This document shows positions 1 through 64,000 of a stretch of 64,000 nt of DNA, piece by piece. The stretch is from assembly GCF_002975405.1 (NCBI RefSeq), contig NZ_PCPS01000006.1, positions 62,001 to 126,000 on the forward strand, given 5' to 3'. The notes below the pieces were generated by a model. The model made no database searches, had not been told where the DNA came from, and saw only the letters and a list, made by a program, of their open reading frames with translations. Numbering within the stretch: position 1 is the first letter of the stretch; each line of letters starts with the position of its first letter. Position numbers and translations under genes: made by a program. Source of the DNA: Arthrobacter sp. MYb229 (GTDB taxonomy: Bacteria; Actinomycetota; Actinomycetes; Actinomycetales; Micrococcaceae).

Positions 1-822
1 CCACAACAAGACGGTGGCCAGTGATCTAGCGCCTTCTGGAAGCTGAAGGCATTCAATGTCTGGGATGCGCAACTGGCGCATGGCCCGTTTCACTACTAAG
101 TCCGTATCCAAGAATATGGACTTCTGACGTAAGCCACGCAATGCAACATAGTCCCGTGTCCAGGGGCCAACGCCTTTCAGGGCGAGCAGGCTGCTGAGGA
201 ACTCGTCATGGTTTTCGGCTAGACGCCCGCCGGTGTGAATAAACCACGTGGCGACCCGGAGAAGCGTCTCTGCGCGGGAAAGCGGGCAGCGGATCACCTG
301 CTGGAGTTCTTCGGCGGTTAGTTGCGCGGTGGCGTGCGCATCGGGGAACGCCCGCAGTCCGCAGGCGTGAAGTTCTCCGAGCGCTTCGACGAATCGGGTG
401 GCGAGGGTTCGGGCTGCGCTCGTTGAGATCTGTTGCCCTAGAACTGTCGTGGCGAGCGCCTCAAAGAGGTCCGGGTAGCTGATAAGCCGCAGGTTCGGGA
501 AGTTGTCCAATGCTGGCTGCAGGGCACTGATGGTGGCCAGTTGCTGATAACTGAGCTCATTCGAGTCAGCTAGGCCTAGCCAGGTGCTAATGATCTTGGC
601 GAGTCTGGGGTGCAGCGATTCTGGGGCTTGCGTGTGCACCGTGGCCTCGTGGGTGCCGAGCAGTATTTTGAGTTCGTGGAGCTGATCATCGATGCGTAGC
701 ACGCGGACGACGCTCGACGCTTCGCGATCCAGCCGCTCCTGATTCGGCAATGAATGGATAGCCAGGACCGAGAGTGCGTGCGAGGCATCCAGAACTCCGT
801 CCACTGGAACCGTGAACTTCAT
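1..822 (-). CDS. DNA-3-methyladenine glycosylase II, AlkA/HhH-GPD family (partial, 3' end cut by window)
   Basis: Base-excision repair glycosylase that removes alkylated purines. The minus-strand frame is open from the ATG at 820-822 to the window edge, giving about 274 codons; the C-terminus is missing. The helix-hairpin-helix GPD signature LKGVGPWTRDY is followed by a hydrophobic stretch and LDTDLVV, whose second Asp fits the catalytic Asp of the family. About 100 residues in front match the length of an AlkA N-terminal domain. It starts one base after the stop codon of the upstream tag gene, so the two repair genes form a tandem pair that is probably co-transcribed. The family call rests on the HhH motif, its Asp and the context. 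I cannot tell whether the missing end carries anything extra. Confidence 0.85.
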   Translation of the reverse strand, partial: MKFTVPVDGVLDASHALSVLAIHSLPNQERLDREASSVVRVLRIDDQLHELKILLGTHEATVHTQAPESLHPRLAKIISTWLGLADSNELSYQQLATISALQPALDNFPNLRLISYPDLFEALATTVLGQQISTSAARTLATRFVEALGELHACGLRAFPDAHATAQLTAEELQQVIRCPLSRAETLLRVATWFIHTGGRLAENHDEFLSSLLALKGVGPWTRDYVALRGLRQKSIFLDTDLVVKRAMRQLRIPDIECLQLPEGARSLATVLLW

Positions 823-1419
823 CTAGGCTGGCCAGACGCCAGAGGTGCCGCGGCGATGTGAGCCGACTAGGTGCGTATCAACGATCCCAATAGCCTCCAT
901 TAGCGCGAACATAGTCGTTGGGCCAACGAACTTAAAGCCACGCTTTTTGAGGTATTTGGCCAGCGCGCTGGACTCCGGGCTCTGCGTGGGAATTTCAGCC
1001 AAGGTGCGTGGGAACGGGGTGCTTTCAGGTTTGAAAGACCAGATCAGCTGGGACAGGCCTCCATCGTCACGCAATGCGAGCGTCGCCTGAGCGTTGGCGA
1101 TGGTTGCCCGAATCTTGAGTTTATTTCTGACAATACCGGCATCGTCCATGAGTCGCTCGTAATCCTGCTCACCGTAGGCCGAGACCAACTGCGGGTCGAA
1201 TCCCTGAAAGGCGGAACGGAAGTTTTCGCGCTTGGCCAGAATTGTGGCCCACGATAAACCTGACTGGAAGCCCTCTAGGCTGAGTCGTTCAAACAGGGCT
1301 TGTTCCCCGGTGACAGGCATGCCCCATTCGGTGTCGTAGTACTCGCGCAGCAGCGCGTTGCTTGCGGCCCATTGCGGGCGGGCCAACCCGTCTGCACCAA
1401 TAACTAAATCTTCACTCAT
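823..1419 (-). CDS. tag: DNA-3-methyladenine glycosylase I
   Basis: Removes 3-methyladenine from DNA. Family landmarks are YYDTEWGMPV near the N-terminus, LEGFQSGLSWATILAKRENFR, and KKRGFKFVGPTTMFALMEAIG near the C-terminus. The start at 1419 (MSEDLVIGADG) matches the usual N-terminal length; an upstream in-frame ATG at 1470 would add 17 residues unlike the family, and neither start has a clear ribosome binding site. The residues that hold the E. coli Tag zinc snap are mostly absent: the N-terminal Cys position reads PQW, the His of YHD is Tyr, and the C-terminal HxxxC reads HLVGS. So this is probably a zinc-free member. The gene ends directly against the AlkA-like gene and diverges from arsR across a 26-bp palindrome. 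Confidence 0.9.
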   Translation of the reverse strand: MSEDLVIGADGLARPQWAASNALLREYYDTEWGMPVTGEQALFERLSLEGFQSGLSWATILAKRENFRSAFQGFDPQLVSAYGEQDYERLMDDAGIVRNKLKIRATIANAQATLALRDDGGLSQLIWSFKPESTPFPRTLAEIPTQSPESSALAKYLKKRGFKFVGPTTMFALMEAIGIVDTHLVGSHRRGTSGVWPA

Positions 1420-1485
1420 GAAATCATCATGCCACTTGCGTATCGAGGACGCAGAGTCATAAACGGCCATTTGCAGAAGCTCGAG

Positions 1486-1511
1486 CTATTATCGTCATAT
1501 GGCGATAATAG
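1486..1511. promoter_or_regulatory. ArsR-type operator overlapping -10 and start codon of the metal-sensor gene
   Basis: A 26-base inverted repeat: CTATTATCG, eight central bases (TCATATGG), then CGATAATAG, with arms matching perfectly over 9 bases. It contains a -10-like TATTAT at 1487-1492 and the ATG of the ArsR gene at 1499. The -10 lies so that transcription would begin on or next to the A of the ATG, implying a leaderless mRNA. Size and position fit an ArsR/SmtB operator that blocks RNA polymerase. Read on the other strand, the same region could also serve tag. Confidence 0.75.
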
Positions 1512-1870
1512 AGTCTTTTGTCGATGCAAAGCTTGGAGCAACTCAACGCATGAAAATGGCAGCGTTGTTCCACGCCCTAGCTGACCCCACGCGGTTGCTC
1601 ATCCTGGTGCATCTCAAAACAGGTGAACACAAGGTCAAAGAGCTGACCGAACACCTTGGGCTAGCGCAAAGCACCGTCAGCGCTCATCTGGCTTGCCTCC
1701 GCGAAAGCGATCTCGTTTCCGTGCGCACGCAGGGACGTGCAAGTCTCTATTCCCTTACTGAGACCACGCAACTGACAATGATTCTCACCCAAGCGGAGCA
1801 GTTGGCAAGTTCCAGCGCCAGCGGTCATCGATGGCACGAAGCTCACCCGCACCAATCTCTGGAGGCCTAG
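1499..1870 (+). CDS. ArsR/SmtB-family metal-responsive repressor
   Basis: A 123-residue winged-helix repressor. FHALADPTRLLILVHL and the recognition region LGLAQSTVSAHLACLRESDLV are typical of ArsR proteins. Only one Cys (in LACLRES) is present, so the paired-Cys site of CmtR is not complete. The C-terminal tail holds four His (GHRWHEAHPH), which favours a dimer-interface site for Zn, Ni or Co. Its stop codon is 3 bases before the CDF efflux gene, so repressor and pump form one operon. The operator overlaps its own start codon, indicating autoregulation. The metal cannot be fixed from sequence; zinc or cobalt is my guess. Confidence 0.9.
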   Translation: MAIIESFVDAKLGATQRMKMAALFHALADPTRLLILVHLKTGEHKVKELTEHLGLAQSTVSAHLACLRESDLVSVRTQGRASLYSLTETTQLTMILTQAEQLASSSASGHRWHEAHPHQSLEA

Positions 1871-1873
1871 GGC

Positions 1874-2806
1874 ATGGGGCATGAGCACACTTCTGGCCAT
1901 GGCCATGAACATGACCACTCAAATGTGAACCGCACCAGGCTGGCATGGGCATTTGCGATTACCGTGAGTATCTTGCTCGCGGAGATTATTGGCGCGCTAG
2001 TTACCAACTCGCTGGCTTTGCTCGTCGACGCGGCCCATATGCTGACCGACTCGGTGGGGCTCTTGCTTGCGTTGACCGCAGCCAATCTGATTCAGCGCAA
2101 GCCCACACTCAAACGCACCTGGGGGTTCCGCCGCGCCGAGGTGCTCTCCGCGACCTTACAATCCGCACTGTTGCTCGCCGTCGGCATCTACGCGGCCATC
2201 GACGCGGTTCGTCGCCTCTTTGTACCGGCAGAGGTGCACGCCGAAGGCCTCCTGATCTTCGGTATCGTCGGCTTGGCCGGAAATCTCCTAGCCATGTGGA
2301 TCATCTCCGCGGGGCGCGAGGCCAATCTGAACATGCGCGCTGCGTTCCTCGAGGTCATGAATGACGCACTGGGATCCGTAGCGGTCATTATTGCCGCGCT
2401 GACAATCCATTTCACCGGATGGGCGAGCGCGGACTCGGTCGCAGCGCTCGTCATTGCCGCGCTGATCGTGCCACGCGCCGTGAAGCTTCTGGGGGAGACG
2501 ACGCATATCTTGCTCGAATCAACGCCCCGTGGGTTGGACCTTGAATCGGTACGCCGGCACTTGGAAGAACAGGCGGGCGTGATCGCCGTTCACGACCTGC
2601 ACGCCAGTCAAATTGCCTCGAACCTTCCGGTGCTCACCGCGCATATTGTCGCCGAGGACCACATGTTCACGGCCGGTGCGGCCGGTCAACTGCTGCGTGA
2701 ACTTCAACAGTGCGTGGCGGATCATTTTGAGGTCAGCATCGAGCATTCAACCTTCCAGATCGAACCCCGAAGCCACCGCGACTCGGACTACCATTCGCAG
2801 TGCTAG
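1874..2806 (+). CDS. Cation diffusion facilitator (CzcD-like Zn/Cd/Co efflux)
   Basis: A 310-residue inner-membrane antiporter that exports divalent metal. The N-terminus is His-rich (MGHEHTSGHGHEHDH), a usual metal-capture segment. Six hydrophobic segments follow. The TM2 metal motif is DAAHMLTD (H and D four apart); the TM5 counterpart is LEVMNDALGS, the form seen in CzcD-type exporters. After the membrane part, GETTHILLEST begins the cytoplasmic C-terminal domain. A GGAGG ribosome site lies just upstream at the end of arsR, 3 bases away. The product presumably protects against the metal sensed by the ArsR protein. Confidence 0.9.
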   Translation: MGHEHTSGHGHEHDHSNVNRTRLAWAFAITVSILLAEIIGALVTNSLALLVDAAHMLTDSVGLLLALTAANLIQRKPTLKRTWGFRRAEVLSATLQSALLLAVGIYAAIDAVRRLFVPAEVHAEGLLIFGIVGLAGNLLAMWIISAGREANLNMRAAFLEVMNDALGSVAVIIAALTIHFTGWASADSVAALVIAALIVPRAVKLLGETTHILLESTPRGLDLESVRRHLEEQAGVIAVHDLHASQIASNLPVLTAHIVAEDHMFTAGAAGQLLRELQQCVADHFEVSIEHSTFQIEPRSHRDSDYHSQC

Positions 2807-2821
2807 GCGTTCGTGACCGTG

Positions 2822-2859
2822 CACGGGATGAGGGTACCGGGAGGCTCTCTCATCCCGTG
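2822..2859. terminator. Hairpin after the metal-efflux operon
   Basis: Inverted repeat CACGGGATGAG / CTCATCCCGTG with a 16-base loop, 15 bases after the CDF stop codon. No T-run follows, so it may be a weak or Rho-assisted terminator. Confidence 0.45.
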
Positions 2860-2921
2860 GTATGACTCCCGCAGCGTAGATGCAAACCTTCTGACCGATC
2901 CTCAATTGGCTAGGAGCTTTA

Positions 2922-2934
2922 TATAATTGATGCA
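2922..2934 (+). promoter_or_regulatory. -10 box implying a leaderless start for the ABC exporter operon
   Basis: A perfect TATAAT at 2922-2927 places the expected transcription start on the A of the ATG at 2934. There is no room for a ribosome binding site. No convincing -35 box is visible at 16-18 bases upstream. Confidence 0.6.
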
Positions 2935-3683
2935 TGACAACTGAAACACAGCAGGTAACCGACTATGCAGTCCAAGCTCGAGGACTAAGCAAGAGCTACG
3001 GTCGTGACAGCACCCGAGTCGAAGCTTTGCGCGGAGTGGATGTGGCCTTTGCCCGTTCCCGTTTCACCGCAATCATGGGACCCTCAGGTTCTGGCAAGTC
3101 GACCCTGATGCACTGCTTGGCGGGCTTGGACAACGCCGATTCTGGCGAAATCATCATCGGTGGCAAGAACCTTACCGAACTCAACGATGACCAGCTGACC
3201 ACTATGCGCCGCGAGCAGATCGGCTTCGTGTTCCAATCCTTCAACCTCGTTCCAACATTAAATGCCAGGGACAACATCTTGCTGCCGCTGTCCTTAGCCG
3301 GCAAGAAGCACGACCGTGAATGGTTCAACGTCGTCATCGATTCGTTGGGTCTGCGTGACCGGCTGACGCACAAACCACACGAGCTTTCCGGTGGACAGCA
3401 GCAGCGCGTAGCCGTAGCTCGTGCATTGCTCACCCGCCCTGAAGTCGTCTTCGGCGATGAGCCGACCGGCAACTTGGACTCTCGAACCGGTGCTGAAGTG
3501 CTCTCCTTGATGCGCACCTCCACCCGCGAAATGGGACAGACCATCATCATGGTCACCCACGATCCGGCTGCAGCATCCTACGCGGACACCGTATTGCTGA
3601 TGAAGGATGGAAACCTCGTCGGTTCGCTCGAAGACCCCACCGTAGCCAGCGTCACCGAGGCTCTCGCCTCCCTAGCGGAGTAG
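2934..3683 (+). CDS. ABC transporter ATP-binding protein (MacB/LolD type)
   Basis: A 249-residue ATPase energising the FtsX-like permease encoded next. Walker A is GPSGSGKST, the signature is LSGGQQQRVAVARAL, Walker B is VVFGDEPTG and the switch His is in VTHDP. The short loop FQSFNLVPTLNARDN is typical of the MacB/LolD subfamily, which moves lipids, peptides or lipoproteins, or acts mechanically on periplasmic or cell-wall partners. Transcription is probably leaderless. The permease gene starts 4 bases after the stop, so they form one operon. The substrate is unknown. Confidence 0.92.
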   Translation: MTTETQQVTDYAVQARGLSKSYGRDSTRVEALRGVDVAFARSRFTAIMGPSGSGKSTLMHCLAGLDNADSGEIIIGGKNLTELNDDQLTTMRREQIGFVFQSFNLVPTLNARDNILLPLSLAGKKHDREWFNVVIDSLGLRDRLTHKPHELSGGQQQRVAVARALLTRPEVVFGDEPTGNLDSRTGAEVLSLMRTSTREMGQTIIMVTHDPAAASYADTVLLMKDGNLVGSLEDPTVASVTEALASLAE

Positions 3684-3687
3684 GATC

Positions 3688-6174
3688 ATGCTTCAGGTAG
3701 CAATAGCGAACATTAAAACTTATGCGCGACGGTATATCGCCGTGCTCCTGGCCGTCGCCATTGGCACGGCCTTCCTTGGCGCCACCCTCGCGGTGGATTC
3801 CTCTACGCGTGCAACGCTAAAGAATAGCTTGGGCGACTCATATAAGAACGCCGACCTGGTGGCCTCGGTCGATTGGGAGCTAACACCCAACGATCGCGAC
3901 ACGAGCATGCTGAGCATGGATACGGTCCGTGAAATCCGTGATCTTCCCGAAGTCTCAGGCGTTTATGGCGACGGAGTCATGGGCGCAGCATTGCGTACCG
4001 GCGACAACGGCTACACCGTAATGCTGCAACCCATCTCCGCAGAAAATAAGCTCTCGGGTATGTCGATGCTCGAGGGACGTGCCCCGCTGGGCGCCGATGA
4101 GGTCGTGATCGACCAGGAGCATGCCGAGCAGATGGGCCTCTCAGTTGCCGACACCGTCGCGTTGTCGAGCATGGAGGATAACGCGAAGATGCGTGAATTG
4201 AAAGTCGTCGGAATCGTGGAGACTACCACCGATCCGATGTCTTCCTCCTTCGCCCAGCTCGCCATGCAAGAAGACGCTTGGGAACGCTTTGCAGGCGAGA
4301 ATGCCCAGCTGAACAGGCTGGTGATCGATGCAGAGAAGGACGTCGCTCAAACCCAAGCCGCAGTGGCCGAGTATTTCCATGGCAAGGACTTGGTCGATGT
4401 GGTGGTCAACACCGCCGACGAACAGGTGCTCGACGACGTGGCAAGCATGACCGGAGGAACCGATCAGCTGACCATCATCTTGCTGGTCTTTGCCTTGGTC
4501 GCGCTGATAGTCACCGGTCTGGTGGTGATGAATACCTTCTCGGTAGTCATCGCGCAACGCACCCGCGAGCTGGCGCTCTTGCGCACCCTGGGTGCCAAAC
4601 GCGCACAGATCCGCAGCTCGGTGCTGATCGAAGCGCTGCTGATCGGCGTTATCGCTTCGGTGGTGGGTGTAGCTCTGGCCGTGGCACTGATGGCAGGCCT
4701 GATTCAGCTGCTGCGAAATCTAGTACCTGAAATGTCCTACGCAACTTTGGCCGTGGATGCTCGCGGCATCATTATTCCTTTGGCCGTCGGTATCGTGATG
4801 ACTGTTCTGGCTGCCTGGCTGCCGGCGCGTCGAGCCATGAGCCTGGCCCCGCTTGCCGCCTTGCGCCCATTTGATGCGGCCAGCGTCAAGAACCGTGCAG
4901 GCCTCGTACGCATCATCTTCGGCTCGTTACTGACGCTCGCAGGCGCAGCCTTGCTAGCCTATGGAGCACTCAATTCCGAGCTGCTGATTGCCTTCGCCGG
5001 TGGGCTGTTGTCCTTCCCCGGCATTTTGATGCTGGCCTCGTTGTTTGTTCCGGCTACGGTGTTCGGTATCGGCAAGCTGATGACCGGTCGCTCGGTGGCT
5101 GGCAGGCTGGCTTCGCTCAACGCCGTTCGAAACCCCGGACGCACCACCGCTACTGCCACCGCGCTGCTGATCGGCGTCACGCTAGTCTCGATGATCATGG
5201 TCGGCGGGCAGAGTGCCAAGGCCACCTTGAATGGGAGCATCAGCGGCGAATACCCGATCGACTTGACGGTGGCTCAAGACACTTTGACTAGTGACTCCGT
5301 GGCGCCTAAGCTCGCCGAGCTGGAGGGCGTTGAAAGCGTGTCGGCGTACACCATGCGCACCGTTGCCACCGAATTCCCCGACGGTTCCTCGAGCGAAGAG
5401 TACGCGATGGTTGTCGACCCGGAGTCGTACGCATCGGTAGTCCATGACGAGCAGATCGTTCCACGAGATGGCGAATTGCTTTCGACCTGGTGGCAGATCG
5501 AGGCGGACCACGCGACGGTCAACGGTCAGCCGGTGAAGCTCAGAACTACTTCGGCAAGCTTCGTTTCGAACACATTGACCGAAAACACCGCAGCCAAACT
5601 AGGCATCTCCGACAAGGAGGGGAAGTCCGGGGTAGCGATCAAGGTTGATCCGTCGCTCTCCAATGGGGCGGTCACTGAGCTGGTGGAATCCATTGCGGAT
5701 GTCGCGGGTGTTGAAAATTCGATGATTTCCGGCGGCGTGACGGAGAAGGCAATGTTCTCCCAGATTATCGACGTGTTGCTGATGATCGTTTCGGGTCTGC
5801 TTGCCGTAGCCGTGCTGATCGCATTGATCGGCGTGGCCAACACGTTGAGCCTGTCGGTGCTCGAACGCACCCGGGAAAACGCCCTGCTGCGCGCATTGGG
5901 GCTGAAGAAGAAGCAGTTGCGTTCCATGCTTGCCACGGAGGCGGTGCTGATCGGTGGCGTGGCAGCCTTGCTGGGACTCATTCTCGGCGCGGTCTACGGA
6001 TTGCTCGGTGCGCACAGCGCCTTGTCCAGCGTGGGAAGTATGAGCTACGAGATCCCATGGCTGCAGCTGGCGGCGGTTCTGCTGGTGAGCCTCCTGGCAG
6101 CGTTGCTTGCTTCGATTACACCAGGACGTCGTGCGGCGAAGCTATCTCCGGTGGAGGGGCTCGCTACCGAGTAA
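3688..6174 (+). CDS. FtsX-like ABC transporter permease, duplicated type
   Basis: An 828-residue membrane protein with two FtsX modules. An N-terminal anchor (about residues 15-40) is followed by a large extracellular domain, then a helix block around LTIILLVFALVALIVTGLVVMNTFSVVIAQRTRELALLRTLGA. A second half repeats the pattern, ending with ANTLSLSVLERTRENALLRALG and a final helix pair. This duplicated layout is the common actinobacterial form paired with MacB-like ATPases. AGGA before the ATG serves as ribosome site. Exported substrate or mechanical role is not deducible. Confidence 0.9.
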   Translation: MLQVAIANIKTYARRYIAVLLAVAIGTAFLGATLAVDSSTRATLKNSLGDSYKNADLVASVDWELTPNDRDTSMLSMDTVREIRDLPEVSGVYGDGVMGAALRTGDNGYTVMLQPISAENKLSGMSMLEGRAPLGADEVVIDQEHAEQMGLSVADTVALSSMEDNAKMRELKVVGIVETTTDPMSSSFAQLAMQEDAWERFAGENAQLNRLVIDAEKDVAQTQAAVAEYFHGKDLVDVVVNTADEQVLDDVASMTGGTDQLTIILLVFALVALIVTGLVVMNTFSVVIAQRTRELALLRTLGAKRAQIRSSVLIEALLIGVIASVVGVALAVALMAGLIQLLRNLVPEMSYATLAVDARGIIIPLAVGIVMTVLAAWLPARRAMSLAPLAALRPFDAASVKNRAGLVRIIFGSLLTLAGAALLAYGALNSELLIAFAGGLLSFPGILMLASLFVPATVFGIGKLMTGRSVAGRLASLNAVRNPGRTTATATALLIGVTLVSMIMVGGQSAKATLNGSISGEYPIDLTVAQDTLTSDSVAPKLAELEGVESVSAYTMRTVATEFPDGSSSEEYAMVVDPESYASVVHDEQIVPRDGELLSTWWQIEADHATVNGQPVKLRTTSASFVSNTLTENTAAKLGISDKEGKSGVAIKVDPSLSNGAVTELVESIADVAGVENSMISGGVTEKAMFSQIIDVLLMIVSGLLAVAVLIALIGVANTLSLSVLERTRENALLRALGLKKKQLRSMLATEAVLIGGVAALLGLILGAVYGLLGAHSALSSVGSMSYEIPWLQLAAVLLVSLLAALLASITPGRRAAKLSPVEGLATE

Positions 6175-6189
6175 TTGATGATGCGGCAA

Positions 6190-6224
6190 GGGTCGGAATA
6201 GTTGATGAGCAACTATTCCGACCC
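6190..6224. terminator. Bidirectional terminator between convergent genes
   Basis: A perfect 15-bp stem (GGGTCGGAATAGTTG / CAACTATTCCGACCC) with a 5-base loop lies between the ABC permease and the end of the mks/jet operon. It closes both, and leaves only about 66 bases between hairpin and the jetC-like stop codon, which is no room for a jetD gene. Confidence 0.85.
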
Positions 6225-6290
6225 CGTCGTGTTTAATTTGCCGAAATGCTCCTGGGAGCAGGGCTGGGTGCTGCCTGTTGTCTTGCCGCG

Positions 6291-9200
6291 CTAACCACGC
6301 AGCGTAATGGTGGTGGCCAGCGCCGGGGAGCGACCAGTAGTGACGAAGCCGGAGATATTAGATCCCGGATGCTTGATGATATCGATAATGGAACCCAGGT
6401 GGTGGCTCAAATCGATCTTGTCTTCCGGCGCCGCCAGAACCAGATGGAAACCGAACTCCTGCAGCGCACGGATGCCAGCTGCCGCATATTCGGAGTTCGC
6501 TTGGATGAACGCTTCGTCAATCATCACGGTGCCGTAGGAAGTGAAACCCGCCGAGGCAAAGCCCAACTGATAGGCCAGGGCTGCGCCCATGATGAAGGAC
6601 GTGAAGCGCTGGCCCTCACCACCGGATAGCGTGCCAGGTTCCAGGCCGGTCTCCACCTCTCCGTTCGGCTTGTGCTCATTGCAGCTAATCACCACGTGTT
6701 GCCGAACATCCAGCACGGTAGACCGCCAGGCGTTCAAGCCTGGATCGCTCAGTGCGGAAACTAGGGCTTCAAGTGCCTGGTAGGACTTCGCCAGGGTACT
6801 TTCTTCCTTGGTGGTGTAGGCGTCATTTAATGCCGCCTTCAGTTCCTTGCGGAAGGTTCCAGCCTCAACGGGAATCGAGTTTTCAACTTCCAACCGCAGC
6901 ATCGAGCCATGTTCGAAGGTGACATCGGCAAGGATCTGGTTTAGCGGTTTGATTCGCTCGGAAATCATCCGGCGTTCCTCGTCAAGCAGCTGCAACAGGT
7001 CGCTGAAGCGTTCGTAGGAACGGTTGGCAAAGTACTCGCGGAACTGTGCTTCGTGGTGGGGCAATCCGTCTGCAACGATCTGACCATGCAGTTTGGCATA
7101 GTGCTCGGCGGCTTCCGGAGTTGTTCCGTGCGTCTGCGCGTGCGAGGTACCGAATTCTCGGGCAAAGCGTTTGAAGGTGTCGCTTAGCGCCCCACCTACT
7201 TCATGGCGTTGCGAGGAGAAATCGTTGAGCTGGCCGCCTAGCTGCACCTTGACCTCGGCGAAGGCTTCGCCAATGGAATCTACTGGCGGGCAATCGCCCG
7301 CAGCCACCTGTTCCAAAATCGGGCCAAGGATCGCATGGTGACGCAGATGAGTAGGGACAGCGGAGACCCAGTTGCCGTTTGCATCCTCACCTTCGGTGGT
7401 TGCGAGCACTTTCTGCGCACGTTCGTTCTGTAGCTCTAGATCATCAATACGCGAGCGCACCAACGCGAGGTCGCCAACCAACTGCTCAGAATCTGCCTTT
7501 GCGTTTTCGATCTGCTGGCGAATTTTCGAAGAATCGCCCGAAAGCACCAGTGCGTCGCCGAGCTTCTGCTCGCTGCGACGCAGGGAATCTAGCGCAGCTG
7601 AAGCATCTAGCTGGGCAAAATTGCGTTCGTCGGCAACGATGGCCGCAAGCAGCTGAGACTTCGCAACGACTTGGTTTTTTGCTGCCGTCCGTTCATCGGC
7701 GGCATCCTGGGCTTTCAGGATCTGTTCCTTGAGGCGTTCGGCTTTGTTCTGCAATTCCGAAATTTTGGATTCGTTGGTGAAACCAAGCAGATAATCAGAG
7801 GCCGGGACGCTGCGGGTATCGCGTTCAAAGCTACCCGCACCGGATTTGATGGTTCCTGCGGGAGTGATGGCCTTGGGATGCACATGCATCGCCGCGTCAT
7901 TCTCCACACAGGCCAGCGGATAATCGGCGGTGATCTTGGTGCGCAGCCAGGTTCCCGCTTCACCTGAAGCAAAGTCGAGTTTGCTGACCAAATCGGCCGG
8001 TCCGGCTTCTGCTTCGCGTGGTTTGACCGACGTATCGACCCAACGTACTCGACCCAATCCGTCGAGTTCGTCAATTGCGTGCGTTACCTGGGTGAGGAAT
8101 TCGCCTGGCACCAAAATGGTGCGAGCCAGCGAGCGCAATGCCTTTTCGGCAGCCAGCCGCCAGATGGCCGAGTCAGCGGCCACATCCATCAGTTCGCCAG
8201 CGAAGGGCAACTGCTCTTCGCTCAAGGAACAAGCCGATGCGATGGCTCTGCGTGCTGCCACTGAACGGTCATCGATATTCGTGCCACGGCGCTGGTAGGA
8301 ACGAATCTGCTCGTCCAATGCTTCTGCACGCTTGCGCAGCGCCATCAGCGAGGCCATGGCCTCGTACTCAACCGTCTGCGCATCTTTGGTGATGGAAGCC
8401 AGCTGTTGCATGGTCCGGGCGGCATTCCCGCGCAGCTCATCGAGCCCGGTGGCGCTGAACTCGAAGTTCAAGCCGGCAGCGGTCGCCTGTTCCTGCAACG
8501 CGCGTAACGCGGATTCCTTTTCCGAAAGTGCCTTGCGTGCCGCATCCGCCTCACGCTCTAGTAGCATCAGCGAGGCTGAACCAGCGGAATCGTGGGCCGC
8601 CGCGAGCGACTGAAGCTGGCCCTCGGTCCGGCTCTTGCGCGCCAGAATGTCAGCTTCTTGTTCCTTGAGCTCGGCTAGTTCGCGTTGATGACGGTGCAAG
8701 TCGTTGCGCAGAATATGCTGGCGGACCTTGGCATCGAGTTGCTGCAGATCGCTATTGAGCAGCTGTTCGGTCTCGCCGATGCGTTGGGCGAGCGTTCGAT
8801 AAACCTGATCCTGCTCTGGAACCTGGGCCAGCACATCGCGCTGTGCGCGCGCCGTATCCAATTGACGGTAGATGCCGCGCAGATGGGCGAAGTCCTCCAC
8901 CGCCGCCGCTGCCGCTTTCAGCGTGGTGGGTTCTTCCAACACCTCGTGACGGAAAAACTGGTTGACACCCTTCGCCAACCCTTTGCCGTTTTGCAAGGTG
9001 CGAAGCAAGGCAAAAGCCTTGTCGCTTTCCACCCCAAGGCGGCGGCGGACACGTTCGATGAAGGCCTTGTGCGTATCAAATGCCTCGGTTGGTTCCAAAG
9101 ACTTGGACAGCGAAGACACGGTAAAACGTCGTGGCCCATGATGTTCAAGCTCCGCAATATCCAGCGCGCCTTCACTGAGCAGATAATGCTTGGACACCTG

Positions 9201-9623
9201 ATTCTCTAACCCTGCGTCTGGCAGGTCGAAAACCGCGCCAATGCTGACGGTGTTGCCCAGGCCATCCTCGTAGCCCAGCAAGATGGCGCTCCATGTAGCG
9301 CCGGGGCGCTGATAGACGGTGCCCGAGCTGGTCTTGAACTTGCGGCCACGCAGGTAGGAGAAGGTGGTGCGGCGATCGGCGCGAGTTGCGGCATCGTTTG
9401 CAGACTCGTTGAGCTTGGGGGTCGCAAAGAAGATGTGCCCCATGGCATCAAACAAGGTCGACTTACCCACGCCGGGGTGTCCGGTGACCAGCGTTCCAGC
9501 GCGATCAATTTCAAGGTTGTGCAGGCCGTGGAAAGTGCCCCAGTTAACGATCTGGATCCGGCAGAGCCGATGCTGTCCCGGGTTGAGGGCGACACCGAGC
9601 GGGAGGGTCATTTCTATACTCAT
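6291..9623 (-). CDS. SMC-like ATPase of an MksBEF / Wadjet system (MksB, JetC)
   Basis: An 1110-residue SMC/MukB-like motor of a DNA-organising or plasmid-restricting complex. Walker A (GHPGVGKST) is at residues 48-56, the ABC signature LSGGEGQR begins at 999, and Walker B (VMIDEA) is at about 1033-1038. The parts between are long Ala/Glu/Gln-rich coiled coils around a central hinge-like region near residues 450-620. The gene is last in the order DUF3375 - DUF4194 - SMC, as in type I Wadjet (jetA-jetB-jetC), starting 3 bases after the DUF4194 gene. In complete Wadjet operons jetD (toprim-like nuclease) follows; here a terminator follows instead. All ATPase motifs look intact. Confidence 0.92.
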   Translation of the reverse strand: MSIEMTLPLGVALNPGQHRLCRIQIVNWGTFHGLHNLEIDRAGTLVTGHPGVGKSTLFDAMGHIFFATPKLNESANDAATRADRRTTFSYLRGRKFKTSSGTVYQRPGATWSAILLGYEDGLGNTVSIGAVFDLPDAGLENQVSKHYLLSEGALDIAELEHHGPRRFTVSSLSKSLEPTEAFDTHKAFIERVRRRLGVESDKAFALLRTLQNGKGLAKGVNQFFRHEVLEEPTTLKAAAAAVEDFAHLRGIYRQLDTARAQRDVLAQVPEQDQVYRTLAQRIGETEQLLNSDLQQLDAKVRQHILRNDLHRHQRELAELKEQEADILARKSRTEGQLQSLAAAHDSAGSASLMLLEREADAARKALSEKESALRALQEQATAAGLNFEFSATGLDELRGNAARTMQQLASITKDAQTVEYEAMASLMALRKRAEALDEQIRSYQRRGTNIDDRSVAARRAIASACSLSEEQLPFAGELMDVAADSAIWRLAAEKALRSLARTILVPGEFLTQVTHAIDELDGLGRVRWVDTSVKPREAEAGPADLVSKLDFASGEAGTWLRTKITADYPLACVENDAAMHVHPKAITPAGTIKSGAGSFERDTRSVPASDYLLGFTNESKISELQNKAERLKEQILKAQDAADERTAAKNQVVAKSQLLAAIVADERNFAQLDASAALDSLRRSEQKLGDALVLSGDSSKIRQQIENAKADSEQLVGDLALVRSRIDDLELQNERAQKVLATTEGEDANGNWVSAVPTHLRHHAILGPILEQVAAGDCPPVDSIGEAFAEVKVQLGGQLNDFSSQRHEVGGALSDTFKRFAREFGTSHAQTHGTTPEAAEHYAKLHGQIVADGLPHHEAQFREYFANRSYERFSDLLQLLDEERRMISERIKPLNQILADVTFEHGSMLRLEVENSIPVEAGTFRKELKAALNDAYTTKEESTLAKSYQALEALVSALSDPGLNAWRSTVLDVRQHVVISCNEHKPNGEVETGLEPGTLSGGEGQRFTSFIMGAALAYQLGFASAGFTSYGTVMIDEAFIQANSEYAAAGIRALQEFGFHLVLAAPEDKIDLSHHLGSIIDIIKHPGSNISGFVTTGRSPALATTITLRG

Positions 9624-9626
9624 CGG

Positions 9627-10313
9627 CTACTCCTGCACCAGGTCGGTTGAATCCAGGGACAGTTCTTCGGAAGTGTCGGCGGACAGATTCAGCGTCGATT
9701 CGTTTGCATCGATCGCAGCGATATATTGGGGAATATCTTCGATTCGTGAAATGGGCAGGGCCATCGCTAGGGCCGGAGAAATCCTGAATTCGTCGGCTAA
9801 TTCCGTGCCGGTGAGCAAGCGCAGGGAATTCAGCCGGGCAATTGCCGCGTCACAGGATTCGGCAAAGCGTTTGTCATCGCGATCGGAGGGACTACGATGT
9901 TCGGCCAAGATCTCATGCATGGCGCTTCGTGAAAGGACTGCGTCGGTTCCGGTGCCGGAATGCTGTTCCAGCAGTAGGCGCAGGCGTAGCGCGAGCAAGG
10001 TTTCGTCGCGCTTCAAGGCGCGGCGCGGGGCAATCGGAGAGGTGTGCACCTGATCGATTTGCGCTGGAGTAAGCATCGCAATTTTTCGATCCGTGTCCAT
10101 GGAGATGGTCAGAAAAATTTCCGAAACATAGGCTCCTACTACTTCCTGCTGGTCTAGCAATAGCTGCCAAGCCGCCGGGTCGTTTGACCCATCGAGGTAG
10201 GGGCCGCGTAGCAAACGTACTAGTAATTGCCGCAGCTCCAATGAGAAGTTGCCGCGGTCTCCCTCAAAGAGCGATTCGGTGATGGGTGCAGCATATGAAT
10301 TTGTGCTGGTCAT
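9627..10313 (-). CDS. DUF4194 protein, MksE/JetB (kleisin-associated subunit)
   Basis: A 228-residue acidic protein with the winged-helix-type pattern of MksE/JetB: ELRQLLVRLLRGPYL near the N-terminus, VVGAYVSEIFLTISMD, then LALRLRLLLEQHSGTG and LNSLRLLTG. It would bind the DUF3375 kleisin and bridge it to the SMC heads. Its ATG overlaps the TGA of the DUF3375 gene (ATGA), so the two are translationally coupled. The tail after residue 200 is Ser/Asp/Glu-rich. The identification relies strongly on the operon order with the two neighbours. Confidence 0.85.
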   Translation of the reverse strand: MTSTNSYAAPITESLFEGDRGNFSLELRQLLVRLLRGPYLDGSNDPAAWQLLLDQQEVVGAYVSEIFLTISMDTDRKIAMLTPAQIDQVHTSPIAPRRALKRDETLLALRLRLLLEQHSGTGTDAVLSRSAMHEILAEHRSPSDRDDKRFAESCDAAIARLNSLRLLTGTELADEFRISPALAMALPISRIEDIPQYIAAIDANESTLNLSADTSEELSLDSTDLVQE

Positions 10314-11770
10314 AGCGGCTCCTTCGTGAAAGTTAGGGCGGGAAGAATTGCTGTACGTTCAGAACCATCAATCTGCCGGAAGGTGATGGTCATCAAATCC
10401 GTTTCACTCAGTGATTCGCCGTTGGTCCGGCCTATTTCGATCAAGGCACGCACGGTATTCAGATGGCGGTGCTCTTCGGGCAGATCATTGAAAATTTCAT
10501 CGAGCGGGAGCCGATCCTCTGAGCGGTGGCCAAGCTTGCTTGTTACCGACTCACGGAGGAAAGCCATATTCGCTTGCGGAGTGGATGGGGTGCGCACGAT
10601 ATCGGAGGCGCTGTAGTCCGGTGCTGCCGCCAACGGCGGCGGGGCCACATGCTCGGACGGGTCAAAGATGCCTAGGCCAGCAAGCGTCATGAACTGTGGG
10701 GCGAAAAGTTCAAGCGGAGCCAAAGCACTGCGTGGCCTGAGCGTCACAGACTTCACGATCGCCGCTTCAGCACTACGTACCGCCTGGCGCAGAAGCTGTG
10801 CTTGTTGGTAGTCCTCAGACTGAACAAAGGCATGCAGCGATTCGGAGAGCTTTCCGTACGAAGTATGGACTTCTGCTGCCTGACGTCGGAGCTCACGAAG
10901 CAAATTGGTCAGAATCTGGCGTTCCGGAGTATCGAGGTCGTCCACGAAGTTGCGTTCTAGGACTTCAGAAAGTGCGGCGCGGAAACGCTGTTGCGCGTCT
11001 GGAGAGTTGAGGAACTCCGTGAAGCCCCGGAAGGTCTCGCCCTCGGCGGTTGAACGGAGCTGGCGGTCGGCTTCTAAGACTTGGCCTACCGCAACGCCTT
11101 TTGCCGTAGACGCGTCCAAGATGCCTTCCCGTAGGGAATGCAACATCTCCTGAACCCCGTCGCGCATTAGGCGGAAGTCGGCAGGAAGGCTCGAAGCCAA
11201 GTCAAGCACCGAGCGAGTCGCGGACAGCGCGGTGGCACGCGAAAGCACCGCAGGAGCATCACCGGTGCGCAGTTCATTGATCTGCGCTTGCCGCATGGCA
11301 ATCTGTGACTCCAAGGCACGAATACGCGCTTCAGGGTCTGGATCTGTCTCGTGGGCTAAGGACTCCAGCGAGGACAGCAAGGTATTCAAGCGAGAAGAGT
11401 TCAGGTGCGAGTCGTCAGCCGAAAAATCTGCGAGGAAACGCAGGGTACGCAAGGTCTGTGCGCTCGGTTCGTAGACGAAACGCCCGTCGATCAGGGGACG
11501 GGCCAAGATTCCCTGCTTGACCCAGACCTCGGCGAAGTCTTGGGCGGAATACGTTTGGGGAATCTGTTCGTCGCTGGTGCGAGCGAGCTTCAAGAACGAA
11601 TCCAATGAAGCATGGAAAAGTTCTAGGGCTACACGTGGCTTGTCCGCAGTAAATTCTGATCGGATAAAGGCAACAGCCCAAGGCTGCGCGGTAAGAAGCC
11701 GATATGCTGCCGAACTCCTGAACTGCTGGGACTGAAGCCACAAGCTGTTCGCGCGATGCGAGGGCTGCAT
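10310..11770 (-). CDS. DUF3375 protein, MksF/JetA (kleisin subunit)
   Basis: First gene of the operon; the kleisin-like subunit expected to close the SMC ring. I chose the ATG at 11770 (MQPSHRANSLW), which has AAGGA five bases upstream and gives 486 residues; the open frame runs further up to 11932 but without a ribosome site. Typical pieces are the N-terminal helix LLTAQPWAVAFIRSEF, a central coiled-coil stretch (HETDPDPEARIRALESQIAMRQAQINEL, split over residues about 145-175) and the C-terminal SLSETDLMTITFRQIDG. A TAGAAT -10-like box lies just ahead of the chosen start on the minus strand. Confidence 0.85.
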   Translation of the reverse strand: MQPSHRANSLWLQSQQFRSSAAYRLLTAQPWAVAFIRSEFTADKPRVALELFHASLDSFLKLARTSDEQIPQTYSAQDFAEVWVKQGILARPLIDGRFVYEPSAQTLRTLRFLADFSADDSHLNSSRLNTLLSSLESLAHETDPDPEARIRALESQIAMRQAQINELRTGDAPAVLSRATALSATRSVLDLASSLPADFRLMRDGVQEMLHSLREGILDASTAKGVAVGQVLEADRQLRSTAEGETFRGFTEFLNSPDAQQRFRAALSEVLERNFVDDLDTPERQILTNLLRELRRQAAEVHTSYGKLSESLHAFVQSEDYQQAQLLRQAVRSAEAAIVKSVTLRPRSALAPLELFAPQFMTLAGLGIFDPSEHVAPPPLAAAPDYSASDIVRTPSTPQANMAFLRESVTSKLGHRSEDRLPLDEIFNDLPEEHRHLNTVRALIEIGRTNGESLSETDLMTITFRQIDGSERTAILPALTFTKEPL

Positions 11771-11995
11771 GTACATCCTTGATCTTTCGACGCCTAACCT
11801 ATCAATTCTAAGCCATCGAGCCTGAAGGTTCATGTGAGAAATTGTGAAGTGAAAAGTGTTGCCAAGTTGTTGCCCGGCCGACTGCGTCCAAGGGTACAAA
11901 CCCCAGATAAGTATGTGTAAGGTCGGAAACAAGGTGATGGCAAGGAGAAATCGTAGCGTCCATGGGGATAGCCGCTACGAGGAGAGAGATGCGAA

Positions 11996-13261
11996 GTGAA
12001 GCACATCAAGATCGCGGTAGTGGCCACAGTCGTCTTGGCATTGGCCGGTTGTAGTGACCAAGTCGACCCTGAAATAGCTGCTAGTAGCGCGTCTCAAGCA
12101 GCCGTAGAGGCTCAAAAGGCTGCAGATGAAGCTGCACGCGAAGAAGGCGTCCTTGCCCAGATCAATCGACTTGCCGACGGGTACGACTACAACGCCGCCA
12201 TCAAACTGGCGGAGGAAGACCCTAGCGCCAAACTCAACGACTTGGTTCGGGGTCTCGAATCTGAAAAGAAGGGCACCTCTGCGTGGGAACACCCCGACCA
12301 GATTCCGCACTTATTCTTCCACTCGCTCGTTGTTGATCCGAAGCGCGCCTTCGATAAAGACAATAGGGCACAGGGCTACCGGGACTATATGGTGACGCAA
12401 AAGGAATTTGAAGCGATCCTCCAAGAGCTGCACAGCCGTGATTTCGTGCTGGTCAACCCTGCTGACTTCGCCGGTCTCGATAAGAAGAAAAATATGAGCT
12501 ACCGGGAAATTATGCTTCCGGCCGGGAAAAAACCCATCGTCTTATCCCTTGATGACCTGAGCTACTACGAATATATGGAAGGCGATGGTTTCGCCGACCG
12601 GCTGGTGCTCGATAAGAAGGGCAACGTCCGAAACGAATATGTAGACGGTGACGGTAAGAAGCATGTGGGCGCGTACGACGTGACCACAGTGCTCGATGAC
12701 TTTGTAGCCGAGCATCCGGATTTTTCCTACCGGGATGCTCGCGGGATCATCGCCATGACCGGCTATAACGGTGTATTCGGCTACCGGACTTCGCAAAGCC
12801 AATATCCGGATAGTAAGAATCTTAAAAAGGACCGGGAAGAAGCAACCAAAATCGCCGAGGCGATGAAAAAGGAAGGGTGGGTCTTCGCCTCTCATTCATG
12901 GGGTCATATCGCAACCGGAACCGTGAGCCTGGGCCGTTTCAAACGTGACATGAAGCTGTGGAAGGACGAAGTCGAACCAATCCTGGGCGAAACCGATCAG
13001 TTCATTTACCCTTTTGGCTCAGATATCGCTCGCACCGGGTCATACTCGGGTGCACGATTTGAGCTGTTGAAGAAGGAAGGGTTTATGTACTTCTACGGTG
13101 TAGACGGCACCATCACCGCATGGATGCAGCAACGCGATGATTACCAGCGGCAGATGCGAATAAACGTCGATGGCCTGCAATTCGACAAAGAGCAACGCGG
13201 GGATCGGCCCGTGCTGAAGTCCTTCTTTGACGTAGCAGAAGTTATCGATTCGGCGCGGTGA
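11996..13261 (+). CDS. Polysaccharide deacetylase-like lipoprotein
   Basis: A 421-residue secreted lipoprotein beginning at a GTG. The signal peptide ends in the lipobox LAGC (Cys about residue 19), followed by an Ala/Glu-rich linker. The NodB-type fold is marked by VLSLDDLSYY (metal and catalytic Asp), SHSWGH (the two metal His) and YPFGSD. It would remove acetyl groups from a cell-wall or exported polysaccharide at the outer membrane face. The domain carries long insertions compared with a minimal NodB domain. The nearest ribosome site, AGGAG, is 11 bases upstream, slightly far. Converges on the helicase gene across a strong hairpin. Confidence 0.85.
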   Translation: MKHIKIAVVATVVLALAGCSDQVDPEIAASSASQAAVEAQKAADEAAREEGVLAQINRLADGYDYNAAIKLAEEDPSAKLNDLVRGLESEKKGTSAWEHPDQIPHLFFHSLVVDPKRAFDKDNRAQGYRDYMVTQKEFEAILQELHSRDFVLVNPADFAGLDKKKNMSYREIMLPAGKKPIVLSLDDLSYYEYMEGDGFADRLVLDKKGNVRNEYVDGDGKKHVGAYDVTTVLDDFVAEHPDFSYRDARGIIAMTGYNGVFGYRTSQSQYPDSKNLKKDREEATKIAEAMKKEGWVFASHSWGHIATGTVSLGRFKRDMKLWKDEVEPILGETDQFIYPFGSDIARTGSYSGARFELLKKEGFMYFYGVDGTITAWMQQRDDYQRQMRINVDGLQFDKEQRGDRPVLKSFFDVAEVIDSAR

Positions 13262-13279
13262 AAGACGCGCCGAATCGAT
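13244..13279. terminator. Bidirectional terminator overlapping a stop codon
   Basis: A 14-bp stem ATCGATTCGGCGCG / CGCGCCGAATCGAT with an 8-base loop. The left arm lies inside the last codons of the deacetylase gene, whose TGA is in the loop; the right arm sits before the stop of the convergent helicase gene. Confidence 0.75.
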
Positions 13280-13292
13280 GGACGGCCAATGG

Positions 13293-16200
13293 TTAAAGCG
13301 CCATGAAAGCACCGAGTTGCGACAATGCGGCGGGATTCGATGGCAGGAAGTCGGTGAGTCGCTCGCTACGCACGATCACCGCTTTCCACTGGCCTCGGGA
13401 GATGGCCACGTTGATGCGATTTCGGTTCAACAGGAAATCGATACCTCGTGAAGCATCGTCGGCGCTTGAACAGGCCATTGTCACCAGTACCACTGGTGCT
13501 TCTTGACCCTGGAATTTGTCCACCGTGCCGACCTTCACCCCGGAAAGCTGTTCCCCGTCAAGGATCTCGCGCACCAGATTCACCTGGGCGTTGTAGGCGG
13601 CCACGACAAGAATGTCTGCTTCGGCCAGTACCCGCGGTTCCTTCCCGCCACCCGGATTCCACAGCATTCCCAGATGCTCGCGGACTAGCCCCGCAATGGT
13701 TGAGGCTTCTTCGGCACTGCTGGTCGTGTTCCCACGGTGCTGCACGATGCGGGTCTCAACGCCAGGGGCTGTTCCTCTCAGTTCGCGGAGCCCCGCGGCC
13801 TTCGCGGAGAACAACTTGTGGTCGTAGCTCAACGCCGAGACTTTTTCGCAAAGCTGCGGGTGCATGCGCCATGATGTTGCAAGGAAGTAGCCCAATTCCT
13901 CCGGTAGTACCGGGCGACCTTCGGATAGCCAGCCCAATGCTGATTCATCCACAGGCTGGGGATGAGAACCCTGGGTTACCTGCGGTAACTGTTGCGGATC
14001 TCCGAGCAGCAGAAGGTTACGTGCTGCCCGTGAAACGGCCAAGGTGTTAGCCAGCGAAAACTGTCCGGCTTCGTCGATGACCAATAAATCCAAACTCGCG
14101 GCCGGGATCCGTTTGCCGGTCATCGTCCACGCGGTGCCGCCAACTAGCGCACCGTCTGCAGAGCGGATCGCATCGTCAATCGCCGCGGCGCTGATACCAG
14201 TCCACGGCACCGGGTCCTTGTGCTTGACTTCCTTCGCAACCTGATCGGGGTGCACGCCTGCTTCGATGGCCTTGCGCAAAACGTTTTCAACTACCGCGTG
14301 AGATTGGGCGACGACTCCAATCTTCCAGCCGTCCTTAACCAATTCGTGAATCACATGCGAAGCGACAAAGGTCTTGCCGGTGCCCGGAGGGCCCTGAACA
14401 GCAAGATAAGAATGATCCAAGTCCTTCAGGGCTTCCACCAAGGCAGGATAAACTTGGGCGTTACCGTCCACTATTGCTGGGGCGGTCGGGGTAGCTAGAG
14501 TTTTCAACCGCGGTGGAATTCGACGCAGAATATCTATGCCAGGCTGTTGCGGTAGCTCCGGGACAATGGCACCTACCTCTTGGGCGATCTGTGCCAATGC
14601 TTCGTCAATGCTTTTGGTGGCTATTGGCTGGCCTGGGGTGAGCGCGACGGGGAAAGACCCGTATTCGGAGACTTTCCCACTGGTCTTTTCTGCGATGGCA
14701 ATCCATCCTTCGCCAACCTCGACCACCGTGGCGTTGAAAGCTCCGCCGCGAAGCGCGTCGTCGCCTGCTTCCATGCCTTCGGGCAGGGGTGCGGCAAACA
14801 TGGCAAAGACCCCGGTGCCCGGGCTGAGCAGTGATCCTTCGGCCAGAGTTCCGTAAAGCTTGGTGACTCTGGTCAACGTCCGGGCGCGTTCGGTTGCTTT
14901 ATGCCAATCTTCAAGTAGCTCTGCGGAGTCCACCGTGAAGATGCCGCGTACCTCGGACCAATCGTCCATAGGTGCGGAGAGCCGGTCGAAATGCTCCCAC
15001 CAGAACTGCTTTCTCTCGCGGCGATTGTAGCCAGTGGCCGCCGCGACCATGGCGATTGCCCGGTCATCGTCACTCAGTGCTTGGTTGTGCGGGAGCCCGG
15101 CCAAATATTCTTGGAGCCGTAGCTCTTCTTCGGTGGGCTCATATTCGTCGGGGACTTCGTCCAAAAGCTCTACATCAGGATGCCTTTGTGGCTGGAAGTC
15201 TACGAGCGACAAGAGCCAATCGCGCAAGCGAAGCGTCGACAGGCAATCGTATTCATTGTAGTCAGCGATTGATTCGAGAATCTGCGCTGCCTGCGCATCA
15301 GCACCGGAGGCCAGCGCAGATACATAGTGGGCATAGGCGACCACGGAAGCACCCGCATCGGTGACATCACCGGAGCGCAGATGCTCTTTCATATAAAGCG
15401 GTTCAAGCTTCTTGATTGAATACGAACGGGTGGACACCACCAACGAGTTTCGTACCGTTTCATAGAGATCAATGAGTAGATTGTCGCGGAGCCACTGGTC
15501 GACTTCGTCTTCTCCTGCAATATGAACCTGTGAGAGTTTACGTAGTGCACTTTTTTCATAGGCCGCGTAGTGGTAGATCTTCATGTTCGGGAAGCGCTGA
15601 CGGCGCGCTTGCACGTACTCAATAAAGTCCAAGAAGGCTTGTCGTTCTTCGGCGCGGCTGTGTGCCCAAAAGGGGCGGAATACCGGTGCTCCAGTATCAT
15701 TTTCAATGACCCCGAATAGGTATTCCAATCCCCACGAGTTATCGACGGGTTCCTGATATAGCGGGTCGCCTTCGAAGTCGAAGAATATGTCACCTTGGTC
15801 GGGGTTGGGCAGCGTCGATATCGTTTGCGACGACTTCACCCGGTAGGACACCCCCTGCTCGGTACCGTCCACCTGTCCCAAACCCAATTGCATTATTGCT
15901 TGATCGACCGTGCGGGCCAGCGAGGTGCCTTCCTTGGCGTTCGTTGCGGCAAGCTGGTCGATAGTGAAGATTCCTTGTCGACGAAGCTTCTCACGTTGCA
16001 CCATGGACATATTGGCTACCAGCAGCACATCGCGTGTGATGCTCACCTGCTCCGCGCAGAAATCACAACGGCCACAAATGCGTATAGTGTCCGAATCCCA
16101 GAGCACCGGGCCATTGGCTGCGGAGTGCTCACCGACCATCTTGATAAATCGTTCGCGCTGAGCGCGGAACACCGGGAGGATCTCGTCGATTCGGTGCACC

Positions 16201-16751
16201 GAGTGAGTACCGTCGCCAAGAACCAATGTTGTTTGTGGGTGTACGGCTATGTTTTCGGCTTGCAGTTGGTCTGCGTAGGCGGCAACTTGAAGCAATGCGG
16301 AAACCCTGGCATGCCTTGCGAGTTTGGTGTCCCAAACAGCCCAGCTGCCGTCGGGCTGGCGAACCAAGAAATCGGCGAATCCGATAAAAGAGCCGTCAAA
16401 GAACGTAGCTTGGAAGATGACGTCCGCACCGCTGCGAAGCGTTTGGATGGTTTCGCGGTGCGCTGCCTGCAAGGACGCAGCATTGTGTTCGGGTCTTGTG
16501 AGGAGCTGTTTGACGCCGGTGCCGGACTGCGGGTCGTAGTCACCGTATTGCTCAATTAGTTCCGCAAGCACGTTTCGTTCGTGGACGTCTCCGAGCTCCG
16601 CGGTTCTTACAAGCATTTCGTCGGTAGCCGACTCGGTCTTTCCCCGGCGCCCGAGTTTTACATCCAGCAGGCACAACGATTGAAAATGACAGTCGACTGC
16701 GACCGCAAGGTCACTAGCCGAAAAGACGAACTGATCACCAAAGAAGAACAC
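13293..16751 (-). CDS. TM0106-type RecB/Cas4-like nuclease fused to an SF1 DNA2-like helicase
   Basis: An 1152-residue fusion. The N-terminal PD-(D/E)xK nuclease has Asp127 (GFADF), Asp141-x-Lys143 (WDTKLAR) and Gln155xxxTyr159 (QVAAY). Cys21 together with Cys226, Cys229 and Cys232 (CGRCDFC) gives the Cys-then-CxxCxxC layout of iron-sulfur nucleases such as Cas4 and AddB. A YprB-like RNase H segment (DIFFDFEGDP) follows at about 330. The C-terminal helicase has Walker A GPPGTGKT, Walker B VIDEAGQ, motif V VDKFQGQE and motif VI INVAISRG. It is likely a 5'- or flap-processing DNA repair enzyme. Its neighbours are an SMC-like operon and a deacetylase; a functional link is only suggested by proximity. 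Confidence 0.88.
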   Translation of the reverse strand: MFFFGDQFVFSASDLAVAVDCHFQSLCLLDVKLGRRGKTESATDEMLVRTAELGDVHERNVLAELIEQYGDYDPQSGTGVKQLLTRPEHNAASLQAAHRETIQTLRSGADVIFQATFFDGSFIGFADFLVRQPDGSWAVWDTKLARHARVSALLQVAAYADQLQAENIAVHPQTTLVLGDGTHSVHRIDEILPVFRAQRERFIKMVGEHSAANGPVLWDSDTIRICGRCDFCAEQVSITRDVLLVANMSMVQREKLRRQGIFTIDQLAATNAKEGTSLARTVDQAIMQLGLGQVDGTEQGVSYRVKSSQTISTLPNPDQGDIFFDFEGDPLYQEPVDNSWGLEYLFGVIENDTGAPVFRPFWAHSRAEERQAFLDFIEYVQARRQRFPNMKIYHYAAYEKSALRKLSQVHIAGEDEVDQWLRDNLLIDLYETVRNSLVVSTRSYSIKKLEPLYMKEHLRSGDVTDAGASVVAYAHYVSALASGADAQAAQILESIADYNEYDCLSTLRLRDWLLSLVDFQPQRHPDVELLDEVPDEYEPTEEELRLQEYLAGLPHNQALSDDDRAIAMVAAATGYNRRERKQFWWEHFDRLSAPMDDWSEVRGIFTVDSAELLEDWHKATERARTLTRVTKLYGTLAEGSLLSPGTGVFAMFAAPLPEGMEAGDDALRGGAFNATVVEVGEGWIAIAEKTSGKVSEYGSFPVALTPGQPIATKSIDEALAQIAQEVGAIVPELPQQPGIDILRRIPPRLKTLATPTAPAIVDGNAQVYPALVEALKDLDHSYLAVQGPPGTGKTFVASHVIHELVKDGWKIGVVAQSHAVVENVLRKAIEAGVHPDQVAKEVKHKDPVPWTGISAAAIDDAIRSADGALVGGTAWTMTGKRIPAASLDLLVIDEAGQFSLANTLAVSRAARNLLLLGDPQQLPQVTQGSHPQPVDESALGWLSEGRPVLPEELGYFLATSWRMHPQLCEKVSALSYDHKLFSAKAAGLRELRGTAPGVETRIVQHRGNTTSSAEEASTIAGLVREHLGMLWNPGGGKEPRVLAEADILVVAAYNAQVNLVREILDGEQLSGVKVGTVDKFQGQEAPVVLVTMACSSADDASRGIDFLLNRNRINVAISRGQWKAVIVRSERLTDFLPSNPAALSQLGAFMAL

Positions 16752-16828
16752 GGGGGCGGTGCCTTTCGCAGACTGGGTGGTTACCTAGTCAACGTAGCAC
16801 TCTGCCCCGACCAATTGATGTCCGTTGC

Positions 16829-17143
16829 CTAGTCTTGCGAAGGCTTCGTCGCGCCGCCGACAACTAGCGAAAGAACACCCACCGCGGCGGTGACCGTGTT
16901 GACCGCTGGCCAAGCTCCGATTTTCTTTGACAATGGGTGCGATGCACCGAAAGCAGTGAGGTATGCGCCGACCAAGGCAATTGCCTTGGCTGTTCCGGCA
17001 TCCTTTTTCCAGATGAAGAATGCCCCGGTACCGGCTGCTGCCAACACCACCGCGGCAAGTGGGCGCTTCTTGGTGATGCGACCCGTGGCGTATCCGCCAG
17101 TCAATCCGGTGACGGCAATGGCGGTAGAAGCCAAGCGAGACAA
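16829..17143 (-). CDS. Small membrane protein of unknown function
   Basis: 104 residues read from a TTG with GGAGG five bases upstream; the open frame extends further but the upstream part has no membrane character and is antisense to the M50-like gene's leader. Three to four hydrophobic segments alternate with short loops (AVVLAAAGTGAFFIWKK, AIALVGAYLTAFG, VNTVTAAVGVLSLVVGG). No family recognised; it looks like an integral membrane protein of a small, lineage-restricted type. It is divergent from the M50-type gene. Confidence 0.6.
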   Translation of the reverse strand: MSRLASTAIAVTGLTGGYATGRITKKRPLAAVVLAAAGTGAFFIWKKDAGTAKAIALVGAYLTAFGASHPLSKKIGAWPAVNTVTAAVGVLSLVVGGATKPSQD

Positions 17144-17306
17144 GGAAACCTCCAGAAAACGACAACAGTATGCTGCCGTTAATCGTATTGCTCTCACCTG
17201 TGACCATCCCCAGAAGTTGGTGCATGGTCGAAGTGGCAATTCGGGGAATGCGCTAGGGATTGAAAGAATGAGAGAAATCGACGATCGAAATGCATCTGGA
17301 GCGAAC

Positions 17307-18026
17307 ATGATTGTAGATCTCAATGGAGCTTGGGCTCGGCTATGGGAATCGCAACCTGTTGATCTCGTCTCCGGGCAATGGACAATCCTATTAGTCCTTG
17401 TCCTTGGGCTGGTACTTCCACGCCCGGTATGGCGAATTACCGGAATGTATTCCACTCTGGTCCATGAGCTAGGACATGTAATCAGTGCGCTGTTCACCGG
17501 GCGCTTCGTCACTGGGCTCCGCCTCGGCTGGGACCACTCCGGCGAAGTTGTCAGCCGTGGTCGGGGAAAGGTCTCGATCATTATTTCTGGGATCTTTGGC
17601 TATCCCGCGCCACTTCTAGTCTCGGCTGCATTATTGTGGGCCACTGCCGCCGGCTATGCCGGCAGAGCCTTGGGCATATACGCGTTGTTCTTTGTGCTTG
17701 CCTTAGTTTTCGTGCGTAACTGGCCAGCATTTGTCGTGTGCAGCGCGAGCGCTTTGGTCGCTCTCGGAGTCGTTTTCTTTGCACCGTCCAGTGCTTACAT
17801 ATATTTGGCCTTGCTCCTTGGCGGATTCCTGCTTTGCTCGGGAATCCGTGATTACCTCAAGGTCTTGGCAGTTCATACTTGGCGGCGCCGTGACATTGAG
17901 CAATCCGATGCTTACCTGATTGCCCGCGCCACCGGGACCTTTGCCACGCTTTGGCTGTTGGTCATCATGGCGTTGGGCGGAGCCGGCATATTCTTAGGAG
18001 TTCAGAGTCTTCTTCGGCTGTTTTAG
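17307..18026 (+). CDS. M50-family membrane metallopeptidase-like protein
   Basis: A 239-residue polytopic membrane protein. The zinc-site motif HELGH is at about residues 55-59 in a hydrophobic setting (STLVHELGHVISALFTG), as in M50/site-2-type proteases, and five or six further hydrophobic helices follow. GGAG lies five bases before the chosen ATG. A second metal ligand of the NxxPxxxxD type is not obvious, so it belongs to the divergent M50B-like group, whose activity is mostly untested. Its last 33 bases overlap the end of the convergent BrkB gene. Confidence 0.75.
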   Translation: MIVDLNGAWARLWESQPVDLVSGQWTILLVLVLGLVLPRPVWRITGMYSTLVHELGHVISALFTGRFVTGLRLGWDHSGEVVSRGRGKVSIIISGIFGYPAPLLVSAALLWATAAGYAGRALGIYALFFVLALVFVRNWPAFVVCSASALVALGVVFFAPSSAYIYLALLLGGFLLCSGIRDYLKVLAVHTWRRRDIEQSDAYLIARATGTFATLWLLVIMALGGAGIFLGVQSLLRLF

Positions 18027-19172
18027 CTTTTTAGTCGCACGGCTACGCGACACCAGCCAAGCCGTGGCAGCCGCAATGCCAACCGGCAGCCACTTTGTTT
18101 TGCGCTTGGTCCGTCCGGCCGGGTCAATTTCCATATCTTGTAATGGATCTCCGCCATGATTGATGCGAATCTCCTGGGCTCGGACTAAGTCCTTGTAAAC
18201 CGCAAGTTGTTCGCGAGCCACCATGGTGTTGTCGCGCAAGGGAAGATGCACCTCAGCTGCTGAGGCAAGGCCGGTTCGTAGTTGGCGCAGACGGGTAAAT
18301 TCAATGTCTACCAATGCCCCGATAATGAGTGCGATATTGCTGATCCAGCAGGCCAGAACGAGAACAATGACGCCGCCAATCGCTCCGTATGTGGCCGAGT
18401 AGCTTGCAAATTTTGCGAGGTAGACGGTGAATCCCACTGCGGAAAGGCCAAGAACTATCAGAGCCGTAAATGTTCCTGGGGAAAACCAATGGAACTTTAC
18501 GCGTCTAACGTTCGGGGTGAAGTGGTACAACAAGGCAAGAACCAGCAGGATCATCACAAATAGGGCTGGCGGTTTGGCGATGTTCAGCAGCAGCACGAAG
18601 CTGTCGCCGAGTCCGAAAAGATTTCCCATGGCCCGTGCGATCGAACCGGACGTTACCAGCAGTGCCAAAGAAATCACGGCCACGACCATGATCAGCACGG
18701 TGATGGCAAACATTTGCGGGCGTCTCTTCCATTGTGGACGACCTTCGCGTACACCGAAAAGCCGGTTCATTTGCCGGCTGAATGCGGTCACGTATCCGGA
18801 GGTGCTCCACAGGGCACCGAGGGAACCGATCAAAATGGCCCAAAATGTGCCCTTGGCTGAGCTCGCGAGGCCGGTGAGTAGCTGCTCAGCGGTTTCGACT
18901 AGTTGCTGGGCGTCGCCGGTTTGCTGTCCGCTAGCAGCGAGGCTTTGGCGAATCAGATCCATAATCCATTGAGTGCTACTTTCGCTTGCTCCAACCAGCG
19001 AAAGCAAAGAGATCAGTGCCAGCAGTCCGGGGAACATCGCTAGAACCATATAGTAGGAAAGGGAAGCGGCTCCGTCTAGCCCGTCGATTCGGAAGAATTC
19101 TCGCATCGCCCGGGGATAGCAGCTCAAGGCCTCCCTGACTCGTTCCTTGGTCAGTCGGTCGCTAAATGCCAT
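17994..19172 (-). CDS. YihY/BrkB-family inner membrane protein
   Basis: 392 residues. The conserved core includes DGAASLSYYMVLAMFPGLLALISLL near the N-terminus, GSLGALWSTSGYVTAFSRQMNRLFGV in the middle, and SYSATYGAIGGVIVLVLACWISNIALIIGALVDIEFTR toward the end, with about six membrane helices. A charged cytoplasmic tail follows, ending in Lys-rich sequence. Once called RNase BN, the family is now regarded as membrane proteins of unclear transport role. The 3' end overlaps the M50-type gene tail to tail by 33 bases. Confidence 0.9.
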   Translation of the reverse strand: MAFSDRLTKERVREALSCYPRAMREFFRIDGLDGAASLSYYMVLAMFPGLLALISLLSLVGASESSTQWIMDLIRQSLAASGQQTGDAQQLVETAEQLLTGLASSAKGTFWAILIGSLGALWSTSGYVTAFSRQMNRLFGVREGRPQWKRRPQMFAITVLIMVVAVISLALLVTSGSIARAMGNLFGLGDSFVLLLNIAKPPALFVMILLVLALLYHFTPNVRRVKFHWFSPGTFTALIVLGLSAVGFTVYLAKFASYSATYGAIGGVIVLVLACWISNIALIIGALVDIEFTRLRQLRTGLASAAEVHLPLRDNTMVAREQLAVYKDLVRAQEIRINHGGDPLQDMEIDPAGRTKRKTKWLPVGIAAATAWLVSRSRATKKLKQPKKTLNS

Positions 19173-19316
19173 CGGGTTCCCTTATCTGCCGTTTTGCAGA
19201 AACACTACTTGTTATTCCGAGTCCCACACTACCTAAATACCGTGCGGTGAGGCGGCAGTTAGAAGTGGATCGAAGTTTCCCAATCAGCGGCTCGGCAGGC
19301 AAGGAGGTGGCGAACG

Positions 19317-19532
19317 GTGAGGAAACAAACTTTCTCGTTAGTGCACCATCGGGCAGTGAACCTAGGTGGAGGACACAGCGAGAAAACGGTGAAAGCTGTA
19401 TCACAAAAGCACAAGCAAGATCCACTTAGAAAAGATAACAACTTCGGCGGTGGATTCGAAGAAATCGCCCAAAAAAGGGATCGTCGAAAAAATTTCTTTG
19501 GCCGTTTTGACCTGTATTTACGGGGTTTCTGA
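19317..19532 (+). CDS. Possible small basic protein (speculative)
   Basis: A GTG-started frame of 71 codons with a perfect AAGGAGG nine bases upstream, the strongest ribosome site in the neighbourhood. The product would be basic and Lys/Arg-rich, with no hydrophobic segment. Third codon positions are not GC-rich as in neighbouring genes, which argues against coding or for a recent origin. No family recognised. Confidence 0.25.
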   Translation: MRKQTFSLVHHRAVNLGGGHSEKTVKAVSQKHKQDPLRKDNNFGGGFEEIAQKRDRRKNFFGRFDLYLRGF

Positions 19533-19591
19533 AAGAATCCTGAGTTGCGTAGGGTGCGGGGTCGTGCGCTATGGTCATTTATAACGTTTCG

Positions 19592-19610
19592 ATAACACTC
19601 GCAGTGTTAT
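19592..19610. promoter_or_regulatory. Inverted repeat in the rpfA upstream region
   Basis: ATAACACT, three bases, AGTGTTAT: a perfect 8-bp repeat about 135 bases before the rpfA start. It could be an operator or a leader hairpin; no matching site is seen elsewhere in the window. Confidence 0.4.
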
Positions 19611-19742
19611 GGGGAAACACCTACTGCCGGGACTTCCAAACCGCTCACCAGGGCAGTACTTCAAAAAAAGTCGAAATGCGACGCAGAGCGGTGCACAGGG
19701 ATGGCCTAGGAAGGCCTGAGCGTGGAAGGGCACTGGAGAGTC

Positions 19743-20474
19743 ATGATCCAGCAGAAGACCAAAAACATCATTCGTCGCGGTGGAGCCACCTTGGCCGCCG
19801 TAGCAGTAGCAAGCACCGCAGTCGTCGCCTCGACCGTGCCGGCTTCCGCGGCTAGCAGCTGGGACAAGCTTGCACAGTGTGAATCCGGTGGCAACTGGTC
19901 CATCAACACCGGCAACGGTTACTACGGTGGCTTGCAGTTCTCGCTTCAGACTTGGAAGGCATTCGGCGGCAGTGGCATGCCTAACCAGGCTTCGAAGGCC
20001 GAGCAGATTCGTATCGCCACCAAGGTCCAGGCCGGACAGGGTTGGGGTGCGTGGCCAGCTTGCTCGGCGAAGCTTGGGCTGAGCGGCACGCCATCGGGCA
20101 ACTCGGCTCCGGAAGCTCCAAAGAAGCAGGCTCCAAAGCAGCAGGCAGCGCCAAAGCAGCAGGCAGCGCCTAAGCAGCAGACCACCAAGAAGGCTGCGCC
20201 TTCGCAGTCGTTGGAGCGCACCGGTAGCTCCAAGAAGGTCACGCAGCCAAGCGCTGGCAAGCACGTTGAAGCGGCACCTCAGGCACCAGTTTTCAACATC
20301 AAGGTTACCGACTCGGGCAAGGACTACACCGTAAAGTCCGGCGATACTCTTGCGAAGATTGCTGACAGCTTGGGCGTCAAGGACTGGCGTGGATTGTTCG
20401 TGCTGAACGACGATCAGTTGAATGACCCAGATCTGATCATGGTTGGTCAGACCCTGAACGTACCAGCGAACTAA
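19743..20474 (+). CDS. rpfA: Resuscitation-promoting factor, secreted, with C-terminal LysM
   Basis: A 243-residue secreted muralytic enzyme that cleaves peptidoglycan and wakes dormant cells. The signal peptide ends at ASA/A, about residue 36. The lysozyme-like Rpf domain begins [13 protein letters not shown], with the catalytic Glu at about 47. A low-complexity linker rich in Ala, Pro, Lys and Gln holds a threefold APKQQ repeat (about 120-145). A LysM domain ([17 protein letters not shown]) forms the C-terminus. The ATG at 19743 follows GGAGA; a frame-extending ATG 21 bases earlier has no signal-peptide logic. The long upstream region suggests leader control. Ends in a large palindromic terminator. 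Confidence 0.93.
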
Positions 20475-20487
20475 TTTCGCTTTTGGT

Positions 20488-20533
20488 CTTGAGCTCGTGC
20501 CATTACCCAGCTGGGTAATGGCACGAGCTCAAG
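20488..20533. terminator. 46-base perfect palindrome after rpfA
   Basis: CTTGAGCTCGTGCCATTACCCAG is followed directly by its exact reverse complement, with no spacer. It begins 13 bases after the rpfA stop and has only a weak T-rich tail (GTGTTTA). It is most simply a strong terminator. Confidence 0.75.
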
Positions 20534-20642
20534 GTGTTTAACCCTGCGTCTGCAGGGCAGGCACCGCGGTATCCGCAGCATTTGCCTGTGATTGAGCGCA
20601 ATGGCACGCTAGCCACATGCCTAAAAGTCAGTTCACGCGGGG

Positions 20643-22004
20643 ATGAGTACCTCCCAGCTCCGAGATGTGCCTTCACTCGATGCCGAATTTGCCCAGTGTG
20701 GGCTGCTTCCAGCTCTGCGTGCAAAGAACTGGAGTGGGCCCCGGCGGTGGTGGGGTGGGCCTTTGGACGTTGAGGGGCTAACGATTGCCTCCACCGAATT
20801 ATGTGCCGCGGCGGTTAATCAGCTGACCGGCAGCCAAGATTTGTTCACCATCGATGCTCGCAGGGCTGCCGCCGCCTTTGCTTCCACGAAACACTTGCGC
20901 ATCGCTGGGCAACGAAGAGATGCGTTCGATGCCTGTTCTGGGTTCTATCAAACGAGCGACGGCTGGATACGCACGCACGCGAATTATCCGCATCACCGTC
21001 GCGCCCTGCTCCAAGCCTTGAGGATTGACCGCCCCGAACGGCTCGCTGAGTCTCTTCTGATGGTTGAAGCCGGCGACGTCGTCGAACTGATCACCGCCTG
21101 CGGAGGGATCGCGGCAGAGGTTCGAACGCGCGCGCAATGGCAAGCTACGGCAATGGGGCAAGCGGCTGCCGCCGGACCTTGGGTCGAGTTCGCGATGAGC
21201 GAGGTGTCGCAGGGCCGATTGTGGAAATATTCTCAAGACTTAGCCAAGCCGCTTCGAGGGCTACGCGTCCTGGACTTCACCCGGGTCATAGCGGGACCCA
21301 CTTCCTCGCGTACCCTAGCGATGTTGGGTGCCGACGTCCTACGTGTCGATCCTCCGCAAATGCCCGAACTGCAGGGCCAGTACATAGAAACCGGATTCGG
21401 AAAGCGAAGCACGGAAATTGACCTGCGCGATCTGCGGCAGGCAAACACCGTGCATGAGCTGTTGAGCGAAGCAGACGTGGTTTTACTCGGGTACCGTCCC
21501 GGTGCTTTAGCGGCGCACGAATTGCGGACTCAGCAGCTACGCGAACGCTATCCGAATCTAATCATCGTCGAGTTGTGCGCATGGGGTGACACCGGCCCCT
21601 ACGCAAAGCGTCGTGGCTTCGACAGCATCGTACAAGCCGCATGCGGTATCGCGGATATCTACCGGGACGCCGAGGGCAGACCGGGCGCATTGCCGGTGCA
21701 GGCGCTGGATCATGCAACCGGATACGGGATGGCTGCGGCCGTGGTGTCCTTGGCGGCTGCGCGAAGAACTCAGGGAATGACCGGCCACGCGAGATTCTCG
21801 CTGGTTCGCACGGCTACGGCACTGCTGGAGCAGCCCTTGCCAACTGCGGACATTGAACCGCTGGGTCAACCCGCAGTGCGCAAGATCAACAGTACGTTCG
21901 GAGAACTGACCTATGCCCCGCCAGCTCTATCGTGTGGAGGCCTGGCACTTGATTATGCAGGGCCGCCGGCTCCCTACGGCACAGATGAGCCCGTCTGGCG
22001 CTAA
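20643..22004 (+). CDS. Class III (CaiB/BaiF) CoA-transferase
   Basis: A 453-residue family III CoA-transferase that moves CoA between carboxylic acids. The core fold starts at LRGLRVLDFTRVIAGPTSSRTLAMLGADVLRVD; GFGKRSTEIDLRD and YAKRRGFDSIVQAACGI follow. QALDHATGYGMA supplies the Asp that carries the acyl intermediate in formyl-CoA transferase. About 190 residues precede the core and resemble a degenerate second half, as in fused or duplicated CaiB proteins. Substrates are unknown, and no partner acyl-CoA gene is adjacent. It converges on the PaaX-like gene with a 10-base gap. Confidence 0.85.
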   Translation: MSTSQLRDVPSLDAEFAQCGLLPALRAKNWSGPRRWWGGPLDVEGLTIASTELCAAAVNQLTGSQDLFTIDARRAAAAFASTKHLRIAGQRRDAFDACSGFYQTSDGWIRTHANYPHHRRALLQALRIDRPERLAESLLMVEAGDVVELITACGGIAAEVRTRAQWQATAMGQAAAAGPWVEFAMSEVSQGRLWKYSQDLAKPLRGLRVLDFTRVIAGPTSSRTLAMLGADVLRVDPPQMPELQGQYIETGFGKRSTEIDLRDLRQANTVHELLSEADVVLLGYRPGALAAHELRTQQLRERYPNLIIVELCAWGDTGPYAKRRGFDSIVQAACGIADIYRDAEGRPGALPVQALDHATGYGMAAAVVSLAAARRTQGMTGHARFSLVRTATALLEQPLPTADIEPLGQPAVRKINSTFGELTYAPPALSCGGLALDYAGPPAPYGTDEPVWR

Positions 22005-22014
22005 TCGAAGGATT

Positions 22015-22878
22015 TCAGCCCGCCAAGCGCAGCAGGTGCTCGGCATGTGCCGCAGCCCGGTCTTTGAAGGCGGCCGAAATTTCCACGAACCGCTCCCGGC
22101 TTGCTTGGCCAGGCCAGTTATCGGGGAGCATCTGTTCGGGGAGACCCGGATCAAGGTACGGGATGGCTCGCCACGCATCAATGAGCACGACATAGCCGAG
22201 ATAGGCATCTTCAGCGTCTATCGACGTCGCGTCGAGTCCCGCCGTGGCAGCAAGAAAAGAGCGGTGGAGTTTGGCCAATTTGTCCAAGTCCCACCACTGT
22301 GCGGAGGCTTCACGGGCCGATCCCGGGTGGTCGAATGTCTCCGAAATGAAAAGCGTGGCGTAGTTCCTCGCGTCCAAGGCTCCCAGGACTTCCAAGACCT
22401 CGGATTGCAAATATTCGGGGAAGATCCACAGGCCAGCCGAGACGAGGCCTCCACCTAACTGGACGAAATGTTTGCGCAGCTGATGCCGGGTGGCGCGCAG
22501 GGCTTCCGGCAAGGAAAAAGCGACAAGGACCCAACGATCGGAATGTTCCATGCAACGCGGAGTGAAAATACGCCTATTGCCGCGGGCAAACATCGCCATA
22601 GCGGGCGTGGTCACCGAAAGTGCCGCAGGCCCCGCGGTTTCCAGTACACCGCGGTCGATGAGCCGCGAAACAGCGGTCTGTGCTGCGGGAGTCGACACCC
22701 CTGCCGCTCGAGCCATCTCAATGATTCGGGGACGTGGAACCGGCGTTGTCTCATGGCGCAGGTAGAGGCCGGCAATGGTGCGTACCACCGACGCCGCGCT
22801 ACCGGTCCTAGACTCGAAATCATCAAGGGCGAATGCGGCAAGGGGGCTAGTCGGAGCCAATTTCTGTACGCACCGCAA
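22015..22878 (-). CDS. PaaX-like transcriptional regulator
   Basis: 287 residues from a TTG start. An N-terminal winged helix (RIIEMARAAGVSTPAAQTAVSRLIDRGVLE) is followed by the PaaX middle and C-terminal regions, including HSDRWVLVAFSLPEALRATRHQLRKHFVQLGGG and the all-helical end with LDPGLPEQMLPDNWPG. PaaX represses phenylacetate catabolic genes when phenylacetyl-CoA is absent. Here it overlaps the tryptophan dioxygenase gene by 32 bases and is co-directional with it, so it may regulate aromatic amino-acid breakdown. The start is uncertain; another TTG lies at 22860 and neither has a good ribosome site. Confidence 0.85.
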   Translation of the reverse strand: MRCVQKLAPTSPLAAFALDDFESRTGSAASVVRTIAGLYLRHETTPVPRPRIIEMARAAGVSTPAAQTAVSRLIDRGVLETAGPAALSVTTPAMAMFARGNRRIFTPRCMEHSDRWVLVAFSLPEALRATRHQLRKHFVQLGGGLVSAGLWIFPEYLQSEVLEVLGALDARNYATLFISETFDHPGSAREASAQWWDLDKLAKLHRSFLAATAGLDATSIDAEDAYLGYVVLIDAWRAIPYLDPGLPEQMLPDNWPGQASRERFVEISAAFKDRAAAHAEHLLRLAG

Positions 22879-23716
22879 AGAGCTCGGGGAAGAAGGTCAG
22901 GTCCAGTGCGCGTTTCAGGAAGCTGACGCCTGATGAGCCGCCGGTCCCGGATTTGAAGCCGATGGTTCGTTGCACCACGCGCAAGTGGCGGAAGCGCCAA
23001 GCTTGGAAGTTGTCTTCCAGATCCACTAGGTCTTCACAGGCCTGGTAGAGATTCCACACGGTATCTTCGGACTCGTAGATTTCCTTGAAGATTGGCACTA
23101 GCGACGCTTGGAATTCCCAGGGCTTGGTGACATCGCGTTCGAGGATTTCTGAGGAGATCTGGTAGCCCTTGCGCGAAAGCGCAGCGAGGAAGGCGTCGTA
23201 AAGTGTTGGTTCGTTAAGTAGCTCGGTGAGCGTTTCGTGTGCCTTCGGGTCTGATTCGTGCACCTTGAGCATGCCTTCGTGCTTGTTGCCGAGGATAAAC
23301 TCCACCGCACGGTATTGGAATGACTGAAAACCCGAGGATGAGCCGAGGAAACCACGGAACTGCGCGTATTCGCGTGGTGTGAGCGTTGCGAGAACAGACC
23401 ACTGCTCGGTGAGGGTTTTCTGGATATGTTTCACACGAGCGAGGCATTTCAGGGCCTTGCCGAGGTCGTCCGAGTCGATCAGCCGGCGAGCTTCGAGCAG
23501 TTCATGCAGCATCAGCTTCAGCCAGAGTTCGCTGGTCTGGTGCTGAATAATGAACAGCATTTCGTCGTGATGCTCTGGGACGCTGACCGGGTGCTGGGCC
23601 GAAAGGATGCGTTCCAAATCCAGGTAGCTTCCGTACGACATGGCATTTCGGAAATCGGTGCGAACGCCGGACTCGATGTCGCGCTGATTCTTGGACTCTG
23701 CATGGTCATTACTCAT
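22847..23716 (-). CDS. kynA: Tryptophan 2,3-dioxygenase
   Basis: A 289-residue haem enzyme that opens the indole ring of L-tryptophan to N-formylkynurenine, first step of kynurenine catabolism. Landmarks: SYGSYLDLERILSAQHP, HHDEMLFIIQHQTSELWLKLMLHE (the substrate-binding and haem-pocket region), FRGFLGSSSGFQSFQYR, and near the end WRFRHLRVVQRTIGFKSGTGGSSGVSFLK with the proximal haem His in FRHL. Start at MSNDHAES; the frame upstream is open but unlike the family. No kynureninase or formamidase gene is near; the PaaX-like gene overlaps its 3' end. Confidence 0.95.
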   Translation of the reverse strand: MSNDHAESKNQRDIESGVRTDFRNAMSYGSYLDLERILSAQHPVSVPEHHDEMLFIIQHQTSELWLKLMLHELLEARRLIDSDDLGKALKCLARVKHIQKTLTEQWSVLATLTPREYAQFRGFLGSSSGFQSFQYRAVEFILGNKHEGMLKVHESDPKAHETLTELLNEPTLYDAFLAALSRKGYQISSEILERDVTKPWEFQASLVPIFKEIYESEDTVWNLYQACEDLVDLEDNFQAWRFRHLRVVQRTIGFKSGTGGSSGVSFLKRALDLTFFPELFAVRTEIGSD

Positions 23717-23874
23717 AAAGATCATCGTATCAATATCTTTGCGACCGTCACAATAATGAAAACAAGTTCCCAAGATGAGCTGCAGGGGCATTCGCGCCGG
23801 GGCGGGAATAGAATCAACCGCCCGCCCGTTATTACATGCATACGCATATAAAATTTGGATTCAGGATGGGAATA

Positions 23875-24561
23875 ATGAGCAAATCAATCGTGGTCATCTC
23901 CGGCGGACTGGGCAACCCTTCGAGCACCTCGCTGCTCGGGCGCCAGATCGGTGAAAGCGTCGCAGCGGAACTGGCCGGTGCAGGAGTCCAAGCCGACGTA
24001 CTCAACGTAGAATTGCGTGAATTTGCGCAGGACATCGTGAATAACATGCTTACCGGGTTCGCTCCACCTGCGCTGCAGGAAGTCGTGGATGCGGTTGTGA
24101 ATTCCGACGTACTGGTGGCTGTCACTCCGGTCTTTTCGGCCTCGATTTCGGGACTGTTCAAATCCTTTATCGACATCCTGGATCCGAGGTCGCTGGACGG
24201 AAAGCCGGTAGTTTTGGCTGCAACTGCCGGCTCGCAGCGCCATCAACTTGCCGTGGACTACGCCATGCGACCGATCTTCTCCTACCTGCGTACGCAGATC
24301 ATGCCTACTACCGTTTTTGCCGCTTCGGAAGATTTTGGCGGCGAGGGCCTTGCCGGGACCCTGGCCGAACGCACCCGGCGGGTGGCTCGCGAGGTCATTG
24401 TGGCCCTTGCCGCGGATGGAGGAAACCTCCAAGCCGATACCGATCTGGCGGATACGCGCTCGATTGCTCCATCGGTCAGCGACACGGCAAACCCCAACGA
24501 CCCGCTAACCACACTTCCGTTCGAAGCCCTACTGGCGAACATCCAGGGGAGCAAAAGCTGA
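23875..24561 (+). CDS. NAD(P)H-dependent FMN reductase (CE1759 type)
   Basis: A 228-residue flavodoxin-like reductase supplying reduced FMN to monooxygenases or reducing quinones. Fold markers are VVISGGLGNPSSTSLLGRQIGESV (phosphate-binding loop), VTPVFSASISGLFKSFIDILDP and VVLAATAGSQRHQLAVDYAMRPIFSYL. Start at ATG 23875 follows AGGATGGGA; earlier in-frame ATGs would add an unlikely N-terminus. It precedes hpaH by 154 bases and could feed a hydroxyphenylacetate monooxygenase, but none is encoded nearby. Confidence 0.85.
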   Translation: MSKSIVVISGGLGNPSSTSLLGRQIGESVAAELAGAGVQADVLNVELREFAQDIVNNMLTGFAPPALQEVVDAVVNSDVLVAVTPVFSASISGLFKSFIDILDPRSLDGKPVVLAATAGSQRHQLAVDYAMRPIFSYLRTQIMPTTVFAASEDFGGEGLAGTLAERTRRVAREVIVALAADGGNLQADTDLADTRSIAPSVSDTANPNDPLTTLPFEALLANIQGSKS

Positions 24562-24715
24562 TCCACGATCTAGCCGTTGCCTCCGGACGTTGCGGGCGGC
24601 GGATGTTAGTACGATGTGCCAGAAGCCTTGAAGCTCGATAGCATATTTACTTGTGAGCTATGTCATCCACAAAGCCCATGTAGATTTAATTCGAATGCGA
24701 AAGGTGTAGCCGTCG

Positions 24716-25501
24716 ATGCTATCCGAGGAAATTATCACGGCGATTGCCGATGAACTTGTCGAGGCAGGCGCTACCCGTACGCCCGTGCCGCTCCTGACCG
24801 CACGCTACCCGGAAATGACCGTCGAGGACTCCTACCGGGTGCAAAACCTGTGGCGCCAGCGCAGCGAAGCCAACGGCCGTGTCTTGGCAGGCCGGAAGAT
24901 CGGCTTGACCTCGCGCGCCATGCAGATGGCGACCGGAATCACCGAACCTGACTACGGCATCATTTTCGAAGATATGGTGCTGGACACCGGGTGCACCTTC
25001 AACTGGGATCAATACACGTTCCCACGAGTGGAGATGGAACTCGCTTTTAAACTGAAGAAAGATATCGAAGGCCCAAACGCGAATATTTTTGACGTGCTGG
25101 AGGCCACCGAATATGTGATTCCGGCCCTGGAGATCCTAGACTCCCGCATTGAGATGAAGGGCCGCAGCATCGTCGACACCATTAGCGACAACGCCGCGAT
25201 GGGTGCCATGGTCATCGGTGGCACACCGATGAAGCCGGATGCCATCGACCTGCGTTGGGTCTCGGGCATCCTGTTCAAGAACCAGACCATCGAAGAGACC
25301 GGGGTCGCAGCGGGCGTGCTAAACCACCCGGCCGCTGGAGTGTACTGGTTGGCGAATAAAATCGTTCCGCACGGGGACAAGCTCAACGCCGGGGAGATCA
25401 TCCTGGCCGGCTCATTCACCCGTCCCATGCCGGTGGACAAGGGCGACACGGTCTTTGCGGACTACGGACCGATGGGAACCGTGACATGTCATTTCGAGTA
25501 G
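24716..25501 (+). CDS. hpaH: 2-oxo-hept-4-ene-1,7-dioate hydratase
   Basis: 261 residues. Adds water to the ring-fission product in homoprotocatechuate meta-cleavage. Family landmarks are AGRKIGLTSRAMQMATGITEPDYGIIFEDMV, FPRVEMELAFKLKKDI with the metal-binding Glu pair, EYVIPALEILDSRI, and the end GSFTRPMPVDKGDTVFADYGPMGTV. Overlaps hpaI by 16 bases, so the two are coupled. The related family of 2-oxopent-4-enoate hydratases cannot be excluded, but the pairing with an HpaI aldolase favours HpaH. Confidence 0.88.
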   Translation: MLSEEIITAIADELVEAGATRTPVPLLTARYPEMTVEDSYRVQNLWRQRSEANGRVLAGRKIGLTSRAMQMATGITEPDYGIIFEDMVLDTGCTFNWDQYTFPRVEMELAFKLKKDIEGPNANIFDVLEATEYVIPALEILDSRIEMKGRSIVDTISDNAAMGAMVIGGTPMKPDAIDLRWVSGILFKNQTIEETGVAAGVLNHPAAGVYWLANKIVPHGDKLNAGEIILAGSFTRPMPVDKGDTVFADYGPMGTVTCHFE

Positions 25502-26295
25502 AACCCGACCCGTCGCTCAAGGACGCGCTGCGCGAGGCAGACCATGCGCTCACCGGCATCTGGGTCTGCTCCGCCTCGGCGCTCAACGCAGAGATCTGCG
25601 CGGGCGCAGGCTTTGACTGGCTATTCATCGATGCCGAGCATTCACCCAATGACCTGCAGAACATCTTGGCGCAGCTCCAAGCGGTGCGCGGCTATTCCAC
25701 CATCCCGGTAGTGCGCCCGCCGGTCAACGACCCGGTCGTTATCAAGCAGTTCTTGGATCTGGGCGTGCAGTCGCTGATCATTCCGATGGTCAACGATGCC
25801 CAGCAAGCGGCTAGCGCGGTCGCCGCATGCAACTATCCGCCGCTTGGCGTGCGCGGTGTCGGCTCGGCGCTGGCGCGATCGGCGCGCTGGAACCGAATTC
25901 CCGACTACCTTAATCGTGCAGGCGATACGATCACCGTGATGGTGCAGATCGAGTCGGCTGAGGCGGTGTCAAACGTCGCCCAGATCGTTGGCACCGAAGG
26001 TGTTGATGGGATCTTTATCGGCCCCTCGGATCTGGCAGCATCAATGGGCGTGATCGGTCAGCAAGGCCACCCGGATGTGGTCTCCGGCGTGCTGCAGTCC
26101 ATCGAGGCAGCAAAAGCCGCCGGCAAATATGCCGGAGTGAATGCCTTCGATCAGGCAACTGCGCGAAAGTACATCGAAGCCGGCGCCGATTATGTGGGTG
26201 TCGGTGCCGACGTTGCCTTGCTTGCCCGGGCCACGGAGGCATTGGCCGCGAGCTTTAAGGACGATGGACAGGCAGCTGCTCCGGCAAGTTACTAG
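25486..26295 (+). CDS. hpaI: 4-hydroxy-2-oxoheptanedioate aldolase
   Basis: A 269-residue class II pyruvate aldolase of the HpcH/HpaI family that splits 4-hydroxy-2-oxoheptanedioate into pyruvate and succinic semialdehyde. Landmarks: GFDWLFIDAEHSPND (active-site region), IPVVRPPVNDPVVIKQFLDLGVQSLIIPMV, PLGVRGVGSALARSARW, VQIESAEAV with the metal-binding Glu, and GIFIGPSDLAASMG. It is the last gene of a two-gene unit with hpaH; the ring-cleavage dioxygenase and other hpa enzymes are not in this window. Confidence 0.92.
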   Translation: MSFRVEPDPSLKDALREADHALTGIWVCSASALNAEICAGAGFDWLFIDAEHSPNDLQNILAQLQAVRGYSTIPVVRPPVNDPVVIKQFLDLGVQSLIIPMVNDAQQAASAVAACNYPPLGVRGVGSALARSARWNRIPDYLNRAGDTITVMVQIESAEAVSNVAQIVGTEGVDGIFIGPSDLAASMGVIGQQGHPDVVSGVLQSIEAAKAAGKYAGVNAFDQATARKYIEAGADYVGVGADVALLARATEALAASFKDDGQAAAPASY

Positions 26296-26373
26296 CTTCC
26301 GGTCCGATGACCTGATGGGTTGCCGTTGCGCGTCGCTTCTCGGTGGGCGGCGGCAATGGTGGCACCATTGAAG

Positions 26374-27687
26374 ATGATGAGCCGCGAAAAGAAACCCATG
26401 AAAGCCGTGATGCTGCGCTTGCGCAACGGATGGCCAATGCCCCTTGCCCTGCAGGGTGTGTTCGAGATTGTGCAATCTGTCGTGTTCTGCATGGCGCTGC
26501 TGATCGTGCCCCTGGTTGCGGTGTATTTCAGCGGTGGGTTCCTCGAAGAATCCTTTGAAACGATCCTGCAATTTGGCGGCCTGCTGTGGCTATTGATTCA
26601 CGGGGTTCCGCTAGAAGTCATGAACCTCGGACCGGAGGCAGATCCCAGCTCGGCCTCCGGGTGGTTGACACTTTTGCCGTTGGGCTTGAGCTTGCTGCCA
26701 TTCATTTTCTGCTGGCGCGCAGGGCGGCGAATCGCGAGGGCCTCATACACCGACCAGTTGTGGCAAGGCCTTGCAGGGGCATTCATTACCTATGGTGCCA
26801 TCGGCACCGGCATGGCCTTCCTGGCGAGTAACGCATACGCGAGGGCAGACGTCGTGCCGGCGACCTTTATCCCGCTGATCATCGCCTTCATCGGACTGAT
26901 CTTTGGCGCACGCCGGGAAGCCGGTACCTGGGGCAGGCTCATCGGCGTCGACGTTGCGGCACATATATCGCGTGTCTCGCCACATCGGCGTTGGGCCGGA
27001 TCCTATGTATGGCACGTCATCGTGGCCGGTTTCATCGGATATATGGCCGCCGTAGCTATTTCCGGCATCTTGATGAGTGTGACCGTGGGATTGCACTGGG
27101 CCGATGTAGCAAATATTTACCAGGAGCTGCGTCCGGGCCCCATCGGTTCCTTTGCGCTGACCCTGCTGCAGCTGGGGCTGATCCCGAATGCGGTATTTTG
27201 GGTGCTGTCTTGGATTAGCGGTGGCGGTTTTAGCATCGGCGCCGGAAGCACGCTTTCAACGTTGGAAACCACCGTGGGTCCGCTGCCGTCCATGCCGCTC
27301 TTCGCGGCATTGCCCTCGGGCGAAGCGGGAAATCAATGGCTATTTCTCTTGCTCCCGGTAGTTGCCGGAATCGTTGCTGGCTGGTACTTCCTTCGTGTGG
27401 GAGAAAACCATCTGGAAGATTGGTTTGCCCGCCGCATCCCTTTTACAATTCTCTCCCTTGGCCTGTCCACCATGTGCCTTTCAATCTTCACCGGAATAGT
27501 CGCCGGTCTCGTGAGCTTGAGCGGTTCATGGTTATCTTCGGGTTCCTTGGCCGTTGGCCGGCTGACCGAGTTGGGCCCGCATATGTGGATCACCGCCGGC
27601 GCGTTGGCGCTGCAAATTGGTTTGGGTACCGCGATCGGCTATCTGGTTGCCCCCTTGTTCGAAACTGATCCCGTACTAGAAGGATAG
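26374..27687 (+). CDS. perM: PerM-like membrane protein (DUF6350)
   Basis: About 437 residues with some ten to eleven membrane helices. It matches the actinobacterial family called PerM in mycobacteria, linked there to cell division and persistence: an N-terminal basic stretch then MPLALQGVFEIVQSVVFCMALLIVP, a WLLIHGVPLEV motif after TM2, and later LQLGLIPNAVFWVLSWISGGGFSIG with the Gly-rich loop typical of the family. In Mycobacterium tuberculosis perM lies directly before purN and purH; here purN is 1.6 kb away and purH 13 kb away. Start uncertain between ATGs at 26374, 26377 and 26398, as no clear ribosome site exists. Confidence 0.85.
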   Translation: MMSREKKPMKAVMLRLRNGWPMPLALQGVFEIVQSVVFCMALLIVPLVAVYFSGGFLEESFETILQFGGLLWLLIHGVPLEVMNLGPEADPSSASGWLTLLPLGLSLLPFIFCWRAGRRIARASYTDQLWQGLAGAFITYGAIGTGMAFLASNAYARADVVPATFIPLIIAFIGLIFGARREAGTWGRLIGVDVAAHISRVSPHRRWAGSYVWHVIVAGFIGYMAAVAISGILMSVTVGLHWADVANIYQELRPGPIGSFALTLLQLGLIPNAVFWVLSWISGGGFSIGAGSTLSTLETTVGPLPSMPLFAALPSGEAGNQWLFLLLPVVAGIVAGWYFLRVGENHLEDWFARRIPFTILSLGLSTMCLSIFTGIVAGLVSLSGSWLSSGSLAVGRLTELGPHMWITAGALALQIGLGTAIGYLVAPLFETDPVLEG

Positions 27688-27914
27688 AAAACCCCGGCAA
27701 CCTCAGGTTCGCATTCAATTCAGCGAAGGGCAACCGGCCTCCGAGTTGGTTGGGCCTTGTAGCCAGCGGGGCGAGAGGCGCAGAAAAGCATGCGATCTTT
27801 TTGCACAGCGCTGCGGTGGTGGCGCACCCGCGTATGGACCGAATCAACTGTCGAGCACTTTGGCGTTTCAGCGTAGATCATTGCATCTGAGATTCCAAGG
27901 TGTTCGTTTTTGCT

Positions 27915-28550
27915 TTAATCCAATGGCCGTATCGTCAGCGAATCACCATTCGGGCGGGGAAGCTGGAAATCGCCCAGTTCCTGAGAAGTCTCTGAAGTCA
28001 TGACAAGCAAGACGGCCGAATCATTGCTGAGGATTTCCACCGCAGGACGAAGGTCGGTGTGATTATTGGGTACTAGCTTGTTGATCGTCTCGGTGGCGGT
28101 TTGCTCTGAAATATCCGGTGGCAACAGGAATGTCACCACGTCGAAACTCGACTCGCCGCCGGTTACCGCTAGCAGGATACCGTTCTCGGCCACATGCTCG
28201 ACCGGTGGACAGGTTGAGGCGGCGACTTCGGGTTCCATGCCTTGCTCTTTTGGTGCGGCCACGGTGATCAAGCAGAGCTCGCCGTTGACGCCTTCGGCCA
28301 CAAAATGGTCGCCATAACTCGACTGCGCCAACATCCTCAGCGCTTCGGCGGTGTAGGCCTCGGAAGTCTCGAAACCCTCCGGTAGCCGGTCTGCGTCTCC
28401 AGCTTCTTCGCTCAACACCGGCATTAGTTCGGTTGCGTCCGGAACCGGGGCGGTAGTTTCCTCGGACGCGGTATCGGCACTGCAGGCCGAAAGCATGAAC
28501 AGCCCGAGGAGAGCCAAGACCAATACCTTGCCGGCGTGATGATTCTTCAT
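27915..28550 (-). CDS. Lipoprotein of unknown function
   Basis: 211 residues from the ATG at 28550. A basic N-terminus and hydrophobic stretch end in the lipobox LSAC (Cys about residue 23), followed by an acidic Thr/Glu/Asp linker. The mature domain has two Cys, likely a disulphide (ELCLITVAAP and ASTCPPVEH). No family recognised. It lies between perM and purN on the opposite strand to both, part of the material separating this normally tight group. Confidence 0.75.
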   Translation of the reverse strand: MKNHHAGKVLVLALLGLFMLSACSADTASEETTAPVPDATELMPVLSEEAGDADRLPEGFETSEAYTAEALRMLAQSSYGDHFVAEGVNGELCLITVAAPKEQGMEPEVAASTCPPVEHVAENGILLAVTGGESSFDVVTFLLPPDISEQTATETINKLVPNNHTDLRPAVEILSNDSAVLLVMTSETSQELGDFQLPRPNGDSLTIRPLD

Positions 28551-28658
28551 ACTCTTGCGGTCCTTGAACTGTGAGGATTTGGCGTGCTTATCAAGCAGTC
28601 TAATCAAGGAGATCCGCGGGGCAAAAAACGGTTGAAATAAATAACTCCTAGTAGTCCG

Positions 28659-29180
28659 CTAGGCTTTCAAATCCCAAATGTGGTGCAGTACATCGTGCCA
28701 AGCGTACTGGTTCAAAGTAGCTACGGTGAAGGCTGCGCCATTGGAGCGCAGCCCCTTGCGGCCATAATCGGAGCTGTCGATGCGGGCCAGCTTGTTGCTA
28801 TAGAGCGAGGCTGCGGCTCGCAACCGTGCTGCTGCCTCGTCGACTTCGAGCTGGTTGTAGTTGCCCTTTTCGGCGGCCTGGTCCTGGTCCCAGCTGGGGA
28901 AGGTCGGATCATCCTGAGTGGTCATAAGCTCCAAACGGCGAGTCATCGTCACCAGCATCTCGGCTACATGAAGCACATATTCTTGATCGCTCCAACGCGT
29001 CGGGCTGGTGCGCTCTTGCGCCTGCGGGCGGCGCAATGCGAGCAGGTAGCGGTCGACGAGCTGGGGGAGCTGTTCGATAACATCGGCTGGAGACACGTTC
29101 CTCACGTCGTGATGGCATTCGGTGCAGACGGATTCTAGGACGAAGGTCCAATTCTTGTCATCCGGAATGATCTCGGTCAT
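28659..29180 (-). CDS. DinB/YfiT-superfamily protein
   Basis: 173 residues from an ATG preceded by GGAG. A four-helix DinB-like layout is suggested by SDQEYVLHVAEMLVTMTRRLELM in helix 2 and HDVLHHIWDL at the C-terminus, which together offer three His as a metal triad. The N-terminal VCTECHHDVR is a variant of the usual VL.G.SP..WHD-type opening. Members act as thiol-dependent transferases (mycothiol in actinobacteria), but the substrate is unknown. Divergent from purN. Confidence 0.7.
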   Translation of the reverse strand: MTEIIPDDKNWTFVLESVCTECHHDVRNVSPADVIEQLPQLVDRYLLALRRPQAQERTSPTRWSDQEYVLHVAEMLVTMTRRLELMTTQDDPTFPSWDQDQAAEKGNYNQLEVDEAAARLRAAASLYSNKLARIDSSDYGRKGLRSNGAAFTVATLNQYAWHDVLHHIWDLKA

Positions 29181-29295
29181 GGCATGCTCCTTTTCTGGTT
29201 GCGCTTCTGCCCAGTCTAGGCTGTGCAGCGCAGCTATTGTGAGCGCCGTTACTTCACCTGCCGGCGGCGGCGATAACCGCACGCCAAAGGAACCG

Positions 29296-29309
29296 TAGAA
29301 TAGCCTGTA
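29296..29309 (+). promoter_or_regulatory. -10 box implying leaderless purN transcription
   Basis: TAGAAT at 29296-29301 with the purN ATG eight bases past its last T. No ribosome binding site precedes the ATG. Confidence 0.55.
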
Positions 29310-29878
29310 TGCGCATTGTTGTACTTGTTTCCGGAACCGGTTCGAACCTTCAATCGGTCATTGACGCCGTGGCAACTGGCGAATTGCCTCATGTAGAGAT
29401 CGCCGCAGTCGGTGCGGACAAGCACGGCACCTACGGCGTTGAGCGTTCGGCGGCCGCCGGCATCGAAACCTTCGTGGTCAATTTCAAGGACTACGCCGAC
29501 CGCGGGCAGTGGAATCATGAGCTCACCGAAAAGTGCCTGTCCTACCGGCCCGACTACGTGGTTTCCTCCGGATTCATGCGCATTGTCGGCGAGGAATTCA
29601 TCGATGCTTTCGACGGCACGTACATCAACACTCACCCGGCCTTGCTGCCTTCCTTCCCGGGAGCCCACGGCGTGCGGGACGCCTTGGCCTATGGGGTCAA
29701 GGTCACCGGCTGCACGGTGCACATCGCCGACGCCGGGGTAGACACCGGCCCGATCCTACGTCAAGAAGCCGTGGCAGTGCGCGACGAGGATACCGAAGAC
29801 ACCTTGCACGAACGCATCAAGCTGGTCGAACGCCGCTTGCTGATCGATACCTTGGCGGATCTGGCAACGGGCAAGTAG
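29309..29878 (+). CDS. purN: Phosphoribosylglycinamide formyltransferase
   Basis: A 189-residue enzyme that transfers a formyl group from 10-formyl-THF to GAR in purine synthesis. Motifs: SGTGSNLQ for phosphate binding, INTHPALLPSFPG with the catalytic Asn and His, and DAGVDTGPIL with the catalytic Asp. Length fits the family. It probably has a leaderless mRNA. The stop is 33 bases before the zinc-ribbon SDR gene, which may share its transcript; purH, its usual neighbour, is 10.8 kb downstream. Confidence 0.96.
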   Translation: MRIVVLVSGTGSNLQSVIDAVATGELPHVEIAAVGADKHGTYGVERSAAAGIETFVVNFKDYADRGQWNHELTEKCLSYRPDYVVSSGFMRIVGEEFIDAFDGTYINTHPALLPSFPGAHGVRDALAYGVKVTGCTVHIADAGVDTGPILRQEAVAVRDEDTEDTLHERIKLVERRLLIDTLADLATGK

Positions 29879-29911
29879 CCAGCAACGGCACAAAGTAGAC
29901 TGGATGGCGAC

Positions 29912-31426
29912 ATGACTGAACATCCACACCCGGCAGAGCCCACCGGCGACGACGCCCACTTTACCGAAGCCGAACTCGAAACCGCCCTGAAGGTCTTGGG
30001 CATGGTGCACCGGCTTCCCAGCGAGGATGAGCGGCATATCGCCGTCCGCCGTGCCACCAGCAACATGTTCAAGGCCGCCAAACGCCACCGCAAATCCCAG
30101 AAGCGCGCCGAAATCACCGCGGCAGACCGGGCGGTCATCGAACGCACCGCCACCGGCTCGCCACATCGCTTGGATGACGAAACCCTGGGTCTGGATCTGA
30201 GTTCCTCCGCCGCGGAGCAAAGCGCAGGTGAATACCTGCGCCCGCGCGGCTGCTACATCTGCAAGCAGCGCTACACCACGGTCGATGCCTTCCACCATTA
30301 CCTCTGCCCCGCCTGTGCCGCGCAGGGCCGCGAACGCCGGGACGCCCGCGCAGACCTCAGCGGAAGACGCGCACTGCTCACCGGTGGCCGGGCAAAAATC
30401 GGGATGCATATCGCGCTGCGCCTGCTGCGCGACGGCGCCCACACCACCATCACCACGCGTTTCCCACGCGACGCGGTCCGGCGTTTCGCCGCGATCGAAG
30501 ACTCGGCAGACTGGATGCACCGGCTGCGCATCGTCGGAATCGACCTGCGTGACCCCGCTCAGGTGATCTCGCTGGCCGACCGCGTCGCCGCCGAAGGTCC
30601 GCTTGACATCCTGATCAATAACGCGGCCCAGACGGTGCGGCGCACCACCAATTCCTACCAGCACTTGATCGAAGCCGAGCATCAGCAACTTCCGGCTGAG
30701 CTCGAATTCGTGCGCGGCGGACCGGAGCTGTGGGGCGAGGCCAATCCGCCGGCAGAACACCCCAAGGCGCTGGCCAGCGCGTTCCGGCTCGAAGATTCAG
30801 CCCTGCTGGCACCGGCAGCCCACGCGCAATACGATGCGCAGGCGCTCGCCGAACTAGCGATGACCGCGGGTTCGGCCACCCTCGAAAAAATTGCCACCGG
30901 CACCGCGATCGACGCCGGCGGGCTGGTGCCCGACGTGGTCACCGAAAACTCCTGGACGCAGATCCTGGGGGACGTCGACGCGCTGGAAATGCTTGAGGTG
31001 CAGCTGTGCAACGTCACCGCGCCGTTCCTGCTGGCCTCGCGGCTGCGCCCGGCGTTGGCCGCGAGCGACGCGCACCGCAAGTACATCGTGAACGTCTCGG
31101 CCATGGAGGGCCAGTTCTCCCGCCGCTACAAGGGCGCCGGGCACCCGCACACCAATATGGCCAAGGCCTCGCTGAACATGCTCACGCGCACCAGCGCCGA
31201 GGAAATGCTGGTCACCGACCGGATCCTGATGTCCGCGGTGGACACCGGATGGATCACCGACGAGCGCCCGCATGACTCCAAGGTCCGCATGGTCGCCGAG
31301 GGCTGGCACGCGCCGCTGGACCTGATCGACGGGGCGGCCCGGGTCTACCAGCCGATCGTCGACGGGGAACGCGGCATCGACCTCTACGGCTGCTTCCTCA
31401 AGGACTACGAGCCCTCCCCCTGGTAG
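29912..31426 (+). CDS. SDR oxidoreductase with N-terminal zinc ribbon
   Basis: A 504-residue protein. Residues 1-110 are helical and charged with no family recognised. A zinc ribbon follows with Cys114, Cys117, Cys132 and Cys135. A Rossmann SDR domain starts at about 150 with TGGRAKIG as nucleotide loop and LINNAAQ as the NNAG element. After NVSAMEGQF, which supplies the Ser, the YxxxK position reads THR-x-x-x-Lys (TNMAK), so the usual catalytic Tyr is missing, although a Tyr lies about 13 residues before the Lys. An insert of roughly 100 residues separates NNAAQ from the Ser strand. It lies 33 bases after purN. The reaction is unknown. Confidence 0.8.
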   Translation: MTEHPHPAEPTGDDAHFTEAELETALKVLGMVHRLPSEDERHIAVRRATSNMFKAAKRHRKSQKRAEITAADRAVIERTATGSPHRLDDETLGLDLSSSAAEQSAGEYLRPRGCYICKQRYTTVDAFHHYLCPACAAQGRERRDARADLSGRRALLTGGRAKIGMHIALRLLRDGAHTTITTRFPRDAVRRFAAIEDSADWMHRLRIVGIDLRDPAQVISLADRVAAEGPLDILINNAAQTVRRTTNSYQHLIEAEHQQLPAELEFVRGGPELWGEANPPAEHPKALASAFRLEDSALLAPAAHAQYDAQALAELAMTAGSATLEKIATGTAIDAGGLVPDVVTENSWTQILGDVDALEMLEVQLCNVTAPFLLASRLRPALAASDAHRKYIVNVSAMEGQFSRRYKGAGHPHTNMAKASLNMLTRTSAEEMLVTDRILMSAVDTGWITDERPHDSKVRMVAEGWHAPLDLIDGAARVYQPIVDGERGIDLYGCFLKDYEPSPW

Positions 31427-31551
31427 GCCACCGGCCACATCCCGGGCTGAGCGAGGCTCGTACCGGGAGCGGCTAGATTCTTGCCCGCCACGCTGGCCGG
31501 GCGCCAACCGGATGGCAGGATCACGGGCTGCCGGCGGTGGACCGCCAGCAG

Positions 31552-32220
31552 CTAGCTTGACTGCGGCGCGGGATGCGCAGGCAATTGCAGCTCGGCGAGA
31601 ACTTTCGAATCGACGTCGCGCAACTGAATCGAGGAAATTTCGTCCAGCTGCACGGGGACGGCACCGGTCATCTGGGTCTTGCCCGTTTTCGTGGCGCTCC
31701 AAGCGCCAGCCTGGTCCACCGCGCCGGTGGAATCGACCACCCAGAGCGACAGCGTGCCCTGAGTGGGAAGTCCGCTACCTTCGAATCGGAGTTCGGTGCC
31801 CCAGGCCTTTGCATTCAGCCCCAGACCGACCTGTTGCCCGGTGAGGCCAACAACCTCATAGGTGGCATCCGGCGCCGGGGCTGGGCGCACTACCGGGGCC
31901 AGGAAGACCCCGGCGGCCACCGAAGCTGCGACCGCGACCGCGAGCGCCGACCGTTGAATCAGGCGCCGCGAGCGCCGCCGGGCACGCAAGGAGTCCAGCA
32001 AATCAACCTCGGCCCTCAGCTCTGGTTCTGTGGGGCGCGGCTCCAGCAAGGTCCGCGCAGTGCCCGCGTCCACCGAACCTAAACGCCCGGCCACGGGAGC
32101 GAAGACAGCCAATTCCTGCCGGCATTCCAAGCATCCGGACAGGTGCAGTTCGAAGGCAGCCTGCTCATCAGGGCTCAGCCCGCCGAGCACATGCGCTCCA
32201 AGATCAATGTGCTCGTTCAC
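31552..32220 (-). CDS. Anti-sigma factor, RskA-type with zinc-binding ASD motif
   Basis: 222 residues from a GTG that overlaps the sigma stop (GTGA), so the two are coupled. The N-terminal anti-sigma domain has the HxxxCxxC zinc motif (HLSGCLECRQEL) and sequesters the sigma factor. A basic stretch (RARRRSRRLIQR) precedes one membrane helix (about residues 95-120), and an extracytoplasmic RskA-like domain of about 110 residues ends the protein, with TLSLWVVDSTG and LDEISSIQLRD. Release would need regulated proteolysis or redox loss of zinc. Confidence 0.88.
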   Translation of the reverse strand: MNEHIDLGAHVLGGLSPDEQAAFELHLSGCLECRQELAVFAPVAGRLGSVDAGTARTLLEPRPTEPELRAEVDLLDSLRARRRSRRLIQRSALAVAVAASVAAGVFLAPVVRPAPAPDATYEVVGLTGQQVGLGLNAKAWGTELRFEGSGLPTQGTLSLWVVDSTGAVDQAGAWSATKTGKTQMTGAVPVQLDEISSIQLRDVDSKVLAELQLPAHPAPQSS

Positions 32221-32792
32221 TGCCCAACCCCCATCTCCTCCAAGATCCCGCGCAGGGAACGCATCGCGTAGTAGGCCCGCGATTTCACCGTACCCTCCGG
32301 GATGCCAAGATCCCGTGCTGCCTGCGCCACCGTGGAACCGAAATAATGCAGATGCAAAACTACCTTGCGGTGTTCGAAGCTCAAGCGCATGAGCGCTTCC
32401 TCCATCAGTATCCGGTCCAAGGCCTCGGATATTTCTCGCGAGGTGTCGCCGGCCTCCGGATCGGTTTCGCCCAAGGGCAGGGCCGAAATTCGGGCAGCCG
32501 CCCGGCGGTGCCGATCGATAATCACATTGCGCGCCGTCGCAAACAGATAACTGCGTAGCGAGCCGGTCAATACCGGCGCAGCCTTCCAAACTTTTAGCAC
32601 GGTCTCCTGCACCACATCTTCGGCCTCGTCCCGATTGTCCGCGACACGCAAGGCAAAGCGCCGCAGAGCCTCTCCATGCTCGCGGTAGATGTCGGAGACT
32701 ACCTGTGCGTCTAATGGCACCTTCGCTCCAGTCGGTCGTCGTGAGGGCAAAGCTTCACCCACTAAGACGCGCCGGTACGGAAAATGGTTCAT
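32217..32792 (-). CDS. ECF RNA polymerase sigma factor
   Basis: 191 residues. Region 2 is IYREHGEALRRFALRVADNRDEAEDVVQETVLKVWKA with the promoter-melting segment SYLFATARNVIIDRHRR; region 4 is LSFEHRKVVLHLHYFGSTVAQAARDLGIPEGTVKSRAYYAMRSLRGIL. Closest in feel to the SigK/SigL/RpoE groups that pair with RskA-like anti-sigmas. It diverges from a lipoprotein gene with an ECF-like promoter, a likely target. I do not see a matching promoter before the sigma gene itself. Confidence 0.92.
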   Translation of the reverse strand: MNHFPYRRVLVGEALPSRRPTGAKVPLDAQVVSDIYREHGEALRRFALRVADNRDEAEDVVQETVLKVWKAAPVLTGSLRSYLFATARNVIIDRHRRAAARISALPLGETDPEAGDTSREISEALDRILMEEALMRLSFEHRKVVLHLHYFGSTVAQAARDLGIPEGTVKSRAYYAMRSLRGILEEMGVGQ

Positions 32793-32830
32793 TCACATTC
32801 CAAGTATGCGCAGAAAAATTTGCAAAAACA

Positions 32831-32858
32831 TGAACCAGAACACATTTCTCTGCGTCTT
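32831..32858 (+). promoter_or_regulatory. Candidate ECF sigma promoter for the divergent lipoprotein gene
   Basis: TGAACC at 32831-32836, 16 bases, then CGTCTT at 32853-32858. This matches the form reported for mycobacterial SigL-type promoters (TGAACC, about 16 bases, CGT). It lies about 105 bases before the lipoprotein ATG and directly next to the sigma gene. Confidence 0.5.
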
Positions 32859-32962
32859 AGACATTGAGGGCAGTCTGCGGGCAACTCTGCTCAATGGCCT
32901 CGCGTGGATTCGGTCTTGGCCGGGGCCAGACCGCTCAGCCCGTCCGATGAAAGGAATGCATC

Positions 32963-33481
32963 ATGAATACGATCAGCCGCAGGAAATTTGCTGCTCCCGC
33001 CGCGGTGTTATTTGGCGCGGCCTTGCTGCTTGCCGGTTGCGGTGGCGGCGCGGGCAGCGGCGACGACAGCGGTGGCGGCATGTACGGCGGGCCGAAGAGC
33101 ACCTCCGAAGCGCCGATGGACACCGCCGCGGGCGTTGATTTGGGCGTTGCTTCCACGAGTTTGGGTGATGTCGTGGTGGACGCGAACGGCATGACCCTGT
33201 ACTACTTCACCAACGACACGGCCGGCACCACGACCAGCGCCTGCACCGGCGAGTGCCTGGCCAATTGGCCAATCGCCACAACCACCAGCGACACCCCGAC
33301 CCTGGAAGGAGTCACCGGCGAAGTTGGAACTATCACCAGCCCCGAGGGCGAAATGCATCTGACGCTCAACGGAATGCCGCTGTACACCTTCATCAATGAC
33401 AGCAAAGCGGGTGATGTTGCCGGCCAAGGGGTTAACGAAGTCTGGTACGCGGTCGCACCCGACGGGACGATGATCCAGTAG
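32963..33481 (+). CDS. Secreted lipoprotein with COG4315-type repeats
   Basis: 172 residues. The start is RRKF followed by a hydrophobic stretch and the lipobox LAGC (Cys about 26), with a Gly/Ser-rich linker after it. Two copies of the short repeat follow: LGDVVVDANGMTLYYFTND...CTGECLANWP and GEMHLTLNGMPLYTFINDS...NEVWYAVAPDG. The repeats are known from actinobacterial surface lipoproteins without an assigned role. A candidate promoter for the adjacent ECF sigma factor precedes it, so it may be part of an envelope or redox stress response. AAGGAA serves as ribosome site. Confidence 0.85.
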   Translation: MNTISRRKFAAPAAVLFGAALLLAGCGGGAGSGDDSGGGMYGGPKSTSEAPMDTAAGVDLGVASTSLGDVVVDANGMTLYYFTNDTAGTTTSACTGECLANWPIATTTSDTPTLEGVTGEVGTITSPEGEMHLTLNGMPLYTFINDSKAGDVAGQGVNEVWYAVAPDGTMIQ

Positions 33482-33513
33482 CGGCGCCGGATACTGCGGT
33501 CGCCTCACGGAGC

Positions 33514-33567
33514 GGCAAGGGGCGCCTGGTCCATACGAGTCAGCGCGTGGACCAGGCGCCCCTTGCC
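33514..33567. terminator. Bidirectional terminator between lipoprotein and mannosidase genes
   Basis: A perfect 20-bp stem (GGCAAGGGGCGCCTGGTCCA and its complement) with a 14-base loop lies between the convergent genes. Confidence 0.85.
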
Positions 33568-33576
33568 TGTCGCCGG

Positions 33577-36500
33577 CTAGCTGGCCAAGCCGAAGCGAAC
33601 CGTGCGCACCTCGAAGGCACCCAAGGCCAGGCGCACCTCAGCGTCTGCCACCTCGGTGCCGTTCTCGGGGAGCGCATCTTCCAGCAGGCTCACGGTACTC
33701 GCCGCCGCGATTTTTGCGTTGATTTTCAAGCTGCCGCGCGCCCGCCGTCCCAGCGACTCGTAGACCCGAACCACCAGGTCGCCGGAGCGATCGGAGGCAA
33801 GCTTCACGCTGGAAACCACCAGGCCTTCGCCGTCGAGGGTGACCAGCGGAGCCACCGGCGTGGCACCCTGGATGACCCGCGCGGCGCTGTTCAGCAAGGC
33901 TCCTGCCTCGGTCGCCGAGGCGATATCCGCGCCGATGACCAAACCGTAGCGGTGGGTCTGGCGCCCCTGGTCGGTTTCCGGGTCCGGGAATCGCGGAGCG
34001 CGCAAGAGCGACAAGCGCAAGGTGGTGGAGATGCCGGCCTCGGTGGAGTCGCGGGTGACATCGAAGCCATAGATGGAATCGTTGATCAGTGCCGCACCGA
34101 AGCCGGGCTCCTGCGCGAGCACGAAGCGGTGCATGGAGGTTTCAAACTTCGCAGCCTCCCAACTGGTGTTCACATGGGTGACTCGTTGGTGGTAGCCGAA
34201 CTGCGTCTCGGCGATCGTATGCTCCGCACGAATATCCAGCGGGAAGGAGACCTTGAGGAACTTCTCCGCCTCATGCCACTCGGTGCTCTGCTTGATCTGC
34301 AGGGTCCGTGAGCCAGGCGCCAGAACGAGCTGTTGTTCGATCTTGGAATTCGAGAAGCTGCGCAGAATTGTCAGCTTCACGCTTCCATCCGCTTCGCGGG
34401 AAAGCTCCATCGAGTCCACCGCGCGCAAGTCGGTGACCTGATTGCGGTAGTACTTGTCCACGTCCCAGGCATCCCACATATTCGGGAAGTCCTGATGCAG
34501 CTGCAGCAGGTTCGCCACCTGCCCCGGAGCGATGGCATCCCGGCCGGTAGCCACATCGATTGCGGAGCTCACCAGACCCTCGGCGGTGACGAAAATCCGC
34601 ACCAGAGCGTTCTCCAGCAGGTATCCGCCCTCATGGTCCGCGACCTGCACGGCCTCGTGTTCGGCTGCGCAAATTTCGCCGGCGGCCCCGAAGGGTATGC
34701 CCGCACGGGCAAAGGCTGCGCCGTTGAAGGTCAGCGATGTCGTGCCGGTTCCGGCGAGCGTTTGCTGCGCTGCACCAATGAGCGTTTCTGCTTCCTCGAT
34801 GACCTGCGCGTACCGGGCCACCACCTCGCGGTGCACCCAGGCGATCGAGGTGCCCGGGAGGATGTCGTGGAACTGGTGCAGCAATACCGTCTGCCAGAGC
34901 GCGTCGATCCGCTCGTAGGGGTATTCGGCACCGGCATAGATGGTGGCGGTGGCCGCCCATAGTTCGGCTTCGACCAGCAGCTGCTCGGTGCGCCGGTTCC
35001 CCTGTTTGGTCTGGTGCTGGCTGGTGAGCGTGGCGCGGTGAAGCTCAAGATAGAGTTCGCCCACCCAAACCGGAGGGCTTGGCAACTCTTGCTGGGCGCG
35101 GTCAAAGAAGTCGTTGGGATGTTCCCACTTCACCGTGGCGCTGCCTTCAAGGTTTGCCAGTCGGCGCGCCTTGCCGGTCATCTCGCGCGTGGTTCCGCCG
35201 CCACCGTCGCCCCAGCCCACCGGGGCGATCGAATTGTTGGTCAGCCGTGACTCGCGGAATTGTCGGGAAGCCTTGGCGACTTCCTCGCCGGAAAGCTGCG
35301 AGTTATAGGTATCCATGGAGGGGAAGTGGCTGAATATTCGCGATCCGTCGATTCCCTCCCACAAGAACGAGTGGTGTGGGAATTTATTCTGCTGGTTCCA
35401 GGAGATCTTTTGGGTGAAGAACCATTCAAAGCCTGCCCGGCGCATCAGCTGCGGCAGCGCGGGGGAGTAGCCGAAGGAATCCGGAAGCCACACTCCGGCC
35501 GAGGTGATCCCGAATTCGTCGCGGAAGAACTTCTGTCCATAGAGGAATTGACGGACCAAAGACTCCCCGGAAGGCATCACCGTGTCCGATTCGACCCACA
35601 TGCCGCCTAGCGGGAGGAAACGGCCGTCGGCCACCGCCTTTTTCACGCGGTCCCACACTTCGGGACGGTGTTCCTTCAGCCAGGCGTATTGTTGTGCGCT
35701 GGACATTCCGTAGAGGAACTCATCATCGTAATCCAGCAGTTCCACCATGGAGGAGCAGGTGCGTGAGACCTTACGGATGGTTTCGCGCAGTGGCCACAAC
35801 CAGGCGGAGTCGATATGCGAGTGGCCGATCGCCGAAATCTGATGGGCGCTGTGTTCCGCCGGGGCGGCGAGCACCTGGGCGAGCCGGTCGCGTGCAGCCT
35901 GCGCGGTGTCAACGATGCGCTGCAGGTCCAGCACGTCCATTGAGTTATCCAGCGCCTGCAGAATCTGCATGCGACGTGGACCTTCGGGCAGCTCGGCTTG
36001 CAGATCCAGCAGCACTTCAAGGTCGAGGACCAGATCATGGACGACCGGTTCGAAGACCGCTAAATCCATGCGGCGAGTGGTGTAGAGCTTGCGCGGGGAC
36101 GAGGTAAGGATATCTCCCTGCTCGGTGGGCAAGAACGGGTGATAATCAAGGAGCACCGGATTGGAAGCTGCCTCCAAAAAGAGCTCGAGTTGTTCACCGC
36201 CCTCGGCTGACTCGCTGACCGGAACCCATTGATTGCGCGGGTTCAGCGCCTTGATGGTGATTCCGTCGGGACGGTAAATCAGCCCTTCGCACTGGAACCC
36301 GGTCATGTTGGCATCGAAGCCCAGGTCAATGACCGCCTCCACGCGGCGTCCGGCCCAACTTTCCGGGACCTGCCCGCGAAGCCTGAACCAGGTGGTACCC
36401 CAAGCGGCACCCCACGCGGCGCCGACCTGCGTCGGCGTGTAGTCAAGGGCGATACCTTCCACGGCGGGGATCGGTTCACCTGGCAGCTCATGCCACGACA

Positions 36501-36597
36501 CCTCGAACGGGACCGAATCCGAATACACCGAGGGACGGATTCGTTCATTGAGGACGCGTTTGACGCGTCCGGTGGTCAGCGAGATGTCATCATGCAT
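33577..36597 (-). CDS. Alpha-mannosidase, glycoside hydrolase family 38
   Basis: A 1006-residue retaining glycosidase that frees mannose from alpha-linked glycans. GHSHIDSAWLWPLRET carries the zinc ligands His and Asp; LPDSFGYSPALPQ carries the nucleophile Asp. Further family markers are WNQQNKFPHHSFLWEGIDGSRI, GWGDGGGGTTREM and LLHQFHDILPGTS. The C-terminal half is beta-sandwich-like. No signal peptide, so it acts in the cytoplasm on imported oligosaccharides. The ATG at 36597 follows AGAAAGG. Divergent from a BadF-type sugar kinase and near an MFS transporter, forming a plausible glycan-use module. Confidence 0.93.
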   Translation of the reverse strand: MHDDISLTTGRVKRVLNERIRPSVYSDSVPFEVSWHELPGEPIPAVEGIALDYTPTQVGAAWGAAWGTTWFRLRGQVPESWAGRRVEAVIDLGFDANMTGFQCEGLIYRPDGITIKALNPRNQWVPVSESAEGGEQLELFLEAASNPVLLDYHPFLPTEQGDILTSSPRKLYTTRRMDLAVFEPVVHDLVLDLEVLLDLQAELPEGPRRMQILQALDNSMDVLDLQRIVDTAQAARDRLAQVLAAPAEHSAHQISAIGHSHIDSAWLWPLRETIRKVSRTCSSMVELLDYDDEFLYGMSSAQQYAWLKEHRPEVWDRVKKAVADGRFLPLGGMWVESDTVMPSGESLVRQFLYGQKFFRDEFGITSAGVWLPDSFGYSPALPQLMRRAGFEWFFTQKISWNQQNKFPHHSFLWEGIDGSRIFSHFPSMDTYNSQLSGEEVAKASRQFRESRLTNNSIAPVGWGDGGGGTTREMTGKARRLANLEGSATVKWEHPNDFFDRAQQELPSPPVWVGELYLELHRATLTSQHQTKQGNRRTEQLLVEAELWAATATIYAGAEYPYERIDALWQTVLLHQFHDILPGTSIAWVHREVVARYAQVIEEAETLIGAAQQTLAGTGTTSLTFNGAAFARAGIPFGAAGEICAAEHEAVQVADHEGGYLLENALVRIFVTAEGLVSSAIDVATGRDAIAPGQVANLLQLHQDFPNMWDAWDVDKYYRNQVTDLRAVDSMELSREADGSVKLTILRSFSNSKIEQQLVLAPGSRTLQIKQSTEWHEAEKFLKVSFPLDIRAEHTIAETQFGYHQRVTHVNTSWEAAKFETSMHRFVLAQEPGFGAALINDSIYGFDVTRDSTEAGISTTLRLSLLRAPRFPDPETDQGRQTHRYGLVIGADIASATEAGALLNSAARVIQGATPVAPLVTLDGEGLVVSSVKLASDRSGDLVVRVYESLGRRARGSLKINAKIAAASTVSLLEDALPENGTEVADAEVRLALGAFEVRTVRFGLAS

Positions 36598-36817
36598 GAA
36601 TGCCTTTCTCGGAACAACGGTTCCTTGAGAACAGTAAGCTTGCATTTAGACTATCCAATAAGCGGAATGGTTGAGCTCTCCACCGCGCTCTCACGTGGAC
36701 GGTTCTGCAAAATCGCGTTCTGTGCAGGTGGTTTGGCTGCTTCCTCGGCCATTGGGCAAGCGCCATGAAAAGCTAAAGCCGGGTAAGAACCCGAAGAGAC
36801 GGCAGACAAAGGTCACC

Positions 36818-37732
36818 ATGGAATCGACGCACGCAAGTAAATCAGCACCGCTTCGACTGATCGCGCTCGATATCGGTGGAACAAAAACGCACGCGGTGCG
36901 CTACCTGGACGACCAGATCGTTGCAGAGGTTCGCACCGGCAGCGCCAACGTGCAAAACGTCAGCCTGGACGAAGCCCGGCAGGCGCTACGCGAAGCGTTC
37001 GCGGAACTCGGCGAACCGCAGGTTGATTTGGTGATTGCAGGTGCCGGAGGGATCGACACCGACGCCGATAGCCTGGCGCTGCGCAAACTCATCGAACCGT
37101 TTGTTCCGGATGCTGAGGTCAGGGTGGTGCACGATACGCGGCTGATCCTGGCCGCCGGGCAATCGGATCTGGGGATCGCGGTCATTCTGGGAACCGGGTC
37201 AGCGATTTGGGGTCTGAATTCCGCCGGGAAGACCGCACGGTACGGGGGATGGGGTTACCTGCTGGGAGACGAAGCAGCGGGTTACTGGTTTGGCCGTGAG
37301 GCGGTGCGCCACGCCCTGGATGAGTTCAACCGAGGCCGACGCGAGTCGGCTCTGACCTCGTCGTTGCTGGAGCATGTCGGGTGCGCGAATCCCGAAGAGC
37401 TCATTGGGCTCTTCCACAAGCGAAGTTCGCGTGAATACTGGGCTCGGTGCGCACCGCTAGTTTTCCAAGCTATTGCGTCGGGGGATGCCGCGGCCGAAGA
37501 AATTCTTCAGCGGGCGATCACCTTTGTGGTGTCCAAGGTATGCGTTGTCGCCGGCCAGCTGGGAATCTCCGCTCCCGTGGTGCTCGGCGGTGGGGTAATC
37601 GAGCACCAGCCCATTTATCAAGAGCGCCTCCGCGCGGCACTGGCCGCCGAAGGTTTCGAGGACCTTCGCTTCTTGGCCCGAAGCCCGGTGCACGGGGCGG
37701 CATTCCTTGCCGGCCTAGCGGATGATCTCTAA
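36818..37732 (+). CDS. BadF/BcrA-type sugar kinase (N-acetylglucosamine kinase-like)
   Basis: 304 residues. An ASKHA-fold kinase: phosphate-1 loop ALDIGGTKTHAVRYL, ILGTGSAIWG as phosphate-2 region, GWGYLLGDEAAGYWFGREAVRHAL typical of the BadF/BcrA and NAGK group, and the adenosine motif VVLGGGVI. It probably phosphorylates an amino sugar or hexose released by the neighbouring mannosidase. AAAGG precedes the chosen ATG. Its last 18 bases overlap the end of the convergent lipoprotein gene. Confidence 0.85.
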   Translation: MESTHASKSAPLRLIALDIGGTKTHAVRYLDDQIVAEVRTGSANVQNVSLDEARQALREAFAELGEPQVDLVIAGAGGIDTDADSLALRKLIEPFVPDAEVRVVHDTRLILAAGQSDLGIAVILGTGSAIWGLNSAGKTARYGGWGYLLGDEAAGYWFGREAVRHALDEFNRGRRESALTSSLLEHVGCANPEELIGLFHKRSSREYWARCAPLVFQAIASGDAAAEEILQRAITFVVSKVCVVAGQLGISAPVVLGGGVIEHQPIYQERLRAALAAEGFEDLRFLARSPVHGAAFLAGLADDL

Positions 37733-38206
37733 GGTTTTCACGGGAATACTGCACGAAGCGCGAACGATAGCCAGCCCGCCGTAAATCCGGTTGTTCACCC
37801 CGGTGTCATCGCACCAGTCCACCGCGTGCGGAAAGGCGCTGATAGCCGCCTTGCCAAGTTCCATGTCCTGCGGCACTTCGAAGGTGTAGCTGAACTTCCC
37901 GGCATCGCCCATGGGTTCGGTGGTGTGGATGACTTCGATGCCTTGCGCATCGGTGATGCTGATTTCCACCTGGGCTTGAGGTCCGTAACGAGGGTCGCAA
38001 TCCGCATCTGGTGCCGAAATTTGCACCGGTTCTCCGCGCTGCGCGGTCCCTTGGGACAGCGAAAATTCCGGCGGCATGCAGGCCGAATCCGGCCGGGTGT
38101 CCGCGCTGCAGGAGGCCAGCGCTCCCGCCAGGGCGCCCGCGAAAATCAGCGGGAAAGCTACCCGGCGCGTGACGCCGAGCGGCCGCACAGTTCCGAGCCT
38201 AGGCAT
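37715..38206 (-). CDS. Lipoprotein of unknown function
   Basis: 163 residues. The Arg-containing N-terminus and hydrophobic stretch end in LASC (Cys about 33). The mature part has four further Cys, two possible disulphides, and a beta-rich pattern (VQISAPDADC, QVEISITDAQGIEV, FSYTFEVPQDM), suggesting an immunoglobulin-like fold. No family recognised. Overlaps the sugar kinase gene tail to tail by 18 bases. It may be co-transcribed with the MFS gene upstream, 84 bases away. Confidence 0.75.
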   Translation of the reverse strand: MPRLGTVRPLGVTRRVAFPLIFAGALAGALASCSADTRPDSACMPPEFSLSQGTAQRGEPVQISAPDADCDPRYGPQAQVEISITDAQGIEVIHTTEPMGDAGKFSYTFEVPQDMELGKAAISAFPHAVDWCDDTGVNNRIYGGLAIVRASCSIPVKTLEIIR

Positions 38207-38289
38207 GAGCTCACAATACCTCGGTAAGCGAGGAAAAAGTCGCCTCGTCCACTACGAAGTATTCGTGCTCCCTTTGGCTTGCGCAGTCC

Positions 38290-39627
38290 CTAGCGAAGGT
38301 CGCGCCCGCGGGTCTCCGGGGCGAAGCGGGCCATGAACAACACCGCGAGGAGCACCAAGAAGGTAGCCCCGGCGAAGAGCCAGGGCAGTCCGACGATCGG
38401 CCAAAGGGCGGCGAAGAGCAACGGACCAAAGCCCGCGGCAAAGCGGGACATGGTTGAGGCCCAGCCGAAGCCACTGGCGCGCAGTTCGGTCGGGTACAGC
38501 TCGGAGACGTAGGCATACAACACCGGAATCGCCACCTGGACCACAACGCCGAACACCAGAATCCAGGCCACCGCGGTGGCCGGTGCGTCCAGGCTGACGG
38601 CGACCACGATCAGCACGATCCCCGCCAGTGGTGCGGAGATGCCGAGCAGCCATTTGCGGCCCACTCGCTCTACGAGCAAGGCGGCGATCAGCACACCGAC
38701 CAGACCCATCAGGGCCATCACCGCGGTGGCGAAAAACGAGGCGGACTGCGCCATGCCGGCCTCGGTCAAGATGGTGGGAAGCCAAGTCAGTGCCAGGTAG
38801 TAGACGAGCAAGACGGTGACGAACAACAGCCAGCTGGTTGCCGTCAGCTTGGCCGAGTAGCGCCACAGCTCCACGACCTGCTCCCACCAGCGTGGTCCCT
38901 TGCCAGATGGGGCCGCCTCGATGACGTAGTCCCGAGGTGCGGCACCGGTACGCTGCACCAATTCATCGATGACTTGTCGGGCTTCGACCTCGCGTCCCTT
39001 GGCCGCGAGGAACAGCGGGGATTCGGGCATCTTCAAACGCACCAGAAACACCATGAAGGCCGGAAGGATCATCACCGCGAGAATCAAGCGCCAGTTCTCG
39101 GCAGTGGCCATAACCCACCCGGAAACGAAGAAGGACAGTGCCGCGCCGATGGGCCACCAGCCATCCATTGCCGTGAGCACCCGTCCGCGCAGTTTTGCCG
39201 GGGTGAATTCGCCAACCAAGGCGTAGTCCACCGGAATGCAGCCTCCCAAGCCTACTCCTGCAAGGAAGCGGAAGGCGACAAAGAAACCAAAGTTAGGGGA
39301 GAGCGCGCCAAGCACGGTGAATATCGAAAACATCAGCAAGGTCAGTGAGAAGGCATTTTTGCGACCGTATTTGTCCGCGATTCCTCCCCATAGGAAAGCG
39401 CCAAGCGCCATGCCCACCAGGTTAGAGGTTCCAAGCAACGCGGCCGTGGGGCGGTCCAGGCCCCATTCGGCGGCCACCAACGGGATGAGCGCACCGTTCA
39501 GGGTCACGTCCCAGGCATCAAACATGAAGCCCAGCCCACCAATGATGAAGATGGTGCCTTGCACCTTCCATTTGAAGGGCAGCTCCTGCACAATGTGCGT
39601 GCCGGAGGGGAGTGTGGCAGTTGGCAC
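38290..39627 (-). CDS. MFS transporter (sugar porter / AAHS-like)
   Basis: 445 residues with twelve predicted helices, from a GTG start. Conserved loops are GGIADKYGRKN between TM2 and TM3, PESPLFL after TM6, ERVGRKW between TM8 and TM9, and ETRGRDL at the C-terminus, which is the sugar-porter ending. Asp in FDAWDVTLNGALIP of TM1 resembles the aromatic-acid/NiaP group as well, so a carbohydrate or a small organic acid are both possible. Context with the mannosidase and kinase favours a carbohydrate. Confidence 0.85.
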   Translation of the reverse strand: MPTATLPSGTHIVQELPFKWKVQGTIFIIGGLGFMFDAWDVTLNGALIPLVAAEWGLDRPTAALLGTSNLVGMALGAFLWGGIADKYGRKNAFSLTLLMFSIFTVLGALSPNFGFFVAFRFLAGVGLGGCIPVDYALVGEFTPAKLRGRVLTAMDGWWPIGAALSFFVSGWVMATAENWRLILAVMILPAFMVFLVRLKMPESPLFLAAKGREVEARQVIDELVQRTGAAPRDYVIEAAPSGKGPRWWEQVVELWRYSAKLTATSWLLFVTVLLVYYLALTWLPTILTEAGMAQSASFFATAVMALMGLVGVLIAALLVERVGRKWLLGISAPLAGIVLIVVAVSLDAPATAVAWILVFGVVVQVAIPVLYAYVSELYPTELRASGFGWASTMSRFAAGFGPLLFAALWPIVGLPWLFAGATFLVLLAVLFMARFAPETRGRDLR

Positions 39628-39781
39628 TGTCGTTGGCCTTTCCTAGGATCGGCCACATAAAGTGCGGCACGCTTCGCGTCGAAGCATACCGAAACCTGTA
39701 GCTTCAGCGCATCTCATTACGCCTTTTGCACGGCTTCGTCAAGGCCTGTTGCGCGAGGCCCGAAGGGAGTATTCTCTGGTC

Positions 39782-40540
39782 ATGGGAGTAGATTGGACCG
39801 CTCTCGAAGAGGCGATACGGGTGGCTGCCCTTCGACACGCGGCGGAAGTGATTGCCGAACACCCGGAACAGAACTTCTATGCCATTGCCCTGCATGGTGT
39901 CAGCACCTCGGAGAGCGAGAACATCGCAATGCCGCTGCTGGCATTAAATTCTGTTGAAGCGCTCGAACGCGATCGCCAAAGCGAATCTCGGGACTTACTG
40001 GTGGAACGCGGCGAAGATCTCGACGAGGACGACAACTACGAGGATCGTTCGGACGCTGATCTTCAGGGGCAGCTCAGCGTTGAGCATGTCACCGAAACCG
40101 AGGATGAGTTTCAAGACTCCGCGGATGAGAACGATGAGGCAGATGAGGACGGGGACAGCGAAGATCTCGATGCCGTCCTGAGTGCCATCGAGGCAGATCT
40201 CGAAGAAGACGATGGCGACAGTTTCTACTCAGATAAGTGGGAACCGAGCGATTGGCATTGGTCCGCTATCGATCTATGCCAAGACCCGGCCGCCCAAATC
40301 TGGTCGGATGCGATGACGGATCTGGCTACCCGCGAAGGGTGGGAGAGCACAATTAAGCGCTATTATCACACCCTCGTTGCCGTCGCTCAGTCATTGCGTG
40401 AGGAGCTGAACGAACGGACAAAGGTCGACTTGGTCGCCTATGTTGCCGACGACGATCATGCAGAAAAACTGCTCGAACTCTGCCTGACACCGCAGCAGCT
40501 CGTCGAGCATTTCCCGCAGCTGGAGCAACCAGTTCAGTAG
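39782..40540 (+). CDS. DUF4303-like protein with acidic insertion
   Basis: 252 residues from the ATG at 39782 (MGVDWTALEEAIR). The N-terminal part (NFYAIALHGV) and the later DKWEPSDWHWSAID suggest DUF4303, a family of unknown function that also appears among immunity-like proteins. Between them, about residues 75-155, lies an unusual stretch dominated by Asp and Glu with hardly any hydrophobic residue, probably disordered. The rest is helical. Placed just before purH, but with a separate promoter-like TAGAAT downstream of it. Confidence 0.55.
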   Translation: MGVDWTALEEAIRVAALRHAAEVIAEHPEQNFYAIALHGVSTSESENIAMPLLALNSVEALERDRQSESRDLLVERGEDLDEDDNYEDRSDADLQGQLSVEHVTETEDEFQDSADENDEADEDGDSEDLDAVLSAIEADLEEDDGDSFYSDKWEPSDWHWSAIDLCQDPAAQIWSDAMTDLATREGWESTIKRYYHTLVAVAQSLREELNERTKVDLVAYVADDDHAEKLLELCLTPQQLVEHFPQLEQPVQ

Positions 40541-40642
40541 CGCTGACATGAACTGAAGAATCGCCTGCTTCCGGCGCTAGAATAGGGAAGGCGACCATTG
40601 GTTGCCCGCCCCTTTTCATCTCACCGCCGGGAGAGCATTTTC

Positions 40643-42313
40643 GTGAGTAAGACCGTCTTGGATCGTGTGGCCATCCGCCGCGCCTTGATTTCCGTATACG
40701 ACAAGACTGGCCTGGAGGAACTGGCCGCCGGACTGCACCAAGCTGGCGTGCAGTTGGTCTCCACCGGTTCCACCGCCAAGAAGATCGCGGCAGCAGGGAT
40801 TCCAGTCACCGAGGTAGAGCAGGTTACCGGCTCCCCGGAAATGCTCGATGGCCGTGTGAAAACCCTGCACCCGCGCATCCACGGCGGCATTCTTGCCGAC
40901 CGTCGCGTGGGCGAACATATGGACACCCTGTCCGCCATGGACATCGAGCAGATCGATCTAGTCGTGGTGAACCTTTACCCATTCGTCCAGACCGTAGCCT
41001 CGGGAGCCAGCCAGGACGAGGTTGTCGAGCAGATCGATATCGGAGGACCTGCCATGGTCCGCTCGGCTGCGAAGAACCACGCAGCGGTGTCCATCGTGGT
41101 GGACCCAACCTTCTACTCCAAGGTCGTCGAGGCCGCCGCAGAGGGCGGCTTCGATCTGAAGACCCGTCAGCGTCTGGCGGCGAAGGCCTACGCCCATACC
41201 GCGGCGTACGACACCGCAGTGGCTTCTTGGACCGCCAGCCAGTTCCTTGACGAGGACGGCGACGGTGTTATCGACTGGCCAGCCTACGCGGGCGTAGCCC
41301 TGCAGCGTGCCGAAGCGCTGCGCTACGGTGAAAACCCGCACCAGCAGGCAGCCCTGTACGTTGACGAGGCGGCCCCAGCCGGTATTGCTCAGGCGGACCA
41401 GCTGCACGGTAAGCCGATGAGCTACAACAACTACGTGGATGCCGATGCGGCGCTGCGCGCCGCTTTCGATTTTGAGCAGCCCGCGGTGGCAGTGATCAAG
41501 CATGCCAACCCCTGTGGCGTTGCGGTCGCTTCCCCGGAGGCGGCCAATCCAATCGCCGAGGCCCATGCCAAGGCGCATGCCACCGATCCGGTGTCGGCTT
41601 TCGGCGGTGTCATCGCCGCTAACCGCACGGTGACCAAAGCAATGGCCGAAACGGTCAAGGGCATCTTCACCGAGGTGGTCATCGCACCGGACTTCGAGCC
41701 AGAAGCAGTAGAGATCCTCTCGGCCAAGAAGAACATCCGCCTGCTGGCATTGCCAGAGGGCTACGCGCGCAACGCAAACGAGTTCCGTCAGGTTTCCGGC
41801 GGCATGCTGGTGCAGGCCAGTGACAAGATCACTGCTGCCGGTGACGACGTGGCGAACTGGACCCTTGCGGCCGGCCCGGCTGCCGACGAGAAGACGCTGG
41901 CAGATCTTGCCTTCGCTTGGCGTGCGGTGCGTGCGGCGAAGTCGAACGCAATTCTCCTCGCCAAGGACGGTGCAGCCGTGGGTATCGGCATGGGCCAGGT
42001 CAACCGCGTCGACTCGTGCAAGCTTGCAGTCGAGCGCGCCAATACCCTTGGCGTGAAGGTTGAATCCGGTGCAGATGCCGCCGGGGGCGCGGAAAACGTT
42101 GACGGCTCCGCTTCCGAGCAACGTTCCGAAGGTGCCGTTGCCGCCTCGGATGCGTTCTTCCCGTTCGCCGATGGCCTGCAGATCTTGCTTGACGCCGGCG
42201 TTAAGGCTGTCGTTCAGCCTGGTGGTTCGGTTCGTGATGAGGAAGTTGTCGCCGCGGCAAACGCTGCTGGCATCACCATGTACTTCACCGGAGCGCGTCA
42301 CTTCTTCCACTAG
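40643..42313 (+). CDS. purH: Bifunctional AICAR formyltransferase / IMP cyclohydrolase
   Basis: 556 residues from a GTG with GGGAG eight bases upstream. It performs the last two steps of IMP synthesis. The N-terminal cyclohydrolase domain has [25 protein letters not shown] and [16 protein letters not shown]. The formyltransferase part has [13 protein letters not shown], the catalytic PCGVA region ([10 protein letters not shown]), FGGVIAANR and [10 protein letters not shown]. Just before [10 protein letters not shown] there is an insertion of about 20 residues rich in Gly, Ala, Ser and Glu compared with most PurH proteins. In mycobacteria purH follows purN directly; here 10.8 kb intervene. Confidence 0.96.
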
Positions 42314-42327
42314 GAATTTTCCACGGT

Positions 42328-42371
42328 GCGGGCCGCCAAATCATCAATCATTGATGATTTTGGCGGCCCGC
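42328..42371. terminator. Terminator after purH
   Basis: A stem of about 20 bp, GCGGGCCGCCAAATCATCAA paired with TTGATGATTTTGGCGGCCCGC (one bulged T), loop TCA, starting 14 bases after the purH stop. Confidence 0.85.
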
Positions 42372-42404
42372 TGCCGGTTAACACGAAGTATTCGTTATTT
42401 ATAT

Positions 42405-42419
42405 TGAGAATCATTCTCA
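42405..42419. promoter_or_regulatory. Zur box
   Basis: TGAGAATCATTCTCA, a perfect 7-1-7 palindrome, matches the zinc-uptake-regulator operator of actinobacteria. It overlaps the end of a TATATT -10-like box (42400-42405) and ends 16 bases before the ATG of the COG0523-like gene, so Zur-Zn would block transcription. Confidence 0.85.
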
Positions 42420-42435
42420 TGTAAGCTCGAGCCTT

Positions 42436-43539
42436 ATGAAGCTTATTTTTGTCTCATCTTTGGAAGTCCACTGCCGAGATGTCGCCGTCAGTCGACTGCT
42501 TGGGAAATATCCCGAGGCGCTGGTTATTGGCCACGATCTGCTAGAGGGCAATCGTGTCCTGCGCCGAGTTGAAGGAAAGCATAATGCTACCGAGCGCGCC
42601 GAATCCGTACTCGAGCACGGTTGCATAGGCTGCGCTGTGCGCTTTGAAATTCTCCCGACGCTGTTGCGCCTGCTACCTGGGCGCGAAGATGCCGTGGTGA
42701 TCCAACTGCTGCCGGCTACTTGGCATAGTGATCAGGTCTTGGACATAGTGCGTTCCGAGCTTGCGGGGCGTGGGGTCACAATCGACCACGTGGTCCTCGC
42801 GCTGGACCCGGCCGCGACGGAAGACCAGTTCTGGGATCGAAGGACCCTGTGGGAGTCAGGCTTCAACGCCGTGCCAAATGATGAGCGAACCGCAGGGGAG
42901 TTCCTGATCCGTGAACTCGCGCTGGCCGATAGCCTGATGCTCGTTGAAGGAGTGAGCGTAGAGCTTCTTGGCGAATCGGCTGAGCATCTAAAAGCTTCCG
43001 GTGAGCAATACGAGCATGGGGCGAGGCTGATCGCGGAATTAGCGCCGCATGCGGCGCTCAATTCAGGCGCAAGCGAAGTTGTTTTGGGTGATTATGACCA
43101 GCACGAAGCCCTTCTTAGGTCTCGCCCCGGTCATTTCTCGCATGGCGCGGGTGATTCGGAGATCGCAGATTCAAAAATTCTCATCAGAGTCGAGCGACCA
43201 CTTGATGCCGACCGTTTCCGCGAGGTGCTGCCGGAGGTAGTCGCAACCTGCATGTGCGTTCGCGGGACGCTCTGGATGGCAAGCTGCCCCGGCGTACGTG
43301 TTGCGCTCACCGGTACTGGGCCACGGGTCTGGATGGAATCAACCGGGGCATGGGAAAGCGACGTTGCTTGCACTCATCTGGAATTGACCGGCTCGGAGCA
43401 TTGCGAAGCTGAGGTCAGGGCGCTCTTGGAATCCTGCGAACTAAGCGATGAACAGCTTCTGGCCCTGCATGGCGCTTCGAGTGCAACTGGGCCAGATCAG
43501 GAGGAGTCGGATATATGGGGAAGAGGTGAAAGCGTATGA
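42436..43539 (+). CDS. Mrf-like COG0523/CobW-related protein, zinc-starvation induced
   Basis: 367 residues. It resembles COG0523 proteins in overall layout: [18 protein letters not shown] near residues 60-78 corresponds to the GCICCTVR...LP metal motif, here CxxC (Cys63, Cys66), and a CobW C-terminal-like domain begins at about 235 ([12 protein letters not shown]...[12 protein letters not shown]). The P-loop that should sit in the first 15 residues (GxxGxGKT) is missing; the sequence reads [11 protein letters not shown], so GTP binding is doubtful. In mycobacteria the equivalent gene, mrf, is in the Zur-controlled alternative ribosomal protein operon and recruits the hibernation factor Mpy to ribosomes. 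The overlap with rpmJ (ATGA) and the Zur box support the same role. Confidence 0.8.
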
Positions 43540-43658
43540 AGGTTAGAAATTCAATCCGAGCACTGAAGAAGGTGCCCGGTGCTCAAGTGGTCCGCCGTCG
43601 CGGCAGGGTCTTTGTGATCAACAAGAAGAATCCAAGGATGAAAGCGCGTCAGGGCTAG
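43536..43658 (+). CDS. rpmJ: Ribosomal protein L36, zinc-independent (C-minus) paralog
   Basis: 40 residues. [12 protein letters not shown] and [22 protein letters not shown] align to L36, but the three Cys and one His of the zinc-binding form are all replaced, so it does not need zinc. Such paralogs replace the zinc-containing ribosomal protein under zinc starvation, releasing zinc. Its ATG overlaps the stop of the Mrf-like gene, and both are under the Zur box. A normal rpmJ is expected elsewhere in the genome. Confidence 0.92.
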
Positions 43659-43804
43659 CCATGCTCGCTCGGCACCTCGGCTCGCAAAAACTCTGAAGTT
43701 GTGTTTTTCGCGGGGCGAGGTGTCGTATTTTAAGAATTCTTGTGCCATTGTTTGTGTACACAGTTACAGGTCAACCGCGGTCTCTGGGAAATTCGGGAAG
43801 AGGA

Positions 43805-43839
43805 TTGTTGAACAACCTCTTGTGCAGATTGTTGAACAA
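43805..43839. promoter_or_regulatory. Two FadR-type GntR operators before the ycsG-like gene
   Basis: TTGTTGAACAA occurs at 43805-43815 and again at 43829-43839, centres 24 bases apart. Both fit TTGTNNNACAA, the usual operator form of FadR-subfamily GntR regulators. The second site fills the spacer of a possible promoter TTGTGC (43820-43825), 18 bases, TATTCT (43844-43849). The same motif recurs before pxpA at 53314-53324. Confidence 0.75.
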
Positions 43840-43867
43840 CCTGTATTCTTCTGTGAGTCACCAAGAC

Positions 43868-43896
43868 TTGTGACCGCAGTCACCGCAACCTGTAAT
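43868..43896 (+). promoter_or_regulatory. Second candidate promoter before the ycsG-like gene
   Basis: TTGTGA (43868-43873), 17 bases, TGTAAT (43891-43896). The start point would be about 43903, a few bases before the ATG at 43907. It lies downstream of the GntR operators. Confidence 0.4.
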
Positions 43897-43906
43897 GGAT
43901 GGAACC

Positions 43907-45124
43907 ATGGCACATTCAGAGACTCAGCCGCAGCTCAGCAGTAGGGCACGGCGCACAGCCCTTATGGGCGCCATGTTCCTCATGGCAACAAGCGCAATCG
44001 GGCCGGGGTTCATCACCCAGACCTCGGAATTTACGGTCAAGCTAGGAGCGTCCTTCGCCTTCGCGATTGTCGTTTCGATCTTGGTAGACATCGCAGTTCA
44101 GCTGAACGTTTGGCGAGTTATCGGAGTCTCCGGATTGCGCGCCCAGGAATTGGGCAACAAGGTGCTTCCCGGCGTCGGCTGGTTCCTTGCGGCGCTGGTA
44201 TTTATCGGTGGCATGGTCTTCAACATTGGCAATATTGCCGGCACCGGTCTTGGCATGAACGCGATGATGGGCGTTGACCCAAAAATAGGTGGCGCAATTT
44301 CAGCGGCAATCGCCATTCTCATCTTCCTATCGAAGAAAGCCGGCATGGCACTGGACCGGATCGTGGTACTCCTCGGGGCGATCATGATCCTGTTGATGCT
44401 CTACGTTGCAATCATTGCTGCCCCGCCGGTTGGCGAAGCGCTGAAGAACACCGTGATGCCGGAAAACATAGATTTCTTGGTCATTACAACGCTGATCGGC
44501 GGCACCGTCGGTGGCTACATTACTTATGCCGGTGCGCACCGCATGATTGACTCCGGCACTTCGGGCGTCGAGCATGTCAAGGCCGTTAGCCGCATCTCGG
44601 TTGTCAGCATCATCGTCACAGGTGTCATGCGAGTATTGCTGTTCCTCGCCATCTTCGGCGTCGTTGCCGGTGGCGTGGCCTTGACCAGCGACAACAAGGC
44701 CGCCGAGGCCTTCGGCGCAGCAGCCGGAGATATTGGACTACGCACCTTCGGCGTCATCCTCTGGTCCGCCGCGTTGACTTCCGTCATCGGAGCCGCCTAC
44801 ACCTCGGTTTCCTTCGTCACCAAATCGGTGACCAAAGAACGCACACGAAATCTGATCACCGTGGCGTTCATCGCCGTATGCGCCGCAATCTACCTATTCC
44901 TGGGCCAAGCCCCACAGACCTTGCTGATCTTCGCCGGCGCCTTCAACGGATTGATCCTCCCCGTTGGCTTTGCGGTCCTGTTGTGGGTGGCTTGGCGCCG
45001 CCGAGACTTGCTGAACGATTACAAGTACCCGGCATGGCTGTTGATTATTGGCGCCTTGACTTGGCTCTTGACTATTTACCTCGGATGGATGTCGCTCACT
45101 GGCCTGTCAAAAATGTGGGCCTGA
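43907..45124 (+). CDS. NRAMP-fold transporter of the YcsG type
   Basis: 405 residues with about eleven helices. The NRAMP fold shows in FLMATSAIGPGFITQTSEFTVKLG for TM1 and TTLIGGTVGGYITYAGAHRMIDSG for TM6. The metal-binding DPGN of TM1 is replaced by GPGF and the MPH of TM6 by AHR, so it should not carry divalent metals. In Bacillus subtilis ycsG sits with ycsF, ycsI, kipI and kipA, as here, and probably imports 5-oxoproline or a related acid. Co-directional with the ycsI-like gene 28 bases downstream. The earlier ATG at 43895 is also possible. Confidence 0.85.
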   Translation: MAHSETQPQLSSRARRTALMGAMFLMATSAIGPGFITQTSEFTVKLGASFAFAIVVSILVDIAVQLNVWRVIGVSGLRAQELGNKVLPGVGWFLAALVFIGGMVFNIGNIAGTGLGMNAMMGVDPKIGGAISAAIAILIFLSKKAGMALDRIVVLLGAIMILLMLYVAIIAAPPVGEALKNTVMPENIDFLVITTLIGGTVGGYITYAGAHRMIDSGTSGVEHVKAVSRISVVSIIVTGVMRVLLFLAIFGVVAGGVALTSDNKAAEAFGAAAGDIGLRTFGVILWSAALTSVIGAAYTSVSFVTKSVTKERTRNLITVAFIAVCAAIYLFLGQAPQTLLIFAGAFNGLILPVGFAVLLWVAWRRRDLLNDYKYPAWLLIIGALTWLLTIYLGWMSLTGLSKMWA

Positions 45125-45152
45125 GCTCGCGTCTGAGATCTAGGAGAACTTC

Positions 45153-45959
45153 ATGATCCCGCTCGAACCACATCGCGACGAACGTGCCAGTATGGCCCCG
45201 TCAGCAGCCCGTAAACTCTTTCGGCAAGGACTGAGCGTACCCACCGCTGGGTATGCTGCCGGATATGCCCAAGCGAATCTGATCATCGTGCCACGCGAGC
45301 TGGCCTTTGAGGTACTACTCTTTGCCCAGCGCAACCCGAAGTCTTGCCCGATTCTAGGGGTACTGGAAGCGGGCCAGACGAGCAACGAATTACTGCCCGA
45401 TGGCGATATTCGCACCGATCTTCCGAAATACACGGTCTACCAAAACGGCCAGAAAATAGCCGAACCTACGGATCTGAGCGAGTATTGGCGAGATGATCTG
45501 GTGACTTTCATCGTGGGGTGTTCATTCACCTTCGAAGCGGCCCTGATTGAAAATGGCATAGGCGTTGCCCACATCGACCAAGGTGTGAACGTGCCTATGT
45601 ACAAGACGAACATTCGCAGCGCCTCGGCCGGGAGTATTTCCGGACCGATGGTCGTCTCCATGCGTCCAATACCGGCTTCTCAGGTAGCGGACGCCGTGCG
45701 TATCACTTCCCGCTACCCAGCGGTACACGGAGCCCCGGTTCATGTGGGCAATCCCGAAGAAATAGGCATCACGGATCTGGGCAAACCAGACTTCGGAGAT
45801 GCACTCACCATTCCGGACGGAACCATTCCAATTTTTTGGGCATGCGGCGTGACCCCACAAGCCGCTGTCATGGAATCCCGTCCTGTGCTGGCTATCGGAC
45901 ACGCCCCCGGGCATATGTTAATCACCGATGCCAGGGACTCGATGTATCAGGTGCCGTAA
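45153..45959 (+). CDS. YcsI-type hydro-lyase (DUF1445, D-glutamate cyclase-like)
   Basis: 268 residues. Characteristic are GYAAGYAQANLIIVPRELAFEVLLFAQRNPKSCPIL, FIVGCSFTFEAALIENGI, RSASAGSISGPMVVSMRPI, and ITDARDSMYQVP at the C-terminus. Members are annotated as putative hydro-lyases; the same domain is part of vertebrate D-glutamate cyclase, which makes 5-oxo-D-proline from D-glutamate. Its place beside a YcsG-type transporter and opposite pxpA fits 5-oxoproline or D-glutamate metabolism. AGGAG precedes the ATG. Confidence 0.85.
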   Translation: MIPLEPHRDERASMAPSAARKLFRQGLSVPTAGYAAGYAQANLIIVPRELAFEVLLFAQRNPKSCPILGVLEAGQTSNELLPDGDIRTDLPKYTVYQNGQKIAEPTDLSEYWRDDLVTFIVGCSFTFEAALIENGIGVAHIDQGVNVPMYKTNIRSASAGSISGPMVVSMRPIPASQVADAVRITSRYPAVHGAPVHVGNPEEIGITDLGKPDFGDALTIPDGTIPIFWACGVTPQAAVMESRPVLAIGHAPGHMLITDARDSMYQVP

Positions 45960-45990
45960 CCCCCAAAGTACGAGTACCTGTTGAGTCCAG

Positions 45991-46022
45991 TGCCGCGATT
46001 CCATCCCCAAGGAATCGCGGCA
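45991..46022. terminator. Bidirectional terminator between ycsI-like and deaminase genes
   Basis: A perfect 12-bp stem TGCCGCGATTCC / GGAATCGCGGCA with an 8-base loop, followed by CTTCTAATT. Confidence 0.85.
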
Positions 46023-46029
46023 CTTCTAA

Positions 46030-47037
46030 TTAACGCGGCTCCGCGTCCGCCTGTAATTCGAGCCACGCATCAACCTCGGCTACGCGAGCCGCTTTTTCTC
46101 CCGCTTCGAGGAAAGATCCGTCAAAGGAATTCCGGGCCAGCGTAGCCAGCTGCGAGGCAGTCAAGGAGAATTGTTCGGTGATGGCCGAAAAGTTGGCATC
46201 CATATAGCCGCCGAAATAGGCAGGATCATCCGAATGGATGGAAACCTTCAGCCCAGCTTCGAGCATCTGAGGCAACGGATGATCTGCCAGGGTATCCACT
46301 GCACGCAATCGCACATTCGAAAAAGGACATACCGTCAGCGGCATCTGTTCATTGACCAAGCGTGTCACGAGCTCAGGGTCCTCCAAGCAACGGATGCCGT
46401 GATCAACGCGCTCAACCCGCAACAGGTCCAAGGCCTGACGGATATAGTCAGCTGGCCCTTCCTCGCCCGCATGGGCCACCAGATGCAAGCCGTGCTCGCG
46501 GGCGTAAGCGAAGACCTCAGTAAAGAGCTCAGGAGGGAATCCAAGCTCGGAAGAGTCCAAGCCGATTCCATCGATCTCATGCTTTTCGGAAACAATCAGC
46601 TGCAGGATTTCCATGGCAGAGGCTGCCGGGGCGTGTCGCCAGAAACAGGCAATGAGCTTATGAGTCATGCCCCAACGCTGCTTGGCTTCATCAAGACCAG
46701 CACTGATTCCGGAAATCACGTCGGACAGTGTCAGCCCGCGTTCCAAATGTGCTTGGGGATCAAAGAACAGTTCAACGTGACGAACACCAGAATCGTGTGC
46801 TCGCTGCAGGTAGGCGCGAGTGATTTCATGGAAATCTTCGCTGGTGCGCAGCACGGCCATATTCGCGTAGAAAAGATCAAGGAAGGACTGAAGGTTGTTA
46901 AAATCGTACTGCTCCCGCAGCTCCTCCACCGACTGGTAGGGCAGAGCGATCCGATTTTTGGCGGCAAGGGCAAAAATCGTTTCGGGCTCTAACGAACCTT
47001 CCAAATGGATGTGTAGTTCGGCTACAGGCAGTTTCAA
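46030..47037 (-). CDS. Adenosine/adenine deaminase family protein
   Basis: 335 residues from a TTG with AAAGGA six bases upstream. Metal ligands are in AELHIHLEGSLEPE, LVAHAGEEGPADY (His, with catalytic Glu in EE) and SDDPAYFGG (Asp). The His of VDHGIRCLEDPEL is also conserved. YDFNNLQSFLDLFYANMAVLRTSEDF and ELFFDPQAHLERG are typical of the adenine deaminase branch (as in yeast Aah1) rather than mammalian ADA, so adenine or a related 6-aminopurine is the likely substrate. It lies inside the oxoproline-type locus, convergent to ycsI, without an obvious metabolic link. Confidence 0.85.
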   Translation of the reverse strand: MKLPVAELHIHLEGSLEPETIFALAAKNRIALPYQSVEELREQYDFNNLQSFLDLFYANMAVLRTSEDFHEITRAYLQRAHDSGVRHVELFFDPQAHLERGLTLSDVISGISAGLDEAKQRWGMTHKLIACFWRHAPAASAMEILQLIVSEKHEIDGIGLDSSELGFPPELFTEVFAYAREHGLHLVAHAGEEGPADYIRQALDLLRVERVDHGIRCLEDPELVTRLVNEQMPLTVCPFSNVRLRAVDTLADHPLPQMLEAGLKVSIHSDDPAYFGGYMDANFSAITEQFSLTASQLATLARNSFDGSFLEAGEKAARVAEVDAWLELQADAEPR

Positions 47038-47258
47038 GTCTTGTCCTTTCGGAAAATGAACCAAAGTATGGCTGCTTCGGTCCGTCGCAGCATCGGCGCA
47101 AGGAAAATATGCAGTATCCGTGTCGGACAAACTCCACTCAAGTTGCTCTGGCCACGTACTAATTGACCTGCTAGCCGTTTCTAACGATACTCTCCAAACA
47201 GAACGCTGGGCCCAAGGCATGATGAGGTGGCGATCACCCAAGTGCTGGAAGGACCGGC

Positions 47259-47720
47259 TTAGCTGCCGGTTTGAGATTCACCAGAATTACCAGACCAGAG
47301 CCTAATGAGTTCCTGGCGAATTCGGTTGGGAGTGGTTCCCAACCTTTTGAAGGCTTTGGACGCGATGCCTTCGCTACCGCGAAGCAGCCCCAATAAGAGA
47401 TGCTCGGTGTCGACCAAGTCATGGCCTAGCTCTTTGGCCTCGTGCAGCGATAGCTCTAAGAGCTTCTTTACATGCTTGGTGATCGGCAGCTCGCCAGTAA
47501 TTCCGGACTTCTCGTTGCCTGCCAACGCGTTGACCTGCTCGCGCACATTTTCGTAGGAGATGTTCAGGGCCTCAAAAGTTTTGGCAGGAATACCATCAGG
47601 TTCTCGCACCAGAGCGAGCAGGAAATGCTCCGTGCCTAAATGGTCGTCGTTTCGAGCAGTGGCTTCTTGCTGTGCCAAGACAACGACAAGCCGTGCTCGA
47701 TCGGTGAATTTCTCAAACAT
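47259..47720 (-). CDS. Clp N-domain protein without ATPase modules
   Basis: 153 residues from the ATG at 47720 (MFEKFTDRARLVV). Two tandem Clp N-terminal repeats: NDDHLGTEHFLLALVREPDGI and GHDLVDTEHLLLGLLRGSEGIASKAFKRLG. These match the N-domain of ClpC, but the protein stops before any AAA+ module. Stand-alone N-domain proteins may compete for or deliver substrates to ClpC/ClpC1. It lies 221 bases upstream of the deaminase gene on the same strand. Confidence 0.85.
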   Translation of the reverse strand: MFEKFTDRARLVVVLAQQEATARNDDHLGTEHFLLALVREPDGIPAKTFEALNISYENVREQVNALAGNEKSGITGELPITKHVKKLLELSLHEAKELGHDLVDTEHLLLGLLRGSEGIASKAFKRLGTTPNRIRQELIRLWSGNSGESQTGS

Positions 47721-47918
47721 GTCGGCACGGTCCTTCCCACCTAGTACTTCGATGCTACGCGCTTCACGGATCATGTGAAGAGAAAATGCCGTGCAGATTT
47801 TCAACGACACAGCGTATTCGCGAGCACGGCTAGGGGCCTCTGCAACCGTATTGAGGACAGTTTTTGGTTAGCGATTTCCGCACACCAAGTCATCGGCACA
47901 GCCCGGACATTAATCTAC

Positions 47919-47935
47919 GACCGGCTATGCCGGTC
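47919..47935. terminator. Short hairpin after the HD hydrolase gene
   Basis: GACCGGC / GCCGGTC with a 3-base loop, 48 bases past the HD gene stop on the minus strand. No T-run, so moderate support. Confidence 0.4.
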
Positions 47936-47982
47936 CCATAACCTGGTATACCTCAGGACTGGACGACCAGGCGCAGACGCAC

Positions 47983-48426
47983 TTAGCTCGCCAGCAATGA
48001 GTGGACGTACGCGTACTTTTCCGCCAACCGGGTTCGTACCGCGTCCTCAAGCAGCGCAGTGCGTTCCGGGGAGGTATTGTCCGCGAGGTCGGCGTACTTG
48101 ACCATGAGTCCGATGGGGTTTGCCCGGACCCGGGCACAATAATCTTCGATTTGTTCCCCTTCACGTTTGGTCACCGATTCGATGGCATCGATGACCCGCT
48201 GCGGGATCCCAGCAGACAGAAGATCCGAGGAAGTGACCGCGCAATCTTCAAGGACGTCGTGTAGCCAGGCCACTGCGACGGCCTCTTCGCTACCGCCTTG
48301 TTCACTAACGTTGGCCGCCACGCGAGCAGGATGCGTAATGTAATCCGCGCCTGACTTATCGTTTTGCCCTTCGTGGGCTCGACGTGCAATCGTTTCGGCC
48401 AATGCAGGCAAAGAAGACTCAGGCAT
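47983..48426 (-). CDS. HD-domain hydrolase, small SpoT/MESH1-like
   Basis: 147 residues from the ATG at 48426, 7 bases after the GntR stop, so last gene of that operon. An HD domain is seen in RRAHEGQNDKSGADYITHPARVAANV, AVAWLHDVLEDC (HD pair) and VMVKYADLADN-like KYADLADNTSPER near the end. This arrangement resembles the hydrolase part of RelA/SpoT and of MESH1, which act on ppGpp or NADPH. No synthetase domain is attached. Why it follows a 5-oxoproline-type regulator is unclear. Confidence 0.8.
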   Translation of the reverse strand: MPESSLPALAETIARRAHEGQNDKSGADYITHPARVAANVSEQGGSEEAVAVAWLHDVLEDCAVTSSDLLSAGIPQRVIDAIESVTKREGEQIEDYCARVRANPIGLMVKYADLADNTSPERTALLEDAVRTRLAEKYAYVHSLLAS

Positions 48427-48433
48427 AGCGCTC

Positions 48434-49120
48434 CTAGATCTTTTGAGATGACTCGTAATGGTCGAGAAGTTCGGCTTCCGCGGTATCCAGGTAGCCCAGT
48501 AGGGTTTGGGCTGCTTCGTTCCGTTGGCCGGAGGCCAGCAATGCAACAAGTGCAGCGTTTCGTTCCACATAGTGCGAATGGAAATCTGGGGCATCACTCA
48601 TCGAATGGAAGACCAAGCGCATTTTGGCGAGAATTCGGCCCATGAGTTCGAGCAAGTGAACGCTCCCGGTGGCTCGCACCACGGACTCATGAAAGCGTTG
48701 ATTGGCATCAGCCATGCCCGGAACGTCCTGCGCTTTGGCCGCGGCGCGCGCCTCGACGATCGCCTGGGCCAGTGCCGGGACATCCAAAGCGGGCCCCCAC
48801 GCAAGCGCTGCGGGTTCGATGGTGCGACGCACCGCGTAGATCTCACGGATGTCTGCGGCACCCGGGGACGACACGAACACTCCACGGTTTGGAATTCGCG
48901 TGATGATCAATTCACTGTCCAAGAGCGTGAACCCCTCGCGGAGGGTATTACGTGAGACTCCCAGCGCGTCGGCCAGCGCCTGCTCCGACAGCTTAGAGCC
49001 TGGCAACAGCCGCCCCTGGGCGATTTCTTGGCGCAACGTCGAGGCCACCCAGGTGCTGGTATGCGCATGGGTGGATCCGCTGCCCAGTGGAATCGAAGTG
49101 TAGATCTCGTTCACGCTCAT
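48434..49120 (-). CDS. GntR-family regulator, FadR subfamily (FCD domain)
   Basis: 228 residues. The winged helix is LRQEIAQGRLLPGSKLSEQALADALGVSRNTLREGFTLLDSELIITRIPNRGVFV; the all-helical FCD ligand domain follows with REIYAVRRTIEPAAL, ANQRFHESVVRATGS (metal/ligand His) and YVERNAALVALL. It is encoded 40 bases after the carboxylase gene, in the same operon it presumably controls. Three TTGTNNNACAA palindromes in the window, before ycsG-like and pxpA, are its likely operators. The inducer may be 5-oxoproline or a product. Confidence 0.88.
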   Translation of the reverse strand: MSVNEIYTSIPLGSGSTHAHTSTWVASTLRQEIAQGRLLPGSKLSEQALADALGVSRNTLREGFTLLDSELIITRIPNRGVFVSSPGAADIREIYAVRRTIEPAALAWGPALDVPALAQAIVEARAAAKAQDVPGMADANQRFHESVVRATGSVHLLELMGRILAKMRLVFHSMSDAPDFHSHYVERNAALVALLASGQRNEAAQTLLGYLDTAEAELLDHYESSQKI

Positions 49121-49160
49121 TCCTCTAATCTAGCCAGTGCTTCGCAGAATCCCGCATTGG

Positions 49161-50897
49161 CTAAGCGATGCTTCCCAATGACTCACCACGATTAATTGCC
49201 TGTCCCGGGTTAAACGATGCCGCGGTGAAGACTCCATCGCGATGCGCGATGACCGGTGATTCCATTTTCATTGCTTCCAAGACTGCCACCGTCTGGCCTT
49301 TGGCCACCGGGGTTCCGTCCTCGACCGAGAAAGAGACCAGATTTCCGGACATGGGGGACAGCAGTGCGTCGGCGTCGACCACCGAAGCCTCGCCTCCGCC
49401 TGCCCCATCCGAGGCGGAACCACCGTGGCGGATGGCGTGCACCAGCGCGGCAGGCAGGCCCAACGCCATCGCCTTGCCGTCTAGATCGATGGTGAGCACT
49501 TCACGCTCACCGCCGACGGACGTGGTGGCGATTTCCTCGCTATTTGCCAGTTCCTCGGCGAAGTCCGATTCGATCCAAGTGGTGTAGACCTTAAAGCCTT
49601 GCTCGGCGGTGAAGTCTGGATGCTTGGCGACGGCCCGGTGGAAGGGCAAAACCGTGGGAACACCCTCGATGGTGAACTCCGCCAGAGCCACCTGGGCGCG
49701 GCGCAGAGCCTGCTCGCGAGTCGCACCATGCACGATCAGCTTAGCCATCAGCGAATCATATTGCCCGGGAATATTCGAGTTGCTGCGCACCCCGGCATCG
49801 ACACGAATTCCGGAGCCGGTAGGGACCTCGAACCGGGTCACGGTCCCCGGGCCGGGCAGGAAACCACGGGCCGGATCTTCGGCGTTGATGCGGAATTCGA
49901 AGGCATGGCCTACCGGCTGCGGATCTTCCTTCAAAGACAGTTCTTTGCCCTCGGCGATCCGGAACTGTTCGATGACCAGGTCCACTCCGGCAGTCTCCTC
50001 GCTAACGGGATGCTCAACCTGCAAACGGGTATTAACTTCCAGGAAGGAGATGAGTCCGTCCGGCGCAACCAGGTATTCGACGGTTCCTGCGCCTACGTAG
50101 CCTGCCTCCCGGCATATGGCCTTGGCCGACTCGTGGATCTTGGCACGCTGCTCATCCGAGAGGAATGGGGCTGGCGCTTCTTCGACGAGTTTCTGGTGAC
50201 GGCGCTGCAACGAGCAATCGCGAGTACCCACCACGATGACATTGCCGTGCGTATCGGCGAGAACCTGTGCCTCGACGTGGCGCGGCTTGTCCAGGAATCG
50301 CTCCACAAAGCACTCGCCGCGGCCGAAGGCGACGGTGGCTTCACGGACCGCCGATTCGAAGGCATCCTCGATTTCTTCCATGGTGCGCGCAACCTTCAAC
50401 CCGCGTCCGCCGCCTCCGAACGCCGCCTTGATGGCTACCGGCACGCCATGCTTCTCGGCGAAGGCGCGCACCTCGGATGCGTCGGCCGCTGGTGCATCGG
50501 TACCGGGCACCAGCGGGGCACCGGCGCGTACCGCAATTTCGCGCGCCGTCACCTTATTGCCCAATAGCTCAATAGCTTCAGGGGTTGGGCCGATCCAGAT
50601 CAGCCCGGCCTCGATGACTGCGCGGGCAAAGCCGGCGTTCTCCGAAAGGAACCCATAGCCCGGGTGGACCGCGTCGGCCCCGGAGCGGTTGGCAACGGCG
50701 ATGATCTTGGAAATATCCAGATAGGTTTCGGCACTCGAAGTCCCACCCAGCGCGTAGGCTTCATCGGCCCGGCGCACATGCAGGGCATCCGCATCGGGAT
50801 CGGAATAGACGGCAACCGATACCAAATTGGCGTCGGCTGCGGCGCGGGCAATACGAACAGCGATTTCGCCGCGGTTGGCGATCAAGACCTTTTTCAT
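49161..50897 (-). CDS. Biotin carboxylase-BCCP fusion (AccC-type)
   Basis: 578 residues. The N-terminal biotin carboxylase domain has [19 protein letters not shown], the ATP-grasp Gly-rich loop [38 protein letters not shown] and [14 protein letters not shown]. The BCCP end has the biotinyl-Lys in EAMKMES. The layout is that of acyl-CoA carboxylase alpha chains, but the operon holds KipI/KipA (PxpBC-like) proteins instead of a carboxyltransferase beta chain. KipA is homologous to the carboxyltransferase part of urea carboxylase, so BC, BCCP and KipIA could together form one biotin enzyme. Overlaps the fused pxpBC gene by 4 bases. Confidence 0.92.
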
Positions 50898-52504
50898 GCC
50901 TGGGATCCTTCGGTGCTTGGGGTGGATTCGGAAAGTTCAAAACGAAGCTGTGAGCCTGGCGGCAACTGTGCCGCGGCGGATAGATCCTCGGCGATGACCG
51001 TGGCGATCACCGGGTAGCCGCCGGTGACCGGGTGATCGGCCAGGAACAGCACTGGCAATCCCGAGGGAGGTACCTGCAAGGAGCCGAGCGCGACGCCTTC
51101 GCTGGAAAGCTCGCCGGACCGAACGCGTTCAAGCGCGCTGGCGTCCCCTTCCGCGCCCAGCCGCACGCCGATGCGGTTGGACTCGCTGGTGACCAGCCAG
51201 CGCTGGTCCAGTAGTTTCGCCAGTCCGGCGGGGCCGAACCAGTCATCGCGCGGGCCAGCCTGGACGCGCAGAACATAGCAGCCCTCGGCATCTGGCCGGG
51301 GCAGGGTGCTCGGTTCGCCCTGTCCCACGATTTGCAGGTTCTCCGGCAGCGATACCGGCAGGAAGCTTCCATCCATCAGTGGAGCCGGACCCACCCCGGA
51401 GAGCGTGTCGGTGGACAGCGAACCCAGAATTCGGGGCAGCTGGATCTTGCCTCGAATCGAAAGGTAGCTGCGCAATCCGTTCCCGGTGGGCTCCAGATCC
51501 AGGCGCTCGCCGTCCAGCAGGGCGAAGGGCGCGTCCATGCAAACCTCGCGTTCGGCACGGAGGTCGTCGCCGGCCGCCGGAGTGATGACCAGCCTCGCTT
51601 CGGCTCCGCACACCGCAAGGACCTGGTCGCCGTGGGCGAGCAGGCTCATCCGACCGGTCAGGTTTTCGATGCAGGCAGAATCGGCCGTATTTCCAACCAG
51701 CCGATTTGCCTGATGCAAGGAGGCGAGATCGGCGGCGCCGCTGGCCGGTACGCCGAGCCCGCCAAAGCCCTGCCGGCCGGTGTCCTGGAGCAGGCTCTGC
51801 AAACCCGAATCGAGAATGGCCAATCCGGTACCCGTTGGAGCTTCGGTTTCGGTAGCGGCCGAGGCCGCCGTTTTCACGGTCAGCGCTTGGCGTGAGGCAA
51901 TAAACTGCACACGGTCCTGCGGGCGGATGAGCGCCGGATTTTCTCGACCCAGATCCCACAGCGCGACATTGGTATGGCCGATCAGTTGCCATCCGCCGGG
52001 GGACTGGCGTGGGTAAACGGCCGAGTACTCACCGGCGAGGGCCACGGAACCGGTGGGCACCTGGGTACGGGGGCTCTCGCGGCGGGGAACCTGCAGGTCG
52101 GTGTTTTCTCCCAGAAGATAGGCGAAACCGGGCGCGAATCCGCCGAACGTCGCACGCCACTGCTGGCCGGTATGCGCGTTGATAACTCCCTGGGCCCCAA
52201 GGCCGGTGAGCTCCCCGACGGTTTCCAGATCCGCACCGTCGTAATAGACCTCGATGGTGACAAGTTTGCCCGTAGTTGCCGCTGCCGTGTTCAATGTCAG
52301 CTTGGGCAACAGCTGCCTGGCCTGCCGGGCCTGTTCGACGTTTTCGAATTTCACCATGAGCGTCGCGGCGGCAGCTAGGACGTCGCGTTGCCCAGGCAAC
52401 GGTTGGGCCTGCAACAGGGCGTCGAGGGAAAGGACGGATTCGAGATCATCCAATTCGACGAGCACATCGTGGCTTCCGGCGGCGTGTACCGCGGTGATGC
52501 TCAT
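50894..52504 (-). CDS. Fused PxpB-PxpC (KipI-KipA, allophanate hydrolase subunits 1 and 2)
   Basis: 536 residues. Residues 1 to about 210 are KipI/AHS1: [51 protein letters not shown]. From about 225 the KipA/AHS2 part starts with [45 protein letters not shown] and ends near [20 protein letters not shown]. In other bacteria PxpB and PxpC are separate and together with PxpA make ATP-dependent 5-oxoprolinase. The fusion overlaps pxpA and the biotin carboxylase gene by four bases each (ATGA), indicating tight coupling. Confidence 0.9.
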
Positions 52505-53259
52505 GCGAAGCTCTTGATCTGCACGCCGGCCGATTCAAGTCCGGCGCGAACCGCGGCCGCCATCGCGACCGATCCTGCGGTATCGCCGTGCACGCAGATC
52601 GACTCGGCTGGCATCTGGATAATCGAACCGTCCACCGCCTTGATGGTCCCCTCGGTGGCCAGGCGGATCATGTTTTCGGTGACCAGCACGGAGTCGTGGA
52701 GCACGGCGTTCGCCTCGCGGCGCGAGACCAGGGTGCCCTCGGGGGTGTAATTGCGGTCGGCAAAGGCTTCGGCGACCGGACGCAGCCCGGCGGCCTCGGC
52801 CTTGGCCAGTGCCACCGAACCGGGCAAGAGCAGCACCGGAAGATCGTCGCCGAACGCCTTAACGGCGTCGACGACGGCTTGAGCGTGGGCCTCATGGTGC
52901 ACGATGGTGTTGTAGAGGGCGCCGTGCGGCTTGACATACTTGATGCTGGATCCCGCAGCTCGGGCCAAGCTCTGCAGTGCGCCCAGCTGGTAGAGCACGT
53001 CATCGGCGAGTTCGGTAGCGGAGCAGTCGAGGAATCGACGTCCGAACCCGGCAAGATCGCGATAGCCGACATGTGCACCGATGGTGACGCCCGCAGAGAC
53101 TGCAGCGCGGCAGGTCTGCGCAATGCCGGTGGGGTCCCCTGCATGGAAGCCGCAAGCTACGTTGGCCGAGGAGACGGATCTGAAAATGGCCGCATCGTCG
53201 CCCATAACCCAATTGCCAAAAGATTCGCCTACGTCGGAATTCAGGTCGATGCATGTCAT
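52501..53259 (-). CDS. pxpA: 5-oxoprolinase subunit A (LamB/YcsF)
   Basis: 252 residues. [61 protein letters not shown] and the C-terminal [10 protein letters not shown] mark the YcsF family throughout. With PxpB and PxpC it converts 5-oxoproline to glutamate using ATP. It is the first gene of the operon pxpA - pxpBC - biotin carboxylase - gntR - HD. A perfect 17-base palindrome carrying the GntR motif is 52 bases upstream. Confidence 0.93.
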
Positions 53260-53310
53260 TTGTGATCCCCGTCTCGCTGTGCCGTTTATCTAAGCATGCA
53301 CCAAAAATAG

Positions 53311-53327
53311 AGATTGTTCAACAATCT
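53311..53327. promoter_or_regulatory. GntR operator before pxpA
   Basis: AGATTGTTCAACAATCT, a perfect 17-base palindrome with the TTGTNNNACAA core at 53314-53324, 52 bases before the pxpA start. It is the same core as the two sites before the ycsG-like gene. Confidence 0.8.
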
Positions 53328-53395
53328 TTTGACTGGATCGTAAATTTGCTGTGCGGGGCGGGGTGCGGCCGAAGTGAAGGCAATCGTTAAAAGAG

Positions 53396-53432
53396 CGCGG
53401 GGTTCCGCAGCCACTGGCTGCTGAACCCCGCG
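53396..53432 (-). terminator. Terminator of the DHA2 transporter gene
   Basis: Outer stem CGCGGGGTTC / GAACCCCGCG and inner stem GCAGCC / GGCTGC. On the minus strand the hairpin is followed by CTCTTTTAA, a fair U-run. Confidence 0.85.
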
Positions 53433-53462
53433 TAATTTTGCCCGCGCTTCGGGCAATCGTGG

Positions 53463-54920
53463 CTAGCCGCGCTTTTCAACCTTCACGAAGAAGGAAAGCA
53501 CCACGCCGGCCGTGCCGAGCAACGCACCAACGATGAAGGCAGCGTGGGCGCCGGCAAACAAGGCTTCGGCAAGCTCGGCGCCCTCTTGGAGCTTGGCGTT
53601 TGAGAGCGCCGTCAGCACGGTGATGAAGATGGTGGTGCCGATGGCACCGCCGAGCTGCTGGCCGGTGTTGAAGATGGCCGAGCCGTGGCCGTAGAGGCGT
53701 GGATTCACCGAGGCCATGGCCGAAGACATCAAGCCGGTCATGAGCAGTGCCAGGCCAATCGAGAAGACGATGTGACTGAGCATGAACATCCATAGCTCGG
53801 TCTCGGTGGTGACCGAAACGTACATCCACTGTCCCAGCGCGAGCATGATGGCACCGGGGATCAGCACCGGGCGTGGTCCGTGCCTGTCGTAGATGCGACC
53901 AAAGATGGGCGAAACGATGGCCTGGGCCAGGCCGCCCGGCAGCAGCATCATGCCGATTGCCAGGGAGTTGATGCCCTTGCCGGATTCGAGGATGATCGGA
54001 ACCATCATGATCGAGCCGAGCAAGGTGCCGAAGGCGATCATGATCATCAGAATCGCGAAGGTGAAGGTTCGCGAGGTGAACGGGGTGAGGTTCAGCAATT
54101 CCTTGCCCTCGCGGGTCAAGCGAATCTGGCGCCTGATAAATAGGGCCAGGGAGACCAAGCCGATGGCGAAGGTTGCCACGGTGAGCAGCATGTTTTCGCT
54201 GGCCTTGTCGATGGTGGAGATTCCGTAAACCAGCAGACCGAATGCAAGCGCGGAAAGAATCACGGAGATCACGTCAACGGGAAGTTTGCGCGTATTCGAG
54301 GGAAGCTTGAGGAAGATGATGCCCAAGGCCAGGATGATCACCGATAGCGGGGCCATCAGGACGAAGATGTAGTGCCATCCCCAAGCATGGACGATCGCGC
54401 CGGATACGGTTGGGCCGACTGCCGGGCCGACGGAGATCACGATGGAGTTCAGGCCCATCACCGCGCCGCGCTTGTGCATTGGAATCAGCGTCAAGGTGGT
54501 GGTCATCAGCAACGGCAAAACGATCGCGGTACCAATAGCCTGGATGATTCGGGCGGCAAGCAAGACGGCAAAGCTCGGGGCGAAGATGGCGAGCAGCGTG
54601 CCGATGAAGAAGCTGGACAGCGCGAAGATGAACAGCGAGCGGGTGCTGAAACGCTGCAGCAGGAAGCCGGTGGTGGGAATGACCACGGACATGGTGAGCA
54701 GGAATCCGGTGGTGAGCCATTGGCCGGCCGCCGCCGAAATATTCATGTCGGACATGATTCCGGGCAACGCCACGGTCAGCACGGTCTCATTGAGGATCAT
54801 CAGGAAGGCGGCAAGTGCCAGTGCGCCGATGATTCCGGTGAGCTGTTTCGTGGTCAGTTCGGGTTTCTCAGGCCGCGGAGGGGCGGACTCGGCCTTGATT
54901 TCGGTGCGCTCGGAAGTCAC
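53463..54920 (-). CDS. DHA2-family MFS multidrug transporter
   Basis: 485 residues with fourteen predicted helices, starting at a GTG with AGAGGAA upstream. MSDMNISAAAGQWLTTGFLLTMSVVIPTTGFLLQRFSTR and ARIIQAIGTAIVLPLLMTTTLTLIP (motif C-like region nearby, GPAVGPTVSGAIV) are typical of the EmrB/QacA group. It exports drugs or other lipophilic compounds by proton exchange. Divergent from a TetR repressor gene with a 27-base palindrome between them, the usual arrangement for an inducible efflux pump. Confidence 0.92.
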   Translation of the reverse strand: MTSERTEIKAESAPPRPEKPELTTKQLTGIIGALALAAFLMILNETVLTVALPGIMSDMNISAAAGQWLTTGFLLTMSVVIPTTGFLLQRFSTRSLFIFALSSFFIGTLLAIFAPSFAVLLAARIIQAIGTAIVLPLLMTTTLTLIPMHKRGAVMGLNSIVISVGPAVGPTVSGAIVHAWGWHYIFVLMAPLSVIILALGIIFLKLPSNTRKLPVDVISVILSALAFGLLVYGISTIDKASENMLLTVATFAIGLVSLALFIRRQIRLTREGKELLNLTPFTSRTFTFAILMIMIAFGTLLGSIMMVPIILESGKGINSLAIGMMLLPGGLAQAIVSPIFGRIYDRHGPRPVLIPGAIMLALGQWMYVSVTTETELWMFMLSHIVFSIGLALLMTGLMSSAMASVNPRLYGHGSAIFNTGQQLGGAIGTTIFITVLTALSNAKLQEGAELAEALFAGAHAAFIVGALLGTAGVVLSFFVKVEKRG

Positions 54921-54951
54921 GGATTCCTCTTTCTAGGTGATGTCAACTTTC

Positions 54952-54978
54952 AAATTCTGTCACAGAGTGACAGAATTT
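54952..54978. promoter_or_regulatory. TetR operator between efflux pump and regulator
   Basis: AAATTCTGTCAC, three bases, GTGACAGAATTT: a perfect 12-bp inverted repeat. A related half site CTGTGACAG lies at about 54998-55006. The palindrome is 31 bases before the pump start and 92 before the TetR start, so it can control both. Confidence 0.85.
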
Positions 54979-55070
54979 CGTAAGAAGAACTGGCAGACTG
55001 TGACAGGAAATAAGTTTTCGCCGTGCGGTCATGGGACGATAAATGCACGCAGAATGACAGGGGGAGCTCA

Positions 55071-55682
55071 ATGGGAATTCGTGACGAACGCAAAGCCGCG
55101 ACCAAACGGGAGATTCAGGCCGCGACCCTCGACCTTGTCGAAAGCTTGGGGCTAGAGGCCATCACGGTGGCGCGGATCTCCGAACGCGTAGGGATCTCGG
55201 ACCGCACCTTCTTCCGCTATTTCGATTCCAAGGAATCCGCTATAGTTCCGGGCCAGCGAGAACTGATCAACGCGCTCGTCGCCGCCGAAATGACCCCGGG
55301 AAGCTCCGCCGCAGAAATTTTTCACGCACTGCTCGAAGTGTGCCGCGGGCACTTCAGCGTTGAAGTCAGGCACCATGAATTCCGCAGGATCTCAAGGCTC
55401 ATGCTGCAGGATCCGAAGCTGCTCATGATCGCCACGCGGCGTGAGCAGGAACTGGTCGTAGCGCTGAGCCAATCGTTGATTGACCGCGAGCTGCTGGATT
55501 CGATCCAAGCCCTGCTGCTTGCCGAAATGCTGGCGACTACCTGGCGCGTTGCGTGGCAATGTTTCGCCCATGAAGAACGGGCGGGAATTGATTCAAAGCC
55601 TGCTGAACTTTTTGAGAAGGCGGTACTGGGTCTGGCGCAAATCGCTTCATTGCCCGCTCCGAGCGCCGAAAAGACGCCATAG
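55071..55682 (+). CDS. TetR-family repressor
   Basis: 203 residues from the ATG at 55071, preceded by GGGAG. The N-terminal helix-turn-helix is RKAATKREIQAATLDLVESLGLEAITVARISERVGISDRTFFRYFDSKE. The rest is a helical ligand domain with FRRISRLMLQDPKLLMIATRREQEL, close to the MftR/AcrR-like actinobacterial group. Divergent from the DHA2 pump with a shared palindrome, so it is its local repressor. Confidence 0.92.
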   Translation: MGIRDERKAATKREIQAATLDLVESLGLEAITVARISERVGISDRTFFRYFDSKESAIVPGQRELINALVAAEMTPGSSAAEIFHALLEVCRGHFSVEVRHHEFRRISRLMLQDPKLLMIATRREQELVVALSQSLIDRELLDSIQALLLAEMLATTWRVAWQCFAHEERAGIDSKPAELFEKAVLGLAQIASLPAPSAEKTP

Positions 55683-55822
55683 CCCGCTTTGAGTTATTGC
55701 GCATTAACTTAAATGTGACGAACTGCTCTACCGCCATTCATCCCGGCATTTCGGGGCTAAACGCTGTGCTGCCCGGGGAAATCTGGGCACCCAAAAGTGT
55801 GGTGCAGGCTAAAATCAGGTAA

Positions 55823-58111
<2,289 letters not shown>

Positions 58112-58124
58112 TCTTAGCCGGCCA

Positions 58125-58168
58125 AAAACCGTGGGCGCCAACTCGAAAGAGTTGGTGCCCACGGTTTT
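58125..58168. terminator. Terminator after icd
   Basis: AAAACCGTGGGCGCCAACTC paired with GAGTTGGTGCCCACGGTTTT (one G-T mismatch), loop GAAA, ending in TTTT. Works on both strands because the A-run mirrors it. Confidence 0.92.
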
Positions 58169-58207
58169 AACCTGAAGTATCTGAACTCGTGCATAGAGTT
58201 TCCAGGA

Positions 58208-58648
58208 TCAGCCTTCGACCGCGGCAATCGAGATGGTCACTTCGCTGGCGCGCAGCTGCTGAAGCTGGAATGAGACGGCCTCGGCGTAGTCAGGAAGCTC
58301 GATCTCTGCGTACCTGACCGGGCTCTCTGGCGAGCAAAGAATCTCCAGCTGGCCTCGATTGTTCTCGGTGCCGCCAGCCCAGGGGATGTGTGTTGCTTGG
58401 TCCTGACCGTTGCACCGGACCGCAATCGAATAGCGACCGCCGGCGATAGCGCGGCCGATGGAAATTTCTTGATTATTGTTCTGAACAACCGTAGATAATA
58501 CGGCGATCTCATGGCCCTGCAAGGACGGCGGGGCATCGTCGTTCGATCCAGCTCGCCGTATGTCACCTGTGGCATCGCAAGCAGCCAGCTGCGTCGCCAC
58601 GGCAAGTGCCGCAGCCACGACTGCGAGAGGTCTCAACTTCAATTTCAT
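58208..58648 (-). CDS. Lipoprotein of unknown function
   Basis: 146 residues. The signal peptide MKLKLRPLAVVAAALAVATQ ends in the lipobox LAAC (Cys about 24). The mature domain is beta-rich and has two Cys (VRCNGQ, LEILCSPES), a probable disulphide. No family recognised. It is convergent to icd beyond the icd terminator. Confidence 0.75.
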   Translation of the reverse strand: MKLKLRPLAVVAAALAVATQLAACDATGDIRRAGSNDDAPPSLQGHEIAVLSTVVQNNNQEISIGRAIAGGRYSIAVRCNGQDQATHIPWAGGTENNRGQLEILCSPESPVRYAEIELPDYAEAVSFQLQQLRASEVTISIAAVEG

Positions 58649-58919
58649 TCCTCGCTGAGTTGGTTTCGGAGCAAGCCCACGAGGGGCCGCTTATTAGCCT
58701 AGCCACTAAAAGTAAAACTACGGTAGAGAGCTCCGGCGGTGTCCGACCGATTGAGCGGCGAACATACGTTGTCCAAGAAAGTGATGGTCTGTGCCTCCGA
58801 GCGCACGGGATGATTGCCCGCTGGCACATGGCGAGTGAACGCTTCCTCCAAGGTGTTGGCCGACGCTGTGGCACACCACGCGTGTTGTTTCGCGTGGCTC
58901 CAACTGCCAGACTCTACCT

Positions 58920-59531
58920 ATGCAAGAAGTCTGGGAACTAGTACATGCCGAGCGCAAGGCACTGATCGATGACCTGTCCGTCCTGAGCCCGGAGCAGTGG
59001 GAGCGTCCATCGATGTGCTCGGGGTGGACGATTCACGACGTCGCCGCTCATCTCGTGAACAACGCGCGCACCACCACCCCTGGGCTGCTGCTCGCCATGC
59101 TCCGGGCGCGCTTTGATTTCGACCGGCAAAACTCAAATGGAGTCGCCGCGGAAAAGGGCGCGACTCCGCAACTGACCTTGCAGCGGCTGCGCGAGGTAGC
59201 TGTGCGCAAGAGCGGGCCGCCGGCCCCGCTCGCCAGCCGACTCGTCGAAGAAGTCGCCCATGGCGAAGATATCCGCAGGCCCTTGGGGATCACCCGCAGC
59301 TATCCGGCGCAGGCCGTCACCGCGGCTATTCGCTACCAGACCCGGACGAGCCAGTCCTTTGGCGGCGCGAAGGAACTGGCCCAACGCGTCAGCCTCGTGG
59401 CCGAAGATGCGGGCGTCATCTTTGGCACCGGACCCGAAGTCCGCGGCCCGGCGCTAGAGCTGCTGATGATCGCCACCGCCCGCGAGGCGCGCGAGGGCAG
59501 CCTCTCCGGACCCGGCATCGAGTTGCTTTAG
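58920..59531 (+). CDS. Maleylpyruvate isomerase-like, mycothiol-dependent DinB family protein
   Basis: 203 residues. CSGWTIHDVAAHLVNNAR is the N-terminal MDMPI signature with the metal His; LVEEVAHGEDIRRPLGI holds the second His and the conserved HGxD(I/V)RRP block. Members use mycothiol and a metal ion, or are inactive relatives. The natural substrate is unknown. No clear ribosome site exists before the ATG. Confidence 0.85.
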   Translation: MQEVWELVHAERKALIDDLSVLSPEQWERPSMCSGWTIHDVAAHLVNNARTTTPGLLLAMLRARFDFDRQNSNGVAAEKGATPQLTLQRLREVAVRKSGPPAPLASRLVEEVAHGEDIRRPLGITRSYPAQAVTAAIRYQTRTSQSFGGAKELAQRVSLVAEDAGVIFGTGPEVRGPALELLMIATAREAREGSLSGPGIELL

Positions 59532-59552
59532 TCGGGCAATGGCTTCGGCGAG

Positions 59553-61085
59553 CTACAGCCCGCGCCCGGCCTCCCAGAGGTTATCCGCCGTACCTGCCAG
59601 CAAGGCATTCAGCGAGACCGCCTGGGCATCGGTGAACGAGGCAATGTAATCCACGATCGCTCGGGCCTGGCCCAAACGCTGCACCTCATCCGGTCCGGCC
59701 TGCAAGAAAAGCTCGGGGGAGTGCGCGCGCAATTGACGGTATTCGTCGGTGGCGGCTTCCACCGAATCAAGCAGCCGGCGCGGGGCACGGGCGGCATCCT
59801 CCGCGTCGTTGAGCCAACTGTGGAAGCCCTCGGCCAAAGACCTGACGATGCGCGTCTGGCCACGCTGGTACACGGCCAAATCCGAGCGGTCCAGCACAAA
59901 GCGCGAGTGCACGAACTTCAGCACGCCCACATCGTGCCAGGCCTCCTTGGTGAGGCGGACGTGTCCGCTGCGGATCGTCGGATTGCGTTCCACCGTGACG
60001 GATTCCTGCAGCCGGTCGATCCAGCGTCGGGTGAAAGCGGTGACCGCCCGATCCGCCTCCAGACCGCCATCATAAGGAACCGCCAGCAGCCCCTCGACCA
60101 GGTCATGGCCCACGCGTTGCACCGAGGCGCGGAAGGCCTCCGCGTCGGCGATCCACGGGTCTTTTGCAAAGGCGCGCCGCCAGGTGGATTCCAAGGCGTG
60201 GCCCGGCTTGCGCAGGTCGAGGTCGGCCTGGCGCATGGCAGCTAGCTGCACCGTTTGATCGAGCCAGGCACGGAACTCGGCCGAAACGGTGGTGTACTGC
60301 AAGATCCCTGCACGGTAGAAATCGTCGAGGTCGTGGACCGCGTAGGCGATATCGTCGGCGATATCCATCACGGAGCTTTCCAGGGTCTGCTGGAATTTGC
60401 CGATGGCGGGGAACACCGAGAGCACGTCGCGCATTTCGGCGGCCTCGATGTCGTAGGCGGAGTACTTCAAGGCTCCCGCCGCCGGGTCGGTCCCCACCCC
60501 GCGGGGCAGCATTTCCGGGGCGAGCGGAGCCATGGTGCGCCATTCGTTGCGAGTCCACGGGTATTTCAGCACCGCGCCGCGTACGGCACGGGTCAGATTC
60601 ATCCCGCGTGGGGTGGCATCGCAGCTATCCAGCGCGGTGAGGATGCGGAAGGTCTGCGCGTTGCCTTCGAAGCCGTCGGGCAACCCCAAGGTATTGCGGG
60701 CAACACGATCCAATTCCTGCTCACCCAAATGCCCGAATGGCGGGTGGCCCAAATCGTGGGCCGCGGCCGCCGCCTGCACGACCACGGGGTCGCAGCCGCC
60801 GAGCTCGGCGACGAGTTTTCGGGTTGGCTCATCTGCGGTGCGCAAGCGGATCGCGATGGTGCGGGCCACCGCGGAGACCTTCAAGGAGTGCGTCAACCGG
60901 TTGTGCACGGTGGTGCCCGAACCGGCCTGCGGAATCACCTGGGTCACCGCCGAGAGGCGCGAGAAGTACGGGGAGAATCGAATGCGCTCGATATCGATGC
61001 GGAACTCGTCCTCACCTGTACGGTTAGCCTCGTCGATCGCGCGTTCCCGGCCGCCGGTGTCATGGGTTTTCTGCCTGATATCCAT
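59553..61085 (-). CDS. dgt: Deoxyguanosinetriphosphate triphosphohydrolase
   Basis: 510 residues. The HD fold is shown by HNRLTHSLKVSAVART, AAAHDLGHPPFGHLGEQ and MDIADDIAYAVHDLDDFYRAGIL. The N-terminal DIERIRFSPYFSRLSAVTQVI is family-typical. It cleaves dGTP to deoxyguanosine and triphosphate, keeping dNTP pools balanced and, in some bacteria, limiting phage. A TAGGCT box lies close to the ATG on the minus strand, so the leader is very short. Confidence 0.92.
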   Translation of the reverse strand: MDIRQKTHDTGGRERAIDEANRTGEDEFRIDIERIRFSPYFSRLSAVTQVIPQAGSGTTVHNRLTHSLKVSAVARTIAIRLRTADEPTRKLVAELGGCDPVVVQAAAAAHDLGHPPFGHLGEQELDRVARNTLGLPDGFEGNAQTFRILTALDSCDATPRGMNLTRAVRGAVLKYPWTRNEWRTMAPLAPEMLPRGVGTDPAAGALKYSAYDIEAAEMRDVLSVFPAIGKFQQTLESSVMDIADDIAYAVHDLDDFYRAGILQYTTVSAEFRAWLDQTVQLAAMRQADLDLRKPGHALESTWRRAFAKDPWIADAEAFRASVQRVGHDLVEGLLAVPYDGGLEADRAVTAFTRRWIDRLQESVTVERNPTIRSGHVRLTKEAWHDVGVLKFVHSRFVLDRSDLAVYQRGQTRIVRSLAEGFHSWLNDAEDAARAPRRLLDSVEAATDEYRQLRAHSPELFLQAGPDEVQRLGQARAIVDYIASFTDAQAVSLNALLAGTADNLWEAGRGL

Positions 61086-61148
61086 CGTAGGAACCAGCCT
61101 AGGTGATCGGACCCCGGGGAGCAGGCAAGCTAGGAAAATTTGGTGATG

Positions 61149-62084
61149 CTAATTTTGCTTCTCCGCATGGCGGACCACATGCAGTGGCTCGACTCCCGCG
61201 GCGATGCGTTGGATCTGTTCAACGGCCAGATTCATGGACAGATCGATGAACATCCACGTGTTTCCGGCAATATGCGGGGTGATCAGGCAATTCGGGGCCG
61301 CCCACAAGGTGTGGGATTCGGGCAATGGTTCCGGATCGGTGACATCCAATGCCGCGCGCAGCCGCTCGGACTGCAATTCGGCAAGCAGCGCGTCGGTATC
61401 GACCACTGGACCACGTCCCACATTTACCAGCAGGGACTGGTCCGGCATATGGGCCAAGAACTCGGCATCGACGAGTCCGCGTGTCGACGGGGCATCGGGC
61501 AGAGCCACGATCACGACCTGTACTTGGGGCAATAGCGCTGGCAGCTCATCGATCCCATGGACCGGTGTGCCATCGGGCAGTTGCCGAGCACGGCTGGCTA
61601 CCGCGATCACTTCCTTGGGCTTGAAGGGCAGCAGACGGTCGCGGATTTCCTGTCCGACGCCGCCGAATCCCAAGAGCAAGACGGTGGCTCCGTGGAGCGT
61701 GCCACCCCAGAGCGGATTCCAATCCCGCTTGAGCTGTTGAGCCCCGGCCTCCGGAAGCTCACGCAGCGAAGCCAGAACCAGAGCCAGCGTGTGCTCGGCG
61801 GTGGCGTCTTCCACCGCCCCGCGGGAATTGCTCAAGCTGACGTCGGGGTTCAGGTGTTCCAGGACCCATTCATAGCCAAGGGAGAGCAGGTGCACGTGGC
61901 GCAACCCTGGAATCTGCGCGACCCGTGCACGCCGTTCGACCAGCAGCGGACGCTCGGTGATCAGCACCTCTGCTTCCGGCGCTTCTTCGTTCGAGTCGTT
62001 GAGGTGCCAGTAGATCGGAGTGATGCCAGGCAGATCCAGTTTCATTGCCAGCCGGCCATTGGGCACGAGCACACGTAAAGTCAA
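61149..62084 (-). CDS. D-2-hydroxyacid dehydrogenase family protein
   Basis: 311 residues from a TTG with GGGAGGG six bases upstream; a GTG at 62108 would add eight residues. The NAD domain has VLLLGFGGVGQEI, ALPDAPSTRGLVDAEFLAHM and VNVGRGPVVDTDALL. The Arg of the catalytic triad is here, DVTDPEPLPESHTLW carries the Glu, and TPHIAGN carries the His. The substrate (glyoxylate, phosphoglycerate-like or other) cannot be told. It lies upstream of dgt on the same strand, 63 bases apart, so co-transcription is possible. Confidence 0.88.
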   Translation of the reverse strand: MTLRVLVPNGRLAMKLDLPGITPIYWHLNDSNEEAPEAEVLITERPLLVERRARVAQIPGLRHVHLLSLGYEWVLEHLNPDVSLSNSRGAVEDATAEHTLALVLASLRELPEAGAQQLKRDWNPLWGGTLHGATVLLLGFGGVGQEIRDRLLPFKPKEVIAVASRARQLPDGTPVHGIDELPALLPQVQVVIVALPDAPSTRGLVDAEFLAHMPDQSLLVNVGRGPVVDTDALLAELQSERLRAALDVTDPEPLPESHTLWAAPNCLITPHIAGNTWMFIDLSMNLAVEQIQRIAAGVEPLHVVRHAEKQN

Positions 62085-62253
62085 AGGGTTCCCTCCCGAA
62101 CTGGTCACACCGGTGACGTAAGTTTTTGGTGCGAGCCTCGGAGCTTATTCTGCGCATCTTTGCCACACCGTGCAAGTGCCTTGTCCTTGTGTGAAGCGCG
62201 CGCTGAGTAGGCGAGTCAGGCGCTTCATGAAACCCTTCTGATTGTCAAGATGT

Positions 62254-62266
62254 TAGAGTTTAGGCA
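62254..62266 (+). promoter_or_regulatory. -10-like box implying leaderless start for a small membrane protein gene
   Basis: TAGAGT at 62254-62259 with the ATG seven bases past its last T and no ribosome site. Confidence 0.4.
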
Positions 62267-62475
62267 TGCCGCAGCCGGAAGAATACGTGAAAACATCCAA
62301 CAAGTCCCAGGCGAATACCAGCTCGTCGATCTTCATGTATTTGGGATGCACGGTGATGGTTCTTGGCCTCGCCAGCCTCATCCTAGGTGGTGGAATCAGC
62401 GGTGGATTGCTGCTGCTCTCCGGTGCCGTGCTCTACGTGGGAACCACCATCACCGAGGCAATCCGCACCAAATAG
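62266..62475 (+). CDS. Small membrane protein of unknown function
   Basis: 69 residues: a polar N-terminus of about 20, two hydrophobic helices (IFMYLGCTVMVLGLASLILGGG and GGLLLLSGAVLYVGTTI), and a short basic tail. Typical of small two-helix membrane proteins. No family recognised. It probably has a leaderless mRNA. Divergent from the hydroxyacid dehydrogenase gene. Confidence 0.6.
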   Translation: MPQPEEYVKTSNKSQANTSSSIFMYLGCTVMVLGLASLILGGGISGGLLLLSGAVLYVGTTITEAIRTK

Positions 62476-62581
62476 CCTCGCCGGCCGCGTTGGCACCTCG
62501 GTGCCAAGGTGTTGCCGCAGATCCGGATGTGCCATCCTGGCCTTGCAGTTCCGATGGGTGCCGCAGGTAGCTCTGCGATCT

Positions 62582-63526
62582 TTATCTTGTGATATTTCCT
62601 GCGGGATCTTCCATAGCCTGTGCGAGTATCGATTCGACGATTCTCAAATCTTCAGCAGGCTTTCGAACGATCTTGCCGCGCTTGTTGCTGAAGTCCTTGA
62701 AATCAATGATGACAAGCTTCAAGTCGTGCTCCGGAATGAGTTCTGCTTTGCGGGCATCGTAGATTCTGCGCTGTTCGCCGCGTCGTCGTCCGCTCGCCGT
62801 GATTTTGTCGTCGAAGAACGGCACCGATTCGGTGTGCTGCCTTTCGTGATATTCCACGACTACTCCTAGTTCAGCCCAATAACCGTCCACCGGTAGCGGC
62901 TTAACTTTTCCATACTTGGCTGACGGATCGCCGACGAGCCAGGGGAACGTTTGCTGGCCTGTCCGCTTTGCCTCCAGCACCTGATCGCAGAGCTCGAGCA
63001 CGTAGTGCTCGTCGCTGTCAGCGCGTTTGCTGAGCGTGGGTGCAGGCAGATGCTTCGGCGGCGCCGGCACACGGTGCCTGCTGCACCACCCCAGCTCCCA
63101 GCCGAGTGAATCGTCGAAGTAGTCGGCGTAGGCAACGGGGAGATCAGCCAGGCTATGAACTTGGGACAAAAGCATCGCGTACCAGTCGGTATATTGCTTG
63201 TTTCCGCTCTCTTGGCGCATACCGCGCTGGAGCGACGGCATCGCCTCAAGAATTGCTTCCGCAACGCTCACATGGCTGACGTCTTCGGGAAATTGGATGT
63301 CATTGTTGAAGACGTTCTGGCCAGCGGTGGAGTAGAGGCAACGCTCTTCCGCGTTATAGGGGTCGCCGAACTCATCCTCGAAATTCCATTCCGTGACGTT
63401 GAAAATAACAATCCGCCAGGCCGTACCTGAGGCATTCATTCCGGGCAAAACACGCAGACCGTAATAGCCCAAGCGGTGCAGCAGTCCAACGGCTTCAAGT
63501 ATTCGCAGAGGCAGCTGAGAGTCCAA
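62582..63526 (-). CDS. Uncharacterised protein with nuclease-like C-terminus
   Basis: 314 residues. The N-terminal 60 residues (LRILEAVGLLHRLGYYGLRVLPG) may be a small binding domain. The C-terminal part from about residue 200 resembles Vsr/DUF559-like PD-(D/E)xK folds: VDGYWAELGVVVEYHERQH has an Asp, then a beta strand ending in Glu-x-His in place of Glu-x-Lys, followed by GEQRRIYDARKAELIPEHDLKLVIIDF, the helix-strand pair common in that fold. The middle has FPWLVGDPSAKYGK. No family name recognised. Isolated in orientation, with no partner gene that would indicate a restriction system. Confidence 0.6.
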   Translation of the reverse strand: MDSQLPLRILEAVGLLHRLGYYGLRVLPGMNASGTAWRIVIFNVTEWNFEDEFGDPYNAEERCLYSTAGQNVFNNDIQFPEDVSHVSVAEAILEAMPSLQRGMRQESGNKQYTDWYAMLLSQVHSLADLPVAYADYFDDSLGWELGWCSRHRVPAPPKHLPAPTLSKRADSDEHYVLELCDQVLEAKRTGQQTFPWLVGDPSAKYGKVKPLPVDGYWAELGVVVEYHERQHTESVPFFDDKITASGRRRGEQRRIYDARKAELIPEHDLKLVIIDFKDFSNKRGKIVRKPAEDLRIVESILAQAMEDPAGNITR

Positions 63527-63712
63527 TTAATATCCTTCGATAGTGGTCTGACTCAATGCTGACATGTCCGACCGACAGTTAGGATCAACGTAGTTTGCGC
63601 AAGGTCGCATCGGCTCGATTACTTGAGAACCCGGAGAATCAGCCTAGGCGGCGGAACCGCACGAAGTAGCATCGTTGACCGTTTTGCGCATCGTGGACAG
63701 GGAGCTGGCCCC

Positions 63713-64000
63713 TCAGCCTTCGGTGTCGGTGGCTTCCAGCTCGGCCAGGAACTTGGCAAGCCGCGCGCTCCGGGTCTTCTCGGTCCGGGCAATCATCAGC
63801 TGGTGCAGGATGTGATAGCGCGGCTGTGACTTCAACGCGGCGAAATTCTTGGCAGCAAGCGGGGCGCGGTCCAGCGCATCTTGGAGATCTTGCGGCACCT
63901 GGGCGGTGGCTTGGCCTTGGTACGCGCGTTCCCACCGTCCATCGTCCTTCGCCTTTTGGATCTCCGCATACCCTCGCGGGCGCATGCGGCCTTGGTCGAT
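63713..64000 (-). CDS. YdeI/OmpD-associated family protein (partial, 5' end cut by window)
   Basis: The frame is open from the right edge to the TGA at 63713-63715, about 95 codons. GRMRPRGYAEIQKAKDDGRWERAYQG, VPQDLQDALDRAPLAAKNFAAL and RYHILHQLMIARTEKTRSARLAKFLAEL are typical of the C-terminal half of YdeI-like proteins, whose members have been linked to bacteriocin or peptide resistance. The N-terminal half is outside the window. Confidence 0.85.
   Translation of the reverse strand: MDQGRMRPRGYAEIQKAKDDGRWERAYQGQATAQVPQDLQDALDRAPLAAKNFAALKSQPRYHILHQLMIARTEKTRSARLAKFLAELEATDTEG

Follow-up and report, generated by a model that had tools for sequence, protein, structure and literature searches.

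A biotin carboxylase chain within a pxpABC operon of Arthrobacter sp. MYb229 suggests a biotin-dependent 5-oxoprolinase

A biotin carboxylase gene among the pxp genes

Why should a complete biotin carboxylase (BC) be encoded in one operon with the subunits of a 5-oxoprolinase? The question is raised by a stretch of 64,000 nucleotides from Arthrobacter sp. MYb229, hereafter the window. On its reverse strand, pxpA (52501..53259), encoding a LamB/YcsF-family hydrolase subunit of 252 amino acids (PF03746, LamB_YcsF, 1e-96), is followed by a pxpBC fusion (50894..52504; 536 amino acids, 56.0 kDa) with CT_C_D preceding CT_A_B (PF02682, 6.6e-54; PF02626, 1.1e-73), and by a gene for a BC-BCCP chain (49161..50897; 578 amino acids, 60.9 kDa) with the Pfam domains Biotin_carb_N, CPSase_L_D2, Biotin_carb_C and Biotin_lipoyl. 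Both joints, pxpA/pxpBC and pxpBC/BC-BCCP, are four-base ATGA overlaps; the open reading frames, joints and Pfam domains thus all agree with the initial annotation, which had described a BC-BCCP chain overlapping the PxpBC fusion in this way. The gene for a GntR/FCD-family regulator (48434..49120, reverse strand; PF00392 and PF07729) begins on that strand 40 bases past the end of the BC gene, and the forward strand of the window encodes an NRAMP-family transporter (43895..45124; PF01566, 1e-23) and a D-glutamate cyclase family protein (PRK05463; 45153..45959; PF07286, 4.9e-65; NF003969, 403.3 bits against a cut-off of 324). A mis-joined or broken gene is ruled out by the clean joints and by the copies at locus L040, which are 79%, 86% and 91% identical to the window's PxpBC, BC and PxpA, respectively. 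Chance is likewise ruled out, since the same genes stand together again at many loci of several phyla.

The domains of PxpA, PxpB and PxpC are all present together. PxpA exceeds the cut-off of one NCBIfam subfamily (NF003814, 350.6 bits against 226), while the fusion, the sole match of its kind in the genome, falls short of the curated NCBIfam cut-offs for PxpB (117.4 against 145.55) and for the PxpC equivalog (150 against 500). Searched against Pfam at an E-value of 0.001, PxpBC matches only CT_C_D and CT_A_B, and no ATP-binding family. These two domains are of the type found in urea carboxylase, to whose carboxyltransferase (CT) part the initial annotation had related PxpC. Both PxpB and PxpC are members of carboxyltransferase families, and with no ATP-binding family matched by the window fusion, the use of ATP by PxpABC needs explaining; a BC-BCCP chain encoded alongside, sometimes within one polypeptide with PxpBC, would offer a concrete answer.

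The BC-BCCP chain appears intact. The BC domains span residues 1-443 and have 12 of 12 checked catalytic residues, at positions defined by E. coli BC, and the Biotin_lipoyl domain (residues 513-575) contains the biotinylation motif EAMKM. In the genome as a whole, BPL_LplA_LipB, a family that takes in lipoate ligases as well as biotin protein ligases, is matched three times. PF01039 (AccD-type) has no match on the window's contig and four elsewhere in the genome. With no AccD-type gene on the contig and no ATP-binding family matched by PxpBC, use of ATP can be recognised in the operon for the BC alone.

Recurrence and origin of the linkage

Taking a BC within 5.5 kb of the locus as linked, 57 of 80 related loci are BC-linked (56 in a count that flagged the fused locus L048 as urea carboxylase). 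In samples taken by phylum, a BC is linked at 16 of the 59 loci from Pseudomonadota (PxpA is present at 15 of these) and at 6 of the 40 from Actinomycetota (PxpA at five); by our own estimate, chance would give about 1.6%. The remaining 43 Pseudomonadota and 34 Actinomycetota loci are unlinked, 37 and 26 of them with PxpA, respectively; given such BC-less relatives, a BC in the operon cannot be a constant requirement. On a FastTree phylogeny of PxpC, the BC label switches 14 times, at least six of which are forced by starred branches.

In four of the five listed genomes of a related genus (g218), PxpB-PxpC-BC-BCCP forms a single open frame, with linkers that differ among the fusions. All 12 checked residues are present in 83 of 88 operon BC rows, and the BCCP has the MK site in 82 of 87 BC-linked loci. 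By contrast, three loci (Naasia L110, Frigoribacterium L118 and L240 of genome G608) keep PxpA and PxpBC beside a BC that has lost its catalytic residues and biotin domain. The presence of any BC in the genome is uninformative as a comparison, since 13 of 14 control genomes have one, as do 79 of the 80 PxpC-bearing genomes examined (out of about 136); the one genome lacking it, G103, is a draft assembly of 94% completeness, in which the CT gene has the urea-carboxylase order and PxpA has no match.

On the BC tree, fused AccA3-type chains stand apart from separate AccC-type chains, and the fused operon BCs group with the AccA3-like chain encoded separately in the Arthrobacter genome, to which the window BC is 59% identical. 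The separation of the two types indicates that AccA3-type and AccC-type BCs joined PxpBC independently, in at least two recruitments.

The initial proposal that BC-BCCP and PxpBC form one biotin enzyme acting ahead of PxpA thus receives indirect support from its occurrence in several lineages, the two or more recruitments, the in-frame fusion in four genomes, the CT families of PxpBC and the PDB entry 9yx5, in which PxpB/PxpC relatives occur together with AccA3; the BC-less relatives weigh against it. The starting assumption that nothing beyond PxpA and PxpBC is required is weaker than it sounds, as C. glutamicum and B. subtilis, the species of the deletion work considered here, also own a BC. 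The C. glutamicum pxpTABC operon, with no BC in it, suffices for growth on 5-oxoproline (PMC13274462); the B. subtilis deletions are taken here from their citation in the same paper. The accepted view is that PxpB and PxpC phosphorylate 5-oxoproline (PMC13274462), and this model, the ATP hydrolysis by co-purified PxpB/PxpC cited in PMC8453981, the BC-less relatives and the three loci with a wrecked BC count against our main reading.

Substrate and alternative roles of the carboxylase

Seven CT-site residues of the window (R419, W422, E465, S468, H491, P492 and T494) do not vary among all 66 fused-BC rows, and they recur in 45-54 of the 56 actinobacterial rows that have no BC. BC-less Pseudomonadota rows mostly differ at R419, W422, H491 and P492 (for example, Q at R419 in 30, R at H491 in 27 and Q at P492 in 39 of 46). 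Among the 80 related loci, an NRAMP gene lies near 31 of 57 BC-linked against 2 of 23 unlinked loci, and a GntR gene near 47 of 57 against 3 of 23; the NRAMP link is not repeated in the Actinomycetota sample (0 of 6 linked, 0 of 34 unlinked). In the plasmid loci L120, L121 and L127 an NRAMP gene directly adjoins pxpA. Genes of the PxpT-like, GntR and D-glutamate-cyclase kinds are frequent neighbours of BC-linked pxp loci. In C. glutamicum, the NRAMP-like PxpT is required together with PxpABC for 5-oxoproline use, and the GntR-type PxpR binds 5-oxoproline (PMC13274462). The window's NRAMP transporter is likely the counterpart of PxpT/YcsG, which serves 5-oxoproline uptake. The resemblance of the CT site to that of BC-less actinobacterial PxpBC, and the PxpT-like, GntR and D-glutamate-cyclase neighbours, make 5-oxoproline the likely substrate of the set; the new substrate suggested at first is not needed.

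An improbable alternative is that the biotin carboxylase made up of BC-BCCP and PxpBC does work, but on some other amide or lactam, such as a ureide, hydantoin or lactam. It draws on the four positions that differ from most BC-less Pseudomonadota, on the fusion's shortfall at the PxpC cut-off, on a clade in which accB and accC are separate genes, PxpA is mostly present and urea-carboxylase-type residues (10 of 18 separate-BC rows) suggest that substrates vary, and on Pectobacterium, where a table in PMC10991766 lists an allantoin permease directly next to such genes; the site residues shared with most BC-less actinobacterial PxpBC and the NRAMP, GntR and D-glutamate cyclase neighbours favour 5-oxoproline instead.

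It is also quite improbable that BC-BCCP is a non-catalytic scaffold or regulator, tying for instance the breakdown of 5-oxoproline to carbon or nitrogen state, beside a PxpBC that itself phosphorylates 5-oxoproline. BC-less relatives, dead-BC loci that retain PxpA and PxpBC, the phosphorylation view (PMC13274462) and the ATP hydrolysis by co-purified PxpB/PxpC, as cited in an excerpt of PMC8453981, would all suit such a role, but the conservation of the MK site and of the 12 BC residues noted above is unexpected for a scaffold, and PxpBC matches no ATP-binding family. Very unlikely is the reading in which BC-BCCP serves an AccD elsewhere as an extra alpha subunit of acyl-CoA carboxylase and has only the promoter in common with the pxp genes: the likeness to the AccA3-like chain in identity and tree position, and the authors' reading of an extra BC/BCCP copy in Lactiplantibacillus pentosus (PMC12427679, in part), speak for it, and the in-frame fusions, the separate recruitment of AccC-type BCs in other lineages and the contig's lack of AccD against it.

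Proposed mechanism and comparison with known systems

On balance, we favour the reading, drawn from sequence comparison, that the operon encodes a dedicated 5-oxoprolinase, dependent on biotin and serving growth on 5-oxoproline, in which the BC would spend ATP, PxpBC would N-carboxylate the substrate and PxpA would open the ring. The BC would carboxylate biotin on the fused BCCP using ATP and bicarbonate, whereupon the BCCP would swing over to PxpBC with its urea-carboxylase-type CT domains. There, CO2 would be handed from carboxybiotin to the lactam nitrogen of 5-oxoproline, and the ring carbonyl, made labile by N-carboxylation, would allow PxpA to hydrolyse the ring, the N-carboxyglutamate product shedding CO2 to give glutamate. 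The net reaction would be 5-oxoproline + ATP + 2 H2O -> glutamate + ADP + Pi, which equals that of the kinase route, and stoichiometry alone would therefore not reveal carboxylation. Relatives with no operon BC may borrow the BC/BCCP of the general acyl-CoA carboxylase. The sequences themselves show the architecture of the genes, the intact BC and biotin motifs, the recurrence, the separate recruitments, the fusion and the common site residues; from these we infer the complex, the passing on of the carboxyl group, the identity of the substrate as 5-oxoproline, the part played by PxpA and the borrowing in trans. We entertain only tentatively, as rather doubtful, the wider possibility that all PxpABC 5-oxoprolinases are biotin enzymes, whose PxpBC would be a carboxyltransferase and never an ATP user, whose PxpA would hydrolyse the N-carboxylated lactam and whose biotin would be charged by an own BC or, in trans, by the cell's acyl-CoA carboxylase BC/BCCP. 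On that wider view, transient N-carboxylation would be a general strategy of lactam hydrolysis, common to urea amidolyase.

The repetition of the BC-pxp arrangement in other bacteria suggests ring opening through prior attachment of CO2, as in the breakdown of urea by some microbes. If so, carboxylation would be a general way of opening stable amide rings; such an enzyme could serve the hydrolysis of lactams used as nylon monomers, and it would account for a gene set now annotated under many names. Our literature search, over titles, abstract beginnings and passages, found no proposal of PxpBC as a biotin enzyme. The genes specific to Lactiplantibacillus pentosus include an extra BC/BCCP copy and, treated separately, pxpB and a 'biotin-dependent carboxyltransferase' pxpC (PMC12427679), and Pectobacterium has neighbouring tags for allantoin permease, CT, allophanate hydrolase subunit 1, biotin carboxylase and acetyl-CoA carboxylase (PMC10991766); the passages seen of both print such genes with no biotin-enzyme reading.

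Among known systems, prokaryotic PxpABC is represented in B. subtilis by ycsF-kipI-kipA and in E. coli by ybgLJK. The window shares the PxpA, PxpB and PxpC domains with pxpTABC of C. glutamicum, which likewise has an NRAMP-like transporter and a GntR regulator in the neighbourhood, and it differs from known PxpABC in the fused PxpB-PxpC, its scores below the curated cut-offs and the BC-BCCP chain in the operon. The caprolactamase CapAB, which requires bicarbonate, and the OplA/HyuA-type lactam hydrolases open lactams with ATP, as proposed here, but in the excerpts of PMC8453981 they are reported as not similar to PxpABC, and neither is a biotin enzyme.

The same excerpts describe P. putida 5-oxoprolinase as two components: A, in which dimers of 64 and 51 kDa assemble as a hexamer, and B, of 82 kDa. 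The masses of BC-BCCP, PxpBC and three PxpA (26.0 kDa each) fit these roughly; we set this fit aside as evidence, since a passage of PMC6061476 gives 75 and 63 kDa instead, which suits the OplA/OplB type.

PDB entry 9yx5, known here from its chain list, unites an AccA3-type BC-BCCP with PxpB/PxpC relatives in one solved entry: the chains named there beside AccA3 (acyl-CoA carboxylase alpha3) are two carboxyltransferase beta chains and a pair called 'allophanate hydrolase subunits 1 and 2'. The sister entry 9t97 labels the beta chains D4a and D5a, presumably AccD4 and AccD5. Unlike the window operon, the entry has AccD-type chains, no PxpA match and CT subunits on two chains, of a type whose loci in our set have no PxpA nearby. 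It would hint at the borrowing of acyl-CoA carboxylase BC/BCCP in trans. The literature search found no mention of 9YX5, 9YX4, 9YX2, 9T97 or 9TDM.

The closest parallel is urea carboxylase, which with allophanate hydrolase makes up urea amidolyase. The same four parts, BC, CT_A_B, CT_C_D and BCCP, lie on two chains in the window and on a single chain ordered BC-CT_A_B-CT_C_D-BCCP in all 20 urea carboxylases fetched, whereas the fused pxp order is CT_C_D-CT_A_B-BC-BCCP. The window chains score 515.4 and 137.4 against the TIGR02712 (urea carboxylase) cut-off of 1303.85, and positions 141, 142, 149, 465, 468 and 471, which are K, Y, T, N, D and Y in urea carboxylases (23 of 23 rows each), are R, R, V, E, S and V in the window; a full urea carboxylase is ruled out by these residues and the domain order. 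The chemistry would be the same, N-carboxylation followed by hydrolysis, with PxpA standing in for allophanate hydrolase.

The operon and its host genome

The gene set described in the initial annotation is confirmed: pxpA (52501..53259; 252 aa) stands first on the minus strand, followed by a PxpB-PxpC fusion (50894..52504; 536 aa), whose Pfam matches are carboxyltransferase (CT) families alone, and by a biotin carboxylase-biotin carrier (BC-BCCP) chain (49161..50897; 578 aa) bearing the biotin motif EAMKM, with ATGA overlaps at both joints (pxpA/pxpBC and pxpBC/BC-BCCP). A GntR/FCD regulator gene (48434..49120) comes after the BC-BCCP gene in the same minus-strand set, and genes for an NRAMP-family transporter and a D-glutamate cyclase family protein are found on the plus strand a few kb from the operon. 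Elsewhere in the window, a 720-aa open frame (55757-57919, minus strand) antisense to a 740-aa ORF (55889-58111) is likely a shadow ORF.

The host genome (3,998,291 bases, 23 contigs, completeness 100) has one PxpBC match. The biotin-carboxylase C-terminal domain is matched five times, once in a separate AccA3-like chain with which the operon BC shares 59% identity; given these further matches, the operon gene is an additional BC copy. AccD-type (PF01039) domains are absent from the window's contig, all four matches being on other contigs.

Recurrence, recruitment and degeneration of the biotin carboxylase

The PxpBC search gave 582 relatives, and among the best 80 named loci, where the closest are from Micrococcaceae (Arthrobacter, Glutamicibacter), a BC match is present anywhere in the retrieved stretch in 58 and within 5.5 kb of PxpBC in 57, the BC of L096 lying further away. 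Among 200 sampled Pseudomonadota genomes, 66 have a match to CT_A_B (the PxpC part), and 16 of the 59 places picked as non-urea-carboxylase by open-frame length have BC within 5.5 kb (15 of these with PxpA too). The corresponding Actinomycetota sample (296 genomes, 70 with a CT_A_B match) has BC within 5.5 kb at 6 of the 40 places that we picked, PxpA also being present at five; this is an undercount, since at least nine further genomes outside these places (G027, G053, G054, G065, G142, G152, G227, G248 and G271) have PxpC and a BC domain separated by 1.7-2.7 kb. With chance nearness estimated at 1.6%, from a density of roughly five BC genes in 4 Mb, the binomial figures are 1e-15 (Pseudomonadota) and 4e-5 (Actinomycetota), both overstated because related loci are not independent.

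Fourteen plasmid loci were picked by us from 40 listed among 734 records; three are urea carboxylases and BC is present in 8 of the 11 others. A single cluster with GntR, NRAMP, pxpA, D-glutamate cyclase, pxpBC and BC-BCCP is found on Klebsiella, Pararhizobium and Bartonella plasmids, accB-accC-CT-pxpA variants occur in Bradyrhizobium, Microvirga and Rhizobium loci, and a haloarchaeal plasmid carries accB, CT genes and accC with pxpA. The pxp genes of a Salinivibrio plasmid and of a chromosome-size Klebsiella record stand without a BC. On a Halomonas plasmid, a lone PxpC-type CT gene (L129:5989-6960) adjoins genes for a permease and for hydantoinase/oxoprolinase A and B, with a transposase alongside. 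The gene arrangement itself is widespread. Arthrobacter-like loci labelled Ramlibacter (L061, metagenome) and Vibrio cholerae 35D (L079) are probably mis-binned or contaminating contigs.

A FastTree phylogeny built from 192 PxpC domains requires 14 changes of the BC label, and branches with support of at least 95 force six or more of these. In the tree of BC chains, the host's AccA3-like chain groups with all 70 chains of the fused type and 17 of 18 separate accC chains fall outside that group; recruitment therefore involved two or more kinds of BC. In the genus g218, taken as Zhihengliuella judging from L048 (Z. salsuginis), PxpB-PxpC-linker-BC-BCCP form one open frame in four of the five genomes listed (1,147-1,166 aa counted from PxpB, with differing linkers); this fusion arose independently, since all 20 urea carboxylases retrieved have the order BC-CT_A_B-CT_C_D-BCCP. 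Two Actinomycetota loci (L231, L236) have CT_A_B-CT_C_D fused in urea-carboxylase order with neither PxpA nor BC found nearby, and the whole draft genome of L236 (G103) gave no match to either.

The 12 BC positions scored, which we take to be the catalytic residues of E. coli BC, are all kept in 83 of 88 operon BC rows (90 of 95 with urea carboxylases and the host's own paralogues added), and a BCCP with the MK site is present in 82 of 87 BC-linked loci. The exceptions are the same five: L090 and L146, both truncated at a contig end; L084, with one residue changed, on a metagenome contig ending near the end of the BC gene; and the degenerate L110 and L118. In the latter two, from Naasia (L110:8536-9954) and Frigoribacterium (L118:8659-10113), the BC gene beside PxpA and PxpBC has lost catalytic residues as well as the biotin domain, PxpBC retains its signature residues, and a full-length AccA3-like chain is still present in both genomes (G300, G301). 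A third such gene beside PxpA and PxpBC (L240:2427-3947, genome G608), likewise without biotin domain and with catalytic residues lost, is barely recognisable, and there the first part of PxpB is altered too, as is one shared residue (N267). Rhizobial accB-accC-pxpBC operons have a second BCCP-like protein, a pseudo-BCCP, in which the MK site is replaced by QIGPLLLP (L122:7529-7954), QVGPILLP (L130:7388-7804) or VGVGHILLP (L123:5261-5698).

Carboxyltransferase site and substrate

In window PxpBC numbering, G243, R244, D259, E280, R444, G495, G496 and Q513 are common to urea carboxylase and almost every PxpBC row, and D241 and R448 to urea carboxylase and most of these rows. At six other positions the K, Y, T, N, D, Y of urea carboxylase (23/23 rows) correspond to R, R, V, E, S, V in the window PxpBC, and not one of the 66 fused-BC rows shows the urea-carboxylase letter at any of them. 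R419, W422, E465, S468, H491, P492 and T494, constant in all 66, recur in 52, 47, 45, 47, 50, 54 and 53, respectively, of the 56 actinobacterial rows without BC; hence presence or absence of BC goes with little change of the site. At several of these seven positions, most Pseudomonadota rows without BC have other residues. A clade of accB/accC-linked CT pairs (L125, L126, L143, L144, L146, L149, L152, L223, L225 and L226) has the urea-carboxylase K, Y, T, N, D, Y, with PxpA nearby in nine of ten; it may be an intermediate form acting on a ureide-like compound, a reading suggested by the allantoin permease that adjoins similar CT/BC genes in a Pectobacterium table of PMC10991766.

Among the best 80 loci, BC-linked and BC-less sets differ in their neighbours: NRAMP 31/57 versus 2/23, D-glutamate cyclase 23/57 versus 1/23 and GntR 47/57 versus 3/23. 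The Pseudomonadota sample gives 4/16 versus 1/43 for NRAMP and 4/16 versus 0/43 for GntR; the pattern is not repeated in Actinomycetota (NRAMP 0/6 versus 0/34; GntR 1/6 versus 6/34). In C. glutamicum, according to PMC13274462, growth on 5-oxoproline requires the NRAMP-like pxpT and pxpABC, and this compound is bound by the GntR regulator PxpR; the account of the pxp system given there describes no BC. Whereas the initial annotation envisaged a new substrate, the substrate is most likely not new: the alike site residues of BC-linked and BC-less actinobacterial proteins and the NRAMP, GntR and D-glutamate cyclase neighbours point to 5-oxoproline. The operon BC may be the dedicated supply of the same enzyme in a catabolic form with high flux.

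Carboxylation, phosphorylation and known biotin enzymes

That BC-BCCP and PxpBC make up one biotin enzyme acting with PxpA is supported in part: recurrence, separate recruitments and the g218 fusion speak for it, whereas BC-less PxpBC relatives and the degenerate BCs of L110, L118 and G608 speak against a carboxylation route. In such a route BC would make carboxybiotin, the lactam would be N-carboxylated on PxpBC, PxpA would open the ring and CO2 would then be lost. Two points from the literature also speak against this route: the view that PxpB/PxpC phosphorylate 5-oxoproline, as stated in PMC13274462, and an ATPase activity of co-purified PxpB/PxpC that is cited in PMC8453981. In PMC8453981, CapAB, a lactamase of another family, is described as bicarbonate-dependent. 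The net balance of the carboxylation route equals that of the kinase route, and borrowing of a general BC/BCCP, if it occurs, would reconcile carboxylation with the BC-less relatives, the degenerate BCs and the phosphorylation literature.

A PDB sequence search finds in one entry (PDB identifier 9yx5) an acyl-CoA carboxylase alpha3 chain together with two chains named 'propionyl-CoA carboxylase beta' (labelled D4a and D5a in the sister entry 9t97) and with relatives of PxpB and PxpC, listed as 'allophanate hydrolase subunit 1 and 2'; there is no PxpA match among its chains. The proteins are presumably from M. smegmatis. Judged by these matches, alpha3, beta and PxpB/PxpC-like chains appear together in one solved entry, which does not imply chain contacts. 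Chain V has Q at the E465 position, as do L208 and L209 (taken as mycobacterial); PxpA is not near these two loci or two sister loci, and three of the four genomes carry it at another place.

The proposed route would parallel that of urea amidolyase. Domain order and site residues place the operon enzyme outside urea carboxylase proper, and from its sequence we class it as a putative urea-carboxylase-like variant working with PxpA.
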